Program-made: the position numbers and the translations under genes | Shown: positions 1-64,000 of the stretch, one piece after another | How the letters are laid out: every line of letters starts with the position of its first letter | Numbering within the stretch: position 1 is the stretch's first letter | NCBI GenBank assembly: GCA_018061265.1 | Contig: JAGOUM010000009.1 | Coordinates: 1 to 64,000, forward strand | DNA: 64,000 nt | Source: Rhodoferax sp. | Lineage (GTDB): Bacteria > Pseudomonadota > Gammaproteobacteria > Burkholderiales > Burkholderiaceae_C | Direction of reading: 5' to 3' | Notes under the pieces: generated by a model | Database searches by the model: none | The model's input: the letters and a program-made list of their open reading frames with translations, nothing else | What the model was told of the DNA's origin: nothing

Positions 1-78
1 GTGCACGAGTTGCAGCAAGCTTTTTTGATTCTGGCAAGAAACCCCGATGTGGCGACTGCCGAGCAGATTGCCCTTTGA
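1..78 (+). CDS. 3' end of an upstream gene (partial)
   Basis: An open frame runs in from the left edge in frame 1 and stops with TGA at 76-78, giving 25 visible residues ending in AEQIAL. It is 38 bp upstream of uxuA on the same strand, so it may belong to the same operon. The tail is too short to identify. A uronate or aldonate pathway enzyme or a regulator would fit the context, but nothing in the residues shows which. Confidence 0.5.
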   Translation: MHELQQAFLILARNPDVATAEQIAL

Positions 79-116
79 AAGTATGAGCCGCCCCACGATG
101 CGCAGGAGTTGACCCG

Positions 117-1172
117 ATGAAAATGACTTTTCGCTGGTATGGCGAATCTGACCCCGTCAAGCTTGAATACATCCGACAGATCCCCGGCATGTATGGCATT
201 GTTTCCGCCATTTACGACGTGCCGGTCGGCGAGGTTTGGCCGCTGGACAAGCTGCAAACCTTGCGCGCGCGCATCGAGGGCGTCGATCTCAAGTTCGAGG
301 TGGTCGAGAGTGTGCCGGTTCATGAAGACATCAAGCTGGGCAAACCCACGCGTGACCGGCTGATCACCAACTTTTGCCAGAACATCCGCCACTGCGCCCA
401 GGCGGGGGTCAAGGTGATTTGTTACAACTTCATGCCGGTGTTTGACTGGACACGCACCGAGATGGCCAAGGTGCTGCCTGACGGCTCCACCACCCTGGCG
501 TTTGATGCCCGTGCTGTTGCGCAGATTGACCCGGAGCAAGGCATCTCGCTGCCGGGGTGGGACGCCAGCTACCAGCCAGCCCAGCTCAAGAGCCTGCTTG
601 ACGAGTACCGCAGCGTCGGTGAAGACGCCTTGTGGGCCAACCTGGAGTACTTTTTGAAAGCCATTGTTCCCGTGGCTGAAGAAGCCGGCATCAAGATGGC
701 CATGCACCCTGACGACCCACCGCGCCCCATTTTTGGTCTGCCACGCATCGTCAAGAACCGTGACGACCTGCATCGACTGGTCAATATTGTTGACTCCCCC
801 GCCAATGGCCTGACGCTTTGCTCGGGCTCACTCGGGGCTGACCTCTGCAACAACATTGAGTCGCTGGTGCGTGAATTTGGTGGTTTGGGTCGCATCCATT
901 TTGGCCACCTGCGCAATGTCAAGGTTGAGCCCGACGGCACGTTCTACGAGTCCACCCACAATTCCTGCGACGGTTCGCTGGACATGGCGGCCATCGTGCG
1001 TGCCTACTCTGATGTTGGTTTTTCCGGTTATGTGCGCCCGGACCATGGGCGCATGATCTGGGGTGAGACGGGCAAACCCGGCTACGGCCTGTATGACAGG
1101 GCATTGGGTGCGGTGTATCTGAACGGCTTGTGGGAAGCCACGGTCAAGTCACGTCCGAAAGCCCAGACTTGA
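117..1172 (+). CDS. uxuA: Mannonate dehydratase UxuA
   Basis: Converts D-mannonate to 2-keto-3-deoxy-D-gluconate in the cytosolic glucuronate branch of hexuronate catabolism. The 351-residue protein matches the shorter (about 350-residue) UxuA class; the E. coli enzyme is about 40 residues longer. Candidate divalent-metal ligands are visible: His197 in the MHPDD motif, Cys235 in LCSGSLG, His261/His264 in [10 protein letters not shown] and Asp309 in VRPDHGR. The ATG at 117 has an AGGAG eight bases upstream. The gene is followed on the same strand by a TRAP transporter and then by a second mannonate dehydratase, which points to uptake and use of an aldonate or uronate. The identification is firm; exact substrate flux is inferred. 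Confidence 0.95.
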
Positions 1173-1253
1173 AAATTTTTCAGTGGGCCAGCTATGAAAG
1201 GCTGCCTTTTTAGTGTGTTTGTTTTATTAACCCGGTCAACTAAGGAGATAACC

Positions 1254-2237
1254 ATGACCTTCCGTAGAACCCTTCTCGCTGCAACCATCGCAGTGATGAC
1301 CCTGTCCGCAAGCCTGACCGCTGCTGCTGACAATATTGTGCTCAAGTCGTCCGACACGCACCCGGCGGGTTACCCCACGGTAGTTGCCGTGGAAAACATG
1401 GGCAAGAAGCTCGATGCAGCCACCAGCGGGCGCCTGACCATCAAGATGTTCCCGGGCGCCGTGCTGGGTGAAGAAAAAGCTGTCGTTGAACAAGTGCAGA
1501 TCGGTGCCATTCAGATGGCACGTATTTCGCTGGGCGTGATCGGCCCGATCGTGCCCGAAGTGGACGTGTTCAACATGCCTTTTGTGTTCCGTGACATCAA
1601 CCACATGCGCGCGGTGATTGACGGCGCTGTTGGCCAGGAACTGCTGGACAAGGTGAGCAACAGCTCGGCCCGTATGGTGGGTCTGGCCTGGATGGACGGC
1701 GGTGCCCGCAACCTCTACACCAAGAAAAAAGTGCAAACCCCGGCAGACCTGAAGGGCCTGAAAGTGCGCATGATGGGCAACCCCCTGTTTGTGGACACCA
1801 TGAACGCCATGGGCGGAAACGGGATCGCCATGGGTTACGGTGAGGTGTTTAGCGCGCTGCAAACCAATGTGATCGACGGCGCTGAAAACAACCCACCCAG
1901 CCTGTTCACCTCCAACCACTACACCACGGGCACCAAGTTTTACGCGCAGACCAACCACCTGATCATCCCTGAAATTCTGGTGATGTCCAAGGTCGCCTGG
2001 GACAAACTGTCGGCCGACGACAAAGCCCTGGTGAAGAAAACCGCGCGCGAAGCCCAGCTCGATCAACGTCAACTTTGGGACAAGAGTGTGGCCGACTACT
2101 CCACCAAACTCAAAGCTGCTGGCGTGGAGTTTGTTCCCGTCGATCAGAAGCTGTTCTTTGAAGCGACCGCCCCGGTGCGCGCCAAGTACGGTGCCAAGTT
2201 CACTGACCTGATGAAACGTATCGGCGACGTCAAGTAA
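1254..2237 (+). CDS. TRAP transporter solute-binding protein (DctP family)
   Basis: Periplasmic binding component of a tripartite ATP-independent transporter, 327 residues. The ATG at 1254 is preceded by AAGGAG and gives a clean Sec signal peptide (basic MTFRRT, hydrophobic stretch, Ala-rich cleavage region ending near TAAADN). An in-frame ATG at 1194 would only add residues in front of the signal peptide and has no ribosome site. Family features include the N-terminal SSDTHPAGYP strand and the central GGARNLYT and KVRMMGNP segments, where DctP proteins carry the carboxylate-binding Arg. Flanking uxuA and manD suggest a uronate or aldonate ligand rather than a C4-dicarboxylate; this is inference from context. 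Confidence 0.92.
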   Translation: MTFRRTLLAATIAVMTLSASLTAAADNIVLKSSDTHPAGYPTVVAVENMGKKLDAATSGRLTIKMFPGAVLGEEKAVVEQVQIGAIQMARISLGVIGPIVPEVDVFNMPFVFRDINHMRAVIDGAVGQELLDKVSNSSARMVGLAWMDGGARNLYTKKKVQTPADLKGLKVRMMGNPLFVDTMNAMGGNGIAMGYGEVFSALQTNVIDGAENNPPSLFTSNHYTTGTKFYAQTNHLIIPEILVMSKVAWDKLSADDKALVKKTAREAQLDQRQLWDKSVADYSTKLKAAGVEFVPVDQKLFFEATAPVRAKYGAKFTDLMKRIGDVK

Positions 2238-2248
2238 ATAGGTCAAGC

Positions 2249-2278
2249 GGGGCCAAGGCGGCGTGCTGCCCTGGCCCC
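2249..2278 (+). promoter_or_regulatory. Intercistronic stem-loop after the TRAP binding-protein gene
   Basis: An 11-base arm (2249-2259) pairs with 2268-2278 across an 8-base loop, with a single A-C mismatch; the outer arms are GGGGCCA and TGGCCCC. It has no T-run, so it is not a typical terminator. Such hairpins between a binding-protein gene and its permease genes often raise the level of binding-protein mRNA by blocking 3' decay. A possible GTG start for the next gene at 2263 would lie in the loop, which argues against that start. Confidence 0.55.
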
Positions 2279-2301
2279 GGCTGTTTCAACCGGGCACTGC
2301 C

Positions 2302-2826
2302 ATGAAAAACAAGATTCTGCGATTTAACGACGGCCTTTATCTGGTCTGCATCTGGGCCTCGGGCCTTTCAGTGCTGATCATGTCACTGATTGTTCCCTGG
2401 GGTATTTTTGCGCGTTATGTGCTGGGAACTGGCTCACCGTGGCCCGAGCCGGTGGCGGTGATGCTGATGGTGGTGTTCACGTTTTTTGGTGCCTCGGCCG
2501 GCTACCGGGCGCACTGTCACATCGCGGTGGCCATGGTGACCGAGCGTTTGCCCAAGCCGGTGCAGCCGGTGTTGGCGATTGCGATGGAGATTCTGATGTT
2601 GGCGGTGGCCCTGTTTGTCATGGTTTACGGCACCAAGCTGTGTCTGGAGACCATGCATCAGTCCATCGGCCAATTGCCCTGGATGCCGGTTGGCGTGACT
2701 TACCTGCCAGTGCCTCTGGGTGGCTTGACCACCGTCATTTTTGTGCTGGAGCGCCTGGCGTTTGGGCCGCAGGGCCTGCGCGAGGTGGTGACGTTTGACC
2801 ATGAAAAGAAAGAGCAGGCCGCCTGA
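2302..2826 (+). CDS. TRAP transporter small permease (DctQ family)
   Basis: Small membrane subunit, 174 residues with four predicted membrane segments (about 16-38, 50-68, 90-112, 130-150). It carries the family pattern of a cytoplasmic N terminus followed by a W-G-I-F-A-R-Y segment and the later P-WPEP motif. The ATG at 2302 starts a typical MKNKILRFNDGLY terminus. A GTG at 2263 in the same frame would add 13 residues but falls inside an intercistronic hairpin, so 2302 is preferred, although its ribosome site is weak. The stop codon overlaps the start of the large permease by one base (TGATG), indicating translational coupling. Confidence 0.88.
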   Translation: MKNKILRFNDGLYLVCIWASGLSVLIMSLIVPWGIFARYVLGTGSPWPEPVAVMLMVVFTFFGASAGYRAHCHIAVAMVTERLPKPVQPVLAIAMEILMLAVALFVMVYGTKLCLETMHQSIGQLPWMPVGVTYLPVPLGGLTTVIFVLERLAFGPQGLREVVTFDHEKKEQAA

Positions 2827-4109
2827 TGGACGCTTTTGTTTTACTCGGCTCGTTCCTGGTGCTGATTTTGCTGGGCATGCCTGTGGCTTACGCGATGGGC
2901 TTGGCAGCGCTGATTGGTGGCTGGTACATCGATATTCCACCCGATGCCATCATGATTGCCATCGCCGGCGGGGTGAACAAGTTTTCACTGCTGGCGATTC
3001 CGTTTTTTGTTCTGGCCGGAGCCATCATGGCCGAAGGCGGTATGGCGCACCGGTTGGTGGCGTTTGCCGGCGTGCTGGTTGGCTTTGTGCGCGGCGGCCT
3101 GTCCATCGTCAACATCCTGGCGTCGACCTTTTTTGGTGCCATATCCGGCTCCTCCATGGCCGATACCGCGTCGATTGGTTCGGTGCTGATTCCTGAAATG
3201 GAGAAGAAAGGTTACCCGCGAGAATTTGCCACGGCGGTCACCATCAGCGGGTCGGTACAAGCCATCTTGATTCCGCCCAGTCACAACGCGGTGATTTATT
3301 CGCTAGCTGCGGGTGGGTCGGTGTCGATTGCGGCGCTGTTCCTGGCTGGGGTCTTGCCCGGCTTAATCTTAGGATTGACGCTGACCGTGATGTGCCTGTT
3401 CATCGCCAAGAAGCAGGACTTCCCCAAAGGCCGTGTCATCCCCATCAAAGAGGCGATGAAGATCGTGGTTGATGCCCTTTGGGGTTTGATGACCATTGTC
3501 ATCATTCTGGGCGGCATTCTGTCAGGCATATTTACTGCAACGGAATCGGCGTCGGTGGCCGTGATCTGGGCTTTTGCGGTCACCATGTTTGTTTACCGCG
3601 ACTACAAATGGAACGAGTTGCCCAAGTTGGTACATCGCACTGTCAAGACCTTGTCCATTGTGATGATCCTGATCGGCTTTGCCGCCAGCTTTGGTTACAT
3701 CATGACGCTGATGCAGATTCCGCAGCAAATCACCGGGCTGTTCACCAGTATTTCGGACAACAAGATTGTGGTCCTGCTGATGATCAACGTGCTGCTCCTG
3801 CTGCTGGGCACGCTGATGGATATGGCACCGCTGATTCTCATCATGACACCCATTCTTCTGCCTATTGTTACGAGTCTGGGTGTCGATTCGGTTCACTTTG
3901 GCATGATCATGATGCTGAACCTGGCCATGGGCCTGATCACACCGCCTGTGGGCAGTGTGCTGTTTGTCGGTGCTGCGGTCGCCAAATTGCCTATTGAACA
4001 AGTGGTCAAAGCCTTGAACCCGTTTTTTGTCGCCTTGTTTTTGGTGCTGATGGCCGTCACGTACATTCCTGCCATTTCATTGTGGCTACCAGGGCTATTG
4101 CTCAATTAG
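2826..4109 (+). CDS. TRAP transporter large permease (DctM family)
   Basis: Main membrane channel subunit, 427 residues, hydrophobic throughout with about 12 membrane segments. DctM signatures are visible: the N-terminal GMPVAYAMGLAAL region, the ISGSSMADTASIGSVLIPEM segment after about residue 100, and the repeated PPSHNAVIYSLAAGGSVS and TPPVGSVLFVGAAV segments that mark the two scaffold/transport repeats. Start ATG overlaps the preceding stop. Together with the two upstream genes it forms a complete TRAP system that uses a sodium or proton gradient and sits between two mannonate dehydratases. Confidence 0.95.
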   Translation: MDAFVLLGSFLVLILLGMPVAYAMGLAALIGGWYIDIPPDAIMIAIAGGVNKFSLLAIPFFVLAGAIMAEGGMAHRLVAFAGVLVGFVRGGLSIVNILASTFFGAISGSSMADTASIGSVLIPEMEKKGYPREFATAVTISGSVQAILIPPSHNAVIYSLAAGGSVSIAALFLAGVLPGLILGLTLTVMCLFIAKKQDFPKGRVIPIKEAMKIVVDALWGLMTIVIILGGILSGIFTATESASVAVIWAFAVTMFVYRDYKWNELPKLVHRTVKTLSIVMILIGFAASFGYIMTLMQIPQQITGLFTSISDNKIVVLLMINVLLLLLGTLMDMAPLILIMTPILLPIVTSLGVDSVHFGMIMMLNLAMGLITPPVGSVLFVGAAVAKLPIEQVVKALNPFFVALFLVLMAVTYIPAISLWLPGLLLN

Positions 4110-4119
4110 GGTAAGTCGC

Positions 4120-4150
4120 TTCTGCCGCCAAGGAAGCTTGAGCGGCAGAA
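4120..4150 (+). promoter_or_regulatory. Perfect 9-bp inverted repeat after the TRAP genes
   Basis: TTCTGCCGC at 4120-4128 is exactly complementary to GCGGCAGAA at 4142-4150, with a 13-base loop containing AAGCTT. It lies 11 bp after the permease stop and about 105 bp before manD. There is no T-run, so it could be an RNA-processing hairpin, a weak terminator/attenuator, or a protein-binding dyad controlling manD. Confidence 0.45.
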
Positions 4151-4254
4151 ACTATCTCCAAACGGGTCGGCAAGCGGTCACTCAAGCCGCTCTGTAGGAC
4201 ACTGATCCAGCCCGACCACGGTACTTGGTTGACTGAAAATTCAGGAAATTTCGC

Positions 4255-5463
4255 TTGAAGATCGTGCAAATTCAGAGCATCGTGACGTGCCCGGGTCGCA
4301 ACTTTGTCACTGTCAAGATCGTCACCGACGAAGGGGTTTCTGGGCTGGGAGATGCCACCCTGAACGGACGCGAGCTGGCGGTCAAATCCTACCTTGAAGA
4401 TCACGTCTTCCCGTGCCTGATTGGCCGGGACCCGCGCAACATTGAAGACATCTGGCAATACCTGTACCGGGGTGCCTACTGGCGTCGTGGCCCGGTCACC
4501 ATGACGGCGATTGCCGCCATTGACATGGCGCTGTGGGATATCAAAGGCAAACTCGCGGGCATGCCGGTCTATCAGCTACTCGGCGGCAAGAGCCGTGACG
4601 GCGTGATGGTGTATGGCCACGCCAATGGCCGCGACCATGCGGAAGCCATCGATGCCGTCCGTCAGCACATTGAAGAAGGCTTCAAGGCGATTCGGGTGCA
4701 ATCTGGCGTGCCGGGTTTGGCCAAGACTTATGGCGTTGGCAAAGGCAAAGGTTTTTATGAGCCGGCTGAAAAGGGCTTGCCACCCGAAGAGCCCTGGGAC
4801 ACCGCGCTGTACCTGCGCCATACCCCCGAGCTGTTTCGCAAGGTGCGTGAAGCGGTTGGTTTTGACTACCACCTGCTGCACGATGCGCACCACCGCCTGA
4901 CCCCCATCGAGGCCGGTCGCCTGGGCAAAGACCTTGAGCCCTACCGCATGTTTTGGGTGGAAGATGCCACCCCCGCTGAAAACCAGGAGGCTTTTCGGCT
5001 GATTCGCCAGCACACCACCACGCCGCTGGCCGTGGGTGAAATCTTCAACTCGATCTGGGATTGCAAAGACCTGATCAGCGAGCAGCTGATTGACTATATC
5101 CGCTCCACCATCGTGCATGCCGGTGGTATTACCCATGTGCGGCGCATCGCCGACTTTGCCGCCCTGTACCAGGTGCGCACCGGCTTTCATGGTGCCACTG
5201 ATTTGTCACCGGTATGTATGGCCGCTGCGGTGAACTTTGGCTTGTGGGTGCCTAACTTCGGCATTCAGGAGCTGATGCCACACACACCACTGACCAACGA
5301 GGTCTTCCCGCACAACTATCGCTGCGAGGATGGTTACCTGGTGATGGACGAGGTGCCGGGTCTGGGTGTCGAGATCAATGAAGAACTGGCAGTGAAGTAC
5401 CCGTATGAGCGGGCGTACCTGCCGGTGGCCCGCTTGCGTGATGGCTCAATGTGGAACTGGTGA
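4255..5463 (+). CDS. manD: D-mannonate dehydratase, enolase superfamily (ManD/RspA type)
   Basis: A 402-residue mandelate-racemase-like enzyme expected to dehydrate D-mannonate (in some family members D-gluconate, or both poorly) to 2-keto-3-deoxygluconate. Residues that define ManD fall at the family's usual numbering: Arg147, Tyr159, metal ligands Asp210, Glu236 and Glu262, acid/base His212 and His312. Position 314 is Ala, which as I recall is the residue in high-activity ManDs rather than the Pro of weak ones. The start is a TTG at 4255 with AGGA eight bases upstream. It is not homologous to UxuA, 3 kb upstream, although both can catalyse the same step. Confidence 0.9.
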
Positions 5464-5490
5464 TCTTGGTCGGCTAACCGGGCCAACGAA

Positions 5491-5997
5491 TCAGTTCAAC
5501 GGCATGTTGATCTGGAACATCAAGCCGGCTGTGCCCAGCAGGTCCACCTGGGCTGACCAGCCAGGTTTGAATTCGTAGGCGAGTGCTGCAATCACCCCCG
5601 GCGAGAAACCTTTGTAGTTGAGCGGAACCTTGTTTTCATACGGTTCCTTGTAGCCGTAGAGCAAACCGGCAGTCCACTTGAATGACAGCTTGTTGACATC
5701 CCAGATGTTGTGATAAATCCCCCCCCACGGGTAGATAAAGACACTCTCCTGACCGAATGAGTTGCTGAACAGGGTAAACCCGTCAAGCTTGCCGTTTTTG
5801 TGCTCACGCTCCAAGCCGACCATCACCACATTTTCGTGGTCGGTCTTGGGTGAAAAGTGCAACGTATACGGGCTGGCCTGGAACCGCAGTTGAATACCCT
5901 GGTCAGCCCAGGACTGAGAGTCTTCGGCCCAGGCCGGGCTGGCCGTGTAGGCCACAATCGGGCTGATGAGCAGTGCAAGAATTTTTTTCATCATCAT
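5491..5997 (-). CDS. Small predicted outer-membrane beta-barrel protein, function unknown
   Basis: I do not recognise a specific function. Three consecutive ATG codons (5997, 5994, 5991) start a 168-residue protein with a clear Sec signal peptide ending at AWA before EDSQ. An in-frame ATG at 6015 is also possible. The mature part is rich in alternating aromatic and polar strands (YTLHFSP, GFTLFSNSFG, FIYPWGGIYH, WTAGLLYGY, ALAYEF) and ends with a strand finishing in MFQINMPLN, as small outer-membrane barrels do. Similar proteins in Comamonadaceae are, as I recall, sometimes labelled glycerol-3-phosphate transporter, which nothing here supports. It is divergent from the hydrolase at 6030. Confidence 0.7.
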   Translation of the reverse strand: MMMKKILALLISPIVAYTASPAWAEDSQSWADQGIQLRFQASPYTLHFSPKTDHENVVMVGLEREHKNGKLDGFTLFSNSFGQESVFIYPWGGIYHNIWDVNKLSFKWTAGLLYGYKEPYENKVPLNYKGFSPGVIAALAYEFKPGWSAQVDLLGTAGLMFQINMPLN

Positions 5998-6029
5998 TGG
6001 CTGTGAAAGTGTCATGCTGGGTGACGGAC

Positions 6030-6917
6030 ATGCATAAGGTCCGCAGTGTAACGGCTGTGTTTGCAAAAACGCTGGTGTTGCTGGCACTGCTACTGGCCTG
6101 CTCGGCTTGCGCTTGGCTTGATACCAAGCAACGCCAGATCATCTACCGGCCCACGCCGGCACCAAGCGAGGGGACCGTCGCAGCTCTCCCCTTTTGGCAA
6201 ACCAATGATGCGCGGCTGTTCCTGAGGGTACCTGGGCATACAGAGCAACAAGTGGCGTTATGGTGGTTGCCCCACACCGACCCGTTGGCACCCACCTTGC
6301 TGTATTTACACGGCACTTTTCGCAACCTGCTTGGCAACCAGCCCAAGATCGAGGCCTTGCGCCAGGCCGGGTTTTCAATACTGGCGGTGGACTACCGTGG
6401 CTGGGGGCAAAGCACCTCGATCACACCGTCGGAGCAAAGCATCATTGAGGATGCCCTGTTGGCCTGGGGTGAACTGGTCAGGCGCGAGCCACGCACGGCC
6501 CAGCGCGTGATTTATGGGCATTCCATGGGCTCTGGCGTCGCTGTTGCGCTGGCCAGCCAGTTGAACAGCCCGGCAGATTTTGGCGCCTTGATACTTGAAT
6601 CCGCATTCACCAGCTTTGCCGACATTGCGGCCGAGGCAGGCTTCTGGGCCAGTCTGGCAATCCGCTTCAATCACGAGCGATTTGCCTCTATTGATCGCAT
6701 CACCCGCATCAAGGCACCGCTATTGATGTTGCACGGCGCACTGGATCGAACGGTGCCGATGCTGTTGGGCCAGCGCCTGTTTGCTGCTGCCAATGAACCC
6801 AAAGAATGGGTCATGATCGGTGCGGGTCAGCACAGCGACCTGCATCGGGTGGGGCAACCCACCTATCAGGAGACTATCGCGGCTTTTAAGTCCCGCTACC
6901 TGTCACAGCCCCAATAA
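6030..6917 (+). CDS. Alpha/beta hydrolase, lipoprotein-like (BEM46/ABHD13-type fold)
   Basis: Serine hydrolase of 295 residues. The N terminus has a hydrophobic segment ending in LLLACSACAW, which contains lipobox-like cysteines, so it is probably anchored in a membrane. The catalytic triad is visible: nucleophile Ser in YGHSMGSGVA, Asp in LHGALDRTVP and His in GAGQHSDLH. The oxyanion strand is LLYLHGTFRN. Substrate is unknown; relatives include peptidase-like and esterase-like proteins. The ATG at 6030 is chosen because it gives a normal signal; an upstream in-frame ATG at 5973 would extend into the divergent gene. Its end overlaps the convergent HAD gene by 15 bp. Confidence 0.82.
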   Translation: MHKVRSVTAVFAKTLVLLALLLACSACAWLDTKQRQIIYRPTPAPSEGTVAALPFWQTNDARLFLRVPGHTEQQVALWWLPHTDPLAPTLLYLHGTFRNLLGNQPKIEALRQAGFSILAVDYRGWGQSTSITPSEQSIIEDALLAWGELVRREPRTAQRVIYGHSMGSGVAVALASQLNSPADFGALILESAFTSFADIAAEAGFWASLAIRFNHERFASIDRITRIKAPLLMLHGALDRTVPMLLGQRLFAAANEPKEWVMIGAGQHSDLHRVGQPTYQETIAAFKSRYLSQPQ

Positions 6918-7526
6918 GGAGAGTTCGGCCTGCAGCTGTTGTGGTGACTCAAAATGGATGCCCCTCCAACCCAGGGACTGGGCAACATGCACATTGGCCT
7001 TGAGATCATCAACAAAAACCGTATGTGCCGCAGGCAGTTGATACCGCTCCTGCAACATCTGATAGATCAAAGGGTCAGGTTTGATGTGTTTGACATCCCC
7101 GGAAAACACGCCCCCGTCAAACCAGCGCAGGAAAGCAAAGCGCTGCTCCAGCACGCGTGCATAAGGTACTGGCATGTTGGACAGGTAATACAGACCGGTT
7201 ACCCCGTCGGACGAATCACGTCGCTGGCGCAGTTGTTCAAGCAGCAACAAGGTGCCTTCAATCGGCATAAGCCGCTCGCCGATGCCATGCACCAGCTCGT
7301 GCATGGCATCCAGCGGCAGGCTTAGTCGTTGGGCCGTGCGCTGCACCACCTCGTCTGCCTGTAGCAAACCCTGGTCAAAAGCGTGCCAGTCGGCGTGGCC
7401 AAAAACCTGATGGGCCAGTTGTTTGGCAGCGTCAACACTGTCAGCACGCTGGGCGAAAACCTGTTGAATCAGCGTGGCCGGCTGCCAGGTGAAAACCACG
7501 GCACCAAAGTCAAAAACGATATTCAT
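6903..7526 (-). CDS. HAD-IA family hydrolase (YihX/glucose-1-phosphatase-like)
   Basis: A 207-residue haloacid-dehalogenase-fold phosphatase. Motif I reads FDFGAVVF, where the second Asp of the usual DxD is Gly; this D-x-G form is found in the YihX group, whose E. coli member hydrolyses alpha-glucose-1-phosphate. Motif III is KPDPLIYQ and motif IV is FVDDLKANV. The ATG at 7526 is chosen because residues before it do not belong to the fold. It is the last gene of the minus-strand run afuA-afuB-afuC-tal-pgi, 29 bp after pgi, so a sugar-phosphate substrate is plausible. That substrate is inferred from context and motif only. Confidence 0.85.
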   Translation of the reverse strand: MNIVFDFGAVVFTWQPATLIQQVFAQRADSVDAAKQLAHQVFGHADWHAFDQGLLQADEVVQRTAQRLSLPLDAMHELVHGIGERLMPIEGTLLLLEQLRQRRDSSDGVTGLYYLSNMPVPYARVLEQRFAFLRWFDGGVFSGDVKHIKPDPLIYQMLQERYQLPAAHTVFVDDLKANVHVAQSLGWRGIHFESPQQLQAELSLLGL

Positions 7527-7555
7527 GACGGTCGATCTATGGACTGCGGGGCATG

Positions 7556-9124
7556 TCAGGCACACATTTGGGCCAGCAGGCCCGCTGTGGAGCCGTCCAA
7601 GCCGCCGATGTTGCCAGTTTTCAGGCGGGCTTCGACATCCTTGGCCAGCACTTTGCCCAACTCCACCCCCCATTGGTCAAAACTGTTGATTCCCCACAGG
7701 CTACCCGACACAAACACCCGGTGCTCCTGCAAAGCGATCAAGGCACCCAGGCTGCCCGGGCTGAGCTCGTCCAGCAGCAAGAAGGTGCTGGGTCGATTGC
7801 CTTTGAAGTTTTTATGCCCACCCGCGTCGGACTTGCCCAGCATCAGTGCCTGTGCCTGCGCCAACACATTGGCCAACAGCAATGTGTGATGGCCGCTCAG
7901 GTCGTGCCGGGGGTTCTTGACTGCCACAAACTCCACGGGCACCACGTCGGTGCCCTGATGCAGCATTTGAAAGTAGGCATGTTGGCCGTTGGTGCCGGGT
8001 TCACCCCAGACCACCGGCGCGCTGGCGAACGGTAGAACGGCACCATCGAGATCCACCCCCTTGCCGTTGCTTTCCATCTCCAATTGCTGCAAGTAGGCCG
8101 GGTACCGCTTGAGGGCACTGTGGTAGGGTGCCACGCTACGGCTGCCAAACCCGTGAAAATTGCGGTACCAGATGTCCAGCAGACCCAGCCGCACCGGCAG
8201 ATTACGCGCCAGCTCTGCGCTGCGGAAATGCTCATCCATCGCGTGTGCGCCGGCGAGAAAGTCCCTGAAGCCCTGGGCACCAATGGCAATCGCCAGCGGC
8301 AGACCAATGGCCGACCAGACCGAATACCGCCCGCCCACCCAGTCCCAGAATCCAAAGGTGGTGGTGATGCCAAAGGCATTTGCCGCCGCAACGTTGGTGG
8401 TGAGCGCCGCAAAATGACGGGCAACGTCGGTGCCACCCTGCGCCACAAACCAGGCTTTGGCACTGTGGGCGTTGGTCATGGTTTCGATTGTGGTGAAAGT
8501 CTTGCTGGCAATCAGGAACAGTGTGTGCTCGACCTCGATTTTCTTCAGTACCGCGGCCAGCTCATGGCCATCCACATTAGAGACAAAGTGGAATCGCTTG
8601 GTGGGTGTCACATAAGCGTCCAGTGCCAGCACAGCCATCTGGGGCCCCAGATCAGAGCCGCCGATGCCGATGTTGACCACATCGGTGATACCGTCGTCGG
8701 CCCGCAGGTTCTCGGCGTAAGCCAACATGGCGTCCAGCGTGGCGTGCACCTGGGCCAGCTCAGACGCTACATTACCAAGAGCTTCTCTGGCATGTTGCAT
8801 ATGCGCTAGAGGCGGATTTCTTAACAACCAGTGCATCACCTGCCGATCTTCTGTCGTGTTGATCTTGACACCGGCAAACATCGCGTCGCGGTGCTGCTCC
8901 AGTCCACTCTGTCGTGCCATTTCCAGCAGCGCCTGTTCTGTGGCCACATCCATGAGGTTTTTTGACAAATCAGCAAACACATAAGGTGCAGTCTGGCTCA
9001 GCGCGGCAAATCGACCGGCATCCGACGCAAATGCCGTTCGCAGATCAAACTCAAGACCGGTCTGTTCAAAGTGTTGTTGCAAAACGCTCCATGCGGGCGT
9101 GCGGTCGCAGCGGGTAGTCATCAT
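7556..9124 (-). CDS. pgi: Glucose-6-phosphate isomerase
   Basis: Interconverts glucose-6-phosphate and fructose-6-phosphate in the cytosol. The 522-residue protein has the PGI signatures: VVNIGIGGSDLGPQM for phosphate binding, the GGRYSVWSAIGLPLA block, and catalytic residues in the VWGEPGTNGQHAYFQ and HQGTDVVPVEF segments. Only 2 bp separate its start from the tal stop, so the two are co-transcribed. The stretch NPPLAHMQHAREALGNV, before VHATLDAM, coincides with a degenerate copy of a 50-bp repeat found elsewhere in the window (8774-8823). Confidence 0.97.
   Translation of the reverse strand: MMTTRCDRTPAWSVLQQHFEQTGLEFDLRTAFASDAGRFAALSQTAPYVFADLSKNLMDVATEQALLEMARQSGLEQHRDAMFAGVKINTTEDRQVMHWLLRNPPLAHMQHAREALGNVASELAQVHATLDAMLAYAENLRADDGITDVVNIGIGGSDLGPQMAVLALDAYVTPTKRFHFVSNVDGHELAAVLKKIEVEHTLFLIASKTFTTIETMTNAHSAKAWFVAQGGTDVARHFAALTTNVAAANAFGITTTFGFWDWVGGRYSVWSAIGLPLAIAIGAQGFRDFLAGAHAMDEHFRSAELARNLPVRLGLLDIWYRNFHGFGSRSVAPYHSALKRYPAYLQQLEMESNGKGVDLDGAVLPFASAPVVWGEPGTNGQHAYFQMLHQGTDVVPVEFVAVKNPRHDLSGHHTLLLANVLAQAQALMLGKSDAGGHKNFKGNRPSTFLLLDELSPGSLGALIALQEHRVFVSGSLWGINSFDQWGVELGKVLAKDVEARLKTGNIGGLDGSTAGLLAQMCA
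8774..8823 (+). repeat. Degenerate copy of the 50-bp palindromic element, inside pgi
   Basis: Read on the + strand, a GAGCTT is followed after 17 bp by GCGCTAGAGGCGGATTT. This is the same layout as the copies in tlyA and the second DUF294 gene (TAGCTG, 23 bp ending in GCGCT, then A-x-AG-x-C and an ATTT end). The right half matches well and the left half poorly. It is in the antisense orientation relative to pgi and reads through without a stop. It could be an old insertion or a chance match. Confidence 0.35.
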
Positions 9125-9126
9125 GG

Positions 9127-10074
9127 TCAGTTTCCTAGCAAGAGTTGGTCCAGCTTGATGGCGTCAAGGCAAAACGCCCGAATACCCTCGGCCAGTTTTT
9201 CAGTGGCCATGGCATCCTGGTTCAGGGCCAGGCGAAATTCGGGTTCGTTATAGCTTACATGGGGCAGATCCAGCTGTTGTGACTGTCTGGCATCCAGCGA
9301 CCGCACCAGAGGTAACTCACTGTGTGCCAGCGTGGCCAGCAGATCCGGACTGATGGTGAGCAGATCACAACCGGCAAGCGCCGTGATCTGGCCCACATTG
9401 CGAAAACTCGCGCCCATAACTTCTGTGGCAATACCGAACTTTTTGTAGTAATTGAAGATCTGCATGACCGACTGCACACCAGGGTCCTGGGCACCCGTAT
9501 GGTCCGCCTCGACCCAAGTTGGCCCGGCTGATTTTTTGTACCAGTCGTAGATACGCCCGACAAACGGCGAGATCAGTTGCACCTTGGCCTGTGCACATGC
9601 CACCGCCTGCACAAACGAGAAGAGCAGGGTCAGGTTGGTATGGATGCCACGGCGCTCCAGTGCAGCCGCCGCCGAGATGCCCTCCCAGGTCGCAGCCACC
9701 TTGATCAATACCCGGTCGATATGAATACCCTGCGCCTGATACAGCTCGATCAAACGCTCCGCCCGGGTGATAGTGGCGCTGGTATCAAAACTGAGCCGTG
9801 CGTCGACCTCGGTGGAAACCCGCCCCGGAATGATGGACAATATCTCGCAGCCAAAACGAACCAGGAGACGATCCATCAGTTCATCCAGCGCGCGCCCCTG
9901 ATACTGGGCCACGGTTTCGGTCATCAACGACCGGTACTCGGCCTTTTGAACCGCTTTAAGGATCAGCGAAGGATTGGTTGTAGCGTCCTGTGGCTTAAAT
10001 TCAGCCATTTGCAGAAAGTCACCGGTGTCTGCCACCACTGTGGTGAACTGTTTGAGTGCGTCGAGTTGATTCAT
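9127..10074 (-). CDS. tal: Transaldolase
   Basis: Transfers a dihydroxyacetone unit from sedoheptulose-7-phosphate to glyceraldehyde-3-phosphate in the non-oxidative pentose phosphate pathway. The 315-residue length fits the TalB class. The Schiff-base lysine is Lys125 in the [12 protein letters not shown] motif, with the N-terminal [11 protein letters not shown] block and a [14 protein letters not shown] segment. The ATG at 10074 gives the usual MNQLDALKQ terminus; an in-frame upstream start would add 16 unrelated residues. It lies 56 bp after the ABC ATPase gene and 2 bp before pgi, and its substrate sedoheptulose-7-phosphate is one of the ligands known for AfuA-type binding proteins. Confidence 0.96.
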
Positions 10075-10130
10075 GCCGCCATTATCCGGCGGCGATGTGT
10101 CAATCAAACCCGTTCTTGTCAAACGTCGGA

Positions 10131-11177
10131 TTACGAAGCCGCCACCACAGAGACTCCATGGTCCGCCAGCGTCAGGCCCACCTCGGCATCCAGGCTCAAC
10201 ACATCGGTCAGATCGGGCGAGACAACAAAGATCGGCCCCAGGCTGGTTTCAAAGGTGTACTCAAAAAAGCTGCCCAGATACGCGCGCTTGAGCAGCTTGG
10301 CAGTCAAGCCGGTGCCGTCGCGGTGAATATGCCAAGCTTCCGGTCGCACGGCCACTTTGACCTGACCGGCCGCCACCACTTGCCGCGCGGTGATCTGCAG
10401 TGGCCCCAGTTGCACACCACCGGCTGCATCGGCCACACCCGGGAACAGCATGGCCTCGCCCATAAACCCGGCAACAAACTCGCTGCCCGGGCGCTCGTAC
10501 ATGTCTTGCGGTGTGCCACGCTGGGCGATCAGGCCGTCGTTCATCACAATGATCTGGTCACTCACCGCCAGCGCCTCACTCTGGTCATGGGTGACATAGG
10601 CCACGGTGAGTTTCAGTCGCTGTTGCAGGCTACGGATCTCTTCACGCATGTCGCGGCGCAGACGCGCGTCCAGGTTGCTCAGGGGTTCATCAAACAGCAG
10701 GACGCCAGGCTCCAGGACCAGGGCGCGTGCCAGAGCCACGCGCTGCTGCTGGCCTCCCGACAACTCGCTGGGCAGGCGGTCGTCGTAGCCGACCAGACCC
10801 ACATTGCCCAAGGTTTCCACAGCACGCCGCTGTGCCTCGGTTTTTTCGACACCTGACATCTTCAGACCATACATCACGTTCTCCAGCACATTCATGTGCG
10901 GAAACAAGGCATAGCTCTGAAACATCATGCTGACATTGCGGTCGGCGGGCCCAAGTGTGGTGACGTCTTTGCCTTGCATCAGGATCTGCCCACCGGTCGG
11001 TGTTTCCAGACCGGCAATCATGCGCAGCACCGTGGTCTTGCCACAGCCAGAAGGCCCCAGGATGGTGGTGAGCGAGCCTTGCTCAATCTCAAAATTCACG
11101 CCTTTGATCACCAAGGGTGCGCTTTTGTCAATGCCGTAGCGCTTGGTGATGTTCTTGAATTCAACGCCGTAACTCAT
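10131..11177 (-). CDS. afuC: ABC importer ATP-binding subunit (AfuC/FbpC/PotA family)
   Basis: Energises the importer whose permease and binding protein are encoded just upstream. The 348-residue protein has Walker [10 protein letters not shown], signature [15 protein letters not shown], Walker [13 protein letters not shown] and the H-loop [12 protein letters not shown]-terminal TOBE-like regulatory domain follows from about residue 240. The ATG at 11177 has an AGGACC-type ribosome site; a start six codons upstream is less likely. By sequence alone this could be called a ferric, putrescine or sugar-phosphate ATPase. The phosphosugar reading comes from the gene neighbourhood. Confidence 0.9.
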
Positions 11178-11191
11178 GGTGTTTGGTCCTG

Positions 11192-13402
11192 TCAATGGGC
11201 TGCAATGGGCTTGAGTTTGACGCCCGCCTTGCGACGCCCCAGCTTGCGCTCTCCCACCAGAAACTGGATCAGCGCGATGGCCGCCGACATCAGGATGATC
11301 AGCACCGTGCAGTACGCCAGCGCGACACCATAGTCGCCATTGCCGACACGGCCAATGATGTAGGAGGTGGCCAGCTCATTCTCGGCCGTGACCAGGAAGA
11401 TCACCGCACTGACGGTGGTCATGGCGCGCACAAAACTGTAGACCAAAGCCGCCACCAGTGCCGGTTTGAGCAGCGGCAGCACCACATGGCGCAGCGTCTG
11501 GAAGGTCGATGCACGCAGCATGACCGAGGCTTCGTCCAGCGAACGGTCCAGTTGCTTGAACGCTGCGGTGCCGGCACGCACGCCAACCGGCAGGTTGCGG
11601 AACATGAACGACAGCACAATGATCAGCCCGGTGCCTGTGAGCTCCACCGGTGGCACATTAAAGGCCAGGATGTAGCTCACCCCCAGCACCGTGCCCGGAA
11701 TGGCAAACGCCAGCAAGGCAATGAACTCAAACCAGCCCTGACCGCGAAACTCGGTACGTGCCAGCAGGTACGCAATCAGCAAGCCGACGGCAGCGGTCAT
11801 GGGTGCCGCAAGGCCAGCCAGCTTGACTGTGGTGAAAAACGAATTCCACGCCGTGCCCGCCCAAACCAGGCCAAACTGACCCCACTCAAGCCCGAATGCA
11901 GTCTTGAAATGCGCCAAGGTCAAGGTGTAGTCCCGGCCCCAGGTCTGGACAAAACCGCCAGCAAAGGCAAACAGATACACCACCACCGTGAACGCCAGCC
12001 ACGGATACACAACAAAATTGAGTACGCGGCGCAGCCCGTCGGGCAGCGCCATGGGTATACCAGCGTCCCCTTTGCCACTGACGGTGGTGTAGTTTTGTTT
12101 GCCCAGCAGGCCACGTTGCAGCGCAAACACCGCCAAAGCGAACATGGTCAAAATCCAGGCCAGAGATGCCGCCTTGCCCTGATCGTATTGGGCACCCACA
12201 ATGGCAAAAAAGATGTCGGTGGACAGCACCGAGTATTGCCCCCCCACCACAATCGGATTGCCGAAGTCGGCAATACTCTCAATAAAGCCGACCAGAAAAG
12301 CATTGGCCAAGCCGGGCTTGAGAAGTGGCAAAGTGACGGTGAAGAAGGTTTTGCTGCGACTGGCACGCAGAGTCTGCGCTGCCTCTTCCATGCTCGGGGC
12401 CACACCCTGCACCACCCCGCGCATGATCATGAAGGCAATCGGGGTAAAGGCAAACAGCTGCGCAATCCAGATGCCAAACAGGCCATAAAACCAGCGTGTG
12501 GGCGGCATGTCAAAGGCGTATTCCAGAAACTGGTTGACTACCCCGGCGCGGCCGAACAGCAGAATCAGCCCCAGTCCGACCACAAAGGGTGGTGTGATGA
12601 TGGGCAACAAGGCGATGACCCGCAACGGCCCCTGCACCCGTGGTCCGGCACTGCGCTCGGCCAACAAGGCCATCATGGTGCCCATGACCACCGTGCCGGT
12701 CGCTGTCAGCAGCGCCAGAAACAAGGTGTTCCACGCCACACCGCAGCGCACGCCACCGGCCAGACAACTCAGGCCCCAAACCCGCTCATGGCCAATACGC
12801 TCAAAGATCGCCGATGCTGCCCAATGCCCTTCCTCATTGAGGAAAGCGCCATACAGTGCCTTGGTCACCGGAAAGGCAATAAACAACAGCAGCAGCACCG
12901 AACAGCCAAACACACTGGCGGCAATAAAAAGATCACCTTTGAAAAAGCCCCGGCGCGCCACGCCAAAGGCGGTGAGCATCACCAGCGACAGCAAGGCGAT
13001 AAATGCACCAATACCAATGCCATACTGATTGACAGACAGCTCACCGAACTGGGCATTCAGTACTGCAAAAGACCAGCCGCGCGCGCCGATCAGGAACCCG
13101 CTGACCAACAAGCCCAAAAAACCCAACAGGCCACCGGCCAGCAGCCAGTTGCTTTGGGACCGGCCCGCCGGCACCAGCAGGCCAACGGCAGCGAGCCCGA
13201 GCCCGATCAGGCCCAGACTCAGCCAGACGCGGCCGTGCACCAGCACCTGAACCAGCCCATTGCCGGTCTCAGCCCCGCCAAAAATCTGCGTCAGAACGCT
13301 GTACCAGGCGGTGTCCTGAATCGCATACCAAGGCAACAGCCCATAGGCCAGCAGGCCAACAATGAGCCAGAGGCGAATGGCCAGGTTCGGGCTTTTGCTC
13401 AC
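11192..13402 (-). CDS. afuB: ABC importer permease, two fused transmembrane halves (AfuB/FbpB family)
   Basis: A 736-residue inner-membrane protein with two BPD_transp_1 domains in tandem, so one chain forms the whole channel. Each half has its ATPase-docking EAA loop: EEAAQTLRASRSKT near the middle and DEASVMLRASTFQT in the C-terminal third, both followed by LPLLKP. Several extra N-terminal membrane segments precede the first half, as in AfuB. The start is a GTG at 13402, three bases after the afuA stop, so translation is coupled. A 14-bp gap leads to the ATPase gene. Confidence 0.92.
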   Translation of the reverse strand: MSKSPNLAIRLWLIVGLLAYGLLPWYAIQDTAWYSVLTQIFGGAETGNGLVQVLVHGRVWLSLGLIGLGLAAVGLLVPAGRSQSNWLLAGGLLGFLGLLVSGFLIGARGWSFAVLNAQFGELSVNQYGIGIGAFIALLSLVMLTAFGVARRGFFKGDLFIAASVFGCSVLLLLFIAFPVTKALYGAFLNEEGHWAASAIFERIGHERVWGLSCLAGGVRCGVAWNTLFLALLTATGTVVMGTMMALLAERSAGPRVQGPLRVIALLPIITPPFVVGLGLILLFGRAGVVNQFLEYAFDMPPTRWFYGLFGIWIAQLFAFTPIAFMIMRGVVQGVAPSMEEAAQTLRASRSKTFFTVTLPLLKPGLANAFLVGFIESIADFGNPIVVGGQYSVLSTDIFFAIVGAQYDQGKAASLAWILTMFALAVFALQRGLLGKQNYTTVSGKGDAGIPMALPDGLRRVLNFVVYPWLAFTVVVYLFAFAGGFVQTWGRDYTLTLAHFKTAFGLEWGQFGLVWAGTAWNSFFTTVKLAGLAAPMTAAVGLLIAYLLARTEFRGQGWFEFIALLAFAIPGTVLGVSYILAFNVPPVELTGTGLIIVLSFMFRNLPVGVRAGTAAFKQLDRSLDEASVMLRASTFQTLRHVVLPLLKPALVAALVYSFVRAMTTVSAVIFLVTAENELATSYIIGRVGNGDYGVALAYCTVLIILMSAAIALIQFLVGERKLGRRKAGVKLKPIAAH

Positions 13403-13405
13403 AAA

Positions 13406-14416
13406 TTAACGGGGCAGCGAGTTGACTTCTTTTTCCCACTTGGCAATCAGGCGCTTGCGCTCGGCGGACGCACCGTACTTGGCGTAGTCGTAATTGATGA
13501 ACTTGATCTTCTTGAAATCAGGCACGTTTTTGTCGACCTTGGCGGCCTTGTTGGAAGGCACCTGGAACTGTTTGGCCGCTGCGGCCATTTCCTGCGCCGC
13601 CGGGGTCAGCGCCCATTCATAGAACTTCTTGGCGGCCTCAAGATTGCGCGCACCCTTGATGATGCTCATGGAACCGATTTCAGCGCCGGTCCCGTCGGTC
13701 GGTGTGATCGCCTCAACCGGGAAACCATTGAGCTTTTCACCAGGTGCGTCGTGCACAAAGCTGATCGACACCGTGGTTTCGCCACGGGCCGCCGCCTTGA
13801 TCGGGCCGGTGCCACTTCGGGTGTACTGGCTGATGTTTTTGTGCAACTTCTTCATGTACTCAAATGCCTGGTCCTCACCCATCATCTGAACCAGCGTGGC
13901 CACCATGGTGTAGGCGGTACCGCTTGAGGCCGGGTTGGCCACCTGAATTTCGCCTTTCAAAGCGGGGTTGAGCAAATCGTTCCAGGTTTTTGGCACGGGC
14001 AATTTTTTCTTCGCCAGCAGTTCGGTGTTGTAACCAAAGCCCAGAGGCCCCGAATAAATGCCAACCGTGCGGTACTTGGACTGGGCTGCCTGTTGCTGGG
14101 CCCAACCTTGCAGTTGCGGCAGCGTGGCGGATTTGTATTCCAGCGACAGGCCTGACTCGGCCGCCTGCAGATGCGGGTCACCCGTGCCGCCAAACCAGAT
14201 GTCGGTCTTGGGGTTGTCTTTTTCAGCGATCAACTGGGCCAGCGCCTCACCCGAGCCTTTCATCGAGATATTGATCTTGGTGCCTGTCGTTTTGCCATAA
14301 ACGGTGCCGATCATGTTGCACCATTCGGCTTGCACCGAGCAAATCACGTTCACGGTTTGCGCCTGGACCACACCACTGGCGGCGGCCAAGGCCGAAACCA
14401 ACAACAACTTCTTCAT
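13406..14416 (-). CDS. afuA: Periplasmic binding protein of the AfuA type, probable sugar-phosphate binder
   Basis: A 336-residue extracellular binding protein with signal peptide MKKLLLVSALAAASGVVQAQ and a TAGGAG ribosome site. It resembles AfuA, long annotated as ferric-binding but shown for Actinobacillus and pathogenic E. coli to bind glucose-6-phosphate, fructose-6-phosphate and sedoheptulose-7-phosphate. Typical segments are CSVQAEWCN near the mature N terminus, GSGEALAQLIAEKDNPK and DIWFGGTGDPHLQAAE. The adjacent Tyr-Tyr pair that holds iron in FbpA proteins is absent from the whole sequence. It heads a run with tal and pgi and diverges from zwf-hexR, which supports a phosphosugar role. 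The ligand itself is inferred. Confidence 0.8.
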   Translation of the reverse strand: MKKLLLVSALAAASGVVQAQTVNVICSVQAEWCNMIGTVYGKTTGTKINISMKGSGEALAQLIAEKDNPKTDIWFGGTGDPHLQAAESGLSLEYKSATLPQLQGWAQQQAAQSKYRTVGIYSGPLGFGYNTELLAKKKLPVPKTWNDLLNPALKGEIQVANPASSGTAYTMVATLVQMMGEDQAFEYMKKLHKNISQYTRSGTGPIKAAARGETTVSISFVHDAPGEKLNGFPVEAITPTDGTGAEIGSMSIIKGARNLEAAKKFYEWALTPAAQEMAAAAKQFQVPSNKAAKVDKNVPDFKKIKFINYDYAKYGASAERKRLIAKWEKEVNSLPR

Positions 14417-14471
14417 AAAAACTCCTAGAAAAAATCAAAAGGGCACCAACACCATTGAACTGGCGGCACCC

Positions 14472-14502
14472 GTATAAGCTTGAGCGTCAGGCAATGTGTC
14501 AA
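14472..14502 (-). promoter_or_regulatory. Candidate sigma-70 promoter for the afu-tal-pgi run
   Basis: On the minus strand, TTGACA (complement of 14497-14502) and TTATAC (complement of 14472-14477) are separated by 19 bp, or by 18 bp to CTTATA. Transcription would begin near 14465, giving a leader of about 47 bases before afuA. The spacing is longer than ideal. Confidence 0.35.
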
Positions 14503-14599
14503 TTTCATGACTGTACTGCGAATTTCTTGACAAACACATCGGGGAAACGCCAAGTTTTTGACCATTCAGTCAGAAAGTTACATGAATTACACGAGAACA

Positions 14600-14614
14600 T
14601 GAAACTAAGTTACA
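14600..14614 (+). promoter_or_regulatory. Candidate HexR operator between afuA and zwf
   Basis: TGAAACTAAGTTACA is a near-palindrome: 12 of 15 positions match its own reverse complement, with half-sites TGAAAC and TGTAAC. It resembles published HexR sites built on TGTARY half-sites. It lies 46 bp before the zwf start in the divergent region shared with afuA, and hexR is two genes away. Two further TTACA motifs (14578-14582 and 14587-14591) lie just upstream. A TTGACC at 14558-14563 could be a -35 element for zwf, but no good -10 follows it. Confidence 0.45.
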
Positions 14615-14659
14615 GTTCGTCCTGTTTTTCCTGTTTTAAACCTCATTCCGCAAACCAAC

Positions 14660-16114
14660 ATGAGTTTTGACCTTGTTCTATTTGGCGGCACAGGCGACCT
14701 GACCTGGCGCAAACTGATGCCAGCCTTGTTCCAGGCCTTCAAACACGGCACGCTTCCCGAGGGTGCACGCATCATTGGTGTGGGTCGGGATGAACTCACC
14801 GACGAACATTACCGTGAACTGATCCACGGCCGTTTTACCCAGGTGGACCTGGCCAAACGCCCGACGCCCGAGGAGTTTGCGCGTTTCTGCCAGTTGCTTG
14901 AGTTTGTACGGATGGACCTCTCCAAACCCGAGCACTACACCTATCTGCGCGACAAACTCGCACAGCGCCAGGCCGATACCGTGGTGATGTATCTGGCCAC
15001 CGCGCCGAGCCTGTTCACCACCATTTGCGAACAACTCGCCGCGGCGGGCTTAAACACACCGCACACCCGCGTGGTATTGGAAAAGCCGCTGGGCCACGAT
15101 ATGGCAAGCAACCGCGCTATCAATCAGGCCGTTGGGCAAGTGTTTACCGAGCACCAGATCTACCGCATTGACCACTATTTGGGCAAACCTTCGGTCCAGA
15201 ATCTGTTTGCACTGCGCTTTGGCAATGCGCTGTTTGAGCCACTGTGGCGACGCGAACATATTGCCAACATCCAGATCACCATGGCCGAGGAACTGGGCGT
15301 GGAGAAACGCGGCGCGTTTTATGAGACCACCGGCGCCCTGCGCGACATGATGCAGAACCACGCACTTCAGTTGCTGTGCGCCATCGGCATGGAGCCGCCG
15401 ATCAACTCCCATGCTGACGCGATCCGCGACGAAAAGCTCAAGGTGCTGCGCAGCCTCAAGCCCTGGTCGGCTGAGTCTCTGGCGCAGGATGTGATCCGTG
15501 GTCAGTACAGCGCTGGGAGCATCAATGGCCAGCCCGTGCCAGGTTACCGCGAAGAGCTCGGCGTGACTCCCGACAGCCGCACCGAAACCTTTGTCGCGCT
15601 GCGCACCGAGATTTCCAACTGGCGCTGGGCGGGTGTGCCGTTCTACATCCGCACCGGCAAACGCCTGGCAGGTCGCGACGCGCGCATTGTGGTGAACTTC
15701 CGGCCCACACCCCACGCCATTTTTAACTCGCAGATTGGCATGGCCAACCGGCTGGTGATCAATCTGCAGCCGCGTGACGGGCTGGAGTTGCACCTGCTGG
15801 CCCAGGCCCAGGACAAACGACATCACAGCAGCATCCTGGCACCGGTGCAACTCGATCTGGACTTTGACAAACGCTTTGGAGCAGAACGCGTGGGCGCTTA
15901 CGAGCGGCTGCTGCTTGATGTGATTGATGGCCGGCTGAATCTGTTTGTACGCAGCGACGAGCAGGTTGAGGCCTGGCGCTGGGTGGAGCCGATACTCAAA
16001 CACTGGGCTGGCGACCCACAAGGGCCGCGCCCCTATGCATGCGGCAGTTGGGGGCCAAGCGCCACCAGCGCGATGATCGCCCGCGACGGCTTTTGCTGGA
16101 GTGAAGAAGCATAA
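14660..16114 (+). CDS. zwf: Glucose-6-phosphate 1-dehydrogenase
   Basis: Oxidises glucose-6-phosphate to 6-phosphogluconolactone with NAD(P)+, the entry to the Entner-Doudoroff and oxidative pentose phosphate routes. The 484-residue protein has the nucleotide-binding FGGTGDLTWRKL at the N terminus and the active-site RIDHYLGK at residues 169-176. The EKPLGHD block and the IRTGKRL strand also fit. The start at 14660 follows a short leader with a candidate HexR palindrome. It forms a pair with hexR, 29 bp downstream. Confidence 0.97.
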   Translation: MSFDLVLFGGTGDLTWRKLMPALFQAFKHGTLPEGARIIGVGRDELTDEHYRELIHGRFTQVDLAKRPTPEEFARFCQLLEFVRMDLSKPEHYTYLRDKLAQRQADTVVMYLATAPSLFTTICEQLAAAGLNTPHTRVVLEKPLGHDMASNRAINQAVGQVFTEHQIYRIDHYLGKPSVQNLFALRFGNALFEPLWRREHIANIQITMAEELGVEKRGAFYETTGALRDMMQNHALQLLCAIGMEPPINSHADAIRDEKLKVLRSLKPWSAESLAQDVIRGQYSAGSINGQPVPGYREELGVTPDSRTETFVALRTEISNWRWAGVPFYIRTGKRLAGRDARIVVNFRPTPHAIFNSQIGMANRLVINLQPRDGLELHLLAQAQDKRHHSSILAPVQLDLDFDKRFGAERVGAYERLLLDVIDGRLNLFVRSDEQVEAWRWVEPILKHWAGDPQGPRPYACGSWGPSATSAMIARDGFCWSEEA

Positions 16115-16143
16115 AAACACAGCCCAACTCAGGACACCCAACC

Positions 16144-16992
16144 ATGCTTGACCGAATCAAAGCCTCCTTGCCCTCGCTGGCTCCCGCTGAACAGCGTGTG
16201 GCCAAACTGGTCCTGAGCGACCCGCGCTCATTTGCACTGATGCCGGTGAGCGAACTGGCCGACAGAGCCCACGTCAGCAAACCCACGGTGGTGCGCTTTT
16301 GCCGCAGCGTGGGTTACGACGGGCTGTCGGACTTCAAGCTCAAGCTGGCCGGCAATGTCAGCGAAGGTGTGCCTTTCATCCACCGCAGTGTCGATGTCGA
16401 CGACAAGACCAGCGACATCATGGTCAAGGTCATCGACAACACGGTGGCGGCGTTTCTCAAGTACCGCAATGAAGCCTCGGCCAGCGCCATCGACAAAGCC
16501 GTTGCGGCACTGACAGCGGCTTACCACGCCGGACGGCGCATCGAGTTTTTTGGTGTTGGCAACTCGGGCGTGGTGGCGCAGGACGCGCAACACAAGTTCT
16601 TCCGGCTCGGCATCAATGGCGTGGCTTACAGCGATGGCCATATGCAGGTGATGAGCGCCTCTTTGCTGCAAGCGGGTGACTGCGTGATTGTGATCAGCAA
16701 CTCGGGGCGTACGCGTGACCTGATGGACTCCTGCGACATCGCCCGCAAGAACGGTGCGACCACCATCGTGATCACCGCCAGTGGCTCACCATTGGCCGCC
16801 GCCGGCGACATCCACCTGGCTGCCGACCACCCCGAAGGTTACGAGCGTTACAGCCCGATGGTGTCGCGCCTGCTGCATCTGATGATCATCGACATCGTCG
16901 CGACCTGCGTGGCGCTGCGCATTGGCAGCGAGAAACTGCAACCCTTGCTGCGTGAGATGAAGAACAACCTGCGCAACAAACGTTACACCTGA
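16144..16992 (+). CDS. hexR: HexR-type transcriptional regulator (RpiR/MurR family)
   Basis: A 282-residue regulator with an N-terminal RpiR helix-turn-helix (residues about 1-75, including DRAHVSKPTVVRFCRSVGYDG) and a C-terminal SIS sugar-phosphate-binding domain (about 120-265, with EFFGVGNSGVVAQDA and VIVISNSGRTRDLMD). HexR proteins respond to 2-keto-3-deoxy-6-phosphogluconate and control zwf and other central carbon genes. Its position directly after zwf, with a palindrome in the upstream divergent region, supports control of zwf and possibly of the afu-tal-pgi run. Confidence 0.92.
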   Translation: MLDRIKASLPSLAPAEQRVAKLVLSDPRSFALMPVSELADRAHVSKPTVVRFCRSVGYDGLSDFKLKLAGNVSEGVPFIHRSVDVDDKTSDIMVKVIDNTVAAFLKYRNEASASAIDKAVAALTAAYHAGRRIEFFGVGNSGVVAQDAQHKFFRLGINGVAYSDGHMQVMSASLLQAGDCVIVISNSGRTRDLMDSCDIARKNGATTIVITASGSPLAAAGDIHLAADHPEGYERYSPMVSRLLHLMIIDIVATCVALRIGSEKLQPLLREMKNNLRNKRYT

Positions 16993-16998
16993 TTTCTT

Positions 16999-17048
16999 GA
17001 TGTTTTGACCTTCAGGCGCTTATCCCAATTGATTTTATTGCAACACTT
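16999..17048 (-). repeat. Possible worn copy of the 50-bp palindromic element
   Basis: Read on the minus strand, the segment has ATAAGCGCC followed by TGAAGGTCAAA, close to the right half of the tlyA copy (ATAAGCGCT, ACAGGTCAA). The left half does not match. It fills most of the 66-bp gap between the convergent hexR and M20 genes and is AT-rich compared with both. Weak evidence. Confidence 0.25.
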
Positions 17049-17058
17049 TTAATAGTAC

Positions 17059-18276
17059 TCAAGAGGCCTGCAAGGGCATCAGATGTTCTGCCAGACTGGC
17101 GTGCAGCGCAGCGCCCAGCGGCAGTACCTCGTCATTGAAGTCATACAGACTGTTGTGCAAATGGCAGCTGCCCAGGCCGTTTTCACTGCCCTGACCCAGT
17201 CGCATGTAAGCCCCGGGTTTGACCCGCAGCATGAAAGAAAAATCTTCGGCGCCCATGCTGGGCTCCAGGTCCCGAACCACGTTGGCGGCACCCACCAGTT
17301 TTTCAGCAACGTCTCCAGCCAGCTGCGCCTCTGGCGCGGTGTTGATGGTGGCCGGGTACATCCGGGTGTAGGTCACTTTGGCACTTGCCCCAAACCCTTG
17401 GGCGATGGCACCGCACAGTTCATGCAGGCGCCGCTCCACCAGCGACTGCACTGCGGCGCTGAAGGTTCGCACTGTGCCGACCAGTGTGGCGCTGCCCGGA
17501 ATGACACTCATCGCATGGAGGTCACCCGCCTGCAGACCACACAGGCTGATGACAGCACTGTCCACCGGCTTGACATTGCGCGACACAATACTCTGCACTG
17601 CGGTAATGATGTGCCCGGCCACCAGCACTGGATCAATGGTCTGGTAGGCATGGGCACCGTGCCCGCCCTGGCCGGTGATGTCGATGCGGATATGGTCGGC
17701 TGCAGCCATCATCGGACCGGGGTTCAGGCCAATCGTGCCGGGCCGCATGGCCGGCCAGTTGTGCATGCCATACACCGACTGCACCGGGAAACGCTCGAAC
17801 AAGCCATCGTCAATCATCGCCTGCGCGCCGGCAAAACCCTCTTCGCCCGGCTGGAAGATCAGCACGGCCGTGCCGTCAAAGTTGCGGGTTTCAGCCAGGT
17901 AACGTGCGGCACCTACCAGCATGGCGGTGTGCCCGTCATGGCCACAACCATGCATCAGACCGGGATGGGTCGATTTCCAGGCAAAGCTGTTGCTCTCGGT
18001 CATGGGCAAGGCATCCATGTCTGCGCGCAGCCCGACCATACGACCCGAAGTTTGCCGCTGGCCTTTGATCACCGCCACCAGCCCGGTTTTGCCGATGTCG
18101 GTGTGAATCTCGTCGACACCACAAACCGCCAGGGCCTGTTTGACCCGTTGGGCGGTGTAGACCTCCTCAAAGCCAAGCTCCGGATGTGCATGCAGATCAC
18201 GCCGCAAGGCCGTGATCTCAGGGTGAAACGCTGCAATGTGCGCAAAGGCACGGCCATGAACCATCAAACCCATCAT
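17059..18276 (-). CDS. M20 family amidohydrolase (hippurate hydrolase-like)
   Basis: A metal-dependent amidohydrolase of 405 residues that removes acyl groups from N-acyl amino acids in this family. Metal-binding motifs are MHGCGHDGHTAML, the GEEGFAGAQ loop with its catalytic Glu, AEDFSFM, and a C-terminal CHLHNSLYDFND with the last His. The central dimerisation domain spans about residues 185-295 (GQGGHGAHAYQTIDP). A GGAG sits four bases before ATG 18276 and seven before a second ATG at 18273, so one of these is the start; a longer frame reaching 18312 has no ribosome site. It stands alone, convergent with hexR and divergent from galE. The natural substrate cannot be told. Confidence 0.9.
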   Translation of the reverse strand: MMGLMVHGRAFAHIAAFHPEITALRRDLHAHPELGFEEVYTAQRVKQALAVCGVDEIHTDIGKTGLVAVIKGQRQTSGRMVGLRADMDALPMTESNSFAWKSTHPGLMHGCGHDGHTAMLVGAARYLAETRNFDGTAVLIFQPGEEGFAGAQAMIDDGLFERFPVQSVYGMHNWPAMRPGTIGLNPGPMMAAADHIRIDITGQGGHGAHAYQTIDPVLVAGHIITAVQSIVSRNVKPVDSAVISLCGLQAGDLHAMSVIPGSATLVGTVRTFSAAVQSLVERRLHELCGAIAQGFGASAKVTYTRMYPATINTAPEAQLAGDVAEKLVGAANVVRDLEPSMGAEDFSFMLRVKPGAYMRLGQGSENGLGSCHLHNSLYDFNDEVLPLGAALHASLAEHLMPLQAS

Positions 18277-18350
18277 TAACTCCAGTCCAGCCAGCCCGGC
18301 AGTCGGCTGCAAAGGCCATAGGGTAGCGCAAGCTGCGGCAATTTTGGCGC

Positions 18351-18364
18351 AAGGCGATCGCCTT
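18351..18364. repeat. 14-bp perfect palindrome upstream of galE
   Basis: AAGGCGATCGCCTT is fully self-complementary and contains GCGATCGC. It lies 36 bp before the galE start in the gap to the divergent M20 gene. It may be an operator or part of a start-site structure; no other copy was noticed. Confidence 0.3.
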
Positions 18365-18400
18365 AAACTCGAACCTGTCCTTGATCAACAGGCCTTACTC

Positions 18401-19423
18401 ATGATTTTTATCACCGGCGGCGCAGGCTACATTGGCTCCCATACCTGCGTTGAACTGCTCAACGCGGGCCACGCAGTGACCGTGTTCGACAATTTTTGCA
18501 ACAGCCAGATCGAGGCCTTGCGTCGGGTTGAGCGCATCACCGGGAAAAAATTGGTCGTTGTTGAGGGCGACATCCGGGACCCGTCGACCTTGACCGCTGC
18601 CTTGCGCGACAGCAGAGCCAGCGCCGTCATCCACTTTGCCGGGCTCAAGGCCGTGGGTGAATCGGTGGCTGAACCGCTCAAGTATTACGACAACAATGTG
18701 CTGGGCACAGTCAAGTTGCTGCAGGCCATGCAAACCTGTGGCGTGAGAACCCTGGTTTTCAGCTCGTCGGCCACGGTTTATGGTGACCCGCAAGTCCTGC
18801 CGCTCACCGAAAACCACCCGCTTTCAGCCACCAACCCGTATGGGCAGACCAAGCTGGTGATCGAGAACATGTTGCGCGATCTCCAGTCCAGCGACACACA
18901 ATGGCGCATTGGCATCTTGCGTTATTTCAACCCGGTTGGTGCCCACGCCAGCGGCCTGATCGGCGAGGACCCGCAGGGTGTCCCCAACAATCTATTGCCT
19001 TTTGTGGCGCAGGTGGCGGTTGGTCGCCGCGAGTTTCTCAACGTTTGGGGCGCTGACTACGACACACCGGACGGCACGGGTGTACGCGACTACATCCATG
19101 TGGTCGATCTGGCGCTGGGCCACTTGGCGGCCCTGAATACTTTGCAAAAAGAGTCTGCCACGGGTTTTTCAGTCAATCTGGGCACCGGCACGGGTTACAG
19201 CGTACTCGACATGGTGCACGCCTTCGAGCACGCCAGCGGCAGACCGGTTGCCTACAAAATTTCGCCACGGCGCGCCGGCGATGTGGCGGCGTGTTTTGCT
19301 GACCCGACGTTTGCCCGCGAGTTGCTTGGCTGGCAGGCGCAGCGCAACTTGCAGACCATGTGTGAGGACAGCTGGCGCTGGCAAAGCGGCAATCCCAGCG
19401 GCTATAGTACAGGCTTGAACTGA
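18401..19423 (+). CDS. galE: UDP-glucose 4-epimerase
   Basis: Interconverts UDP-glucose and UDP-galactose with bound NAD+, feeding surface polysaccharide synthesis. The 340-residue length is typical. The Rossmann start is FITGGAGYIGSHTCVELL; the catalytic Ser/Tyr/Lys lie in FSSSATVYGD and NPYGQTKLV. The GalE-specific RYFNPVGAHASGLIGEDP and YIHVVDLALGH segments are present. The ATG at 18401 is used because the frame upstream adds 19 non-family residues. It is followed by two sugar-nucleotide pyrophosphorylase genes on the same strand. Confidence 0.95.
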   Translation: MIFITGGAGYIGSHTCVELLNAGHAVTVFDNFCNSQIEALRRVERITGKKLVVVEGDIRDPSTLTAALRDSRASAVIHFAGLKAVGESVAEPLKYYDNNVLGTVKLLQAMQTCGVRTLVFSSSATVYGDPQVLPLTENHPLSATNPYGQTKLVIENMLRDLQSSDTQWRIGILRYFNPVGAHASGLIGEDPQGVPNNLLPFVAQVAVGRREFLNVWGADYDTPDGTGVRDYIHVVDLALGHLAALNTLQKESATGFSVNLGTGTGYSVLDMVHAFEHASGRPVAYKISPRRAGDVAACFADPTFARELLGWQAQRNLQTMCEDSWRWQSGNPSGYSTGLN

Positions 19424-19440
19424 AGGACGAGGGAGAGTAA

Positions 19441-19482
19441 ATGAAAAAAGCGCCAAGGAGCACAGCATGGCTAAAGGCATGA
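19441..19482 (+). CDS. Possible 13-residue leader peptide overlapping the next gene
   Basis: An ATG at 19441 with a GGGAGAG ribosome site opens a frame (MKKAPRSTAWLKA) that stops with TGA at 19480-19482. That stop is 13 bases past the ATG of the nucleotidyltransferase at 19467, in another frame. The ribosome site of the real gene (AAGGAG) lies within it. It may couple translation or may be fortuitous. Confidence 0.25.
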   Translation: MKKAPRSTAWLKA

Positions 19483-20570
19483 TTCTGGCCGCAGGCCAGG
19501 GCACCCGGGTACGCCCGCTGACCAAAGACCTGCCCAAACCGATGATCCCGATTCTGGGTAAACCGGTGATGGAGTACCTGATCGAACATCTGGCCAGCTA
19601 CGGCATCACCGAGATCATGGTGAACGTCGCATTTAACCACCACAAGATCGAACAGTATTTTGGCGACGGTCACCGCTGGGGGGTGCAGATTGGCTACGCC
19701 TATGAAGGTGTGCGTGAACAGGGCGAGATCGTGCCCAAGCCATTTGGTTCGGCAGGCGGCATGCGTCGCATCCAGGACTTCAGTGGCTTTTTTGACGAAA
19801 CCACGCTGGTGTTGTGTGGTGATGCGCTGATCGACCTTGACATCGGTGCGGCCCTGCACGAGCACAAAAGCAAGGGGGCCATCGCCAGCGTGGTGGCGCT
19901 CGATGTGCCGCTGGCCGATGTGCAAAGTTACGGCATTGTGGTTGCCGACGACAAAGGTCAAATCCTGTCATTTCAGGAGAAACCCAAGCCCGCCGATGCC
20001 AAGTCAACCCTTGCCAGTACCGGCATTTACATCTTCGAGCCCGAGGTGCTCAAGCTCATTCCGCCGGGCAAGGTGTACGACATTGGCTCGCAGTTGTTTC
20101 CGCAGCTGGTTGAAAACAAGCTGCCGTTTTTTGCGCAGAAACGCTTCTTCAACTGGATCGACATCGGCCGCGTCAGCGACTACTGGACAGTTCTGCAACG
20201 CGTGCTGCGGGGTGAAGTAGCGCAGATGAACATGCCGGGTCGTGAAATCCGCCCCGGCATCTGGGTTGGGCTCAACACCAACATTCCATGGGATCAGGTC
20301 ACCATTGAGGGGCCGGTCTACCTTGGCTCCAGTGTACGGGTCGAGCCCGGTGCCAGCATCATTGGCCCGAGCTGGATCGGGCATGGCTGCCACATCCGCT
20401 CTGGCGCCCGGGTGATTCGCAGCATCCTGTTTGAATACACCCGGATTGCCGCCGACATGCAGTTCAAGGACATGATTGTTTCACCCAGTTACTGCGTGGA
20501 TCACGCCGGTGATACGCTGTACCGCGGTGATGAGACCGCCCAGTTGCGCTGGGGTGACTCGCGCGCCTGA
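19467..20570 (+). CDS. Sugar nucleotidyltransferase with left-handed beta-helix tail (mannose-1-phosphate guanylyltransferase-like)
   Basis: A 367-residue enzyme with an N-terminal nucleotidyltransferase domain. The GMILAAGQGTRVRPLT pyrophosphorylase loop is followed by KPMIPILGKPVMEY, an LCGDALIDLD metal-binding Asp and FQEKPKP. The C-terminal part (about residue 255 on) has the hexapeptide-like repeats of a beta-helix (VYLGSSVRVEPGASIIGPSWIG). This two-domain form is typical of GDP-mannose or glucose-1-phosphate pyrophosphorylases. The ATG at 19467 has AAGGAG in place. With galE before and ManC after, it belongs to a sugar-nucleotide supply group; which sugar it activates is not decided by sequence. 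Confidence 0.85.
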   Translation: MAKGMILAAGQGTRVRPLTKDLPKPMIPILGKPVMEYLIEHLASYGITEIMVNVAFNHHKIEQYFGDGHRWGVQIGYAYEGVREQGEIVPKPFGSAGGMRRIQDFSGFFDETTLVLCGDALIDLDIGAALHEHKSKGAIASVVALDVPLADVQSYGIVVADDKGQILSFQEKPKPADAKSTLASTGIYIFEPEVLKLIPPGKVYDIGSQLFPQLVENKLPFFAQKRFFNWIDIGRVSDYWTVLQRVLRGEVAQMNMPGREIRPGIWVGLNTNIPWDQVTIEGPVYLGSSVRVEPGASIIGPSWIGHGCHIRSGARVIRSILFEYTRIAADMQFKDMIVSPSYCVDHAGDTLYRGDETAQLRWGDSRA

Positions 20571-20635
20571 GTTTTTTGCCACCGTGCCGCTGCCAAGCGG
20601 ACGGCGGCGTTTATCGTTTTTTGTCCTCATCCAGC

Positions 20636-22111
20636 ATGAACTCTCCCATCCTGATCCAGCCCGTCGTCCTGTCCGGAGGCTCCGGCACCCGCTTGTGGCC
20701 ACTGTCACGCGAGAAATACCCCAAGCAGCTGCTCAGCCTGGTGGGTGACGACTCGCTGTTGCAGGCCACGGTGCGCCGTGTCATCGGTACACCCGGCGTG
20801 ACACTGACCGCACCCATGGTGGTGTGTAACGAAGAGTACCGCTTTGTCATTGCCGAGCAGTTGCGCCTGCTCGGCACCGATGGCAACGTGGTGCTTGAGC
20901 CTTTTGGCAGAAATACTGCCCCAGCGCTGACCCTGGCTGCACTGGCAGCTCTGCAAAACGCAGCAGACCCGGTGCTGCTGGTGATGCCGGCAGACCATGT
21001 GATCACCCGCACGGCGGCATTCCAGGATGTGGTGAGCCGCGGCGCAGCACTGGCCGCCAATGGTGCGGTAGTCACCTTTGGCATCACGCCCGATCTGCCC
21101 GAGACCGGTTACGGCTACATCCAGGCCGGTGAACTCTATGACGCAGCGGCTGACGCCAGCGCACGGGTGATTGCCCGCTTTGTCGAGAAACCCGATCTGG
21201 CCACCGCACAAGGCTACCTTGCTGCGGGCAACTACCTGTGGAACAGCGGCCTGTTCATGATGCGCGCCAGCGTCTGGCTGGCGGCTCTGGGCAATTGCCG
21301 CGCCGACATACTGGCGGCCTGCCAGAGTGCCTGGGATGCGGGCAAGACCGATGGCGAGTTTGTGCGCGTGGGTCGCGACGCCTTTGCCGCCTGCCCGAGC
21401 GACTCGATCGACTACGCGGTGATGGAGCGTATTGCGGCACAGACACAAGGGGCCAGCCATGCGGGTGCCCTGCCCCCCGGTGTGGTGCTGCCTCTGGATG
21501 CCGGCTGGTCCGATGTAGGCGCCTGGGACGCGCTGTGGCAGGTGCTGCCCAAAGATGACCACGGCAATGTGGCGCAGGGTGATGTGCTGCTGCAGGACTG
21601 TGCCAACACGCTGGCCCTGTCCGAAGGCCGGCTGGTGGCCTGTGTCGGGGTGAGCGACCTGGTGGTGGTGGAGACGGCCGACGCCATTCTGGTGTCGCAC
21701 AAGGACAAGACGCAGGACGTCAAGAAAATTGTGGACCGGCTCAAAAGTCAGAAGCGTGCTGAGGGCAGCATTCACCGCAAGGTGTTTAGGCCCTGGGGCT
21801 GGTACGACGGGGTGGATGCGGGTGAGCGCTTTCAGGTCAAACGTATTGTGGTCAAGCCCGGGGGCACCTTGAGCCTGCAGATGCACCACCACCGTGCCGA
21901 GCACTGGATTGTGGTCAGCGGCACGGCCAAGGTCACCAAGGGCGACGAGACGTTTTTGCTGTCAGAGAACCAGTCGACCTTTATCCCGCTGGGCACCACG
22001 CACCGGCTGGAGAACCCGGGGCGTGTGGCGCTGGAGATGATTGAGGTGCAGTCGGGCAGCTATCTGGGTGAGGATGACATTGTGCGGTTTGAGGATGTTT
22101 ACGGGCGCTGA
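20636..22111 (+). CDS. manC: Mannose-1-phosphate guanylyltransferase / mannose-6-phosphate isomerase (ManC/AlgA type)
   Basis: A 491-residue bifunctional enzyme making GDP-mannose. The N-terminal transferase domain has VVLSGGSGTRLWPLSREKYPKQ and the FVEKPD loop. The C-terminal cupin isomerase domain starts near residue 380 (RPWGWYDGVDAG), with metal-binding residues in LQMHHHRAEHWIVVSG and the FIPLGTTHRLENPG strand. The ATG at 20636 is used; residues encoded before it are not part of the family. It is the second pyrophosphorylase in a row after galE, suggesting an exopolysaccharide or O-antigen supply operon with the assembly genes elsewhere. Confidence 0.94.
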   Translation: MNSPILIQPVVLSGGSGTRLWPLSREKYPKQLLSLVGDDSLLQATVRRVIGTPGVTLTAPMVVCNEEYRFVIAEQLRLLGTDGNVVLEPFGRNTAPALTLAALAALQNAADPVLLVMPADHVITRTAAFQDVVSRGAALAANGAVVTFGITPDLPETGYGYIQAGELYDAAADASARVIARFVEKPDLATAQGYLAAGNYLWNSGLFMMRASVWLAALGNCRADILAACQSAWDAGKTDGEFVRVGRDAFAACPSDSIDYAVMERIAAQTQGASHAGALPPGVVLPLDAGWSDVGAWDALWQVLPKDDHGNVAQGDVLLQDCANTLALSEGRLVACVGVSDLVVVETADAILVSHKDKTQDVKKIVDRLKSQKRAEGSIHRKVFRPWGWYDGVDAGERFQVKRIVVKPGGTLSLQMHHHRAEHWIVVSGTAKVTKGDETFLLSENQSTFIPLGTTHRLENPGRVALEMIEVQSGSYLGEDDIVRFEDVYGR

Positions 22112-22147
22112 AACGAAGCCTGGCGAAACGGCAGCATTCACTGTTAT

Positions 22148-22197
22148 TTTTGTAGCTTAAAACCTAGATATATATTGGGCTAGAGGCTTATCTTGTT
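22148..22197 (+). repeat. Copy of the 50-bp palindromic element at the 3' end of the DUF985 gene
   Basis: TTTTGTAGCTT, 23 bp ending in GGGCT, then AGAGGCTTATCTT: the same spacing as the coding copies elsewhere. It lies in the gap between manC and the convergent cupin gene. Its right end encodes the last residues of the cupin protein, and the stop codon (complement of CTA at 22180-22182) lies within the element. It is strikingly AT-rich beside its neighbours. Confidence 0.5.
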
Positions 22198-22674
22198 CAA
22201 GTACCCGGCCTCAGGGCTTGCCTCTTGCAACAGGGTGAAATCCGCAAAGTCAAACCCTGGCCCTACCATGCACGCCACCAGTGAGTAGCCTTTTGACGAC
22301 GTCAAGGCAAGGCTGACCGGTCGTGCGGCCTGCCAGTGGCCGGCAGCGATGGTGTGTTGCGGGCGCTGCGCCCGATCGACCTCCACCGGCCCCAACAGCA
22401 TGCAGGTGGCGGTTTCGCCCCTTCCGTTCCAGTGCCACAAATGCAGTGCGTCCCCCTCCAGATGCACCCACACCTCGTCCGAGCGCACCCGGTGCCAGCT
22501 CGAATGCTGGTGGGCCTCAAGCAGAAAGTAAATGCTGGTCATGGCGCAGCGCAAAGGGCGCGCGTCCTGCGGCTGTACCCACTCGGCTGAGCGAAACACT
22601 TCGGCATACCAGCCGCCCTCGGGATGCGGCTGCAGTTGCAGGGTGTCGATCAGTTCGCGCGCACGGGGCTGCAT
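22180..22674 (-). CDS. DUF985 cupin-domain protein
   Basis: A 164-residue single-domain cupin of the DUF985 group. Family motifs include LQPHPEGGWYAEVFRS near the N terminus, IYFLLEAHQHSSWHRVRSDE with its metal-type His/Glu set, and the C-terminal VGPGFDFADFTL. Function of the family is not established; some cupin relatives bind or isomerise sugars. It is the last gene of the ahcY-tlyA-metF run, 12 bp after metF, so it is probably under the SAH riboswitch. The final residues NKISL and the stop codon are encoded by a repeat element. Confidence 0.85.
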   Translation of the reverse strand: MQPRARELIDTLQLQPHPEGGWYAEVFRSAEWVQPQDARPLRCAMTSIYFLLEAHQHSSWHRVRSDEVWVHLEGDALHLWHWNGRGETATCMLLGPVEVDRAQRPQHTIAAGHWQAARPVSLALTSSKGYSLVACMVGPGFDFADFTLLQEASPEAGYLNKISL

Positions 22675-22686
22675 GGCGCACGCACT

Positions 22687-23535
22687 TCAGAGGCCACCCA
22701 GCCCCAGCCGCTGGCAAATCTGCAGCGTGGCAGCGCTCTGGTTCAGGCTGTAAAAGTGCAGGCCCGGCGCGCCACCGCTGCGCAGTTGCTCACACAATCG
22801 TGTCACCACATCCAGCCCAAACGCCTTGATGGAGGCACTGTCGTCGCCAAAGCCCTGCAGCCGCAGCCGGATCCAGCGTGGGATCTCGGCACCGCAGGCA
22901 TCGCTGAATCGCATCAATTGCGTCGAGCTGACAATGGGCATGATGCCCGGAATCACCGGCACCGTCACACCCATCGCGTGGGCGTCTTCAACAAAACTGA
23001 AATAAGCATCGGCGTTGTAAAAATACTGGGTGATGGCCGAGTTGGCCCCTGCCCGCACCTTGGTGACAAAGGCTTTGATGTCGCTGTCAGCCGATCGGGC
23101 CTGTGGGTGAATCTCGGGGTAAGCCGCCACTTCGATGTGGAAATCATCACCGGTCTCGGCACGAACAAAGGCCACCAGGTCGCTGGCGTGCTGAAACTCA
23201 CCCCCGGCACCGTAACCGCTGGGCAAATCCCCGCGCAGCGCCACCAGCCGCTTCACCCCCATGGCCTTGAGCGTGGCAAGCTGCTCTCGCACGCGCTGGT
23301 GAGTGGCTCCAACGCATGAAAAGTGCGACGCTGCCGTCACACCATCGGCCAGAATGTCGCGCACCGTACTGAAGGTGCCCTCCTGCGTCGAGCCTCCCGC
23401 ACCAAAGGTCACGGAACAGAACTCCGGCTTCAGGGCATACAGTTGCTGGCGTACCAAGCGCAGCTTGGCCGCACCCTCCGGGGTCTTGGGTGGAAAAAAC
23501 TCGACGCTCAGGGGAAAAGGTTTTGGGTCCATCAT
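22687..23535 (-). CDS. metF: 5,10-methylenetetrahydrofolate reductase
   Basis: Reduces methylene-tetrahydrofolate to methyl-tetrahydrofolate, the methyl donor for homocysteine remethylation, using a flavin. The 282-residue protein has the N-terminal SVEFFPPKTPEG motif with the conserved Glu, CSVTFGAGGST, VALRGDLPSGYG and a FFYNADAYFSF-type segment (here YFYNADAYFSF). Its ATG overlaps the tlyA stop by 4 bp (ATGA). Being in one operon with ahcY links removal of S-adenosylhomocysteine to re-synthesis of methionine. Confidence 0.96.
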   Translation of the reverse strand: MMDPKPFPLSVEFFPPKTPEGAAKLRLVRQQLYALKPEFCSVTFGAGGSTQEGTFSTVRDILADGVTAASHFSCVGATHQRVREQLATLKAMGVKRLVALRGDLPSGYGAGGEFQHASDLVAFVRAETGDDFHIEVAAYPEIHPQARSADSDIKAFVTKVRAGANSAITQYFYNADAYFSFVEDAHAMGVTVPVIPGIMPIVSSTQLMRFSDACGAEIPRWIRLRLQGFGDDSASIKAFGLDVVTRLCEQLRSGGAPGLHFYSLNQSAATLQICQRLGLGGL

Positions 23536-24377
23536 TCACTCTCCGGTATCCGGGGTTTGTTCGCCGTGATAAAAAACTCGCGGTTGCCATCACCACCCGC
23601 GATGGGTGAATCCAGCCAGTGGGTCACCCGCAACCCCAGCCCGGCACAGGCCTGGCGCAGGCGCTGCTCGACCACCGCATAGAGCGCCACATCCTTGACG
23701 ATGCCACCTTTGCCGACCTGGCCGGGTTGCAGCTCAAACTGTGGCTTGACCAGCGTCAGCAAGGTACCACCTGGCCTGAGCAAGGGCAGCAAGGCAGGCA
23801 GCACCAGGGTTTGCGAGATGAACGACAGGTCGGCCACAATCAGCTCAAACTCGGGTACAAAATCGTCTTCGGCTGTTCCGGCGCTACTCGCCTCGTTTTC
23901 AAGATCAAATTGACCTGTAGCGCTTATTCTGTCTTGGTAAGCAGCTACTAAATCAGAGGCGTTTAAGGTGCGGGCGTTACACCCTTCAACGCACAGTACG
24001 CGCGGATCGGCCCGCAGGCTCGGGTGCAACTGGGCACTGCCCACGTCGACGCCAACCACCAGCGATGCGCCATGTTGCAGCAGGCAGTCGGTAAATCCAC
24101 CGGTGCTTTGCCCCACATCCAGACACTGCCAGCCAGCCGGCTTGAGGCCCAACTGCGTCAACGCGGCTTCCAGTTTGAGCCCGCCACGTGACACATACCG
24201 CGCCTCGGCATCGTCGAGCAGACGCACCTGCGCATCTGCGGGCACCTCGTCGCCGTTCTTGACCACACGGCGCCAGACCTCGCCTTGTTGCCACTCAACG
24301 CCTCCGGCAATCAGGCGCTGCGCCTGCGAGCGGGTGCTGGCCAGTGCGCGCTGCACCAGCAGTTGGTCAATTCGCAC
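23532..24377 (-). CDS. tlyA: TlyA-family rRNA 2'-O-methyltransferase (S4 plus FtsJ-like domains)
   Basis: A 281-residue protein with an N-terminal S4 RNA-binding domain (MRIDQLLVQRALASTRSQAQ) and an FtsJ-like methyltransferase domain. The SAM site is CLDVGQSTGGFTDCLLQ, and catalytic lysines lie in the SRGGLKLEAAL and LVKPQFELQ segments. TlyA enzymes methylate rRNA ribose in some bacteria; others are called hemolysin A. Between NARTL and FELIVADLSFIS there is an unusually long loop of roughly 40 residues. Part of it (LVAAYQDRISATGQFDL) is encoded by a 50-bp repeat element. The gene overlaps metF by 4 bp and is 12 bp after ahcY, the enzyme that disposes of the SAH it produces. Confidence 0.9.
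   Translation of the reverse strand: MRIDQLLVQRALASTRSQAQRLIAGGVEWQQGEVWRRVVKNGDEVPADAQVRLLDDAEARYVSRGGLKLEAALTQLGLKPAGWQCLDVGQSTGGFTDCLLQHGASLVVGVDVGSAQLHPSLRADPRVLCVEGCNARTLNASDLVAAYQDRISATGQFDLENEASSAGTAEDDFVPEFELIVADLSFISQTLVLPALLPLLRPGGTLLTLVKPQFELQPGQVGKGGIVKDVALYAVVEQRLRQACAGLGLRVTHWLDSPIAGGDGNREFFITANKPRIPESE
23903..23952 (-). repeat. Copy of the 50-bp palindromic element inside tlyA
   Basis: On the minus strand (sense for tlyA): TTTAGTAGCTG, a 23-bp middle ending in ATAAGCGCT, then ACAGGTCAATTTGATC. It matches the copy at 62003-62052 at 30 of 50 positions with no gaps, including TAGCTG and TAAGCGCT at the same spacing, and is read in the same frame. The surrounding tlyA sequence is GC-rich while this patch is AT-leaning. 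It lies in an expanded loop, consistent with an in-frame insertion. Confidence 0.55.
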
Positions 24378-24389
24378 TGAGATCTGGTC

Positions 24390-25841
24390 TTAGTAGCGAT
24401 AGGTGTCGGCCTTGTAGGGCCCGTCCACCGACACGCCAATGTAGGCCGCCTGCTCGGCCGTCAAGGTGCTAAGCATGGCCCCCACCTTCATCAGGTGCAG
24501 GCGCGCCACTTTCTCGTCCAGATGCTTGGGCAGCACATAGACCTGACCGGACTTGTAGGCTTTGGGCTTGGTGAACAGCTCGATCTGCGCCAGGGTCTGG
24601 TTGGCAAAGCTGGAGCTCATCACAAAACTCGGGTGGCCGGTGCCGCAGCCCAGGTTCACCAGACGGCCCTTGGCCAGCAAAATGATGCGCTTGGATGGTT
24701 TCTTGCCTTTGGCCGGGAAGATCACGTGATCCACCTGCGGTTTGATCTCTTCCCACTTGCATTTGGCCAAGGAGGCCACGTCGATCTCGTTGTCAAAGTG
24801 GCCAATGTTGCAGACGATGGCCTGGTCTTTCATGGCCGCCATGTGCTCGTACGCGATCACATTCTTGTTGCCGGTGGCCGTCACAAAGATGTCGCACTTG
24901 TCAGCGGCGTATTCCATGGTCACAACCTTGTAGCCTTCCATGGCGGCTTGCAAGGCGTTGATCGGGTCGATCTCGGTCACCCACACCTGGGCGCTGAGGG
25001 CGCGCAAGGCCTGGGCGCTGCCCTTGCCCACATCGCCGTAGCCCGCCACGCAGGCCACCTTGCCGGCCACCATCACGTCGGTGGCGCGCTTGATGGCGTC
25101 CACCAGACTCTCGCGGCAGCCGTACAGGTTATCGAACTTGCTTTTGGTCACCGAGTCGTTGACATTGATGGCGCGCATCATCAGCGTGCCTTTGCTGCTC
25201 ATATCGTTCAGGCGATGCACGCCGGTGGTGGTTTCTTCGGTCACACCGATGATGTTTTTCAGGCGACGGCTGTACCAGGTGCCGTCTTGGGCCAACTTGG
25301 TCTTGATCGCGGCGTACAGGCACACTTCTTCTTCGCTGCCGGGGTTGTCGAGCAGGCTGATGTCTTTCTCGGCACGCGTACCCAGGTGCATCAGCAGCGT
25401 GGCATCACCGCCATCGTCCAGAATCATGTTCGGGCCTTCGGCAGCAGTGCCCTTTTTGCCACCAAACTCGAAGATTCGGTGGGTGTAGTCCCAGTAATCG
25501 GTGAGCGACTCGCCCTTGTAGGCAAACACCGGCGTGCCCCGGGCCACCAAAGCAGCGGCGGCGTGGTCTTGCGTCGAGAAGATGTTGCATGAGGCCCAGC
25601 GCACCTGCGCGCCCAGCGCTTGCAGAGTTTCCACCAGCACGGCGGTCTGAATCGTCATGTGCAGGCTACCGGTGATGCGCGCGCCCTTCAAGGGCTGATC
25701 ATTGGCGAATTCTTCGCGGATGGCCATCAGACCGGGCATTTCGGTCTCGGCGATGTTGAGTTCCTTGCGGCCCCAATCGGCCAGGCTCAGGTCGGCGATG
25801 TGGTAGTCGCTGAAAGTTTCGGTTTTGGATGCTGCGCCCAT
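24390..25841 (-). CDS. ahcY: S-adenosylhomocysteine hydrolase
   Basis: Splits S-adenosylhomocysteine into adenosine and homocysteine using bound NAD, relieving product inhibition of methyltransferases. The 483-residue length fits the bacterial form with an extra internal segment of about 40 residues. Visible are the substrate-domain [15 protein letters not shown] and [15 protein letters not shown] blocks and the NAD-binding [18 protein letters not shown]-terminal PYKADTYRY carries the Lys and Tyr that reach into the partner subunit. The ATG at 25841 has a GGAG five bases upstream; a GTG at 25847 is the alternative. It is preceded by a SAH riboswitch and leads the ahcY-tlyA-metF-DUF985 operon. 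Confidence 0.97.
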
Positions 25842-25917
25842 GTTCACTCCAGTGGTTAAGTTTCAATCAACACTGTCATGCTGGCGGGCTGGGAAAACCG
25901 GGCTCACCGCACACAAT

Positions 25918-26032
25918 CAGTGGGTGAGCGCCGTTGAAAGACGCCAAAGCGTGTCGCTTGGGCGGGCTCCGAGCCTCACGCGACACCTGACCATTGGGCG
26001 ATCAGGATGCGGGTTGCAACGCTCCTCGGAAG
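25918..26032 (-). promoter_or_regulatory. S-adenosylhomocysteine (SAH) riboswitch
   Basis: On the minus strand the RNA begins with CCGAGGAGCGTTGCAAC, has GTGAGGCTCGG in the middle and ends with CAACGGCGCTCACCCA. These are the conserved SAH-riboswitch elements: CCGAG pairs with CTCGG, and the GAGCG of the first segment pairs with CGCTC near the 3' end. It starts a few bases after the predicted transcription start and ends about 75 bases before the ahcY ATG. SAH riboswitches are ON switches, so SAH build-up should raise ahcY and the three genes behind it. Confidence 0.93.
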
Positions 26033-26038
26033 CGGCGC

Positions 26039-26070
26039 ATTATAGGCGAGTCAGCGCCAGTCCAGCGGGT
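26039..26070 (-). promoter_or_regulatory. ahcY: ahcY operon promoter
   Basis: A perfect -10 hexamer TATAAT is the complement of 26039-26044. Transcription would start about 26032, exactly at the 5' end of the SAH riboswitch. The -35 side is poor: a TGGACT-like match at 14 bp or CGCTGG at 17 bp. Confidence 0.65.
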
Positions 26071-26176
26071 GGCCACAATTCACTGACTGTCTTGTTGTTT
26101 TCGCCTGCCCAAGCTTGAAAACCAGGATCAAAGGTCGCCCTGGGCCTTGCTTTGCTGTTGTCACCGCGCCGCTTTT

Positions 26177-26195
26177 GTAACTATTCAGTAACTAT
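26177..26195 (+). repeat. Direct repeat upstream of glgP
   Basis: GTAACTAT occurs twice with a start-to-start distance of 11 bp, one helical turn, about 77 bp before the glgP start. This is a layout used by activators that bind one DNA face. Which protein, if any, is unknown. Confidence 0.3.
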
Positions 26196-26271
26196 CTGCC
26201 AGAATCCCGCCGATCAAGGGTGCAAAATACGCCCAACTTGCGTCACTTCGCCCACCTCTGAAGGATTTCCC

Positions 26272-28701
26272 TTGAACACCAAGCACCTACCGACTGAATC
26301 TGGCGCATTGATTGATGCGCATCTGCTGCACACCATCGGGGTCGATCCGTCACAAGCCTCACCCAGCGACCTGATGCTGGCGGTATCGCAAATGGCTCGC
26401 ACCCAACTGTCGGAGCGTTGGGTCGAAACCCAGACTGAGGAACGCCAGCACAAGGCGCGCCGCGTGGTGTACCTGTCGATGGAATTCCTGATGGGGCGCA
26501 CCCTGTCCAACGCACTGGGTGCTTTGGAGTTGACCGACGACGCTGCGCGGGGTGTCAGGCAGCATGCCCAGAAACTCGAGGACATTGCAGATAGGGAACC
26601 CGACGCCGCCTTGGGCAACGGGGGTCTGGGACGGCTCGCCGCCTGTTTTCTCGATTCGATGGCCACCCTGGGGCTGCCGTCCTGGGGCTACGGCATCCGT
26701 TATGAGTACGGCATGTTCGCCCAGCACATTGCGGGTGGTTCACAACAGGAATACCCTGACCCTTGGCTGCTCGACGGCACACCCTGGGAGTTTCCACGCG
26801 CCGACATCACTTATCCGGTGCGGTTTGGTGGCTGGGTAGAGCACGTTGACGGACAGGCGTTCTGGCGCAATTCGGGTGAAGTGGCGGCCAAAGCTTATGA
26901 CATGGTGGTCCCGGGTCACGGCACCAAAAAGGTCAGCACATTGCGGTTGTGGAAAGCCGTTGCGCCCGCCCACTTTGACCTGGGCGCCTTCAATACCGGT
27001 GACTACCACCGCGCAGCCAGCGCCAAAAACGAGTTCGAGAACATTTCCTGGGTGTTGTATCCGAATGACAGCACACCGGCAGGCCGCGAGCTGCGGCTCA
27101 AGCAGGAGTATTTTTTTGTTGCTGCGTCGATGCAGGATCTGGTCAAGCGCCACCTGGAAGAACACCCATCGCTAGAGAACCTGGCAGAACACGTCGCCAT
27201 TCACCTGAACGACACCCACCCCGCCATTGGTGTGGCGGAATTGATGCGTATCCTGTGTGATGAACATGACATGGCCTGGGCCGATGCCTGGACACTGTGC
27301 TGCGCCACGTTTTCGTACACCAATCACACACTGATGCCCGAGGCCCTGGAAACCTGGCCAGTCAGCCTGATGCAGCATGTGCTGCCGCGGCATCTGGAGA
27401 TCATCTTCCGCATCAACAAGGAGTTTCTCGAGTTTGCTGCAATCAAGCGCCCGGGTGACAATCAGTTCCTGTCGCGCCTGTCGCTGATTGATGAGCATGG
27501 TGAGCGGCGGGTGCGCATGGCACATTTGTCGATTGTTGGCAGCCACATGGTCAACGGGGTTTCGGCGCTGCACTCGGACTTGCTGGTGGAAACCATCTTT
27601 GCCGACTTTGCTTTCCTTTGGCCTGAACGCTTCACCAACATGACCAATGGTGTGACGCCACGGCGCTGGCTGGCACAGGCCAACCCGGGGCTGGCCACAC
27701 TGCTCGACGATACACTGGGCAAAAGCTGGCGCCTGGATCTCGACCAGCTGCAGCAACTTAAGGGCAAGCAGTCAGACAAGGCGTTTCAACAGGCGTTCAT
27801 GGCCGTTAAACGCGCCAACAAGGTGCGCCTGGCCAAGCTGATCGCCCAGACCACGGGTATCGCCGTCAGTCCCGACAGCCTGTTTGACGTGCACGTCAAA
27901 CGTATCCACGAGTACAAACGCCAATTGCTCAATGTGCTGCATGTGGTGTGGCGTTACCAGGCCATCCTGTCCGAGCCCCATGCCCATTGGGTGCCACGCA
28001 CAGTCATCTTCGCTGGCAAGGCGGCATCGAGTTATGTGATGGCCAAGTCAATCATCCACCTGATCCATGATGTGGGCAACATCATCAATCACGACCCGCG
28101 TATTGGCGACAAACTCAAGGTCGTGTTCATCCCGAATTACGGCGTCTCGGTGGCGGAAGTGATCATGCCCGGCGCTGACCTGTCAGAACAGATCTCGACC
28201 GCCGGTACCGAAGCGTCGGGCACCGGCAACATGAAACTCGCGCTCAATGGTGCCTTGACCATTGGCACCGATGACGGTGCCAATATCGAAATCCGTCAGA
28301 ACGTCGGTGATGACAATATTTTCATCTTTGGCCTAAAAACGCCCGAAGTGAAAGCGCTGCGTTACAGCGGTTACCAGCCGATGCGTTATTACGAAAAACT
28401 GCCCGCCCTGAAGAGTGTGCTTGACGCCATTGCTGGCGGCGGTTTCTCGCCCGATGAACCCGGGCGTTATCGCCCGCTGGTCGACTCTTTGTTATGGGGT
28501 GGTGACCACTACATGCTGCTGGCCGACTTCGAGTCGTACATCGGCACCCAGGCCAGGGTCGATGCGCTATACCGCAAACCATCACAATGGTGCGAACACG
28601 CCATCGCCAATGTGGCAGGTATGGGTGTATTCTCATCTGACCGCACAATTGGTGAGTACGCCAAACAAATCTGGCATGTCGCACCGATCAATGGCCGTTA
28701 A
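26272..28701 (+). CDS. glgP: Glycogen/maltodextrin phosphorylase
   Basis: Releases glucose-1-phosphate from alpha-1,4-glucan ends using pyridoxal phosphate. The start is a TTG at 26272 with GAAGGA seven bases upstream, giving 809 residues, close to the usual 815-830; the frame continues upstream without family similarity. Conserved blocks include [33 protein letters not shown], the HLNDTHPAI substrate loop, [13 protein letters not shown] and the C-terminal [19 protein letters not shown] whose Lys binds the cofactor. It leads a + strand glgP-glgB-glgX group. Confidence 0.96.
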
Positions 28702-28742
28702 GGTCACGATTGCCTTTTGTCTTCCAACCTGTTAGGTCGGTC

Positions 28743-30920
28743 ATGCTGCACGCCGCTGAAATTGATTCCGTTCGTCACGCCACCCATGGTGATCCATTTG
28801 CCACACTTGGGCCCCATGAGGTCGCACCGGGTCAGCAGTCCATCCGGTGTTTTTTGCCTGGTGCAGAGCGGGTTCTCGTCATGGCAGCCGATGGACAAAC
28901 CCTGGGTGAATTAACACGAATTCACGAGGACGGGTTTTACGAAGGTGTCGTCGATTTATCGGCCAATAGTGCCTATCGACTGCAAGTGTTGTGGCATGGC
29001 GGCCAGCAGGACACCATCGACGACCCCTACCGGTTTCCGCTGGTGCTTGGGGAGATGGATGTCTGGCTGCTCGGTGAAGGTACCCACTTGCGCCCATTTG
29101 AGGTGTTGGGCGCTCAGGTCAGCACCATGTTGGGGGTTGCAGGTACCCGCTTTGCCGTCTGGGCACCCAATGCGTCACGAGTCAGCGTCGTGGGAGACTT
29201 CAACCTTTGGGACGGGCGCCGGCATCCGATGCGACTGCGTCGCGAGTGTGGCGTCTGGGAGCTGTTTTTGCCCGGGGTGCACAAAGACGCACGTTACAAG
29301 TTCGAGTTGCGCAGCCGTCATGGCCAGGTCTTGCCGCAGCACGCCGACCCCTACGCCCTGCAGTGCGAACTTCGCCCGGCCACGGCCAGCATGGTCGGCG
29401 AGTTGCCACCCATGCAAGCCGTATCCACGTCGCGCCAACAAGCCAACGCGCTGGGTGCACCCATCAGCATTTATGAGGTCCATCTGGGTTCCTGGCGCCG
29501 TGTCGCCGAAGACGGTAACCGCTGGCTTACCTGGGACGAACTGGCCGACACGCTGATTCCCTATGTGCAGGAAATGGCCTTTACCCACATTGAGTTGATG
29601 CCGGTAAGCGAGCACCCGTTTGACGGTTCCTGGGGCTATCAGCCCATTGGCCTGTATGCGCCAACCTCGCGCTTCGGAGACCCGAGCGGGTTTGGCCGGT
29701 TGGTACAGCGCTGCCATGATGCTGGCATCGGCATGATTCTGGACTGGGTGCCAGCCCACTTTCCAACCGACAGTCATGGACTTGCCAATTTTGACGGGAC
29801 CCATCTCTATGAGTACGCGGACCCGCGCGAGGGCTTCCACAACGACTGGAACACACTGATTTACAACCTGGGCCGCACCGAAGTGCGTAACTTTCTGGTC
29901 GGCAATGCGCTTTACTGGCTTGAACGTTTTGGTGTCGACGGGCTGCGTGTGGATGCGGTGGCTTCGATGCTCTACAAGGACTACAGCCGCCAGGCAGGCG
30001 AATGGATTCCAAACGCCTACGGAGGCCGCGAAAACCTTGAGGCCATTGCCTTCCTGAAACGCATGAACGAGGTGGTGGGTGTGGAGCGTGCACAAGCCAT
30101 TACCCTGGCCGAAGAATCAACGGCCTACCCGGCGGTATCGCGGCCCACCTTCGCCGGTGGTCTGGGCTTCCACTACAAATGGAACATGGGCTGGATGCAT
30201 GACACCCTGACCTACATGGCGCGTGACCCGATCTACCGTCAGCACCATCAGGGTGAATTGACCTTCAGCATGGTCTACGCATTTAATGAGAACTTTGTCC
30301 TGCCGATTTCACACGACGAAGTGGTGCATGGCAAGGGTTCTCTGCTGAACAAAATGCCAGGCGACCGCTGGCAACAGATGGCCAATTTGCGGGTGTTTTT
30401 TGGATACATGTTTGGCCACCCGGGCAAGAAACTGCTGTTTATGGGGTGTGAGTTTGCCCAGGAACGCGAATGGAATCACGACCAGAGTCTGGATTGGCAT
30501 TTACTGGAGCAACCCGCCCATGCGGGCATACAGCGCTTGGTCCGCGACCTCAACCGGGTTTACCGCGCCACACCGGCGCTTTACGAGCAGGATTTTGTGC
30601 CGGCCGGGTTCGAGTGGATTGAGCACAATGACACCCAACGCTCAACCCTGAGTTTTGTACGCCGCAGCAGCGATGGCCGATTCATCATCGTAGTTTGTAA
30701 TTTCACTCCTAGCGTCTGGTACGACTATCGCATCGGTGTGCCTCAGCCGGGAAACTACCGGGAAGTTCTCAACACGGACTCTGATTGTTACGGCGGCAGC
30801 AATGTCCGCGCCATCGACGGGCAGGTTGGCGCGGCGGATCTGCCATGGAACGGCCGACCCCACTCGATTTCGATCAACCTGCCGCCTCTGGCCAGCGTCT
30901 TCATTGAATGGACGAACTAA
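28743..30920 (+). CDS. glgB: 1,4-alpha-glucan branching enzyme
   Basis: Introduces alpha-1,6 branches in glycogen. The 725-residue protein has an N-terminal carbohydrate-binding module (FATLGPHEV), a second beta-sandwich ([18 protein letters not shown]) and a GH13 barrel. Catalytic residues are visible: nucleophile Asp in [12 protein letters not shown], acid Glu in LAEESTAYP and the transition-state Asp in [11 protein letters not shown]. The ATG at 28743 matches E. coli GlgB length. Its end overlaps glgX by 13 bp, so the two are translated together. Confidence 0.97.
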
Positions 30921-33028
30921 GCGCAGCCACACTGCAAACTGGCCAAGCCTGGCCGCTGGGCGCCCATTTTGACGGCCATGGCACCAACTTTGCCGTGTTT
31001 TCGGCCAATGCGCAGGCGGTTGATCTGTGCATTTTTGACGGAACCGCCAATCACGAACTTGCGCGCTTGCGACTGCCCGGTCACACCGGTGACGTCTGGC
31101 ACGGTTATCTGCCCAGCGCTAAACCCGGCACCGTTTACGGCTTGCGGGTGCGTGGCCCGTGGCGACCCGATCGGGGCCACCGGTTTGATGCGTCCAAGCT
31201 GCTGCTCGACCCCTACGCGCGCGACATTGTGGGTGAGTTCATCTGGCGACCTGAACATTTCGCCCCGGACCGGCAACACCCACGTCATCTGGAAACCCAC
31301 GATAACGCCAAGTTGGCGCTCAAAGCCAGAGTCGTGCATGAATCATTCGAGTGGGAAGACGATCAAGCGCCCAACATCCCGTTGGCCGGATCGATCCTCT
31401 ACGAGTGCCATGTCAAGGGGTTCTCCCAGCGCAATCCGCAGGTGCCACCGGAGATCAGGGGCACATTTGCCGGCATGGGCCACAGCGCATCCATCAGCCA
31501 CCTCAAATCGCTCGGAGTCACAGCTGTCAATTTGTTGCCGGTGCATTACAGCCTGAGCGAAGAGCGTCTGGTCGGCATGGGACTGAGCAATTATTGGGGC
31601 TACAACACCATCGGGTTTTTTTGTGTCAACCCGAGGCTGTGCAGCGGCGTCGGCGGCCTGAGCCCACGCAACGAATTCCGAACCATGGTCCAGGCTCTGC
31701 ACAAGGCCGGGATTGAGGTGATCCTTGACGTGGTTTATAACCACACGGCCGAGGCGGATCACTCCGGACCCACCATCAGTTTTCGCGGGCTTGACAATGC
31801 AAGTTACTACCGGCTGACACCCGGTGACCCCAGTCGCTATGAAAACTACAGCGGTTGTGGCAACACGCTGGATGTGCAACAGCCCAGAGTGCTGCAGTTG
31901 GTGATGGACAGTCTGCGCTATTGGGTCAGCGATATGCACGTGGACGGTTTCCGGTTTGATCTGGCGACCGTGCTTGGCCGCACCGACACCGGTTTTTCCC
32001 AGCAGGCCGCGTTTTTTGCAGCGGTGGCGCAAGACCCGGTGTTGTGCCGCGTCAAGATGATTGCCGAGCCTTGGGATATTGGTCCGGGTGGTTATCAGGT
32101 GGGGCAGTTCCCGCGCGGCTGGCTCGAATGGAACGACAAGTTCCGCGACAGCGTGCGCCGATTCTGGGTGCAAAGCGCGGCGTCGCCCCAGTCCGCCGCA
32201 GTTGGCGGTACCCGGGGCGACTTCGCCATGCGCCTGTGTGGCTCGTCCGATCTGTACCAGTCGCGTCGACGTGCACCGGCCGAGTCCCTCAACTACGTCA
32301 TATCCCACGATGGCTTCACTCTGCGTGACCTGTTAAGTTACAACCAGCGCCGCAATCTGGCCAACGGGGAAGAAAACCGTGATGGCCAGGGCAACAGCCT
32401 GAACTTCAATTGTGGCTTCGAAGGCCCGAGCGAAGTGCCCACGGTCAACCGCATGCGTAGCCGTCTGCAACGTACCTTGCTGACCACACTGTTGTTGGCC
32501 CAGGGCACACCTATGCTGTGTGCAGGTGATGAAATGGGGCACACCCAGGGCGGCAACAACAACCCCTATTGCCAGGATGGACCGATCACCTGGCTCAACT
32601 GGGAGTCACAAGACGCGGATTTACTGGCATTCACGCAGTACCTGATCTCGCTGCGGCATCAGTTGAACCCCTTTGCCAACCAGTGGTACAGCGGCGTGGC
32701 GGATGCAGAAGGAAACTACGACCTTTCCTGGTGGAACGCCGATGGCAGTGCCTTGCAGGGGGATGTCTGGCACCATCCTGCCCATCGCAGCCTGGCGTGC
32801 CTGATAGGCAAACCGGGTCGTTCCAAATCACCCTTGCTGTTGCTGATCAACAGTGGTGTCAGCCCGGTTACTTTTTCACTGCCACGCGGCGAGTGGCAGG
32901 CACTGCTTGATACCAGCCACCCGCGCGGACTTGCCGTGTGGCGCGCCGCTGGCTCCACACCGGTGCCGGTTGTGGCACACAGCATCCTGCTGCTGCAGCA
33001 AGCCACCACACGCCAGTTCCAAAGATAG
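30908..33028 (+). CDS. glgX: Glycogen debranching enzyme GlgX
   Basis: Hydrolyses alpha-1,6 branches left after phosphorylase action. A 706-residue isoamylase-type GH13 protein, with an N-terminal CBM48 ([20 protein letters not shown]) and barrel motifs [25 protein letters not shown] (nucleophile Asp), [13 protein letters not shown] (acid Glu) and [14 protein letters not shown]. The start lies inside the end of glgB. It ends 6 bp from the convergent malQ stop. Confidence 0.96.
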
Positions 33029-33034
33029 CCCAGT

Positions 33035-34531
33035 TCAGTGCTGGCGATCACTCTCGCGTGCCAGCTGTGCCAATTTTTTGCTGATGGACGGGTCAAACCA
33101 GTCCCAGCTGAACCGCCAGGTCCAGCACCCCATGGTACCTGGTGTGTTCATACGATGTGTGCCATCGAGCCCCAACGCATCCTGCAACTGGCACAGCGCA
33201 ATACTGGCCACTGACCGATTGATGGCCTCCAGCATGGCCCAATGCACATTTTCTGGCCCGGCATTAAGATAACGGCCAGCAAATTGGCGCTCATGCTCAC
33301 TGCAATTAGCCCACCAGCCTCGCACCGTGTCATTGTCGTGGGTGCCTGTGTAGACGACAGTTCCGGGTTCATAGCTGGCTGGTAGAAACACATGGTTTTC
33401 GTCACCAGAAAAACCGAACTGCAGTATTTTCATACCCGGAAAACCCAGACGCAGACGCAGCGCCGTCACCTCTGATGTGATGATGCCCAAGTCTTCCGCA
33501 ATGATGGGCAACTCGCCTAAAGCGCCGGCCAAAGCAACAAACAGATCGTCGGCCGGGCCAGGTTGCCAACGGCCGTGTATGGCCGTCGGTTCATCTGCAG
33601 GGATTTCCCAATAGTCAACAAAGCCACGGAAGTGGTCAATTCTGACAATATCCGCCAGACTCAACTGGCGGCGCATTCGCGCAATCCACCAGCGGTACGC
33701 ATCACCCTTCATGGCCGACCAGTTGTAGAGCGGGTTACCCCAGCGCTGACCCGTTTCAGAAAAGAAGTCAGGCGGCACACCCGCAATCACCGACGGGGAG
33801 CCATCCGCGTCGAGCATGTAAAGGTCGGGCCTGGCCCAACAATCCGCACTGTGGTGGGCAATAAAAATTGGCAAATCACCTACCGTGAGTACATGACGAT
33901 CCCGCGCATACGCCCGTAGCGCCTGCCATTGGACATCGAACTGCCACTGGACAAAACCCCAAAATGCGATCTCGTGCGCGAACTCGGTACGCGCCTGTGC
34001 CATAGCGTCGGCTTCGCGCCTGGCCAATGGGGCTGGCCAGGCAGGCCAGACCGCCCCTGCAAAGCGGGTGTCGAGCGCCATGAACAGCGCATAGTCATCA
34101 AGCCAGGATTGTTGCGAAAGCACCCACTCATGCAGTTCGTCTTGATCGGCCCGCTTGGCACGTTTCTCAAAACCGGAAAACGCCTCACGAAGCTTCTTCA
34201 TTCGCCATTCATTGACAAGGTGGTAATCCACCTTGAGCGGATCAAAGCTGGCGTGCAGGCTACGACTGCTCAACCAGCCACGCTCACGCAGCGGTTCAAA
34301 AGCAACCAAGGTAGGATTTCCGGCAAATGCTGAACTCCCCATGTACGGCGAATACCCCGGTCCAACCGGTCCCAGCGGCAAAGTTTGCCAGAGTGTTTGC
34401 CCCGCCGATTGAAGCCAGTCAACAAACCGGTAGGCATCCGGCCCAAAATCGCCAGAACCGTGTGGGCCAGGCAATGATGTCGGGTGCAGCAACACCCCGG
34501 CGCGACGCTGCTTTAACAAGGTGTGGGTCAT
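33035..34531 (-). CDS. malQ: 4-alpha-glucanotransferase (amylomaltase)
   Basis: Transfers maltodextrin segments and frees glucose, recycling short chains left by phosphorylase and debranching. The 498-residue form has the GH77 motifs RRAGVLLHPTSLPGPHGSGD, the DIVRIDHFRGF nucleophile region, the IIAEDLGI acid and TGTHDNDTVRGWW. The ATG at 34531 is preferred; the same frame is open far upstream into glgA, but those residues are not family-like and no good ribosome site was seen for any start. It follows glgA by 40 bp. Confidence 0.95.
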   Translation of the reverse strand: MTHTLLKQRRAGVLLHPTSLPGPHGSGDFGPDAYRFVDWLQSAGQTLWQTLPLGPVGPGYSPYMGSSAFAGNPTLVAFEPLRERGWLSSRSLHASFDPLKVDYHLVNEWRMKKLREAFSGFEKRAKRADQDELHEWVLSQQSWLDDYALFMALDTRFAGAVWPAWPAPLARREADAMAQARTEFAHEIAFWGFVQWQFDVQWQALRAYARDRHVLTVGDLPIFIAHHSADCWARPDLYMLDADGSPSVIAGVPPDFFSETGQRWGNPLYNWSAMKGDAYRWWIARMRRQLSLADIVRIDHFRGFVDYWEIPADEPTAIHGRWQPGPADDLFVALAGALGELPIIAEDLGIITSEVTALRLRLGFPGMKILQFGFSGDENHVFLPASYEPGTVVYTGTHDNDTVRGWWANCSEHERQFAGRYLNAGPENVHWAMLEAINRSVASIALCQLQDALGLDGTHRMNTPGTMGCWTWRFSWDWFDPSISKKLAQLARESDRQH

Positions 34532-34571
34532 GTCGTGGGATGCCTTCTCAGCCGGAATGCAGGACTCAAGT

Positions 34572-36038
34572 TCATACCAACCCTTGCTGGCCCGGGCAGA
34601 CCTGGCGATAAAGTTCGACATAACGCGCTGCGGCGTTGGCCCAACCCAAGGGCTGGCGCATCGCTCTGGCCCGCACCGCGCGCCATTCGGACTTGCGTGC
34701 ATACAGGGCAAACACCCGCCGCACTGCACGCAACAGACTGGGTGTCTCAAAATGATGGAAAACAAACCCGTTGGCGGTTTCACCCGCCAGATCTTCCAGA
34801 GTGCAATCAACCACCGTATCGGCCAGACCGCCGACATAATGAACCAACGGCAGGCTGCCGTAGCGCAAACCATACATCTGGGTCAGACCACAAGGCTCAA
34901 AACGGGACGGTACCAAAGTCACGTCGGTCGCAGCAAAAATGCGATGGGCATACGACTCGTCGTACCCGATGTGAACCGAGACCGACTGCGGATGCGCCGC
35001 GGCGCGCTCCCGAAACGCCGCCTCTAGCGCAGCGTCTCCGGCACCTAACAGGACCAGTTGCCCACCTTGGGCCAGCAAGGCATCCAATGCCGCCAGCACC
35101 AGATGTAACCCCTTCTGTTCGGTCAGCCGACTGACCACACCAAACAAGGGCAAGTCGGACTGCACAGTCAGCCCGAGTTCTTGCTGCAACACGGTTTTAC
35201 AACGCGCTTTGCCTGCCGTTTTGTCGGCATCAAAACCATAGGCAATTGCCGGATCGGTTGCCGGATTCCACACATCCTCATCAATGCCGTTGAGTACACC
35301 TGTAAGATCGTGTGACCTTGACCTCAACAGTCCATCCAGGCCACAGCCTTGCTCGGCGGTTTGAATCTCCCGGGCATAGGTCGGGCTGACCGTGGTAATG
35401 TGATCCGCATAAAAGAGGCCGGCTTTCATGAAAGACAGCTGACCATGAAACTCCAACCCATCAACCGAAAAAGCCGACGCTGGCAAACCCAGCTCAAAAA
35501 AGTGCCGCGGTGCAAACAAGCCCTGATAGGCCAGGTTGTGCACGGTATAAACACTGGCCACATACAACTGCTGCGCCGAGGTGAATGCCATATAGGCACT
35601 GGTCAGGGCCGCGTGCCAGTCGTGGCTGTGCACCACCTCCGGCTGCCATTGATGGTCCAGTCCGTTGGCAAGCCTGGCACCTACCCACCCCAGCAAGGCA
35701 AAGCGACGGTAATTGTCCGCATAAGGTTTGCGCTGCGCGTCTTCATAAGGGGAGCCATGGCGCCAGTACAGCGCTGGCGCGTCAATCACGTAGGCCATCA
35801 CCCCCAGACTTTCCAGCCAGCCCTGTCGCACCGTAACCCGTTCACCCCAGGGGGCATGCAAATCTGACAATACGCTGCTGTTTTTCAAGTCAGCCATGAT
35901 GGCGGAGAAACCTGGCAACAAGACCCGTGCATCACAACCCGCCCGCTGCAAAGCTGCGGGCAGTGCACCGGCAATATCGGCCAGCCCTCCGGTTTTGAGA
36001 AGTGGAAAAATTTCCGCGCTGACCTGCAGTACTTTCAT
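34572..36038 (-). CDS. glgA: Glycogen synthase (ADP-glucose)
   Basis: Adds glucose from ADP-glucose to growing alpha-1,4 chains. The 488-residue GT5 enzyme begins MKVLQVSAEIFPLLKTGGLADI, in which KTGGL binds ADP-glucose. The second conserved region near the C terminus reads VPSRFEPCGLTQMYGLRYG. A GGAAAG ribosome site precedes the ATG. It is 18 bp after glgC and 40 bp before malQ, consistent with a pgm-glgC-glgA-malQ operon. Confidence 0.97.
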   Translation of the reverse strand: MKVLQVSAEIFPLLKTGGLADIAGALPAALQRAGCDARVLLPGFSAIMADLKNSSVLSDLHAPWGERVTVRQGWLESLGVMAYVIDAPALYWRHGSPYEDAQRKPYADNYRRFALLGWVGARLANGLDHQWQPEVVHSHDWHAALTSAYMAFTSAQQLYVASVYTVHNLAYQGLFAPRHFFELGLPASAFSVDGLEFHGQLSFMKAGLFYADHITTVSPTYAREIQTAEQGCGLDGLLRSRSHDLTGVLNGIDEDVWNPATDPAIAYGFDADKTAGKARCKTVLQQELGLTVQSDLPLFGVVSRLTEQKGLHLVLAALDALLAQGGQLVLLGAGDAALEAAFRERAAAHPQSVSVHIGYDESYAHRIFAATDVTLVPSRFEPCGLTQMYGLRYGSLPLVHYVGGLADTVVDCTLEDLAGETANGFVFHHFETPSLLRAVRRVFALYARKSEWRAVRARAMRQPLGWANAAARYVELYRQVCPGQQGLV

Positions 36039-36056
36039 GAGCTTTCCGTTTGTCGG

Positions 36057-37328
36057 TTACTGCAACTTGGCCAGCATGTCGCGCGTGATCAGCACCACAC
36101 CGCCCTCTGTGCGTTCAAAGCGCTCGGCGTCCAGCACCGGGTCTTCTCCAACGACCAGCCCCTCAGGCACCACACAGCCACGGTCAACCACCACGCGGGA
36201 CAATCGACAATGCCGGTTGATGGTGACATCTGGCAACAAGACGGCCTGCTCAATGCGGCAGAACGAGTGCACCCGCACCTCCGAAAACAAGACCGAATGC
36301 GCGACATAGGAGCCTGAGACGATACATCCACCCGACACCAGCGTATTCACCGCCACCCCATTCTGGCCGATGGTGTCGGGTACAAATTTGGCGGGCGGCA
36401 ACTGGCGTTGGTAGGTCCAGATCGGCCATTCGGTATCGTAAATATCCAGTTCAGGCACTGTGGACGCCAAATCCAGGTTGGCCGACCAAAAAGCGTCGAT
36501 CGTGCCAACGTCGCGCCAGTAAGGTTCGGCCTCAGGGATGCGCGAAACACACGATAGTCCAAATGGATGCGCCAGCGCCCGCCCTTCGGACACCGCCCGC
36601 GGAATCACGTTTTTGCCAAAATCGTGTTCCGAGTCCGGGTTGGCCAGATCTTCCTCAAGCAGTTGATAAAGGTAATCTGCATTAAAGACATAAATTCCCA
36701 TGCTTGCGAGTGATACCGCGTCGTTGCCCGGCATGGCGGGCGGATTGGCAGGTTTTTCCACAAACGCCGTGATGTTGCGCTCGTCGTCAATGGCCATCAC
36801 CCCAAAGGCGCTTGCCTCGGCACGCGGCACCTCAATACACCCCACGGTGCAACCGGCGCCATGTACGGCGTGGTCCTTGAGCATGATGGAATAGTCCATC
36901 TTGTAAATATGGTCTCCGGCCAGAATGACGATGTACTCGGGGTTGCTGGACTGAATGATGTCCATGTTCTGGAATATGGCGTCAGCCGTGCCGCGGTACC
37001 AGTGCTCTTCGCCTGCGCGCTGCTGCGCGGGCAAGAGATCCACCATTTCATTGAGTTCAGCACGCAGGAAACTCCAGCCGCGCTGCAGGTGGCGCATCAG
37101 CGAATGTGATTTGTATTGCGTCACCACGGCCATGCGTCGGATACCGGAGTTCAGGCAGTTGGACAGGGCAAAGTCGATGATCCGGAACTTGCCGCCAAAA
37201 TAGACCGCCGGCTTGGCTCGGGTGTCGGTCAACTGCTTGAGGCGACTGCCACGACCGCCCGCAAGCACCAGAGCCACAGTATGGCGAACCAGTTGGTGAG
37301 TGGTGGGTGTTTTTTCGATAACGTGCAT
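36057..37328 (-). CDS. glgC: Glucose-1-phosphate adenylyltransferase
   Basis: Makes ADP-glucose from glucose-1-phosphate and ATP, the controlled step of bacterial glycogen synthesis. The 423 residues include [37 protein letters not shown], the catalytic [13 protein letters not shown] Asp, AFVEKP and the C-terminal beta-helix. A GAGGAGA ribosome site sits before the ATG. It lies between pgm, which makes its substrate, and glgA, which uses its product. Confidence 0.97.
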
Positions 37329-37402
37329 GGTAAGTCTCCTCTATTGGCCACAATGAATATTTGAGTGGGTAACCCGAATCACACCGAACGGTTGCTGTGT
37401 GT

Positions 37403-39091
<1,689 letters not shown>

Positions 39092-39214
39092 TTAGCACCA
39101 ATCAAGCACCAAGAACCGTTAACCTGACCCATTAAAATGCTTGGATGCCGCATTATTGACCTAGCTCAATAAAACCCGGTCCACCCATACCTGCATTTCG
39201 ACCGCACTGCGCTT

Positions 39215-40876
39215 GTGCCCACCCCTCGACCTGAAACGCCCCTCGTGACCTACGCTTTCGAAACCCGCCGCCGCCGCACCTTTGCGATCATTTCCCACCC
39301 CGACGCGGGCAAGACCACACTCACTGAAAAGCTGTTGCTGTTCTCAGGTGCCATCCAGATCGCCGGGTCCGTCAAAGCGCGTAAAGCCACCCGCCACGCC
39401 ACCAGCGACTGGATGGAGATCGAAAAGCAGCGCGGTATCTCGGTGGCATCCAGCGTGATGCAGATGGTCTACCGCGACCACGTCATCAACCTGCTCGACA
39501 CCCCCGGGCACAAAGACTTTTCCGAAGACACCTACCGCGTGCTCACCGCGGTTGATTCAGCGCTGATGGTGATTGACGCGGCCAACGGTGTTGAGTCGCA
39601 AACCCGCCGCCTGATCGAAGTCTGCCGCCAGCGCGACACCCCCATCATCACCTTTGTCAACAAGATGGACCGTGAGGTGCGTGACCCGCTCGACATCCTC
39701 GACGAAGTGGAGCGCGAACTGGGGATGCCCTGCGTGCCCATGACCTGGCCAGTCGGTCAAGGCAAGACCTTTGGCGGCATCATCAACCTGCGCACCCGCG
39801 CCATGACGGTGTTCGAGTCGGGTAGCGAACGCCGTCCGCAGGACTTTGAGTCGATCCCCGTCACTGACACCGATGCCCTGACAAAACGCTTTGGTTTCGA
39901 AATTGACGCCGCCTTTGAAAGCATGGAACTGGCTACCGGTGCCTCTCCCACATTCGATGCCGAAGCCTTTCTGGCCGGCAAACAAACTCCGGTGTTTTTT
40001 GGCTCGGGTGTCAACAACTTTGGTGTCATGGAAGTGCTGGACGCGCTGATTGACCTGGCCCCGTCGCCGGGTGCGCGCACCAGTTCCTTCATCGTCAACA
40101 AACAACCGGTCATCAAACAGGTGCAGCCCGAGGACGAGCCTTTCAGCGGCGTGGTGTTCAAGGTCCAGGCCAACATGGACGCCAACCACCGCGACCGCAT
40201 CGCCTTTGTGCGCATGGCCAGCGGTAAATACACCCCGGGCATGAAGCTCAAAGTCATGCGCACCGCCAAAGAGTTGCGCCCAACCAGTGTGGTCACCTTC
40301 ATGAGCCAGCGCCGCGAGGCCGTCGAAGAAGCCTACGCCGGCGACATTGTGGGCTTTACCACCCACGGCGGGGTGCAATTGGGCGACACCATCACCGACG
40401 GTTCGGTCAACCTGCTGTTTACCGGCCTGCCGTTCTTTGCCCCTGAGATGTTCATGACCGTGGTGCTGAAAAACCCGCTGCGTACCAAACAGTTGCAACA
40501 AGGCCTGGCGCAGCTCGGCGAAGAAGGTGCGATTCAGGTGTTTCGCCCTGAAATGGGTGGCAACATGCTGCTCGGCGCCGTGGGCCAATTGCAGTTTGAA
40601 GTGGTGCAGCACCGCCTCAAAGGCGAATACGACGCTGACATCCGTCTGGAAAGCAGCCAGTACACCGGCGCACGCTGGATCACTGCCGACACGCCACAAG
40701 AACTCAAAGACTTTGTGCACGCCTACCCGCAGCGCATGGCGCGCGACGCCGCTGACACCCTGGCCTACCTGTGCACCAGCCCGTATGACGTGCGGCTGGC
40801 GCAAGAGCGTTTTCCCAAAATTCACTTCCACCCACTGCGCGAACATGCCGGGCTGGCCCTGCAGAGCGCTGGCTAA
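39215..40876 (+). CDS. prfC: Peptide chain release factor 3
   Basis: A GTPase of 553 residues that recycles class-I release factors from the ribosome after termination. G-motifs are SHPDAGKTTLTEKLL (G1), RGISV (G2), LDTPGHKDFSEDTYR (G3) and NKMDRE (G4), followed by the EF-Tu-like domain 2 and the RF3-specific C-terminal domain. The start is GTG, either at 39215 or ten codons later at 39245, where VTYAFETRRRRTF matches the usual beginning of RF3 more closely. It is divergent from pgm by 160 bp. Confidence 0.96.
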   Translation: MPTPRPETPLVTYAFETRRRRTFAIISHPDAGKTTLTEKLLLFSGAIQIAGSVKARKATRHATSDWMEIEKQRGISVASSVMQMVYRDHVINLLDTPGHKDFSEDTYRVLTAVDSALMVIDAANGVESQTRRLIEVCRQRDTPIITFVNKMDREVRDPLDILDEVERELGMPCVPMTWPVGQGKTFGGIINLRTRAMTVFESGSERRPQDFESIPVTDTDALTKRFGFEIDAAFESMELATGASPTFDAEAFLAGKQTPVFFGSGVNNFGVMEVLDALIDLAPSPGARTSSFIVNKQPVIKQVQPEDEPFSGVVFKVQANMDANHRDRIAFVRMASGKYTPGMKLKVMRTAKELRPTSVVTFMSQRREAVEEAYAGDIVGFTTHGGVQLGDTITDGSVNLLFTGLPFFAPEMFMTVVLKNPLRTKQLQQGLAQLGEEGAIQVFRPEMGGNMLLGAVGQLQFEVVQHRLKGEYDADIRLESSQYTGARWITADTPQELKDFVHAYPQRMARDAADTLAYLCTSPYDVRLAQERFPKIHFHPLREHAGLALQSAG

Positions 40877-40965
40877 GCGGGTGCTTGCCCAACAGCCACT
40901 CCAGCCCCAGCTGCCTTCGCGGGTGCGTCAACCTGTGCGCACGTTCTCGACCCCTGGCACCTTGA

Positions 40966-42048
40966 ATGGTTGAAAAAAACAACTGGATTCAGGTGCTGCG
41001 GGGCATTGCAGCACTGATGGTCGTTTTTTTTCATTTAGGCGACTATTGGGCTCTGGTTCCTGAGCTTCAGTTCACAAAGATGCTGACACGCTGGGGTTTT
41101 GCCGGTGTCGACATATTTTTTGTTCTCAGTGGCTACGTGGTCTACCAGTCCGCCGACAAGTCGCAGTTTGGCGCACGCCATTTTCTGATCCGCCGGGCCA
41201 TGCGCATCTATCTGGGCTATTGGCCGGTATTGCTCACACTGGTTTTGTTGGGTTTGTTTGGCCTGACTTACCCATCTGAACACAAAAACGTTTCCAGCAT
41301 CTTGCTGCTGGAGCCTTTTATGTGGAACAACTGGTTGCCAACGGCATGGTCATTGACCTATGAGCTGTATTTCTATCTCTGGGTTGCGATCATCTGCGCG
41401 TTCAAGTGGGTATCACGAAGCATCACACTGCCGATCTTTTTTCTGGCGGTCCTGCTGTGGAACAGCCTGTTCCTCCTGGTTTACCCTGCAGAAGTTTATT
41501 CAGGCAGTCAGGCTCTGCGTTTTCCGATCACTGGTTTGGGGCTTGAATTTCTGGCCGGCGCAGCAATAGCCCACTTCGACAAACGTTACCTTTGGGTGAA
41601 TCGGCTACCCGTTGCCACATTGGCGCTCGGGCTGGTACTGACGGTTGCGGGATTCACCTTGGGCACCTCGTCGGCACAATTCGACACCATCGATATTCTT
41701 CGGTCCGCCAGTTATGGCGTGGCTGCTGTTGGCGCCCTGCTGCTTGTGTTGGGGTTGTCCAGATGCCCGCCCACAGCACCCAAATTCATGGCCAGCATTG
41801 GCGATGCATCCTACAGCCTGTACCTGATTCATCCGGTTCTCTTATGGATGATGGCCGCCTTTCAGTTCCGACACATCGCGCCGGGTGGCAACACGCAGCT
41901 GATCTTTTTTTTGCTGATGCCTGTGGTGATTGTTGTGGCCTCTCTGGTGTGGTTTCGTTGGGTTGAGCAACCGCTGTTTCAGGCCGTCGCCAACGATAAT
42001 CTCGGCCAGCGCTTGCTGCACAGGTGCAAAAACTATTTCGCAAGCTGA
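40966..42048 (+). CDS. Acyltransferase family 3 membrane protein (OafA/YrhL-like)
   Basis: A 360-residue integral membrane protein with about ten predicted segments. The family marks are RGIAALMVVFFHLGDYW with catalytic-type His23, FAGVDIFFVLSGYVVY and RRAMRIYLGYWP, and a late LIHPVLLWMM helix. Such enzymes O-acylate surface polysaccharides, lipid-linked sugars or peptidoglycan. The target is unknown, and no polysaccharide genes are adjacent, although a sugar-nucleotide group lies 19 kb upstream. Base composition is somewhat more AT-rich than in prfC. Confidence 0.85.
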   Translation: MVEKNNWIQVLRGIAALMVVFFHLGDYWALVPELQFTKMLTRWGFAGVDIFFVLSGYVVYQSADKSQFGARHFLIRRAMRIYLGYWPVLLTLVLLGLFGLTYPSEHKNVSSILLLEPFMWNNWLPTAWSLTYELYFYLWVAIICAFKWVSRSITLPIFFLAVLLWNSLFLLVYPAEVYSGSQALRFPITGLGLEFLAGAAIAHFDKRYLWVNRLPVATLALGLVLTVAGFTLGTSSAQFDTIDILRSASYGVAAVGALLLVLGLSRCPPTAPKFMASIGDASYSLYLIHPVLLWMMAAFQFRHIAPGGNTQLIFFLLMPVVIVVASLVWFRWVEQPLFQAVANDNLGQRLLHRCKNYFAS

Positions 42049-42114
42049 GTCCAGGCGATTTTTCCGACCCTGTGGACGTGACCCAGAACTGCAAACCCGT
42101 AAATTCAATTCTTC

Positions 42115-42969
42115 ATGAAACCATTGGCGCAATGGCCGCTGGCGCAGCGGCAAAACATCATTGGTGTGTTCACTGACATCGATGACACGCTGACAACCCA
42201 CCAGGCCATCACCGCGGATGCCTTGCAGGCCTTGCGCGACCTGAAGGCGGCCGGGCTGGCGGTGATTCCGATCACCGGGCGACCCGTAGGCTGGTGTGAG
42301 CCGCACGCGCTGGGTGATAAGGCGCAGGGCATTCCAGCTTGGTCGGTGGATGCGATAGTGGCTGAGAACGGTGGCGTGGCGTTTGTGCCAGAGAATATTG
42401 GTGAAATTGGCTTCCAGCCCATACAGGAAAACAGTAGACAGCTACTAAAGATATACCATTCTGATGCCACTACACGTGCCGCGAACTATGTCCGTATGCA
42501 GCAGGTGGCGCAGATCATCGTGCAGCAAGTACCAGGCAGCACACTCTCCACCGACCACGACGGGCGCGAAACCGACATTGCCATTGACTACAACGAGCTT
42601 GTGCTGCTGCCGCCTGACAAGGTGAAGCAGGTGGTGGCACTGTTTCAGGCACATGGTATGCATGCCACGGTCAGCAGCATTCACATCAACGGCTGGTTTG
42701 GCGAGCACAACAAGCTGGAGGCGGCACGCTGGATGACACGTATCCTGTTTGGCCGCACGCTGGACGACGAGATCGACCGCTGGGTGTACGTGGGTGACTC
42801 CACCAACGACCAGTTGATGTTTGAGCATTTCCCACACAGCGTGGGTGTGGCCAATATCAGCCGGTTTGCCGGGCAGTTGCAACACCTGCCGCGTTACCTT
42901 ACACCCAGCGAACGGGGTGCCGGCTTTGCTGAAGTGGCGCAAGCAATCCTGCAATCACGCGGCGTGTGA
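42115..42969 (+). CDS. HAD-IIB (Cof-type) sugar phosphatase-like protein
   Basis: A 284-residue haloacid-dehalogenase hydrolase with a C2 cap. Motifs: FTDIDDTLTT (I, intact DxD), IPITGRP (II), the Lys in EHNKLEAARW (III) and YVGDSTNDQLMF (IV). Relatives act on sucrose-, trehalose- or mannosylglycerate-phosphates. The segment GEIGFQPIQENSRQLLK is encoded by an AT-rich patch that matches a 50-bp repeat seen elsewhere. Its stop overlaps the MFS gene by 4 bp, so the two are coupled. Confidence 0.85.
   Translation: MKPLAQWPLAQRQNIIGVFTDIDDTLTTHQAITADALQALRDLKAAGLAVIPITGRPVGWCEPHALGDKAQGIPAWSVDAIVAENGGVAFVPENIGEIGFQPIQENSRQLLKIYHSDATTRAANYVRMQQVAQIIVQQVPGSTLSTDHDGRETDIAIDYNELVLLPPDKVKQVVALFQAHGMHATVSSIHINGWFGEHNKLEAARWMTRILFGRTLDDEIDRWVYVGDSTNDQLMFEHFPHSVGVANISRFAGQLQHLPRYLTPSERGAGFAEVAQAILQSRGV
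42400..42449 (-). repeat. Copy of the 50-bp palindromic element inside the HAD phosphatase gene
   Basis: On the minus strand (antisense to the gene): TTTAGTAGCTG, 23 bp ending in ATGGGCT, then GGAAGCCAATTTCACC. The first 11 bases are identical to the tlyA copy and the overall length is the same with no gaps. The patch is AT-richer than the flanking coding sequence. The inner palindrome is worn. Confidence 0.45.
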
Positions 42970-44159
42970 ATTCGTTAAGCCGATCACTGGGGGATCATGC
43001 TGCTGGTTCGGTACGCGGACTGGCGGCGGTGTTTGGCTCCACGCTGTTTCAGCTCTCGGGCATCTTCATGCTCAGCCCGTTGCTGCTTTTGATGCTCAAA
43101 AGGGCCGGTGTTTCCTCCAGCGTGGCCGGGCTGTTTGCCGCCACCACTTGGCTGGGCATCTTTGTGATGACCCCTTTTGCCTCACAGCTGACACAAAAAA
43201 TTGGCCGTCGCCAGACGATGTGGCTGGCCTCCACCATGCCGATAATTGCTGCGGCAGGGTTCATGCTGACCGATGTCTTGTGGGTCTGGTTTGTGCTGGA
43301 ACTGCTGGCGGGCATCACCGGTGGCCTGCGCTGGGTGTTGGCCGAGGCGTTTATTGCCGAGTTCGCGCCACCCGGGCAAACCGGGCGTTACATCGGCACC
43401 TACGCCACCATGGTGGGGCTGACCTTTGTGATTGGTCCAAGCCTGCTGGCCTGGGTTGGCACTGACGGCACGATGGCGCTATGGCTGGTGATTGCTCTGC
43501 TGAGTGTAGGGTTGGCCTGGACAGCACTGATCCCCAGACTGCCACCAGCGCACGACCAGCACAGCGCCCATGTTGGACTGCAGGGTCTATGGCAAGCGGT
43601 ACGGGCGCATCCGGTGATCATGCTCGCCGGTTTTATTGGTGGTTTTTTTGAGCTGGGCCTGGCCTCCACTTTGCCACTTTACGGGCTGACTCTGGGTTTG
43701 AGCGCCAGTGCCAGCGCGCTGCTGGTGGCCACCAGTGGCGCGGGTGGCACCCTGGTGGCGCTGCCCTCGGGCATGCTGGCCGACCGCTTTGCCTCACCGA
43801 TTCAAGGGCGTCGCAGCCTGATGCGTGCGTTTACCCTGCTGATCTTGCTGTCGGCGTGCGCCAGCCCCTGGGCAATGACCGCGACCTGGCTGGTCTGGCC
43901 AATGGTCGCCGTCTGGGGCGCCGCCGGTGGTGCGCTGTACACGCTGGCGATGATTGACATTGGCGCACGTGAGAAAGGCATCACCCTGGTCAACAGCACG
44001 GCGGTGCTGGTACTCACCTACACACTGGGTGGGCTGGTGGCCTCGGCCAGTTCTGGTGCGCTGATAGATCTGTCTCCCACCTTTGGATTTCCAGTTCTGG
44101 TGCTGGGCGTGGCTGGCTTGGGGCTGCTGGCATTGATGTGGCAGCGCCGTCGAACCTGA
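42966..44159 (+). CDS. Major facilitator superfamily transporter
   Basis: A 397-residue inner-membrane protein with 12 predicted segments and MFS loop motifs KIGRRQTMW between helices 2 and 3 and GMLADRF in the second half. The overall pattern (TTWLGIFVMTPFASQL, RWVLAEAFIAEFAPPGQTGR) resembles the YcaD-like branch. The substrate cannot be read from sequence. It starts with GTG overlapping the HAD stop by 4 bp, suggesting the two proteins work on related compounds. Confidence 0.88.
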   Translation: MNSLSRSLGDHAAGSVRGLAAVFGSTLFQLSGIFMLSPLLLLMLKRAGVSSSVAGLFAATTWLGIFVMTPFASQLTQKIGRRQTMWLASTMPIIAAAGFMLTDVLWVWFVLELLAGITGGLRWVLAEAFIAEFAPPGQTGRYIGTYATMVGLTFVIGPSLLAWVGTDGTMALWLVIALLSVGLAWTALIPRLPPAHDQHSAHVGLQGLWQAVRAHPVIMLAGFIGGFFELGLASTLPLYGLTLGLSASASALLVATSGAGGTLVALPSGMLADRFASPIQGRRSLMRAFTLLILLSACASPWAMTATWLVWPMVAVWGAAGGALYTLAMIDIGAREKGITLVNSTAVLVLTYTLGGLVASASSGALIDLSPTFGFPVLVLGVAGLGLLALMWQRRRT

Positions 44160-44222
44160 AAACAACGTTACAGTGCTTGCCGATCCGACCTGGTTCCATT
44201 TCTATTGCAAAGCCCGACCCCG

Positions 44223-44690
44223 ATGTTTTTTGCCACCGACCTCGACACCGTCACCCACGGCATTCAGCTGGCCGTGGCACCTGTCTTTCTTCTGACTGCC
44301 GTGGCCGGCATGATTGGGTCGGTGGCCGGTCGACTGGCACGTATCATTGACCGCGCCCGTGTGCTTGAAGACCGTATTGACGCCGCGCCAGCCAGCGATC
44401 CGATGTTGTATGCGTTCAAAGAGCTCAAGCAGTTGCGCCAGCGCGGCGCACTGGTCAATTTCTGCATCGCGCTGCTGACCTTTTGCGCCATCATGATTGG
44501 TTTGACCATCGTCACGCTGTTCTTGAGCGAGACCACCCAAGTCGAGATGTTTCGCCTCGCCACCGTGCTGTTTCTGGCCGGCGTGAGTTTTTTTCTGTTG
44601 GCGCTGCTATGCTTTCTTGCCGAGACCCTGATTGCGACCCGCATGCTTAAGTTTGGACGCAACATCAGACCATCCAACAACCAGACGTAG
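44223..44690 (+). CDS. DUF2721 family membrane protein
   Basis: A 155-residue protein with three predicted membrane segments (about 15-38, 80-102, 112-135). A short soluble stretch between the first two carries the charged RIIDRARVLEDRI motif typical of DUF2721. Function of the family is unknown. The ATG at 44223 is preferred over an in-frame TTG at 44205; neither has a clear ribosome site. It lies 16 bp before the first DUF294 gene and is probably co-transcribed with it. Confidence 0.8.
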   Translation: MFFATDLDTVTHGIQLAVAPVFLLTAVAGMIGSVAGRLARIIDRARVLEDRIDAAPASDPMLYAFKELKQLRQRGALVNFCIALLTFCAIMIGLTIVTLFLSETTQVEMFRLATVLFLAGVSFFLLALLCFLAETLIATRMLKFGRNIRPSNNQT

Positions 44691-44706
44691 ACCACGCCCG
44701 CGACCC

Positions 44707-46569
44707 ATGCCCCACACCAACCCACTCAAATCCCAACTGGCCATCCACCGCATCTGGAGCCAGCTCAGCACCAGCAGCCGTGACAGGTTGCTGCCACAGT
44801 TCACCACGGAAGCCATTGCTGCAGGCACGGTGATGCTTGGGCAAGGTGAGCTGCCAAACAAACTGGGCTGGATCCTCAGTGGCGAAGTCCAGCTCAGCGA
44901 TCCGGACCTGCAACTCTCGCTCAAGCTTGGCCCCGGCGACCTGTTTGGCTATGGCGTCACACCTGCACAGCAGTTACCCACCTGGCAGGCGTTGGCCGCT
45001 GGTGACTGCCAGATCGCCTGGCTGCCGCCTGAAGCTTTGCTTGCTGTGTGCGAAAAAACACACGCCTTGTGCTACTTTTTCCCCAGCGCCCAGGCACCTG
45101 TTGCTGATGGTGCCAGCGCCAGTCCGGCAAGTGCCGACACCGCTGCGCTAAACCTGCTGAGCACACCCATCCGTTCGCTGATCAAACGCCCACCCATCAC
45201 TCTGTCGCCTCAAACCACCGTACAGGCAGCCGCCTCGCTGATGCGCGAACTGGGTGTGTCCTCGGTATTGCTGGTAGAAGACGGCAAGCTTGATGGCCTG
45301 ATCACCGACCGCGACCTGCGCAGCCGGGTGGTGGCCGACGGGCTGGACATCGGCCGCCCCGTGTCCGACATTGCCACCCGCGCGCCCATGACCGTGCAGG
45401 CCAACAGTCCTGCCTTTGAGGCCCTGCTGCTGATGGCGCGTCACCATATTCACCATATGCCGGTACTGGACGGCACCGCGCTGGCCGGCATGATCACCAC
45501 CACCGATCTGACTGAACAACACAGCAGTTCGGCGGTGTACCTTGCCAGCGACATTTACAAACAAAACACCCTTGATGGCCTGATGGCCATCAGCACCCGT
45601 GTCAAGTCCTTGCAGCAAAACCTGGCTGCCGCCAATGCCAGCGCTTACAGCACCGGCCACATCGTCACCGCCATCACTGATGCACTCACCGTGCGTCTGA
45701 TCCAGATGGCCGAAGCCCAGCTTGGCCCGGCACCGGTGGATTACCTGTGGGTGGCAGCGGGCAGCCAGGCCCGCAACGAACAAACCGCCAAGTCTGATCA
45801 GGACAATTGCCTGATCCTGGACGACCGCTTCGACCCGGCGGCGCATGGCGAGTATTTCAAGGCGTTTGCCAAATTTGTCTGTGACGGTCTGGCCGCCTGC
45901 GGCTACGTGCATTGCCCAGGCGACATGATGGCCATGACTGATACCTGGCGCCAGCCACGCAAAGTGTGGGCCGACTATTTCCGCAAATGGGTGGAGCAGC
46001 CCAAACCCAAATCGCTGATGCTGACCTGCGTGTTTTTTGACCTGCGCGGCATCCATGGCAACACCAGACTGCTCGACACCCTACACCGCGATGTGCTCAA
46101 CCACACTCAGGGCAATAGCCTGTTTTTGGCGCACATGGTGGGCAATGCGCTGAAACACCGCCCGCCTTTGGGCATGTTTGGCTCGATTTCCTTGACCAAA
46201 GGTGGCGACCACCCCAATACCATCGACCTCAAACACAGCGGCATCGTGCCCATTGTGGATTTGGCCCGGGTTTATGCGCTGGCGGCCGGTGTGTCGGTGG
46301 CCAATACCCACGACCGGCTGGAGGTGTCGTCGCAGGCGGGTGAAGTCAGTGCCCAAAGCGCCCGCGACCTGCGCCATGCGCTGGAGTTTCTGGGCAAGTT
46401 GCGCATTGCCCACCAGGCCCGCCAGACCCATGCCGGTCAAACGCCTGACAATTTTCTGGCGCTCGAAGAACTCAGTAACTTTGAACGCAGCCACCTCAAG
46501 GATGCTTTTGGCGTGGTGCAGACCTTGCAGGGTGTGTTGGGGCAGCGATACTCGGGCGGGCGGTTTTAG
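44707..46569 (+). CDS. cNMP-binding-like/CBS/DUF294 putative nucleotidyltransferase (first copy)
   Basis: A 620-residue protein with four parts: a cyclic-nucleotide-binding-like N terminus (about 10-125), a CBS pair (about 155-275), a DUF294 nucleotidyltransferase domain and a DUF294_C helical domain (about 480-620). The transferase motif is GSQARNEQTAKSDQDN, with the GS and D-x-D that bind nucleotide and metal. Proteins of this build often accompany acetate permease and DnaQ-like genes; a close paralogue lies at 61395 next to actP. Activity is not established; nucleotide transfer to a protein, as in GlnD, is the usual guess. Confidence 0.88.
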   Translation: MPHTNPLKSQLAIHRIWSQLSTSSRDRLLPQFTTEAIAAGTVMLGQGELPNKLGWILSGEVQLSDPDLQLSLKLGPGDLFGYGVTPAQQLPTWQALAAGDCQIAWLPPEALLAVCEKTHALCYFFPSAQAPVADGASASPASADTAALNLLSTPIRSLIKRPPITLSPQTTVQAAASLMRELGVSSVLLVEDGKLDGLITDRDLRSRVVADGLDIGRPVSDIATRAPMTVQANSPAFEALLLMARHHIHHMPVLDGTALAGMITTTDLTEQHSSSAVYLASDIYKQNTLDGLMAISTRVKSLQQNLAAANASAYSTGHIVTAITDALTVRLIQMAEAQLGPAPVDYLWVAAGSQARNEQTAKSDQDNCLILDDRFDPAAHGEYFKAFAKFVCDGLAACGYVHCPGDMMAMTDTWRQPRKVWADYFRKWVEQPKPKSLMLTCVFFDLRGIHGNTRLLDTLHRDVLNHTQGNSLFLAHMVGNALKHRPPLGMFGSISLTKGGDHPNTIDLKHSGIVPIVDLARVYALAAGVSVANTHDRLEVSSQAGEVSAQSARDLRHALEFLGKLRIAHQARQTHAGQTPDNFLALEELSNFERSHLKDAFGVVQTLQGVLGQRYSGGRF

Positions 46570-46662
46570 AAATAAGGGTTTACCCTAGATCCAAAATTAC
46601 ATTTGTTACAACATAATTCGCCTGCACTTCATTTTTCAGCGATCTGAAGAGCATACGAGTTC

Positions 46663-46688
46663 GGAGCCCTTCGGGGCTCCTTTTTTTT
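46663..46688 (+). terminator. Rho-independent terminator
   Basis: GGAGCCC (46663-46669), TTCG tetraloop, GGGCTCC (46674-46680), then eight T. A textbook strong terminator on the + strand, about 95 bp after the first DUF294 gene. It could end that transcript or a short RNA starting downstream of the CATAAT at 46612-46617. Confidence 0.92.
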
Positions 46689-46698
46689 GCTACCAGGT

Positions 46699-47442
46699 TT
46701 ACGCCGCGGCGAGATGTTTTCTCACTCGCCGCATCAGCAGGTCATCAAAGGTATAAAAACCCTTGTCGTAATTTTGCAGTTCACTCAGGGCAAATGCAGC
46801 GCCGGTACCAAAGGCTTCGCGACGGATGGACTCATGAATGAGACGCACGGTCTGATGCGGAAAACCGAAAATCACCTCATGATGCCCAACGATGCCGCCA
46901 AGGCGCATCGAAATGATCTTTTCGTCGTCAACCAAAAGGCTTTGCGCAATTTTTTTTGCCGTACCCGAGACCTCGGGCTTCTCGCGGAAGTGTTGCTCAA
47001 GTATCTCCACATCGGCAAACGGTGCGATCTCACGCAACAATTTGGCCGCCATGATCAAAAAGTTGATGCCCACCGTGATGTTGGGCGAACACAGCACCCG
47101 AGCGTAGGCACCAAGGGCACGAATGCCGTCAAGTTGCTTCTCGTCATAGGACGATATGGCGGTCACCAACATCAGCCCCAGACGTTTGACGTGGTCACCA
47201 TACACCGCCACCGACGTGGCATTGGAGAAATCAACCAGGGCATCCACCGGGTGGGCGTCAATCCAGTCGCCAAAACTGGCTGGGTGCAGCGCAATCACCG
47301 GCACGTCGCGTCCACCCAGACCCACCACCTGCGGCATGCCCGTGCGTGTGGCAATCCATTCCAGCTGATACCGCGGGTCTTGCTGAAGTATCGAGGCCAC
47401 AGCGCTGCCCGCCTTGCCATACCCTATCATGCCAATTTTCAT
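46699..47442 (-). CDS. DapB-like reductase (diverged dihydrodipicolinate reductase homologue)
   Basis: A 247-residue Rossmann-fold oxidoreductase. The N terminus MKIGMIGYGKAGSAVA binds NAD(P)H. Catalytic features of DapB are retained: His151 and Lys155 in EQHFREKPEVSGTAKK, aligning with the EAHHRHK region, and the substrate-phosphate-like SGT. GGIVGHHEVIFG and the SPNITVGINFL block also fit. It is shorter and more diverged than a housekeeping DapB and stands apart from lysine genes, so it may act on another substrate. An aspartate-dehydrogenase-like role is the main alternative. It is divergent from the ClC gene. Confidence 0.75.
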   Translation of the reverse strand: MKIGMIGYGKAGSAVASILQQDPRYQLEWIATRTGMPQVVGLGGRDVPVIALHPASFGDWIDAHPVDALVDFSNATSVAVYGDHVKRLGLMLVTAISSYDEKQLDGIRALGAYARVLCSPNITVGINFLIMAAKLLREIAPFADVEILEQHFREKPEVSGTAKKIAQSLLVDDEKIISMRLGGIVGHHEVIFGFPHQTVRLIHESIRREAFGTGAAFALSELQNYDKGFYTFDDLLMRRVRKHLAAA

Positions 47443-47507
47443 GTTGGCGTCTCCTCATTCAAATGTGACCCTTTTCACCCAGGTTGACCGAAGTCAGTCA
47501 CAATATA

Positions 47508-47521
47508 ACAAATACATTTGT
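47508..47521. promoter_or_regulatory. Palindrome between the DapB-like and ClC genes
   Basis: ACAAAT-AC-ATTTGT is a 6-bp inverted repeat with a 2-bp centre in the 128-bp AT-rich divergent region. It sits 50 bp before the ClC start and 66 bp before the reductase start. Likely an operator or promoter-core element for one or both; the MarR-type regulator downstream of ClC is a candidate binder. Confidence 0.35.
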
Positions 47522-47570
47522 ATAAATATATAGTTTGTCATGTTTAACCCGAACATAAATAGGCCATAAC

Positions 47571-48887
47571 ATGCGCCCCCACCCCCATGTGACCACGGCG
47601 TTCATGAACGAGCTCAAGGACAGCCATTTGTGGCAGGGCCGTGCCATCTTCATCGGGTTTGCGGCACTTTCCGGGCTGACCGTGGTGGGTTTTACCTGGC
47701 TGGCAGAGCATGCGCTGCTGCTGTTTTTTTCGCTACAGCAACAGGCGGCTTGGGCACCATTGGTCTGGACGCCATTGATGACCGCGGCCATTGTGTGGGT
47801 CACACGGCGCTATTTTTCTGGCGCGGCAGGTTCGGGTATTCCACAGGTGATGGCCGCACAACATGACAGCGTGACCACCCAAACCCGCGCGCTGTTTGTG
47901 TCATTCAAACTCAGTTTGGCTAAAGTAGCCCTGACCACTTCAGGTTTGCTTGCAGGTTTGTCGCTGGGACGAGAAGGCCCTTCGGTGCAAATCGCCGCAG
48001 GCGTCATGCACAGTGCCCGCCGCTGGTTGCCCAAAAGATCTCAAATCAGCGATCACAGTCTGCTCACTGCCGGTGGTGCCGCAGGTATTGCAGCGGCGTT
48101 CAATACACCGCTGGGCGGCATCATGTTTGCCATTGAGGAGCTCAGTCGCAAGCCAGAGCAGCGCAACCACAGCCTGACCGTCGCAGCGATTGTTCTAGCC
48201 GGCCTGATGGGGGTATCTGTCTATGGAAACAACAGCCATTTCGGGGTGATTCACGTGGAGGACTTTGGCTGGCACGCGCTTTTCCCGGCGCTGTTGGTGG
48301 CACTGAGCTGTGGCGTACTGGGTGGGCTTTTTTCGCGCCTTCTGGTGGTCTCGCTGGCCGGCCAATCCAATGACTGGTTCAGTCGGCAGCGGCGCGCACA
48401 CCCAGTCCGTTTTGCTGCCGGCTGTGGACTGGCGGTGGCGGTGATTGGGGTCGTCACACTGGGCGCCACCTTTGGCAGCGGCTACACCCACACCAAGGCC
48501 GCACTCGACAACACCGGCGACACCTCGGGTTTGTATGTGTTGCTGAAATTTGTTGCCACCTGGCTGACCACCTGGGCGGGTGTGCCGGCGGGCATCTTCG
48601 CACCGTCGCTGGCGATCGGAGGTGCCTTGGGCGGCGATATCGCGCAGTTGACCGGTTATGTCAACGCCCCAACACTCATCGCGCTTGGTATGGCGGCTTT
48701 TCTGGCGGCGGTCACGCAAGCACCCCTCACTGCATTCATCATCGTGATGGAAATGGTCGATGGCCATGCCCTGGTGCTCAGCCTGATGACCAGCGCCTTG
48801 CTGGCCAGCGGCGTCTCGCGACTGATCAGTGCCCCCCTTTACAGCACACTGGCCGACCTGCAGTTACACCGCCTGCCCAAATCCTGA
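47571..48887 (+). CDS. ClC-family chloride/proton antiporter
   Basis: A 438-residue membrane protein with the ClC selectivity motifs GSGIPQ (about 88-92), GREGPSVQ with gating Glu135, and the late GIFAPSLAIGGALG. The intracellular FNTPLGGIMFAIEEL segment keeps the Glu pair associated with proton coupling, so exchange rather than a channel is expected. Bacterial relatives help acid resistance. The long N terminus before helix B is soluble. It is followed 65 bp later by a MarR-type regulator on the same strand. Confidence 0.92.
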   Translation: MRPHPHVTTAFMNELKDSHLWQGRAIFIGFAALSGLTVVGFTWLAEHALLLFFSLQQQAAWAPLVWTPLMTAAIVWVTRRYFSGAAGSGIPQVMAAQHDSVTTQTRALFVSFKLSLAKVALTTSGLLAGLSLGREGPSVQIAAGVMHSARRWLPKRSQISDHSLLTAGGAAGIAAAFNTPLGGIMFAIEELSRKPEQRNHSLTVAAIVLAGLMGVSVYGNNSHFGVIHVEDFGWHALFPALLVALSCGVLGGLFSRLLVVSLAGQSNDWFSRQRRAHPVRFAAGCGLAVAVIGVVTLGATFGSGYTHTKAALDNTGDTSGLYVLLKFVATWLTTWAGVPAGIFAPSLAIGGALGGDIAQLTGYVNAPTLIALGMAAFLAAVTQAPLTAFIIVMEMVDGHALVLSLMTSALLASGVSRLISAPLYSTLADLQLHRLPKS

Positions 48888-48952
48888 CACCCCGTCGCAC
48901 CATCACGGTGCAAAAAAACGTATCATTGTTGCCTGATTCCGTGGAAGCTGAC

Positions 48953-49441
48953 ATGCCTGGCAACACCCTCCCCTTCAATACACCCATTGACAGCACACAG
49001 GTATTGCGCCGCTTTCGGGTGGTCTTCAACGCCATTCGCACGCACTTCCGCCAGGTCGAAAAGGCTTCGGGCCTGGGCGGTGCCCAGGTCTGGGCACTGA
49101 GCCTGATCAGCATCCACCCAGGCATGGGCGTGGGTGACATTGCCAAGGGTATGGACACCCATCAATCCACCGCCAGCAACCTGATCAAGCTGCTGGTCCG
49201 CAAGAATCTCGTGGTGATGACCAAATCACTGCAGGACAAACGCGTGGTCGAATTACACATCACTGCGGCCGGCCAGGCGGCACTTGCCAATATCCCCGGT
49301 CCCTTTGAGGGCGTCTTGCCGGGTGCGCTTAGCCAGCTTGAAGTCGGCACGCTGGCGAGCCTTTATCGCGATCTGGGCTTGCTGATTGACGCTTTGCACG
49401 CCGATGAAAGTGCCGGCCAAACACCGCTGGCCAACCTGTAG
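48953..49441 (+). CDS. MarR-family transcriptional regulator
   Basis: A 162-residue winged-helix regulator. The DNA-binding part includes MGVGDIAKGMDTHQSTASNLIKLL (recognition helix) and the wing VVMTKSLQDKRVVELHITAAG; dimerisation helices flank it. The ATG at 48953 is preceded by a GGAAG; an in-frame GTG at 48908 has no ribosome site. Immediately downstream of the ClC gene, it may regulate that gene or the divergent reductase. Ligand unknown. Confidence 0.85.
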   Translation: MPGNTLPFNTPIDSTQVLRRFRVVFNAIRTHFRQVEKASGLGGAQVWALSLISIHPGMGVGDIAKGMDTHQSTASNLIKLLVRKNLVVMTKSLQDKRVVELHITAAGQAALANIPGPFEGVLPGALSQLEVGTLASLYRDLGLLIDALHADESAGQTPLANL

Positions 49442-49495
49442 GGAGATTTCGTAGAGTTTTAGGTGAAATCGGTGTTTAGCGCAATTCCTGATTGA

Positions 49496-49530
49496 GTTTA
49501 TAGCTCTATAAACAGAAGCTAATTTGACTC
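49496..49530 (+). repeat. Possible shortened copy of the 50-bp element
   Basis: GTTTATAGCTC followed after 10 bases by AAGCT and AATTTGACTC: both ends resemble the complete copies (TATAGCTG and AATTTGA), but the middle is about 9 bp short. It lies in the gap between the convergent marR and nhaD genes. Weak. Confidence 0.25.
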
Positions 49531-49538
49531 TAATGAAA

Positions 49539-50819
49539 TCAGTGCGACATCTGGAATTCCAGCACATACACCGCTGCGCCTGCAAAATAGCCCAGCGCAG
49601 CCAGCCAGCTGATTTTTTTCAGGTACCAGATAAAGTCGATTTTTTCCAGCCCCATTGCCGCAACCCCAGCGGCCGAGCCAATGATCAAAATCGAGCCACC
49701 GGTACCGGCGCAATAGGCCATGTATTCCCACAGAAAGCTGTCGGCGGGAAACTCGGTCAAGCTGTACATGCCCATGGATGCGGCGACCAGTGGCACGTTG
49801 TCCACAATCGCGCTCACCATACCGATGATGGTGACGATGACATCCTGGCGCCCCACGGTCTGGTCTAGCCACTTGGCGACCGAGGTCAGAATGTGGCTGT
49901 GTTCCAGCGACGCCACAGCAAGCAAAATGCCAATAAAGAACACGATCGACCCCATATCAATTTTGGTCAATGCATGCACCAATGTGAAATGCTCCTTGGC
50001 ATCGTCCTCCTTGTTCTTATGAACCAGATCACCCACCAACCACAGTAGCCCCAAGCCAAACAGAATGCCCAGAAACGGCGGCAAATGGGTCACTGTCTTG
50101 AATGCCGGTACTGCGACCAAGATTCCCAGCCCCATAAAAAACATCAGGTTTTTCTCAAAATCTGTCGCCTGTGTTTTAGAACTGGCCGAACCGGCAACAC
50201 CCTCAACCTCGCGCCCGCGCAACAAAAAGGCCGTCACTGCCAAAGGAACAAGCAGGTTGACCATGGACGGCAAAAAGACGCCCTTCATGATGGCCATGGT
50301 GGTAATCTGCCCGCCAATCCAGAGCATCGTGGTGGTCACGTCGCCAATCGGTGACCAGGCACCACCGGCATTGGCCGCAATAATGATGATGCCGGCAAAA
50401 AACAGGCGGTCACTGCGCTGATTTAGCAGCTTTTTCATCAGCGAGACCATCACAATGGTGGTGGTCAGGTTGTCAAGAATCGAGCTCAGGAAAAACGTCA
50501 CAAAGCCCACCATCCACATCAGCGTGGAGAGCTTGGTGGTCTTGATGCGCGAGGTGATCACCTCGAAACCATTGTGCGCATCGACCACTTCCACAATGGT
50601 CATGGCACCCATCAGGAAAAACACGATTTGTGCGGTGCCCATGAGCGACTCGCCCAACTGCTCACTTACCGCGTGCGGATCGCCCATCGACACAGCATAA
50701 ATCGTCCACAACAGGCCGGCACCCACCAGCGCTGAGGCCGACTTATTGACCTTGAGCGGATGCTCCAGGGCAATGGCTGCATACGCCAGCACAAACACAA
50801 TCACCAGCCAAGTAATCAT
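49539..50819 (-). CDS. nhaD: NhaD-type sodium/proton antiporter
   Basis: A 426-residue inner-membrane antiporter of the ion-transporter superfamily that expels Na+ or Li+ in exchange for protons. Typical NhaD blocks: FFLMGAMTIVEVVDAHNGF, LSSILDNLTTTIVMVSL, IIIAANAGGAWSPIGDVTTTMLW and near the C terminus a DNVPLVAASMGMY segment. The ATG at 50819 has AGGAG eight bases upstream. It follows the exonuclease-pseudokinase gene by 74 bp on the same strand, beside the sodium-dependent SSS transporters, and may help restore the sodium gradient they use (inference). Confidence 0.92.
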   Translation of the reverse strand: MITWLVIVFVLAYAAIALEHPLKVNKSASALVGAGLLWTIYAVSMGDPHAVSEQLGESLMGTAQIVFFLMGAMTIVEVVDAHNGFEVITSRIKTTKLSTLMWMVGFVTFFLSSILDNLTTTIVMVSLMKKLLNQRSDRLFFAGIIIIAANAGGAWSPIGDVTTTMLWIGGQITTMAIMKGVFLPSMVNLLVPLAVTAFLLRGREVEGVAGSASSKTQATDFEKNLMFFMGLGILVAVPAFKTVTHLPPFLGILFGLGLLWLVGDLVHKNKEDDAKEHFTLVHALTKIDMGSIVFFIGILLAVASLEHSHILTSVAKWLDQTVGRQDVIVTIIGMVSAIVDNVPLVAASMGMYSLTEFPADSFLWEYMAYCAGTGGSILIIGSAAGVAAMGLEKIDFIWYLKKISWLAALGYFAGAAVYVLEFQMSH

Positions 50820-50893
50820 TTCCAACACTCCTGTTCGAACCCGTAAGGGAATTCACGTACGTGCATTATCCCTGAGGAGTCGCTGGAGAATCG

Positions 50894-53059
50894 TCAGTAC
50901 TTCAGACGTGCGTAGTAAGTTTTTTGCGCCGCCTCGCGGGCCTGATGCAGTGTGTGAATGCCCATGGCCTGCAGCAGCGGAATCAGCCTCAGCCACACTT
51001 CGGCGGTCACCATCGCGTCACCCAAAGCGGTGTGCCGACCCAGCACGGTGATATTGAAGCGCTCGGCAATCGCCTCCAGGCGGTGTGACTCCTGATTGGG
51101 ATGCACCACCGCGGAGAGCAGCAAGGTATCCAGGACCGGGTGGCTGAACACCAGGCCGGTGTTTTTCTCCTGCAACTGCAAAAACTTCATGTCAAACGCG
51201 GCGTTGTGCGCCACCAATACCGTGTCCTGCGCAAACTTGTAGAACGCCGGCAACACCTCGGTGATCACTGGCTTGCCGCGCACCATGTCCTGGGTGATGC
51301 CGTGAATCGGAATGGTGGCGGCCGGTATCAGTCGCCCCGGATTGACCAATTGCTCAAAACTCTCCTGCTTGAGCAGCTTGCCATTGACACAACGTGCCGC
51401 ACCAATCTGGATGATCTCATCGCCCTCAGACGGGTTCAGCCCGGTGGTTTCAGTGTCAAACACGGTGTAGCTCAACTCCGACAGCAGACGGTCATCAAGT
51501 TTGCTGGACTGGTCCGTGGTCTGAAACAGATCAAAGTCATAGTACTCGGGGCGGCTGTCGTTGTGCAGGATCTGCGTGGCTTCGAGCTGCTCTTGTACGC
51601 TGGCCAGCGGCAGCAAGAAGCGGAAAAACGCCTCGTGGCGTACCCGCTCGCGCTCAAACCACATTTCGCCGCCATGGCGTTCGACAACGTCGCGTACCGT
51701 GAGTGGTGTGCTCTCGGCACCAAAACGCATGCTGTCCATCTCCCAGCTCATCACGGTTTCGGTGCTCATCACCTGGCCGGTCCAGATCAGGTCCAACTGG
51801 GCCCGTGCACCGCTGGCCTGCAAGCGCAGCCGGAAAAACTTGACGTCAAACTCATCCACCAGACGCATCGCCAAGTAGTCCAATGCCTGGGTCAGGCTGA
51901 AACTGTCGACCTTGAGCCAGATTGTTGCGTCAATGTTTTCCAGTGTCACCGGGCGCTTGTTGCGCGCCTCAATACGCCGCTGCGTGGCCAGCAGCACGTC
52001 GGCACCCAGCATTTCCTCGAGTGGCCAGCGCGCCTTCAGGCCCTGCGTGGACTTTTGTGTCATGTCGGTGATGCGCGCACTCAGGCTTGCGACCTCTTCG
52101 CGCACCACACCCAGAAAACGTTCGCGCATCGGCTCATCCAGGTCGGGATAGGCCAGCATGTCCACCGCTGCCTGAATATTGGCCAAAGAAGAACGACTGC
52201 CTTCGGTCAGGCCGTGCAACAACTGGTCTCGCAGGTTTTCCTCCTCAAAGGCACGTGTCACGTTGTCGAGCATCAGCACAAAGCCGGTGATTTCAGCCGC
52301 AGCTCCGGTGGCATCGACATTGCGCACCGGTGCCATTTGCGCCTTGAGCAACTGGCCGGCCTGGGTGGTGGTGACAAACTGTGCCGACGGGCTGCCCGCG
52401 CCACGGCCGATGCGCTGCTGGATACTCTCCAGCGCGTGCGCCACCAACTGGCGCTCAAATACCGCGTAGATCGAGCGACCTATACCCACCAGCTCGGCTC
52501 CCCCGGCGAGCGTTGGTGCCTGCGAGAGGGTTTTGAACTGCAAGCGTGCCCGGTTGTTGTAGAGAATGATGCGCCCGTCCAGGTTACACACCACCACACT
52601 TTGGGTCAGCTCCGACATCAGTGCAGCAAGACGGTTTTTCTCCTGCTGCACACCGGCGCTGGCCTGAGCAATCTGTGCGGCCACGTCTTCGCGCAAACTG
52701 TCGCGCTGGGAGGCCAGCTGAAAAATCACATCGGCCAGTGCCTTGGTTTCCTTGGTGCCCTGGTGGTTCATGGGTGCGGCCTTGGGCGCGGCCAGCAGCA
52801 CCTGGGTCTGCTCAACCAGACGTGCCGGCGCAGTGGCGTAACGTCTGAACAACCAGCGCAGTGTGGCACCAATGGCGACCAGGCCAAACACCCAGGTCAG
52901 GCCAATCAGCGCCAGGCGCGGTGCCAGTTGCTCGGCCAGCAAGTCACGTTGTGCTGGCTCGAGCGTTGAGGTGATCAACCCGATGGTCAGCGCCAGCCAC
53001 ACCACCGTGGCCAGACCAATCACCACAATGGCCTGGATCAGGCGGCGATCAACTTTCAT
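50894..53059 (-). CDS. Membrane pseudo-histidine-kinase fused to a DnaQ-like 3'-5' exonuclease
   Basis: A 721-residue fusion. Two membrane segments (about 9-30 and 48-70) are followed by a coiled-coil-like stretch, a PAS-like domain (about 150-265), a histidine-kinase-like core (about 275-520) and a complete DEDDh exonuclease (529-721). The kinase region lacks the phosphate-accepting His: where HELRTPL is expected it reads EGSRSSL from Glu286, and only a relic of the ATPase remains (VVERHGGEMWFE). The exonuclease has all five catalytic residues: Asp535, Glu537, Asp623, His676, Asp681. It overlaps the receiver gene by 4 bp. Exonuclease genes accompany CrbS/ActP loci elsewhere, but their job there is unknown. 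Confidence 0.85.
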   Translation of the reverse strand: MKVDRRLIQAIVVIGLATVVWLALTIGLITSTLEPAQRDLLAEQLAPRLALIGLTWVFGLVAIGATLRWLFRRYATAPARLVEQTQVLLAAPKAAPMNHQGTKETKALADVIFQLASQRDSLREDVAAQIAQASAGVQQEKNRLAALMSELTQSVVVCNLDGRIILYNNRARLQFKTLSQAPTLAGGAELVGIGRSIYAVFERQLVAHALESIQQRIGRGAGSPSAQFVTTTQAGQLLKAQMAPVRNVDATGAAAEITGFVLMLDNVTRAFEEENLRDQLLHGLTEGSRSSLANIQAAVDMLAYPDLDEPMRERFLGVVREEVASLSARITDMTQKSTQGLKARWPLEEMLGADVLLATQRRIEARNKRPVTLENIDATIWLKVDSFSLTQALDYLAMRLVDEFDVKFFRLRLQASGARAQLDLIWTGQVMSTETVMSWEMDSMRFGAESTPLTVRDVVERHGGEMWFERERVRHEAFFRFLLPLASVQEQLEATQILHNDSRPEYYDFDLFQTTDQSSKLDDRLLSELSYTVFDTETTGLNPSEGDEIIQIGAARCVNGKLLKQESFEQLVNPGRLIPAATIPIHGITQDMVRGKPVITEVLPAFYKFAQDTVLVAHNAAFDMKFLQLQEKNTGLVFSHPVLDTLLLSAVVHPNQESHRLEAIAERFNITVLGRHTALGDAMVTAEVWLRLIPLLQAMGIHTLHQAREAAQKTYYARLKY

Positions 53060-53430
53060 GGGGCACGCCCCAGCAGCTCGGCCACCTTCTGCACCAGATC
53101 ACGGGTGGCAAAGGGCTTGGTCATATAAGCGTCGGCACCCATGGCGGTGCCTTTGGCCACATCGGTGTCACGCCCCTTGGCGGTGAGCATCAGAATCTTG
53201 AGGCCGTGCCAAGCTTCATTGGCCCGCACTTCATGGCATACCTCAAAGCCGGTTTTTTTCGGCATCATCACATCCAGCAGCAGCAGGTCGGGTACCTCGC
53301 GGGCAATGGCGTCCAGTGCCTCCTGCCCATCACGCGCCACCACCACCGTGTAACCCTCGCGTTTGAGCAGGTACTCCAGCGATATCACGATATTGGGCTC
53401 GTCATCGGCCACCAAAATTTTCTGACTCAT
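53056..53430 (-). CDS. Receiver-only response regulator
   Basis: A 124-residue CheY-like receiver with the acidic pair Asp9-Asp10, phospho-accepting Asp53 (LLLLDVMMPKKTG), a TA motif (MLTAKG) and Lys in YMTKPFA. There is no DNA-binding output domain, unlike the LuxR-type CrbR partner of CrbS kinases. It lies between the SSS-histidine kinase and the pseudokinase-exonuclease, overlapping the latter by 4 bp, so it probably relays the signal through protein contact. Confidence 0.92.
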   Translation of the reverse strand: MSQKILVADDEPNIVISLEYLLKREGYTVVVARDGQEALDAIAREVPDLLLLDVMMPKKTGFEVCHEVRANEAWHGLKILMLTAKGRDTDVAKGTAMGADAYMTKPFATRDLVQKVAELLGRAP

Positions 53431-53445
53431 GGTTTGTCTCCGTTT

Positions 53446-56187
53446 TTAGCTATTTTCAGGGCTGACGGCGCGGTTATGCGGCAAAAAGAACAAAAAACAC
53501 GCCCCATCAGGCGGGCTGGACTCCAGCCACAAGCGTCCACCAAAGTGTTCCACAATCTGGCGGGTGATGGGCAATCCCAGGCCGGTGCCCTGGGGCCGGT
53601 TGGTCGCCTCACCGCCCTGGCGGAATTTCTCAAAAATCAGGCCCTGCTGCTGTTGCGCCACACCCGGGCCATTGTCTTGCACCGCCACCGTCACACCCAG
53701 ATCATCACTGCGCAGACCGATCCTGATTCGCCCGCCGGGAAACGGCACAAATTTGGCCGCGTTGGACAGCAAGTTCAGCAGCACCTGCATCAAACGGTCG
53801 GGGTCCACCATCAGGCACTGCGGCTGCTCGGGCAACTGCAGGTCGACAACAATCTGACGCTCATGAAACAGCTCTGCTGTGGTGGCGATCGATTTGCGAA
53901 TGAGGTCGCATAAGTCCACCTGCTCACTTTGCCATTGGGCATGGCCTGACTCGATCTTGGCCATGTCCAGCACCTGGTTCACCAGCCTTGAGAGCCGCTC
54001 GGTTTCACCCACAATGATGCCGATGAACTGCGCGCGCTGCTCAGTGGGCATATCGCGGTCGTCGCGCATCAGCTCAGCCAGTGCCCGGATGGAGGTTAGC
54101 GGTGTGCGCAACTCGTGTGTCACCGAGGACATGAAATCGTCTTTGAGCCGGTCCAGGCTCTTGAGCTGCTCGTTGGCCGCGCGTAATTCGGCGGTGGCGC
54201 GCTCCAGCGAAGCCGACTTTTCTTCGAGCTCCAGCGAATGCGCGCGCAACTGCGAGGTTTCATCCAGGATGCGCAGCACATCATCGGGTGTCAACGATTC
54301 CTCCTCAACGGCAGACGCCACCAGCACCCGCGCCGATGCACTGCCCACCGCACCGGCCAACTGGGTTTCAACAAACTGCACCAGACGAGCATCCGCGGCA
54401 ATCGCCATTACATCACGCACCCCTGAGTCGCGGGCATAGGTCAAAAACAGGTTCTGCGCTTTATCGATACCGAGATATCGCTCACATAAACGCAGCAAAT
54501 CAGGCAGCTTGGCCCGGCCGCGCCAAAACACCGGGTTACCCCGGTCGGTACGCTCAAAGACATCCACAAACAGCAGCGCCTGGCTGGCCTCCTGGCCGGA
54601 AGGTGCACGCCACAAGGACACCCCCAGGTAGGCACCGATGTTGACCAACAGGCTCCAGAAAAGAGAATGGGTCAGGCTGTCGAGCCCTTGCAATCCAAAC
54701 AGATGCTCCGGGCGCAACCAGACCAGACCGCCCAGGCCCTGGGTCAGGAACCCCGCGTCCAGCCAGCCTGACTTGGCCAGCGAAGGCAGCATCAAGGTGT
54801 ATGCCCAGATCACAAACCCTGCCAGCAAACCCGCCAGTGCACCCGCTCGGGTGCCACCTTTCCAGTACATTCCCCCCAGCACCGCCGGTGCAAACTGTGC
54901 CACTGCGGCAAAACTGATCAGACCAATACTGACCAGCGCATAAGCCTCACCCGCCAGATGAAAGTAGGCGTAGCCCAGAACCAGCACACCCAGGATGGCG
55001 CCCCGGCGAATGTTGAGCAGGGCCCCGGTCAGGTCATGCCCGGCTCCGGGCTGAAAATACCGCGTGCGCAGCAGCAGCGGCATCACCAGTTCGTTGCAGA
55101 CCATGGTGGAGACCGCAATCGTTTCCACAATCACCATGCCCGTGGCCGCCGACAGTCCACCAATAAAGGCAAACAGCGCCAGGCCGTTTTGCCCGGCAGA
55201 CAAGGGCAGTGACAGCACAAAGTTGTCAGCGTTCATGGTGCCGGGTTCAAACAACAGCAACCCGGCCAGCGCAATGGGCAGCACAAACAGGTTGATGGCC
55301 AGCAAATACAGCGGAAAAACCCAGACTGCCCGACGAAGATGATCCTCCGAGACATTTTCAACCACCATCACCTGGAACTGGCGCGGCAAAAAGATGACCG
55401 ACAGCATCGACAACAGCGTCAGCGCAAACCATTGGGTCCAGGCAAAGCTGCTGCCCTGTTCCAGGCGAAGCAAATTGGCCAGCCGGGGTTGCGCCCGTGC
55501 CTGGGCAAACAGGTCTGCCAAACCATCAAACAGGCCGTACACCACAAAAAGGCCCACCGCCAGAAACGCCAGCAGTTTGATCACCGACTCAAACGCAATG
55601 GCAGCCACCAGACCCTCGTGCCGCTCGGTCGAATCGAGGTGCCGCGCACCAAACACCATGGTGAACCCGGCCAGGGCCAGCGCCATGTAAAACGTGCTGT
55701 CCTGACTCCAGTGCGCCGGCGCCAGGGCCGCGACCCCCGGTGCCGTGGTCAACAAGGCATAGCCGGCTGAAACGGCTTTGAGCTGCAAAGCGATATAGGG
55801 CACGATGCCCACCACCGCAATCAGGGTTACCCAGGCCGCCAGTGCCGGGCTCTTGCCGTAGCGGCTACCAATAAAGTCGGCAATCGAGGTGATGCGGTAG
55901 GTTTTGGCGATGCGGATCATCTTGCGCAGCACCATCCACCCCAACACCATGGCGAGTGTGGGGCCCAGGTAAATGGGCAAGAACCAGACTCCCCCGGATG
56001 CAGCGCGCCCCACGCTGCCAAAGTAGGTCCAAGCGGTACAGTACACCGCCAGCGACAAGGCGTAGGTCCAGGGATTGGCGATGACCGAGCGTCCCTGCTG
56101 TGCGCGCCAGTCACCAAAATACGCCACCGCAAACAGCAGCAACAGGTAAAGCACCGAGGCACCCAGTACCGACCAGACAGACAACAT
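53446..56187 (-). CDS. SSS transporter-histidine kinase hybrid (CrbS/MxtR-like sensor)
   Basis: A 913-residue protein whose N-terminal 500 residues are a sodium/solute symporter domain with about 13 membrane segments. A linker and coiled coil follow (ELEEKSASLERATAELRAANEQL is part of it), then HisKA with His691 in VTHELRTPL. The ATPase domain has its N box at NLLSNAAKF, G1 DNGPGVA and G2 GTGLGLP. CrbS-type proteins sense or transport acetate or related solutes and control acetate-use genes. There is no receiver fused at the C terminus; the partner is the separate 124-residue gene 15 bp downstream. Confidence 0.92.
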   Translation of the reverse strand: MLSVWSVLGASVLYLLLLFAVAYFGDWRAQQGRSVIANPWTYALSLAVYCTAWTYFGSVGRAASGGVWFLPIYLGPTLAMVLGWMVLRKMIRIAKTYRITSIADFIGSRYGKSPALAAWVTLIAVVGIVPYIALQLKAVSAGYALLTTAPGVAALAPAHWSQDSTFYMALALAGFTMVFGARHLDSTERHEGLVAAIAFESVIKLLAFLAVGLFVVYGLFDGLADLFAQARAQPRLANLLRLEQGSSFAWTQWFALTLLSMLSVIFLPRQFQVMVVENVSEDHLRRAVWVFPLYLLAINLFVLPIALAGLLLFEPGTMNADNFVLSLPLSAGQNGLALFAFIGGLSAATGMVIVETIAVSTMVCNELVMPLLLRTRYFQPGAGHDLTGALLNIRRGAILGVLVLGYAYFHLAGEAYALVSIGLISFAAVAQFAPAVLGGMYWKGGTRAGALAGLLAGFVIWAYTLMLPSLAKSGWLDAGFLTQGLGGLVWLRPEHLFGLQGLDSLTHSLFWSLLVNIGAYLGVSLWRAPSGQEASQALLFVDVFERTDRGNPVFWRGRAKLPDLLRLCERYLGIDKAQNLFLTYARDSGVRDVMAIAADARLVQFVETQLAGAVGSASARVLVASAVEEESLTPDDVLRILDETSQLRAHSLELEEKSASLERATAELRAANEQLKSLDRLKDDFMSSVTHELRTPLTSIRALAELMRDDRDMPTEQRAQFIGIIVGETERLSRLVNQVLDMAKIESGHAQWQSEQVDLCDLIRKSIATTAELFHERQIVVDLQLPEQPQCLMVDPDRLMQVLLNLLSNAAKFVPFPGGRIRIGLRSDDLGVTVAVQDNGPGVAQQQQGLIFEKFRQGGEATNRPQGTGLGLPITRQIVEHFGGRLWLESSPPDGACFLFFLPHNRAVSPENS

Positions 56188-56189
56188 CG

Positions 56190-56402
56190 TTAGGCGTCCT
56201 CAGGCACCACGCCGCCGCGCTCCATCAGCCAGGCCACGGCGGCAATCAGAAGCGCCCATAAGGCAAACAGTGCCGCCGGAAACACCGGCACACCCCACCA
56301 GGTGGCGTCCACGTCCCACAGACCCAACAGCGGAAAGTTCAACACCAGCCAACCGCAGACAAACAGCGCGGCCAACCGTTGCGAGACAAGTTCCTTGAAC
56401 AT
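56190..56402 (-). CDS. Small two-helix membrane protein, unknown
   Basis: I do not recognise a named family. A 70-residue protein with two predicted membrane helices (about 10-30 and 38-60), a WGVPVFPAALFALWALL second helix and an acidic tail. ATG 56402 is chosen; 29 more residues are open upstream but are Cys/Pro-rich and unlike a protein start. It lies 2 bp before the SSS-histidine kinase, the position in which SSS proteins often have a small accessory subunit. Confidence 0.65.
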   Translation of the reverse strand: MFKELVSQRLAALFVCGWLVLNFPLLGLWDVDATWWGVPVFPAALFALWALLIAAVAWLMERGGVVPEDA

Positions 56403-56419
56403 CGTGGCAAGCCGAACGC

Positions 56420-56773
56420 TCAGGCTTTGGCCTTGCCCCATTTGGCATGGGCATGGCGGCTTAGCGCAAAACTGGCAAAAAACTTGCACCAGATGGTGCT
56501 ACCGGCCACCGCACTCCAGGTGTCGTAGTCCCAGGCACCCAAAATCACCGCACCAATCACACAAACCAGCACCGCTCCGGCCACCAGGTTGATGGCCATT
56601 TCATAGGGCGCAAACGTCTTGGCGTTGGGTGGCGACTCGCCGCGCTTGATCGCCACCTCAGAAAAATCCCGGTTCACCACAATGCGCCAGGCCCGGCGCA
56701 ACCAGACAAAACTGATCGGAAACAGCGCCAAAAACAAAATCCAGGTCATCGCGACGCTGATGTCAAAAACCAT
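56420..56773 (-). CDS. Conserved-looking small membrane protein, unknown
   Basis: A 117-residue protein with an N-terminal helix (about 8-24), a soluble stretch with ESPPNAKTFAPYE, a second helix (about 60-82) and a basic C terminus. No known domain is recognised. It is the first gene of the minus-strand run leading into the SSS-histidine kinase and lies just after a terminator that ends the upstream symporter transcript, so its promoter must lie in the 50 bp near 56780 or transcription reads through. Confidence 0.6.
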   Translation of the reverse strand: MVFDISVAMTWILFLALFPISFVWLRRAWRIVVNRDFSEVAIKRGESPPNAKTFAPYEMAINLVAGAVLVCVIGAVILGAWDYDTWSAVAGSTIWCKFFASFALSRHAHAKWGKAKA

Positions 56774-56791
56774 GTCAACTCCAAATTCATC

Positions 56792-56825
56792 AAAAAAGCC
56801 CTGCCAGCGTGGCCGGCAGGGCTTT
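56792..56825 (-). terminator. Rho-independent terminator of the DUF4212-SSS operon
   Basis: On the minus strand AAAGCCCTGCC, a 9-base loop, GGCAGGGCT and then a run of T (complement of A 56792-56797). It lies about 50 bp after the symporter stop and before the kinase-operon genes. Confidence 0.9.
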
Positions 56826-56873
56826 GATTGTCAGGCTGATCTGTTATTCACAGATCAACACCAAGCCTAGGGC

Positions 56874-58679
56874 TTAGTGGGCACCATCCACCAGTTTGGA
56901 GCCGCGCGGAATACGCACCGCTTCCACCATGGCCTGGATGTGTGCTGGCGGCTCGGGTGTCATCTTGTCCACAGCAAAAGCCACGGCAAAGTTCACCAGT
57001 GCACCAATCGCACCAAAGGCTTCAGGCGTGATGCCGAAGAACGGGTTGGCGCCACCAATCAGCGGCAGGAAATCCGTGCCCTTGATGAAGAAGATGCCTT
57101 TGTGTGCAAACACGTAGAACAGGGTGACAAACAAGCCCGCCAGCATACCGGCCATGGCGCCTTCCTTGTTCATCTTCTTGCTGAAGATACCCATCATGAT
57201 GGCCGGGAACAGGGACGATGCGGCAATACCGAAGGCCAACGCCACCGTACCTGCCGCAAAACCCGGCGGATTCAAGCCCAACCAGCCCGAGATCACAATC
57301 GCAACCGCCATGGCAATCTTGCCTGCCATCAGCTCGCCCTTTTCAGAGATCGATGGCATGAAGATGTTTTTGATCAGGTCATGCGACACGGCGGCCGAAA
57401 TGGCCATCAGCAAACCAGCCGCAGTGGACAGCGCGGCAGCCAGGCCACCCGCGGCCACCAGACCGATCACCCAGTTGGGCAACAAGGCAATTTCCGGGTT
57501 GGCCAACACAATGATGTCGGCGTTCACGGACAGCTCATTGCCTTTCCAGCCAGCAGCAGCAGCCTTGGCTTTGGCAGTCTCATTCTTGGTGGCGTCGTTG
57601 TAGTACTGGATGCGGCCGTCACCATTTTTGTCGGTGAACTTCAGCAAACCGGTCTTTTCCCAACGCTTCATCCAGTCAGGACGGTCTTCTGCCTTGATGC
57701 TGGCTTCTGGTGCATACAGGTCGCCGCCCTTGACGACAGCCGTATTCACCGTCGAGTGGATGTTGAGCTTGGCCATGGCAGCCACAGCGGGTGCTGTGGT
57801 GTACAGGATCGCGATGAAAACCAACGCCCAACCGGCAGACGAGCGTGCGTCTTTCACGGTGGGCACGGTAAAGAATCGCATGATGACGTGCGGCAGACCC
57901 GCAGTTCCAATCATCAGTGACATGGTGTACACAAACATGTTGAGTGTGCTGCCCGCCGTGGTGGTGGTGTATTTGCCAAAGCCCAGATCGGTCACCACAC
58001 CGTCCAATTTGGCCAGCAATGACATATCAGTGCCGGTCATCGTGCCACCCAGGCCGAGTTGCGGGAACACATTTCCGGTCAACTGCAATGAGATGAAGAT
58101 GGCAGGGATGGTGTAGGCCAGAATCAGCACAATGTACTGCGCCACTTGGGTATAAGTGATGCCCTTCATGCCACCAAACACAGCATACAAGAACACGATG
58201 CCCATACCGACGTAAATGCCGACATCGCTGGAGACGCCCAGGAAGCGCGAGAACGCCACACCCACACCCGTCATCTGACCAATGATGTAGGTCAGCGACG
58301 CGGTCAGCAGGCAGATCACCGCGATCAGCGCAGCACCTTGCGAGTAGAAACGGTCACCAATAAACTGCGGCACGGTGAATTTGCCGAACTTGCGCAGGTA
58401 AGGTGCCAGCAGCATGGCCAGCAGCACGTAGCCACCGGTCCAACCCATCAGGAACAGCGCGCCGCCATAGCCCATGTTGGCAATCAGGCCCGCCATGGAG
58501 ATGAACGACGCAGCGCTCATCCAGTCAGCGCCAGTGGCCATACCGTTGAGCACCGGGTGCACCGAGCCACCCGCAGAGTAAAACTCACTGGTGGAGCCGG
58601 CACGTGCCCAGACGGCAATACCGATGTAGAGCGCAAAGCTCAAGCCCACCATGAGGTAGATTGTGGTTTGAAGATCCAT
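56874..58679 (-). CDS. Sodium/solute symporter, VC_2705 subfamily (acetate/monocarboxylate permease-like)
   Basis: A 601-residue SSS transporter with about 13 membrane segments. Family marks: SEFYSAGGSVHPVLNGMATG with GADWMSAASFISMAG (sodium site region), GTAGLPHVIMRFFTVP and AALSTAAGLLMAISAAVSHDL. A soluble insert of about 85 residues (310-395) between membrane segments is typical of the VC_2705 branch and contains an EF-hand-like loop, D350-x-N-x-D354-G-x-I357. The DUF4212 small subunit is encoded 11 bp upstream. Substrate probably acetate or a related short acid, by family and by proximity to actP. Confidence 0.92.
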   Translation of the reverse strand: MDLQTTIYLMVGLSFALYIGIAVWARAGSTSEFYSAGGSVHPVLNGMATGADWMSAASFISMAGLIANMGYGGALFLMGWTGGYVLLAMLLAPYLRKFGKFTVPQFIGDRFYSQGAALIAVICLLTASLTYIIGQMTGVGVAFSRFLGVSSDVGIYVGMGIVFLYAVFGGMKGITYTQVAQYIVLILAYTIPAIFISLQLTGNVFPQLGLGGTMTGTDMSLLAKLDGVVTDLGFGKYTTTTAGSTLNMFVYTMSLMIGTAGLPHVIMRFFTVPTVKDARSSAGWALVFIAILYTTAPAVAAMAKLNIHSTVNTAVVKGGDLYAPEASIKAEDRPDWMKRWEKTGLLKFTDKNGDGRIQYYNDATKNETAKAKAAAAGWKGNELSVNADIIVLANPEIALLPNWVIGLVAAGGLAAALSTAAGLLMAISAAVSHDLIKNIFMPSISEKGELMAGKIAMAVAIVISGWLGLNPPGFAAGTVALAFGIAASSLFPAIMMGIFSKKMNKEGAMAGMLAGLFVTLFYVFAHKGIFFIKGTDFLPLIGGANPFFGITPEAFGAIGALVNFAVAFAVDKMTPEPPAHIQAMVEAVRIPRGSKLVDGAH

Positions 58680-58690
58680 CTGTTTAGCCC

Positions 58691-58951
58691 TCAGTCTTCA
58701 TGAACATCAAACTTGATGTCCAGGTTGTTCATACGCCAGGCGTAATAAAAGATCTGTGCCACGAAGAAATACATGGCACCCTGATGGGCAAACCAGAAAC
58801 CCAGCGGGTAGCCACCCAAATGGAACTGGTTAAAAAACTCCACAAACAAAATGCCCGCCCCGAAAGACACCAAAAACCAGAGGATCAGCACATTCCTCAA
58901 GAGTTTCAGGGTTTCTTTCCAGTAGGCCTGACTGTCGTAGTCATGCTTCAT
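58691..58951 (-). CDS. DUF4212 small subunit of the symporter
   Basis: An 86-residue protein with two membrane helices (about 20-40 and 55-72). It matches the small partner of VC_2705-type symporters: YWKETLKLLRNVLILWFLVS, FVEFFNQFHLGGYPLGFWFA and FYYAWRMNNLD. It is the first gene of its operon and faces the DUF485-actP operon across a 312-bp region. Confidence 0.9.
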   Translation of the reverse strand: MKHDYDSQAYWKETLKLLRNVLILWFLVSFGAGILFVEFFNQFHLGGYPLGFWFAHQGAMYFFVAQIFYYAWRMNNLDIKFDVHED

Positions 58952-59148
58952 GAAAGCTCCTCAAATTATTAAAAACCAACAGCACGAATGCTGCACCTGT
59001 ACATAGCCCGGTGTATGCCCGCGCTTTTGTGAGGTGGACTGTCGTGGCACTTCCTTACAGTTTTCTTATGAATTGAGTCTCAGGAATCACCGCTCAGGGT
59101 AAACACTTACGAAAAGTTTTGCCCTGCATTCTTCATTGGAGAAACCCC

Positions 59149-59166
59149 TTACGGACTTTCCCGTAA
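59149..59166. promoter_or_regulatory. Dyad operator candidate TTACGG-N6-CCGTAA
   Basis: TTACGG (59149-59154) and CCGTAA (59161-59166) are exact inverse complements with a 6-bp spacer, an 18-bp site typical of a dimeric regulator. It lies roughly midway between the two divergent symporter operons. Confidence 0.45.
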
Positions 59167-59197
59167 AACCTGCACCGTCAGTCCCGGGTCAGTTCAG

Positions 59198-59217
59198 GGT
59201 AAGTACTAGGTAAGTAC
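59198..59217 (+). promoter_or_regulatory. Tandem direct repeats GGTAAGTAC with 11-bp period
   Basis: Two exact 9-bp copies start at 59198 and 59209, one helical turn apart, 47 bp before the DUF485 start. They share GGTAA with the CAGGGTAAA at 59095-59103. The layout fits an activator that binds one DNA face next to the promoter. Confidence 0.45.
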
Positions 59218-59263
59218 CCGCCCTTAGCCTCGCGCCGGTCGCAATTTTTAAGGAGACTTTTTC

Positions 59264-59572
59264 ATGCAAGATGATTTGATACAACGGGTTATCAGTAACC
59301 CCAAGTACCAGGAGTTGAAAGCCAAGCGCAGCAGCTTTGGCTGGATTCTCACCTGGGCCATGATGGCCGTTTACTACGGCTTTATTCTGCTGGTGGCCTT
59401 TAACAAGGAGTTCCTGTCGCAGAAACTAGGCGCGGGCGTGATGACCATTGGGGTTCCCATTGGTTTTGGCGTGATCGTGTTCACCGTGATCATCACCACC
59501 ATTTACGTGCGTCGCGCTAACAGCGAGTACGACGACCTGACAGCCGCCATCACCAAGGCGGTGCTGAAATGA
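59264..59572 (+). CDS. DUF485 small membrane protein (YjcH-like)
   Basis: A 102-residue protein with two membrane helices (about 28-48 and 60-82) and the DUF485 N-terminal [20 protein letters not shown] motif. YjcH-type proteins are encoded next to actP and are thought to assist the permease. AAGGAG lies before the ATG. The stop overlaps the actP start by 4 bp (ATGA), showing translational coupling. Confidence 0.93.
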
Positions 59573-61293
59573 ATCAAAAAAACTATTCCAGAAGCGCGAT
59601 TGCGCTGATCTCGTTGCTCGCCGTTTCGGCTGGCGTTTTTGCCGCCGGCGCTGATTTGGGCCAGGCCCAGAAGCAGGCCACCAACTGGACCGCCATCGGC
59701 ATGTTTGGCGCTTTTGTGGTGTTCACGCTGTTCATCACCAAATGGGCTGCTGCCAAGACCAAGTCGGCGGCGGACTTTTACACCGCGGGTGGTGGTATCA
59801 CCGGCTTTCAGAATGGTTTGGCGATTGCCGGCGACTACATGTCTGCTGCGTCCTTCCTGGGGATTTCAGCCGCCGTGATGGCCTCTGGTTTTGACGGCCT
59901 GATCTACTCCATCGGCTTCCTGGTGGGCTGGCCGGTCATCACCTTCCTGATGGCTGAGCGCCTGCGTAACCTGGGCAAGTTCACGTTTGCCGACGTGGCC
60001 GCCTTCCGCTTTGACCAGACGCCTATCCGCATTTTTGCGGCCTCGGGCACGCTGGTGGTGGTGGCTTTCTATCTGATCGCTCAGATGGTGGGTGCCGGTC
60101 AGCTGATCAAATTGCTGTTTGGTCTGGAGTACTACATTGCCGTGGTGATTGTGGGCGCGCTGATGATGGTGTATGTGCTGTTTGGTGGCATGACGGCCAC
60201 CACCTGGGTGCAGATCATCAAGGCGTGCCTGCTGCTGGGCGGTGCCACCTTCATGTCGCTGTCAGTGTTATGGCACTTTGGCTTCAGCTTTGAAGCCATG
60301 TTTGCCTCAGCCGTGCAGATCAAGACCGACCTGGCTCTGAAAGACGGCAAGATTGCTGAAGTGGCCGCCAAGGCTGGTCAGTCCATCATGGGCCCGGGTA
60401 ACTTCGTGAAAGACCCGATCTCCGCTATCAGCTTCGGTATGGCGCTGATGTTCGGTACTGCCGGTCTGCCGCACATCCTGATGCGCTTCTTCACGGTGCC
60501 AAGTGCAAAAGCTGCACGTAGCTCGGTGATGTGGGCCACCGGCTGGATTGGCTACTTCTACCTGCTGACCTTCATCATCGGCTTTGGTGCCATCAGCTTT
60601 GTGCTGACCAACCCCGAGTTCCTCGATGCCAAGGGCGCCCTCAAAGGCGGCGGCAACATGGCGGCTATCCACCTGGCCAACGCCGTGGGTGGCAACGTGT
60701 TCCTGGGCTTTATCTCGGCGGTGGCTTTTGCCACGATTCTGGCTGTGGTGGCCGGTTTGACGCTGTCTGGCGCCTCTGCCGTGTCGCACGACATTTACGC
60801 CACCGTGGTCAAGAAAGGTAAAGCCAATAGCGCCGATGAGTTGCGTATTTCCAAGATCACCACCATTTGCCTGGGCATTCTGGCAGTGACCTTGGGTATC
60901 GTGTTCGAGAAGCAAAACATCGCGTTCATGGTGTCCCTGGCGTTTGCCATTGCGGCTTCAGCCAACTTCCCCGTGTTGTTCATGTCGGTGCTGTGGAAAG
61001 ACTGCACCACCAAGGGCGCTTTGATCGGTGGCTTTTTGGGCCTGATCTCGTCTGTGGCGTTGACCGTGGTGTCACCATCGGTGTGGGAAGCCACGCTGGG
61101 TAACCCCAAGGGCTCGGCACTGTTCCCCTACACCTCGCCAGCCCTGTTCTCAATGGCGATTGGCTTCATTGGCATCTGGCTGTTCTCGATTCTGGACAAC
61201 AGTGCCCGTGCCAAGGTGGACCGCGCTGGCTTCCTGGCACAGCAAGTGCGTTCTGAAACCGGCATTGGTGCTGACGGCGCGTCCGGTCACTAA
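59569..61293 (+). CDS. actP: Cation/acetate symporter ActP
   Basis: A 574-residue sodium/solute symporter that takes up acetate and other short acids such as glycolate. The first hydrophobic segment may be a signal or an extra helix, as in E. coli ActP. Family blocks: [53 protein letters not shown], and [19 protein letters not shown] in the later sodium-site region. It is coupled to DUF485 and ends before a strong terminator. Confidence 0.95.
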
Positions 61294-61347
61294 GCGACCA
61301 CCAGGGGCACCTTCAGGATCGAGTCCTGTTGGTGCGCTAAGCTCATG

Positions 61348-61381
61348 GGGCTGCAGGCACAAGGTCTGCAGCCCTTTTTTT
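61348..61381 (+). terminator. Rho-independent terminator after actP
   Basis: GGGCTGCAG (61348-61356), 9-base loop, CTGCAGCCC (61366-61374), followed by seven T. Strong by appearance. The next gene starts only 13 bp after the T-run, so it may work as an attenuator between actP and the DUF294 gene. Confidence 0.9.
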
Positions 61382-61394
61382 CGAGACATTCACT

Positions 61395-63212
61395 GTGCCC
61401 GACGATTTCTTATTTGAATCCGCACCGTTTAACGCCCTGACGGCACCGCAGAAAACACAGCTGCGCGAGGTGGCCCAGATCACCAGCTACCCCAAAGGCA
61501 GCACCTTGCTGGTGCCCGACCACGCACTTGAGCACGTCTGGGTGATCGCTGCGGGCCACGCCCAGATCGACGAAGACGGGCATGTGCATATTTTGGCTGC
61601 CCACGAAGCATTTGGCTGGCGGGCCATGCTGACCGGCCACAACCACGCCACGGTCACCGCGCTCGATGAGGTGCAGGTCTGGCAGTTGCCCAAGGTCACC
61701 CTGCTGGCCTTTCTGGGCATGAATGCCGGTTTTAGCGCCAAGGTGTTTGCCGAAGTTGCACAAAACCTGGCCAACGACGACCAGATCGACCACAACCGCG
61801 AAATGATGTCGCTGATGCTGGTGCGTGTGAAAGACGCCTACCTGCAAAAGCCGTTTTATGTGGACGGCCACCTGGATCTGGTGACGGTCTGCCGCATCCT
61901 GTCAGAAAACAAGCTGACCAATGCGCTGGTGCGCCATGTGCACAATGGCACCGAGCGTATTGGCATGTTCACCACCACCGACCTGCGCGATGCGCTTCTT
62001 AATTCTATAGCTGTTAGCGCAATACCAGTAAGCGCTGTAGCCCATTTTGACCTGATAAGTCTGAGTCCCGACGCGGAGCTGTTTGAGGCCCTGCTGACGA
62101 TGCTGCGCCACCGCGTGCACCGGGTGCTGGTCAAAGACGGTGACACCATTCTGGGCATCCTGAGCCAGCTGGATCTGATGAGCTTTATGTCCAACCACTC
62201 ACACCTGATCACGCTGGAGGTGGAGCAGGCAAGCACCGTGGACGACTTGCGCCGCGCCGCGCTGCAGGTGGACGATTCGATCAAGATGTTGCAGCGCGGG
62301 GGCATGCGCATTGAGATCATCTCGAAACTGGTGAGTGAGCTCAACGGACAGATTTTTGCCAAACTGTGGTCACTGCTGGCACCCCCCGAGCTGGTGCAAA
62401 ACAGCTGCCTGTTGGTGATGGGCAGCGAAGGCCGTGGTGAACAAATCCTCAAAACCGATCAGGACAATGCGCTGCTGCTGCGTGATGGTTACAGCCACAC
62501 CGATCTGGCCGAGATTACCCGGCAATTCAGCGCCGCGCTGCTGACTTTTGGTTACCCACCCTGCCCTGGCAACATCATGGTGACCAACCCGCAGTGGTGC
62601 CAGAACCTGGCTGGCTTTCGCGAGACCATCACCCAATGGCTGTACGGTGGCGACCCGGAAGGCGCCATGAATCTGGCCATCTTCATGGATGCGCGCGCAG
62701 TCAGTGGTGATGCCAGTTTGCTCGACAGCGCGCGTGACCATGCCCTCAAACTGGTCATAGGCAGCCACACCTACCTGGCACGCATGGCCAACGCCATTGA
62801 CCAGTTTGCAGAACCCGCCACCAGCTGGTGGGGCCGTCTGACACAGTTGCAGGTGCGCGAGGCAGAGACGTTTGACCTGAAGAAGATCGGTACCTTTCCC
62901 ATTGTGCATGGCGCGCGCGTGCTGGCACTGGAGCACCGGTTGCAGTCACTGAGTACGGTCGAGCGACTCCAGACCATGGCCGATCAGTTTGTGGTGGCAC
63001 CGGCTCTGGTGCGCGACCTGATCGAGACGCTGCATATGCTGATGGCGCTGAAACTGCGCAACAACCTGCGCCAGCTCTCGCTCGGGCAACCGGTCAGCAA
63101 CCTGGTGGAACTCAGCAGCCTGGGCACGCTCGACCGCGACATGCTGCAAGACGCGCTGGGCATCATCCGGATGTTCAAGCAGCATTTAAGGCTGCGATAC
63201 CACCTGGATTGA
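61395..63212 (+). CDS. cNMP-binding-like/CBS/DUF294 putative nucleotidyltransferase (second copy)
   Basis: A 605-residue paralogue of the protein at 44707, with the same order: cNMP-like N terminus (about 10-125), CBS pair (about 155-270), nucleotidyltransferase domain with GSEGRGEQILKTDQDN, and DUF294_C. It starts with GTG at 61395. Upstream there is only 13 bp to a terminator T-run and no good ribosome site, so expression probably depends on read-through from actP. The linker between the two CBS units (SIAVSAIPVSAVAHFDL) is encoded by a 50-bp repeat. DUF294 genes beside actP are a recurring arrangement; the reaction is unknown. Confidence 0.9.
   Translation: MPDDFLFESAPFNALTAPQKTQLREVAQITSYPKGSTLLVPDHALEHVWVIAAGHAQIDEDGHVHILAAHEAFGWRAMLTGHNHATVTALDEVQVWQLPKVTLLAFLGMNAGFSAKVFAEVAQNLANDDQIDHNREMMSLMLVRVKDAYLQKPFYVDGHLDLVTVCRILSENKLTNALVRHVHNGTERIGMFTTTDLRDALLNSIAVSAIPVSAVAHFDLISLSPDAELFEALLTMLRHRVHRVLVKDGDTILGILSQLDLMSFMSNHSHLITLEVEQASTVDDLRRAALQVDDSIKMLQRGGMRIEIISKLVSELNGQIFAKLWSLLAPPELVQNSCLLVMGSEGRGEQILKTDQDNALLLRDGYSHTDLAEITRQFSAALLTFGYPPCPGNIMVTNPQWCQNLAGFRETITQWLYGGDPEGAMNLAIFMDARAVSGDASLLDSARDHALKLVIGSHTYLARMANAIDQFAEPATSWWGRLTQLQVREAETFDLKKIGTFPIVHGARVLALEHRLQSLSTVERLQTMADQFVVAPALVRDLIETLHMLMALKLRNNLRQLSLGQPVSNLVELSSLGTLDRDMLQDALGIIRMFKQHLRLRYHLD
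62003..62052 (+). repeat. Copy of the 50-bp palindromic element inside the second DUF294 gene
   Basis: TTCTATAGCTG, a 23-bp middle starting TTAGCGC and ending TAAGCGCT, then GTAGCCCATTTTGACC. The best preserved palindrome of the set (TAGCGC against GCGCTG/TA). Same strand and same reading frame as the tlyA copy; both encode an A-x-...-SA-x-x-x-FDL pattern. AT-leaning patch within a GC-rich gene. Confidence 0.55.
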
Positions 63213-63242
63213 GCGACAACCTGCTTTTTTGCAACGCCTCGT

Positions 63243-63713
63243 TCATGGCGAAACCATCGCCAGGCGTGGAAAGTAGCTGCGGTAACGCGCGGCGTCGCGG
63301 GTGAGAAGCTGCAAATTGCTTACCAGCGCGTGGGCACCAATATAGAAGTCGGGCATGGGCGAGGTTTTGCTGCCTTTGGATTGCCGATACACCCTGAAAG
63401 CCTGCCCGGCCATGAATGCAGCGTCCCACGGCAACGCCTCACGTACCAACGGCAGTGCGGCCAGCACCGCCTCCAGGTCGGCCGCGCGCTCAAAACGCGG
63501 GCTGATTTCGGCGAGGATGATCGGATTGATCACCAATGCGCCCTGCGCACCGCAGCGCTCGAGTTGCGCCAGCGACCAATCACACCACTGCGGGTCGTCC
63601 GCCAGCACATCGATCAGCACACAGCTGTCGACCAGGGTTGCCTTCGGTTGCTGCGTCTGCAGGTACTGCGCGCTTGGTTCGCGCACTTCAGGCGCGTTGT
63701 CGGTTGCGCTCAT
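63243..63713 (-). CDS. PIN-domain toxin (VapC-like)
   Basis: A 156-residue PIN-fold ribonuclease. The acidic active site is complete: Asp29 (LVDSCVLIDV), Glu69 (LAEIS), Asp122 (MPDFYIGAHA) and Asp140 (LLTRDAARY). The first 24 residues precede the fold and may be a true extension or reflect a later start. VapC toxins cleave tRNA or rRNA when not bound by antitoxin. The gene overlaps the upstream antitoxin gene by 4 bp (ATGA). Confidence 0.9.
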   Translation of the reverse strand: MSATDNAPEVREPSAQYLQTQQPKATLVDSCVLIDVLADDPQWCDWSLAQLERCGAQGALVINPIILAEISPRFERAADLEAVLAALPLVREALPWDAAFMAGQAFRVYRQSKGSKTSPMPDFYIGAHALVSNLQLLTRDAARYRSYFPRLAMVSP

Positions 63714-63952
63714 CCGCGCAAAAAAGCCATGAACTCGTCCGTGCCCATGCCTTTGAACGCAGCCGCATTGGCACGGCCACGCACGCGTTCAAACGATTGG
63801 CGCAGACGGGTCACTGGCGCAGCGGCAGCCAGCCGGACGAGCACGTCGCCGTTGCCCTGCACCTCAAACTCAACCTCGCAGTGGGGATGAAGCCCAGCCT
63901 GCTCACGTACGGCTTGAGGGATCGTGACCTGACCTTTGCTGGTAATCTTCAT
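63710..63952 (-). CDS. AbrB/SpoVT-type antitoxin (VapB/MazE-like)
   Basis: An 80-residue protein with an N-terminal swapped-hairpin DNA-binding domain (MKITSKGQVTIPQAVREQAGL) and a C-terminal tail that should wrap the PIN toxin (FERVRGRANAAAFKGMG). It should neutralise the toxin and repress the operon. AAGGAG ten bases upstream of the ATG overlaps the putative operator. First gene of the pair, as is usual. Confidence 0.92.
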   Translation of the reverse strand: MKITSKGQVTIPQAVREQAGLHPHCEVEFEVQGNGDVLVRLAAAAPVTRLRQSFERVRGRANAAAFKGMGTDEFMAFLRG

Positions 63953-63955
63953 GTA

Positions 63956-63977
63956 TTCTTACTCCTTTGAGTAAGAA
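63956..63977. promoter_or_regulatory. Operator of the toxin-antitoxin pair
   Basis: TTCTTACTC (63956-63964) and GAGTAAGAA (63969-63977) form a perfect 9-bp inverted repeat with a 4-bp spacer, just before the antitoxin start. The ribosome-binding AAGGAG lies inside it, so it may act as DNA operator, as RNA hairpin hiding the ribosome site, or both. Confidence 0.6.
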
Positions 63978-64000
63978 GCTTACCACAATGCAGTTCAAAC

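Follow-up and report, generated by a model that had tools for sequence, protein, structure and literature searches.

Previous work on AfuABC treated it as a system by which animal-associated bacteria take up nutrients. According to the original report, AfuA of Actinobacillus pleuropneumoniae holds the phosphate of its ligand through Ser37 and Thr150 and the sugar through His205, Asp206 and Glu229; mutation of S37 or T150 lowers binding, and mutation of H205, D206 or E229 abolishes it (PMC4546632). The same report gives dissociation constants of 23 nM for glucose-6-phosphate (G6P), 8 nM for fructose-6-phosphate (F6P), 57 nM for sedoheptulose-7-phosphate (S7P) and 960 nM for M6P. The discoverers used the His205/Asp206/Glu229 motif as their criterion for AfuA homologues and counted 121 alpha- and betaproteobacterial AfuA proteins among 268 homologues (PMC4546632); the occurrence of AfuA in betaproteobacteria was therefore already known. 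Two studies of the regulator HexR report repression of zwf and edd by the Pseudomonas protein, which KDPG releases (PMC5489143), and repression of pgi by the Vibrio parahaemolyticus protein, whose site is TGTAATTAAATTACA (PMC11906056).

Here we describe an afuABC locus in a window, i.e., a stretch of 64,000 nucleotides analysed as a whole, from a Rhodoferax genome of 4.24 Mb (261 contigs, 89.5% complete). In this window AfuABC is probably tied to the core regulator of sugar-phosphate use in free-living betaproteobacteria.

Organization of the locus

Open reading frames and domain scans confirmed the gene set, the coordinates and the tight minus-strand run divergent from zwf-hexR that had been described in the initial annotation. 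The run comprises six genes in the order afuA-afuB-afuC-tal-pgi-HAD, and zwf-hexR is divergent on the plus strand. The first gene, afuA (13406-14416, minus strand), encodes a protein of 336 residues that is, by homology, a periplasmic sugar-phosphate-binding protein. It is followed by afuB (11192-13402, minus strand), encoding a fused permease of 736 residues in which Pfam PF00528 (BPD_transp_1) matches two stretches, and by afuC (10131-11195, minus strand), encoding an ABC ATPase with PF00005 and TOBE_2 whose reading frame opens at a TTG and whose probable start is the ATG at 11177. Next are tal (9127-10122, minus strand; probable ATG at 10074), encoding a transaldolase (TIGR00874, 436 bits against a cut-off of 396), and pgi (7556-9124, minus strand), encoding a glucose-6-phosphate isomerase (PRK00179, 697 bits against 492). 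The run ends in a gene for an HAD-IA family phosphatase (6903-7529, minus strand), over the cut-off for both PF00702 and TIGR01509; the ATG at 7526 was preferred as its start, because a longer frame from 7673 would run into pgi. This phosphatase had been called YihX-like, a label that the domain scan does not support: the protein reaches 28.9 bits against PRK09456 (YihX-type glucose-1-phosphatase), far under the cut-off of 295. On the plus strand, zwf (14660-16114) encodes a glucose-6-phosphate dehydrogenase (TIGR00871, 555 bits against 401), and hexR (16144-16992) an RpiR-family regulator in which HTH_6 and SIS (SIS domain) are both over cut-off. Since the NCBIfam HexR model PRK11302 is narrow and the protein, at 253 bits, is under its cut-off of 296, we refer to it as a HexR-type regulator.

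With the likeliest start codons, the intergenic gaps on the minus strand measure 2 to 56 bp, and from afuA through to the HAD gene none of these gaps contains a terminator-like hit on that strand. For these two reasons, afuA to HAD is likely to form one transcription unit. The region contains roughly twice as many terminator-like hits as shuffled sequence does (17 versus 9.3), and a sigma-70 scan of positions 6700-14800 returned no promoter-like site, against 2.6 expected. The divergent gap between zwf and afuA spans 243 bp (14417-14659) and contains a predicted HexR-type operator, TGTAACTTAGTTTCA (14600-14614, sequence given for the minus strand), which lies 45 bp upstream of the start codon of zwf.

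Two side observations concern the surroundings. A weak terminator-like hairpin in the afuA leader (window 14444-14465, minus strand) is a possible attenuator. Adjoining the afu cluster, window positions 2826-5463 (plus strand) encode a protein that by eye resembles a TRAP large permease and then a ManD-type mannonate dehydratase (736 bits against a cut-off of 550), a pair that we regard as a separate sugar-acid locus.

The binding protein and its probable ligands

A phmmer search with AfuA against solved structures returned 8x1a (1.7e-84), AfuA 4r72 (2.4e-84) and P5PA 6wce (2.5e-74), and the best ferric protein at 7.2e-9. Modelling of the binding protein on AfuA structures, with a check of the contact residues, had been proposed in the initial annotation. 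Our model, built from 24 aligned relatives (pLDDT 90.9), matched G6P-bound AfuA (4r73) in Foldseek with an E-value of 1.0e-42, an rmsd of 1.3 and TM scores of 0.91/0.96. Ranks 1 to 6 were all AfuA or VcA0625, F6P-bound AfuA and P5PA were also matched, and the first ferric protein appeared at 4.9e-22. That is, the ferric proteins are weaker matches than ligand-bound AfuA, VcA0625 and P5PA by about 20 orders of magnitude in fold and about 75 in sequence.

The contact residues were mapped from the phmmer alignment, in which the chain numbering is shifted by two. All five are identical: S55 and T167 correspond to the phosphate contacts Ser37 and Thr150, and H222, D223 and E246 to the sugar contacts His205, Asp206 and Glu229. 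The complete set occurs in 85 of 94 aligned AfuA-like rows, namely those of the window, of E. coli, of the principal copy in each of 80 related loci, and of L109, L110 and L111; the other nine rows are second copies or remoter paralogues. The columns of the FbpA-type Tyr-Tyr iron ligands read Phe220-Val221, in agreement with the original observation that this pair is missing. Based on its sequence and modelled fold, we conclude that the binding protein is an AfuA. The five contacts kept, the nearest structures and the missing Tyr-Tyr pair also uphold the proposal that the importer takes up sugar phosphates rather than iron; AfuABC is very probably an importer of ready-phosphorylated sugars. 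The main functional argument for the imported ligands is that G6P, F6P and S7P fit the substrates of Zwf, Pgi and Tal, an argument weakened by the fact that the genes for these enzymes cluster without the importer too.

Among the alternatives, the one that survives best, though we consider it unlikely, is that the protein is an AfuA relative with another phosphorylated ligand, for example a phosphonate, pyridoxal phosphate or a different sugar phosphate. Specificity can shift at the 44-46% identity that the protein has to solved AfuA, second copies with changed contacts exist in related loci, and P5PA, which is 54% identical to AfuA, binds pyridoxal phosphate (PMC8427247). P5PA (6wce), however, has Ala at both the Asp206 and Glu229 positions, and so is without two of the five contacts kept in the window's AfuA, where Asp and Glu are found; and against TIGR03261 (PhnS2, 2-aminoethylphosphonate) AfuA scores 209 bits, far under the cut-off of 393. 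Less probable still is a role in phosphorus supply, in which phosphate would be freed from imported sugar phosphates by the HAD phosphatase. The minus-strand run does end in the gene for this enzyme, but the zwf/afuA gap contains no Pho-box-like site, the 8 matches in the window against 5.2 expected are at chance level, and the HexR-type site points to carbon control. Finally, an FbpABC-type importer of ferric iron is highly improbable, for although the fold is common to AfuA and ferric proteins, the best NCBIfam model for AfuC is the ferric ATPase PRK11432 (376 bits, under the cut-off of 496) and E. coli afuC is annotated as fbpC, 'ferric ABC transporter ATP-binding protein', the Tyr-Tyr columns here are Phe-Val, the AfuA contact set is complete, and another binding protein of the same genome (L005) does have Tyr-Tyr and matches a ferric protein structure at 9.8e-122. 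The E. coli label is of the kind foreseen by the initial annotation, which expected automatic annotation to call the locus iron transport. Iron-transport labels in the AfuA-type family are not to be trusted without a check of the contact residues.

Additional AfuA copies were observed in related loci. In four of them (L009:7955, L013:7783, L026:7985 and L027:7953), a second AfuA lies directly before afuA in the same slot; these copies are 66-69% identical to the window's AfuA and have Glu in place of Asp206, and that of L027 also has Ala for Ser37. Such a tandem pair gives one permease two binding proteins, possibly with different ligands. Remoter AfuA-like proteins, 48-63% identical (L073:2136, L085:4373, L106:6508, L107:5036 and L108:2262), have His205/Asp206 replaced by His-Asn, Ala-Leu or Phe-Gly. 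The copy in L106 is followed by TRAP-transporter-like ORFs (by eye) and has no afuB nearby.

Conservation of the neighbourhood

A search of 84,980 species genomes gave 245 loci; the 80 related loci are the best of these, and are biased to close kin. Among these best 80 of 245, afuB and afuC come after afuA in 69 of the 71 loci with enough flank, zwf is divergent from afuA in 58 of 72, and hexR lies behind zwf in 26 of 65; of 55 loci, 39 have both tal and pgi downstream and 47 have one or both. The arrangement is therefore not peculiar to one strain, and the conservation across Comamonadaceae and relatives that was to be surveyed is borne out. In L028, L030, L035 and L110, afuA is preceded by genes for an additional afuC-like ATPase and for a histidine kinase and response regulator; these two-component genes differ from the uhp-type system beside E. 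coli afuABC.

The distribution of close AfuA is patchy, not universal. Such proteins occur in 8 of 300 genomes of the order (E up to 1e-100), in 59 of 299 of the family (E up to 1e-140) and, at 70% identity or more, in 15 of 36 of the genus, i.e., the window's own genome and 35 others.

An optional cassette in an older frame

In 13 of these 15 genus genomes, afuABC, or the end of it, forms a contiguous stretch with pgi, G009 and G020 being judged from the contig that carries pgi. In G008, afuABC is divergent from zwf, but some 113 kb separate it from tal-pgi. G021 has an intact zwf/tal cluster that lacks afuABC; its afuABC is located elsewhere, accompanied by a second ATPase, a histidine kinase and a response regulator. 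G001, one of the 21 genus genomes without close AfuA, gave no PGI match. Zwf and tal are directly adjacent and divergent in 14 of the 20 pgi regions from genus genomes without close AfuA; they are 2.7 kb apart in L124, L121 has zwf beside pgi and no tal, and the retrieved stretches of L128, L132, L134 and L136 (the last at a contig end) do not contain zwf. No afuA was found in any of the 20 regions. Because zwf and tal stand divergent without afuABC in 14 of 20 regions, none of which holds afuA, we conclude that hexR-zwf/tal-pgi is the common frame and that afuABC is an optional insert between the operator and tal.

The initial annotation assigned tal and pgi to a locus for uptake and use of sugar phosphates; that they are dedicated to such a locus is not supported. 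In the genus, hexR-zwf/tal-pgi also occurs without afuABC, and 59 of the 60 relatives searched have a PGI. Hence tal and pgi are housekeeping neighbours of older standing, to which afuABC is an optional addition; the occurrence of tal and pgi without afuABC makes them weak evidence for the substrate of the importer. The only PGI match in the window's own genome is the pgi of the cluster. A missing glucokinase was considered as an explanation for the importer and rejected, since absence of PF02685 is general in the genus and unlinked to AfuA: this family is present in 5 of 36 genus genomes (3 of 15 with close AfuA, 2 of 21 without), and the own genome, at 89.5% completeness, has no match. The only ROK match there is a 413-residue protein whose N-terminus is DNA-binding-like by eye and which is probably a regulator.

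On a PGI tree of 34 rows, from which G001 and G004 were left out, the presence of AfuA needs at least seven changes, or three when well supported branches alone are counted. Quick trees of afuB and of the adjacent zwf were computed for 33 loci each, with one very long row in each (L061 for afuB, L074 for zwf). Monophyly of the genus (11 rows) is rejected by the afuB tree, with a log-likelihood 140.9 lower and an AU p-value of 1.4e-86, and is not rejected by the zwf tree (0.42 lower, p 0.49). The afuB genes of G016, G017 and G032 group with those of Variovorax PCZ-1, Caenimonas and Ramlibacter. Since afuB rejects genus monophyly and zwf does not, these trees suggest horizontal exchange of afuABC into the same slot. 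The conflict could alternatively stem from an old duplication followed by differential loss; exchange is the simplest reading.

Building on horizontal exchange, we tentatively propose, as a possibility that we hold to be somewhat doubtful, that the slot separating the operator from tal-pgi in Comamonadaceae and relatives may be a swappable import port, in which importers are exchanged horizontally into a fixed regulatory address. The variants would be different afuABC lineages, the tandem second AfuA with Asp206 changed to Glu (four loci), and the importer with its own two-component system. If this is true, a cell could change which phosphorylated sugar enters central carbon metabolism and leave its regulation unchanged.

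The predicted HexR operator

The site at 14600-14614 is the only one in the 64 kb window with at most one mismatch to TGTAAN5TTACA, having one mismatch. The chance of finding it in the gap is about 0.011 by mononucleotide shuffling, for a pattern and columns picked after the gap had been inspected, and a single palindrome is therefore weak evidence on its own. A looser first pattern for HexR, TGTARTNNNAYTACA with up to three mismatches, was not enriched in the window (32 matches versus 28.9 expected). A scan of the genome with the local form of the palindrome, allowing up to two mismatches, gave one exact site, that at 14600-14614; sites with two mismatches were at or below background (13 versus 32 for the reversed pattern), and none of ten other scan loci inspected lies before a recognised sugar gene.

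Comparison of relatives adds to this evidence. In the best 80 of 245 loci, 30 of the 58 zwf/afuA gaps hold a site with at most two mismatches, where shuffling gives 4.35. The palindrome occurs in 26 of 26 of these loci with hexR beside zwf and in none of 28 without hexR, and in three more its presence is accompanied by a sequence that stops short of the hexR position. The 28 loci comprise 26 from Variovorax, one from Caenimonas and one from Rhizobacter, so that the contrast of 26/26 with 0/28 is close to one evolutionary event. The palindrome is also found in 15 of 15 zwf/tal gaps without afuABC, i.e., those of 14 genomes without close AfuA and of G021, against 1.3 in shuffles. Most Variovorax gaps without hexR (e.g., L043 and L044) keep a different palindrome-like site, TGTAC[GT]AAAGCTACG, at which some other regulator may act.

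The window palindrome agrees with the published Vibrio HexR site TGTAATTAAATTACA (PMC11906056). A second predicted site in the same genome, AGTAATTTAATTACA (L115:1532-1546), is located some 17 bp upstream of the start codon of edd, with a shuffle chance of 0.0044; it is a directed find from inspecting the edd start, which the genome-wide palindrome scan had missed. The genome contains edd, split over two contigs, and an eda-type aldolase. In view of the predicted sites in the zwf/afuA gap and before edd, and of the parallels in the Vibrio and Pseudomonas studies, it is likely that zwf-hexR, afuABC-tal-pgi-HAD and edd together form a HexR regulon. The conserved operator-like palindrome supports, rather than shows, HexR control of the afu operon, which had been called probable.

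Proposed working and significance

Our best explanation of the whole, to which we give a probability of about 0.72, is a sugar-phosphate importer in a HexR-repressed afuABC-tal-pgi-HAD operon, present as a cassette in an older frame. It draws on gene content, homology, contact residues, the conserved palindrome, presence and absence in the same slot, and the tree conflict. AfuA would capture G6P, F6P or S7P, and AfuBC would import the captured compound, which the neighbouring enzymes could then use: G6P by Zwf and Pgi, F6P by Pgi and Tal, and S7P by Tal. The six genes would be transcribed as one operon from the divergent zwf/afuA promoter region. HexR would repress at 14600-14614 and be released when Entner-Doudoroff flux raises KDPG; as this would free the divergent promoters, uptake and use would be switched together. 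The cassette would have been set between the older operator and the older tal-pgi operon and, within the genus, repeatedly lost, regained or exchanged.

If afuABC is indeed under a core sugar-phosphate regulator, it follows that import of dissolved sugar phosphates pays off for bacteria living in water, sediment and soil. A ready comparison is offered by closely related genomes, some of which carry the cassette at this address and others not. In the literature listings searched and the papers cited, we found no report of a HexR-tal-pgi linkage or of an optional cassette, although a Comamonadaceae HexR regulog may already list the operon. What we did not find described is the regulatory and evolutionary setting of parts that are themselves known, and its novelty is not proven.

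Comparison with known systems

The five contacts, the fused permease and the ATPase found here are shared with the AfuABC systems described in Actinobacillus pleuropneumoniae, E. coli and Citrobacter (PMC4546632). Identity to the E. coli proteins is 47.7% for AfuA, 42.9% for AfuB (618 columns) and 52.1% for AfuC (307 columns). The Vibrio cholerae protein VcA0625, whose structure 8x1a bears the title 'periplasmic G6P binding protein', is 44% identical to the AfuA described here (rmsd 1.2, TM 0.91/0.96). P5PA (6wce; PMC8427247) has the fold in common with this AfuA at 42% identity and differs in two contact residues. The regulatory side resembles the central-carbon HexR regulons of Gammaproteobacteria, which likewise have hexR beside zwf and a 15-bp site of the TGTAA-N5-TTACA type. 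An importer operon as predicted HexR target is particular to the present locus; the portions of the HexR literature examined name none for betaproteobacteria. Finally, E. coli afuABC comes after a response regulator, a MASE1 histidine kinase and uhpC, whereas in the window afuABC is located between zwf-hexR and tal-pgi, with a predicted HexR-type operator.
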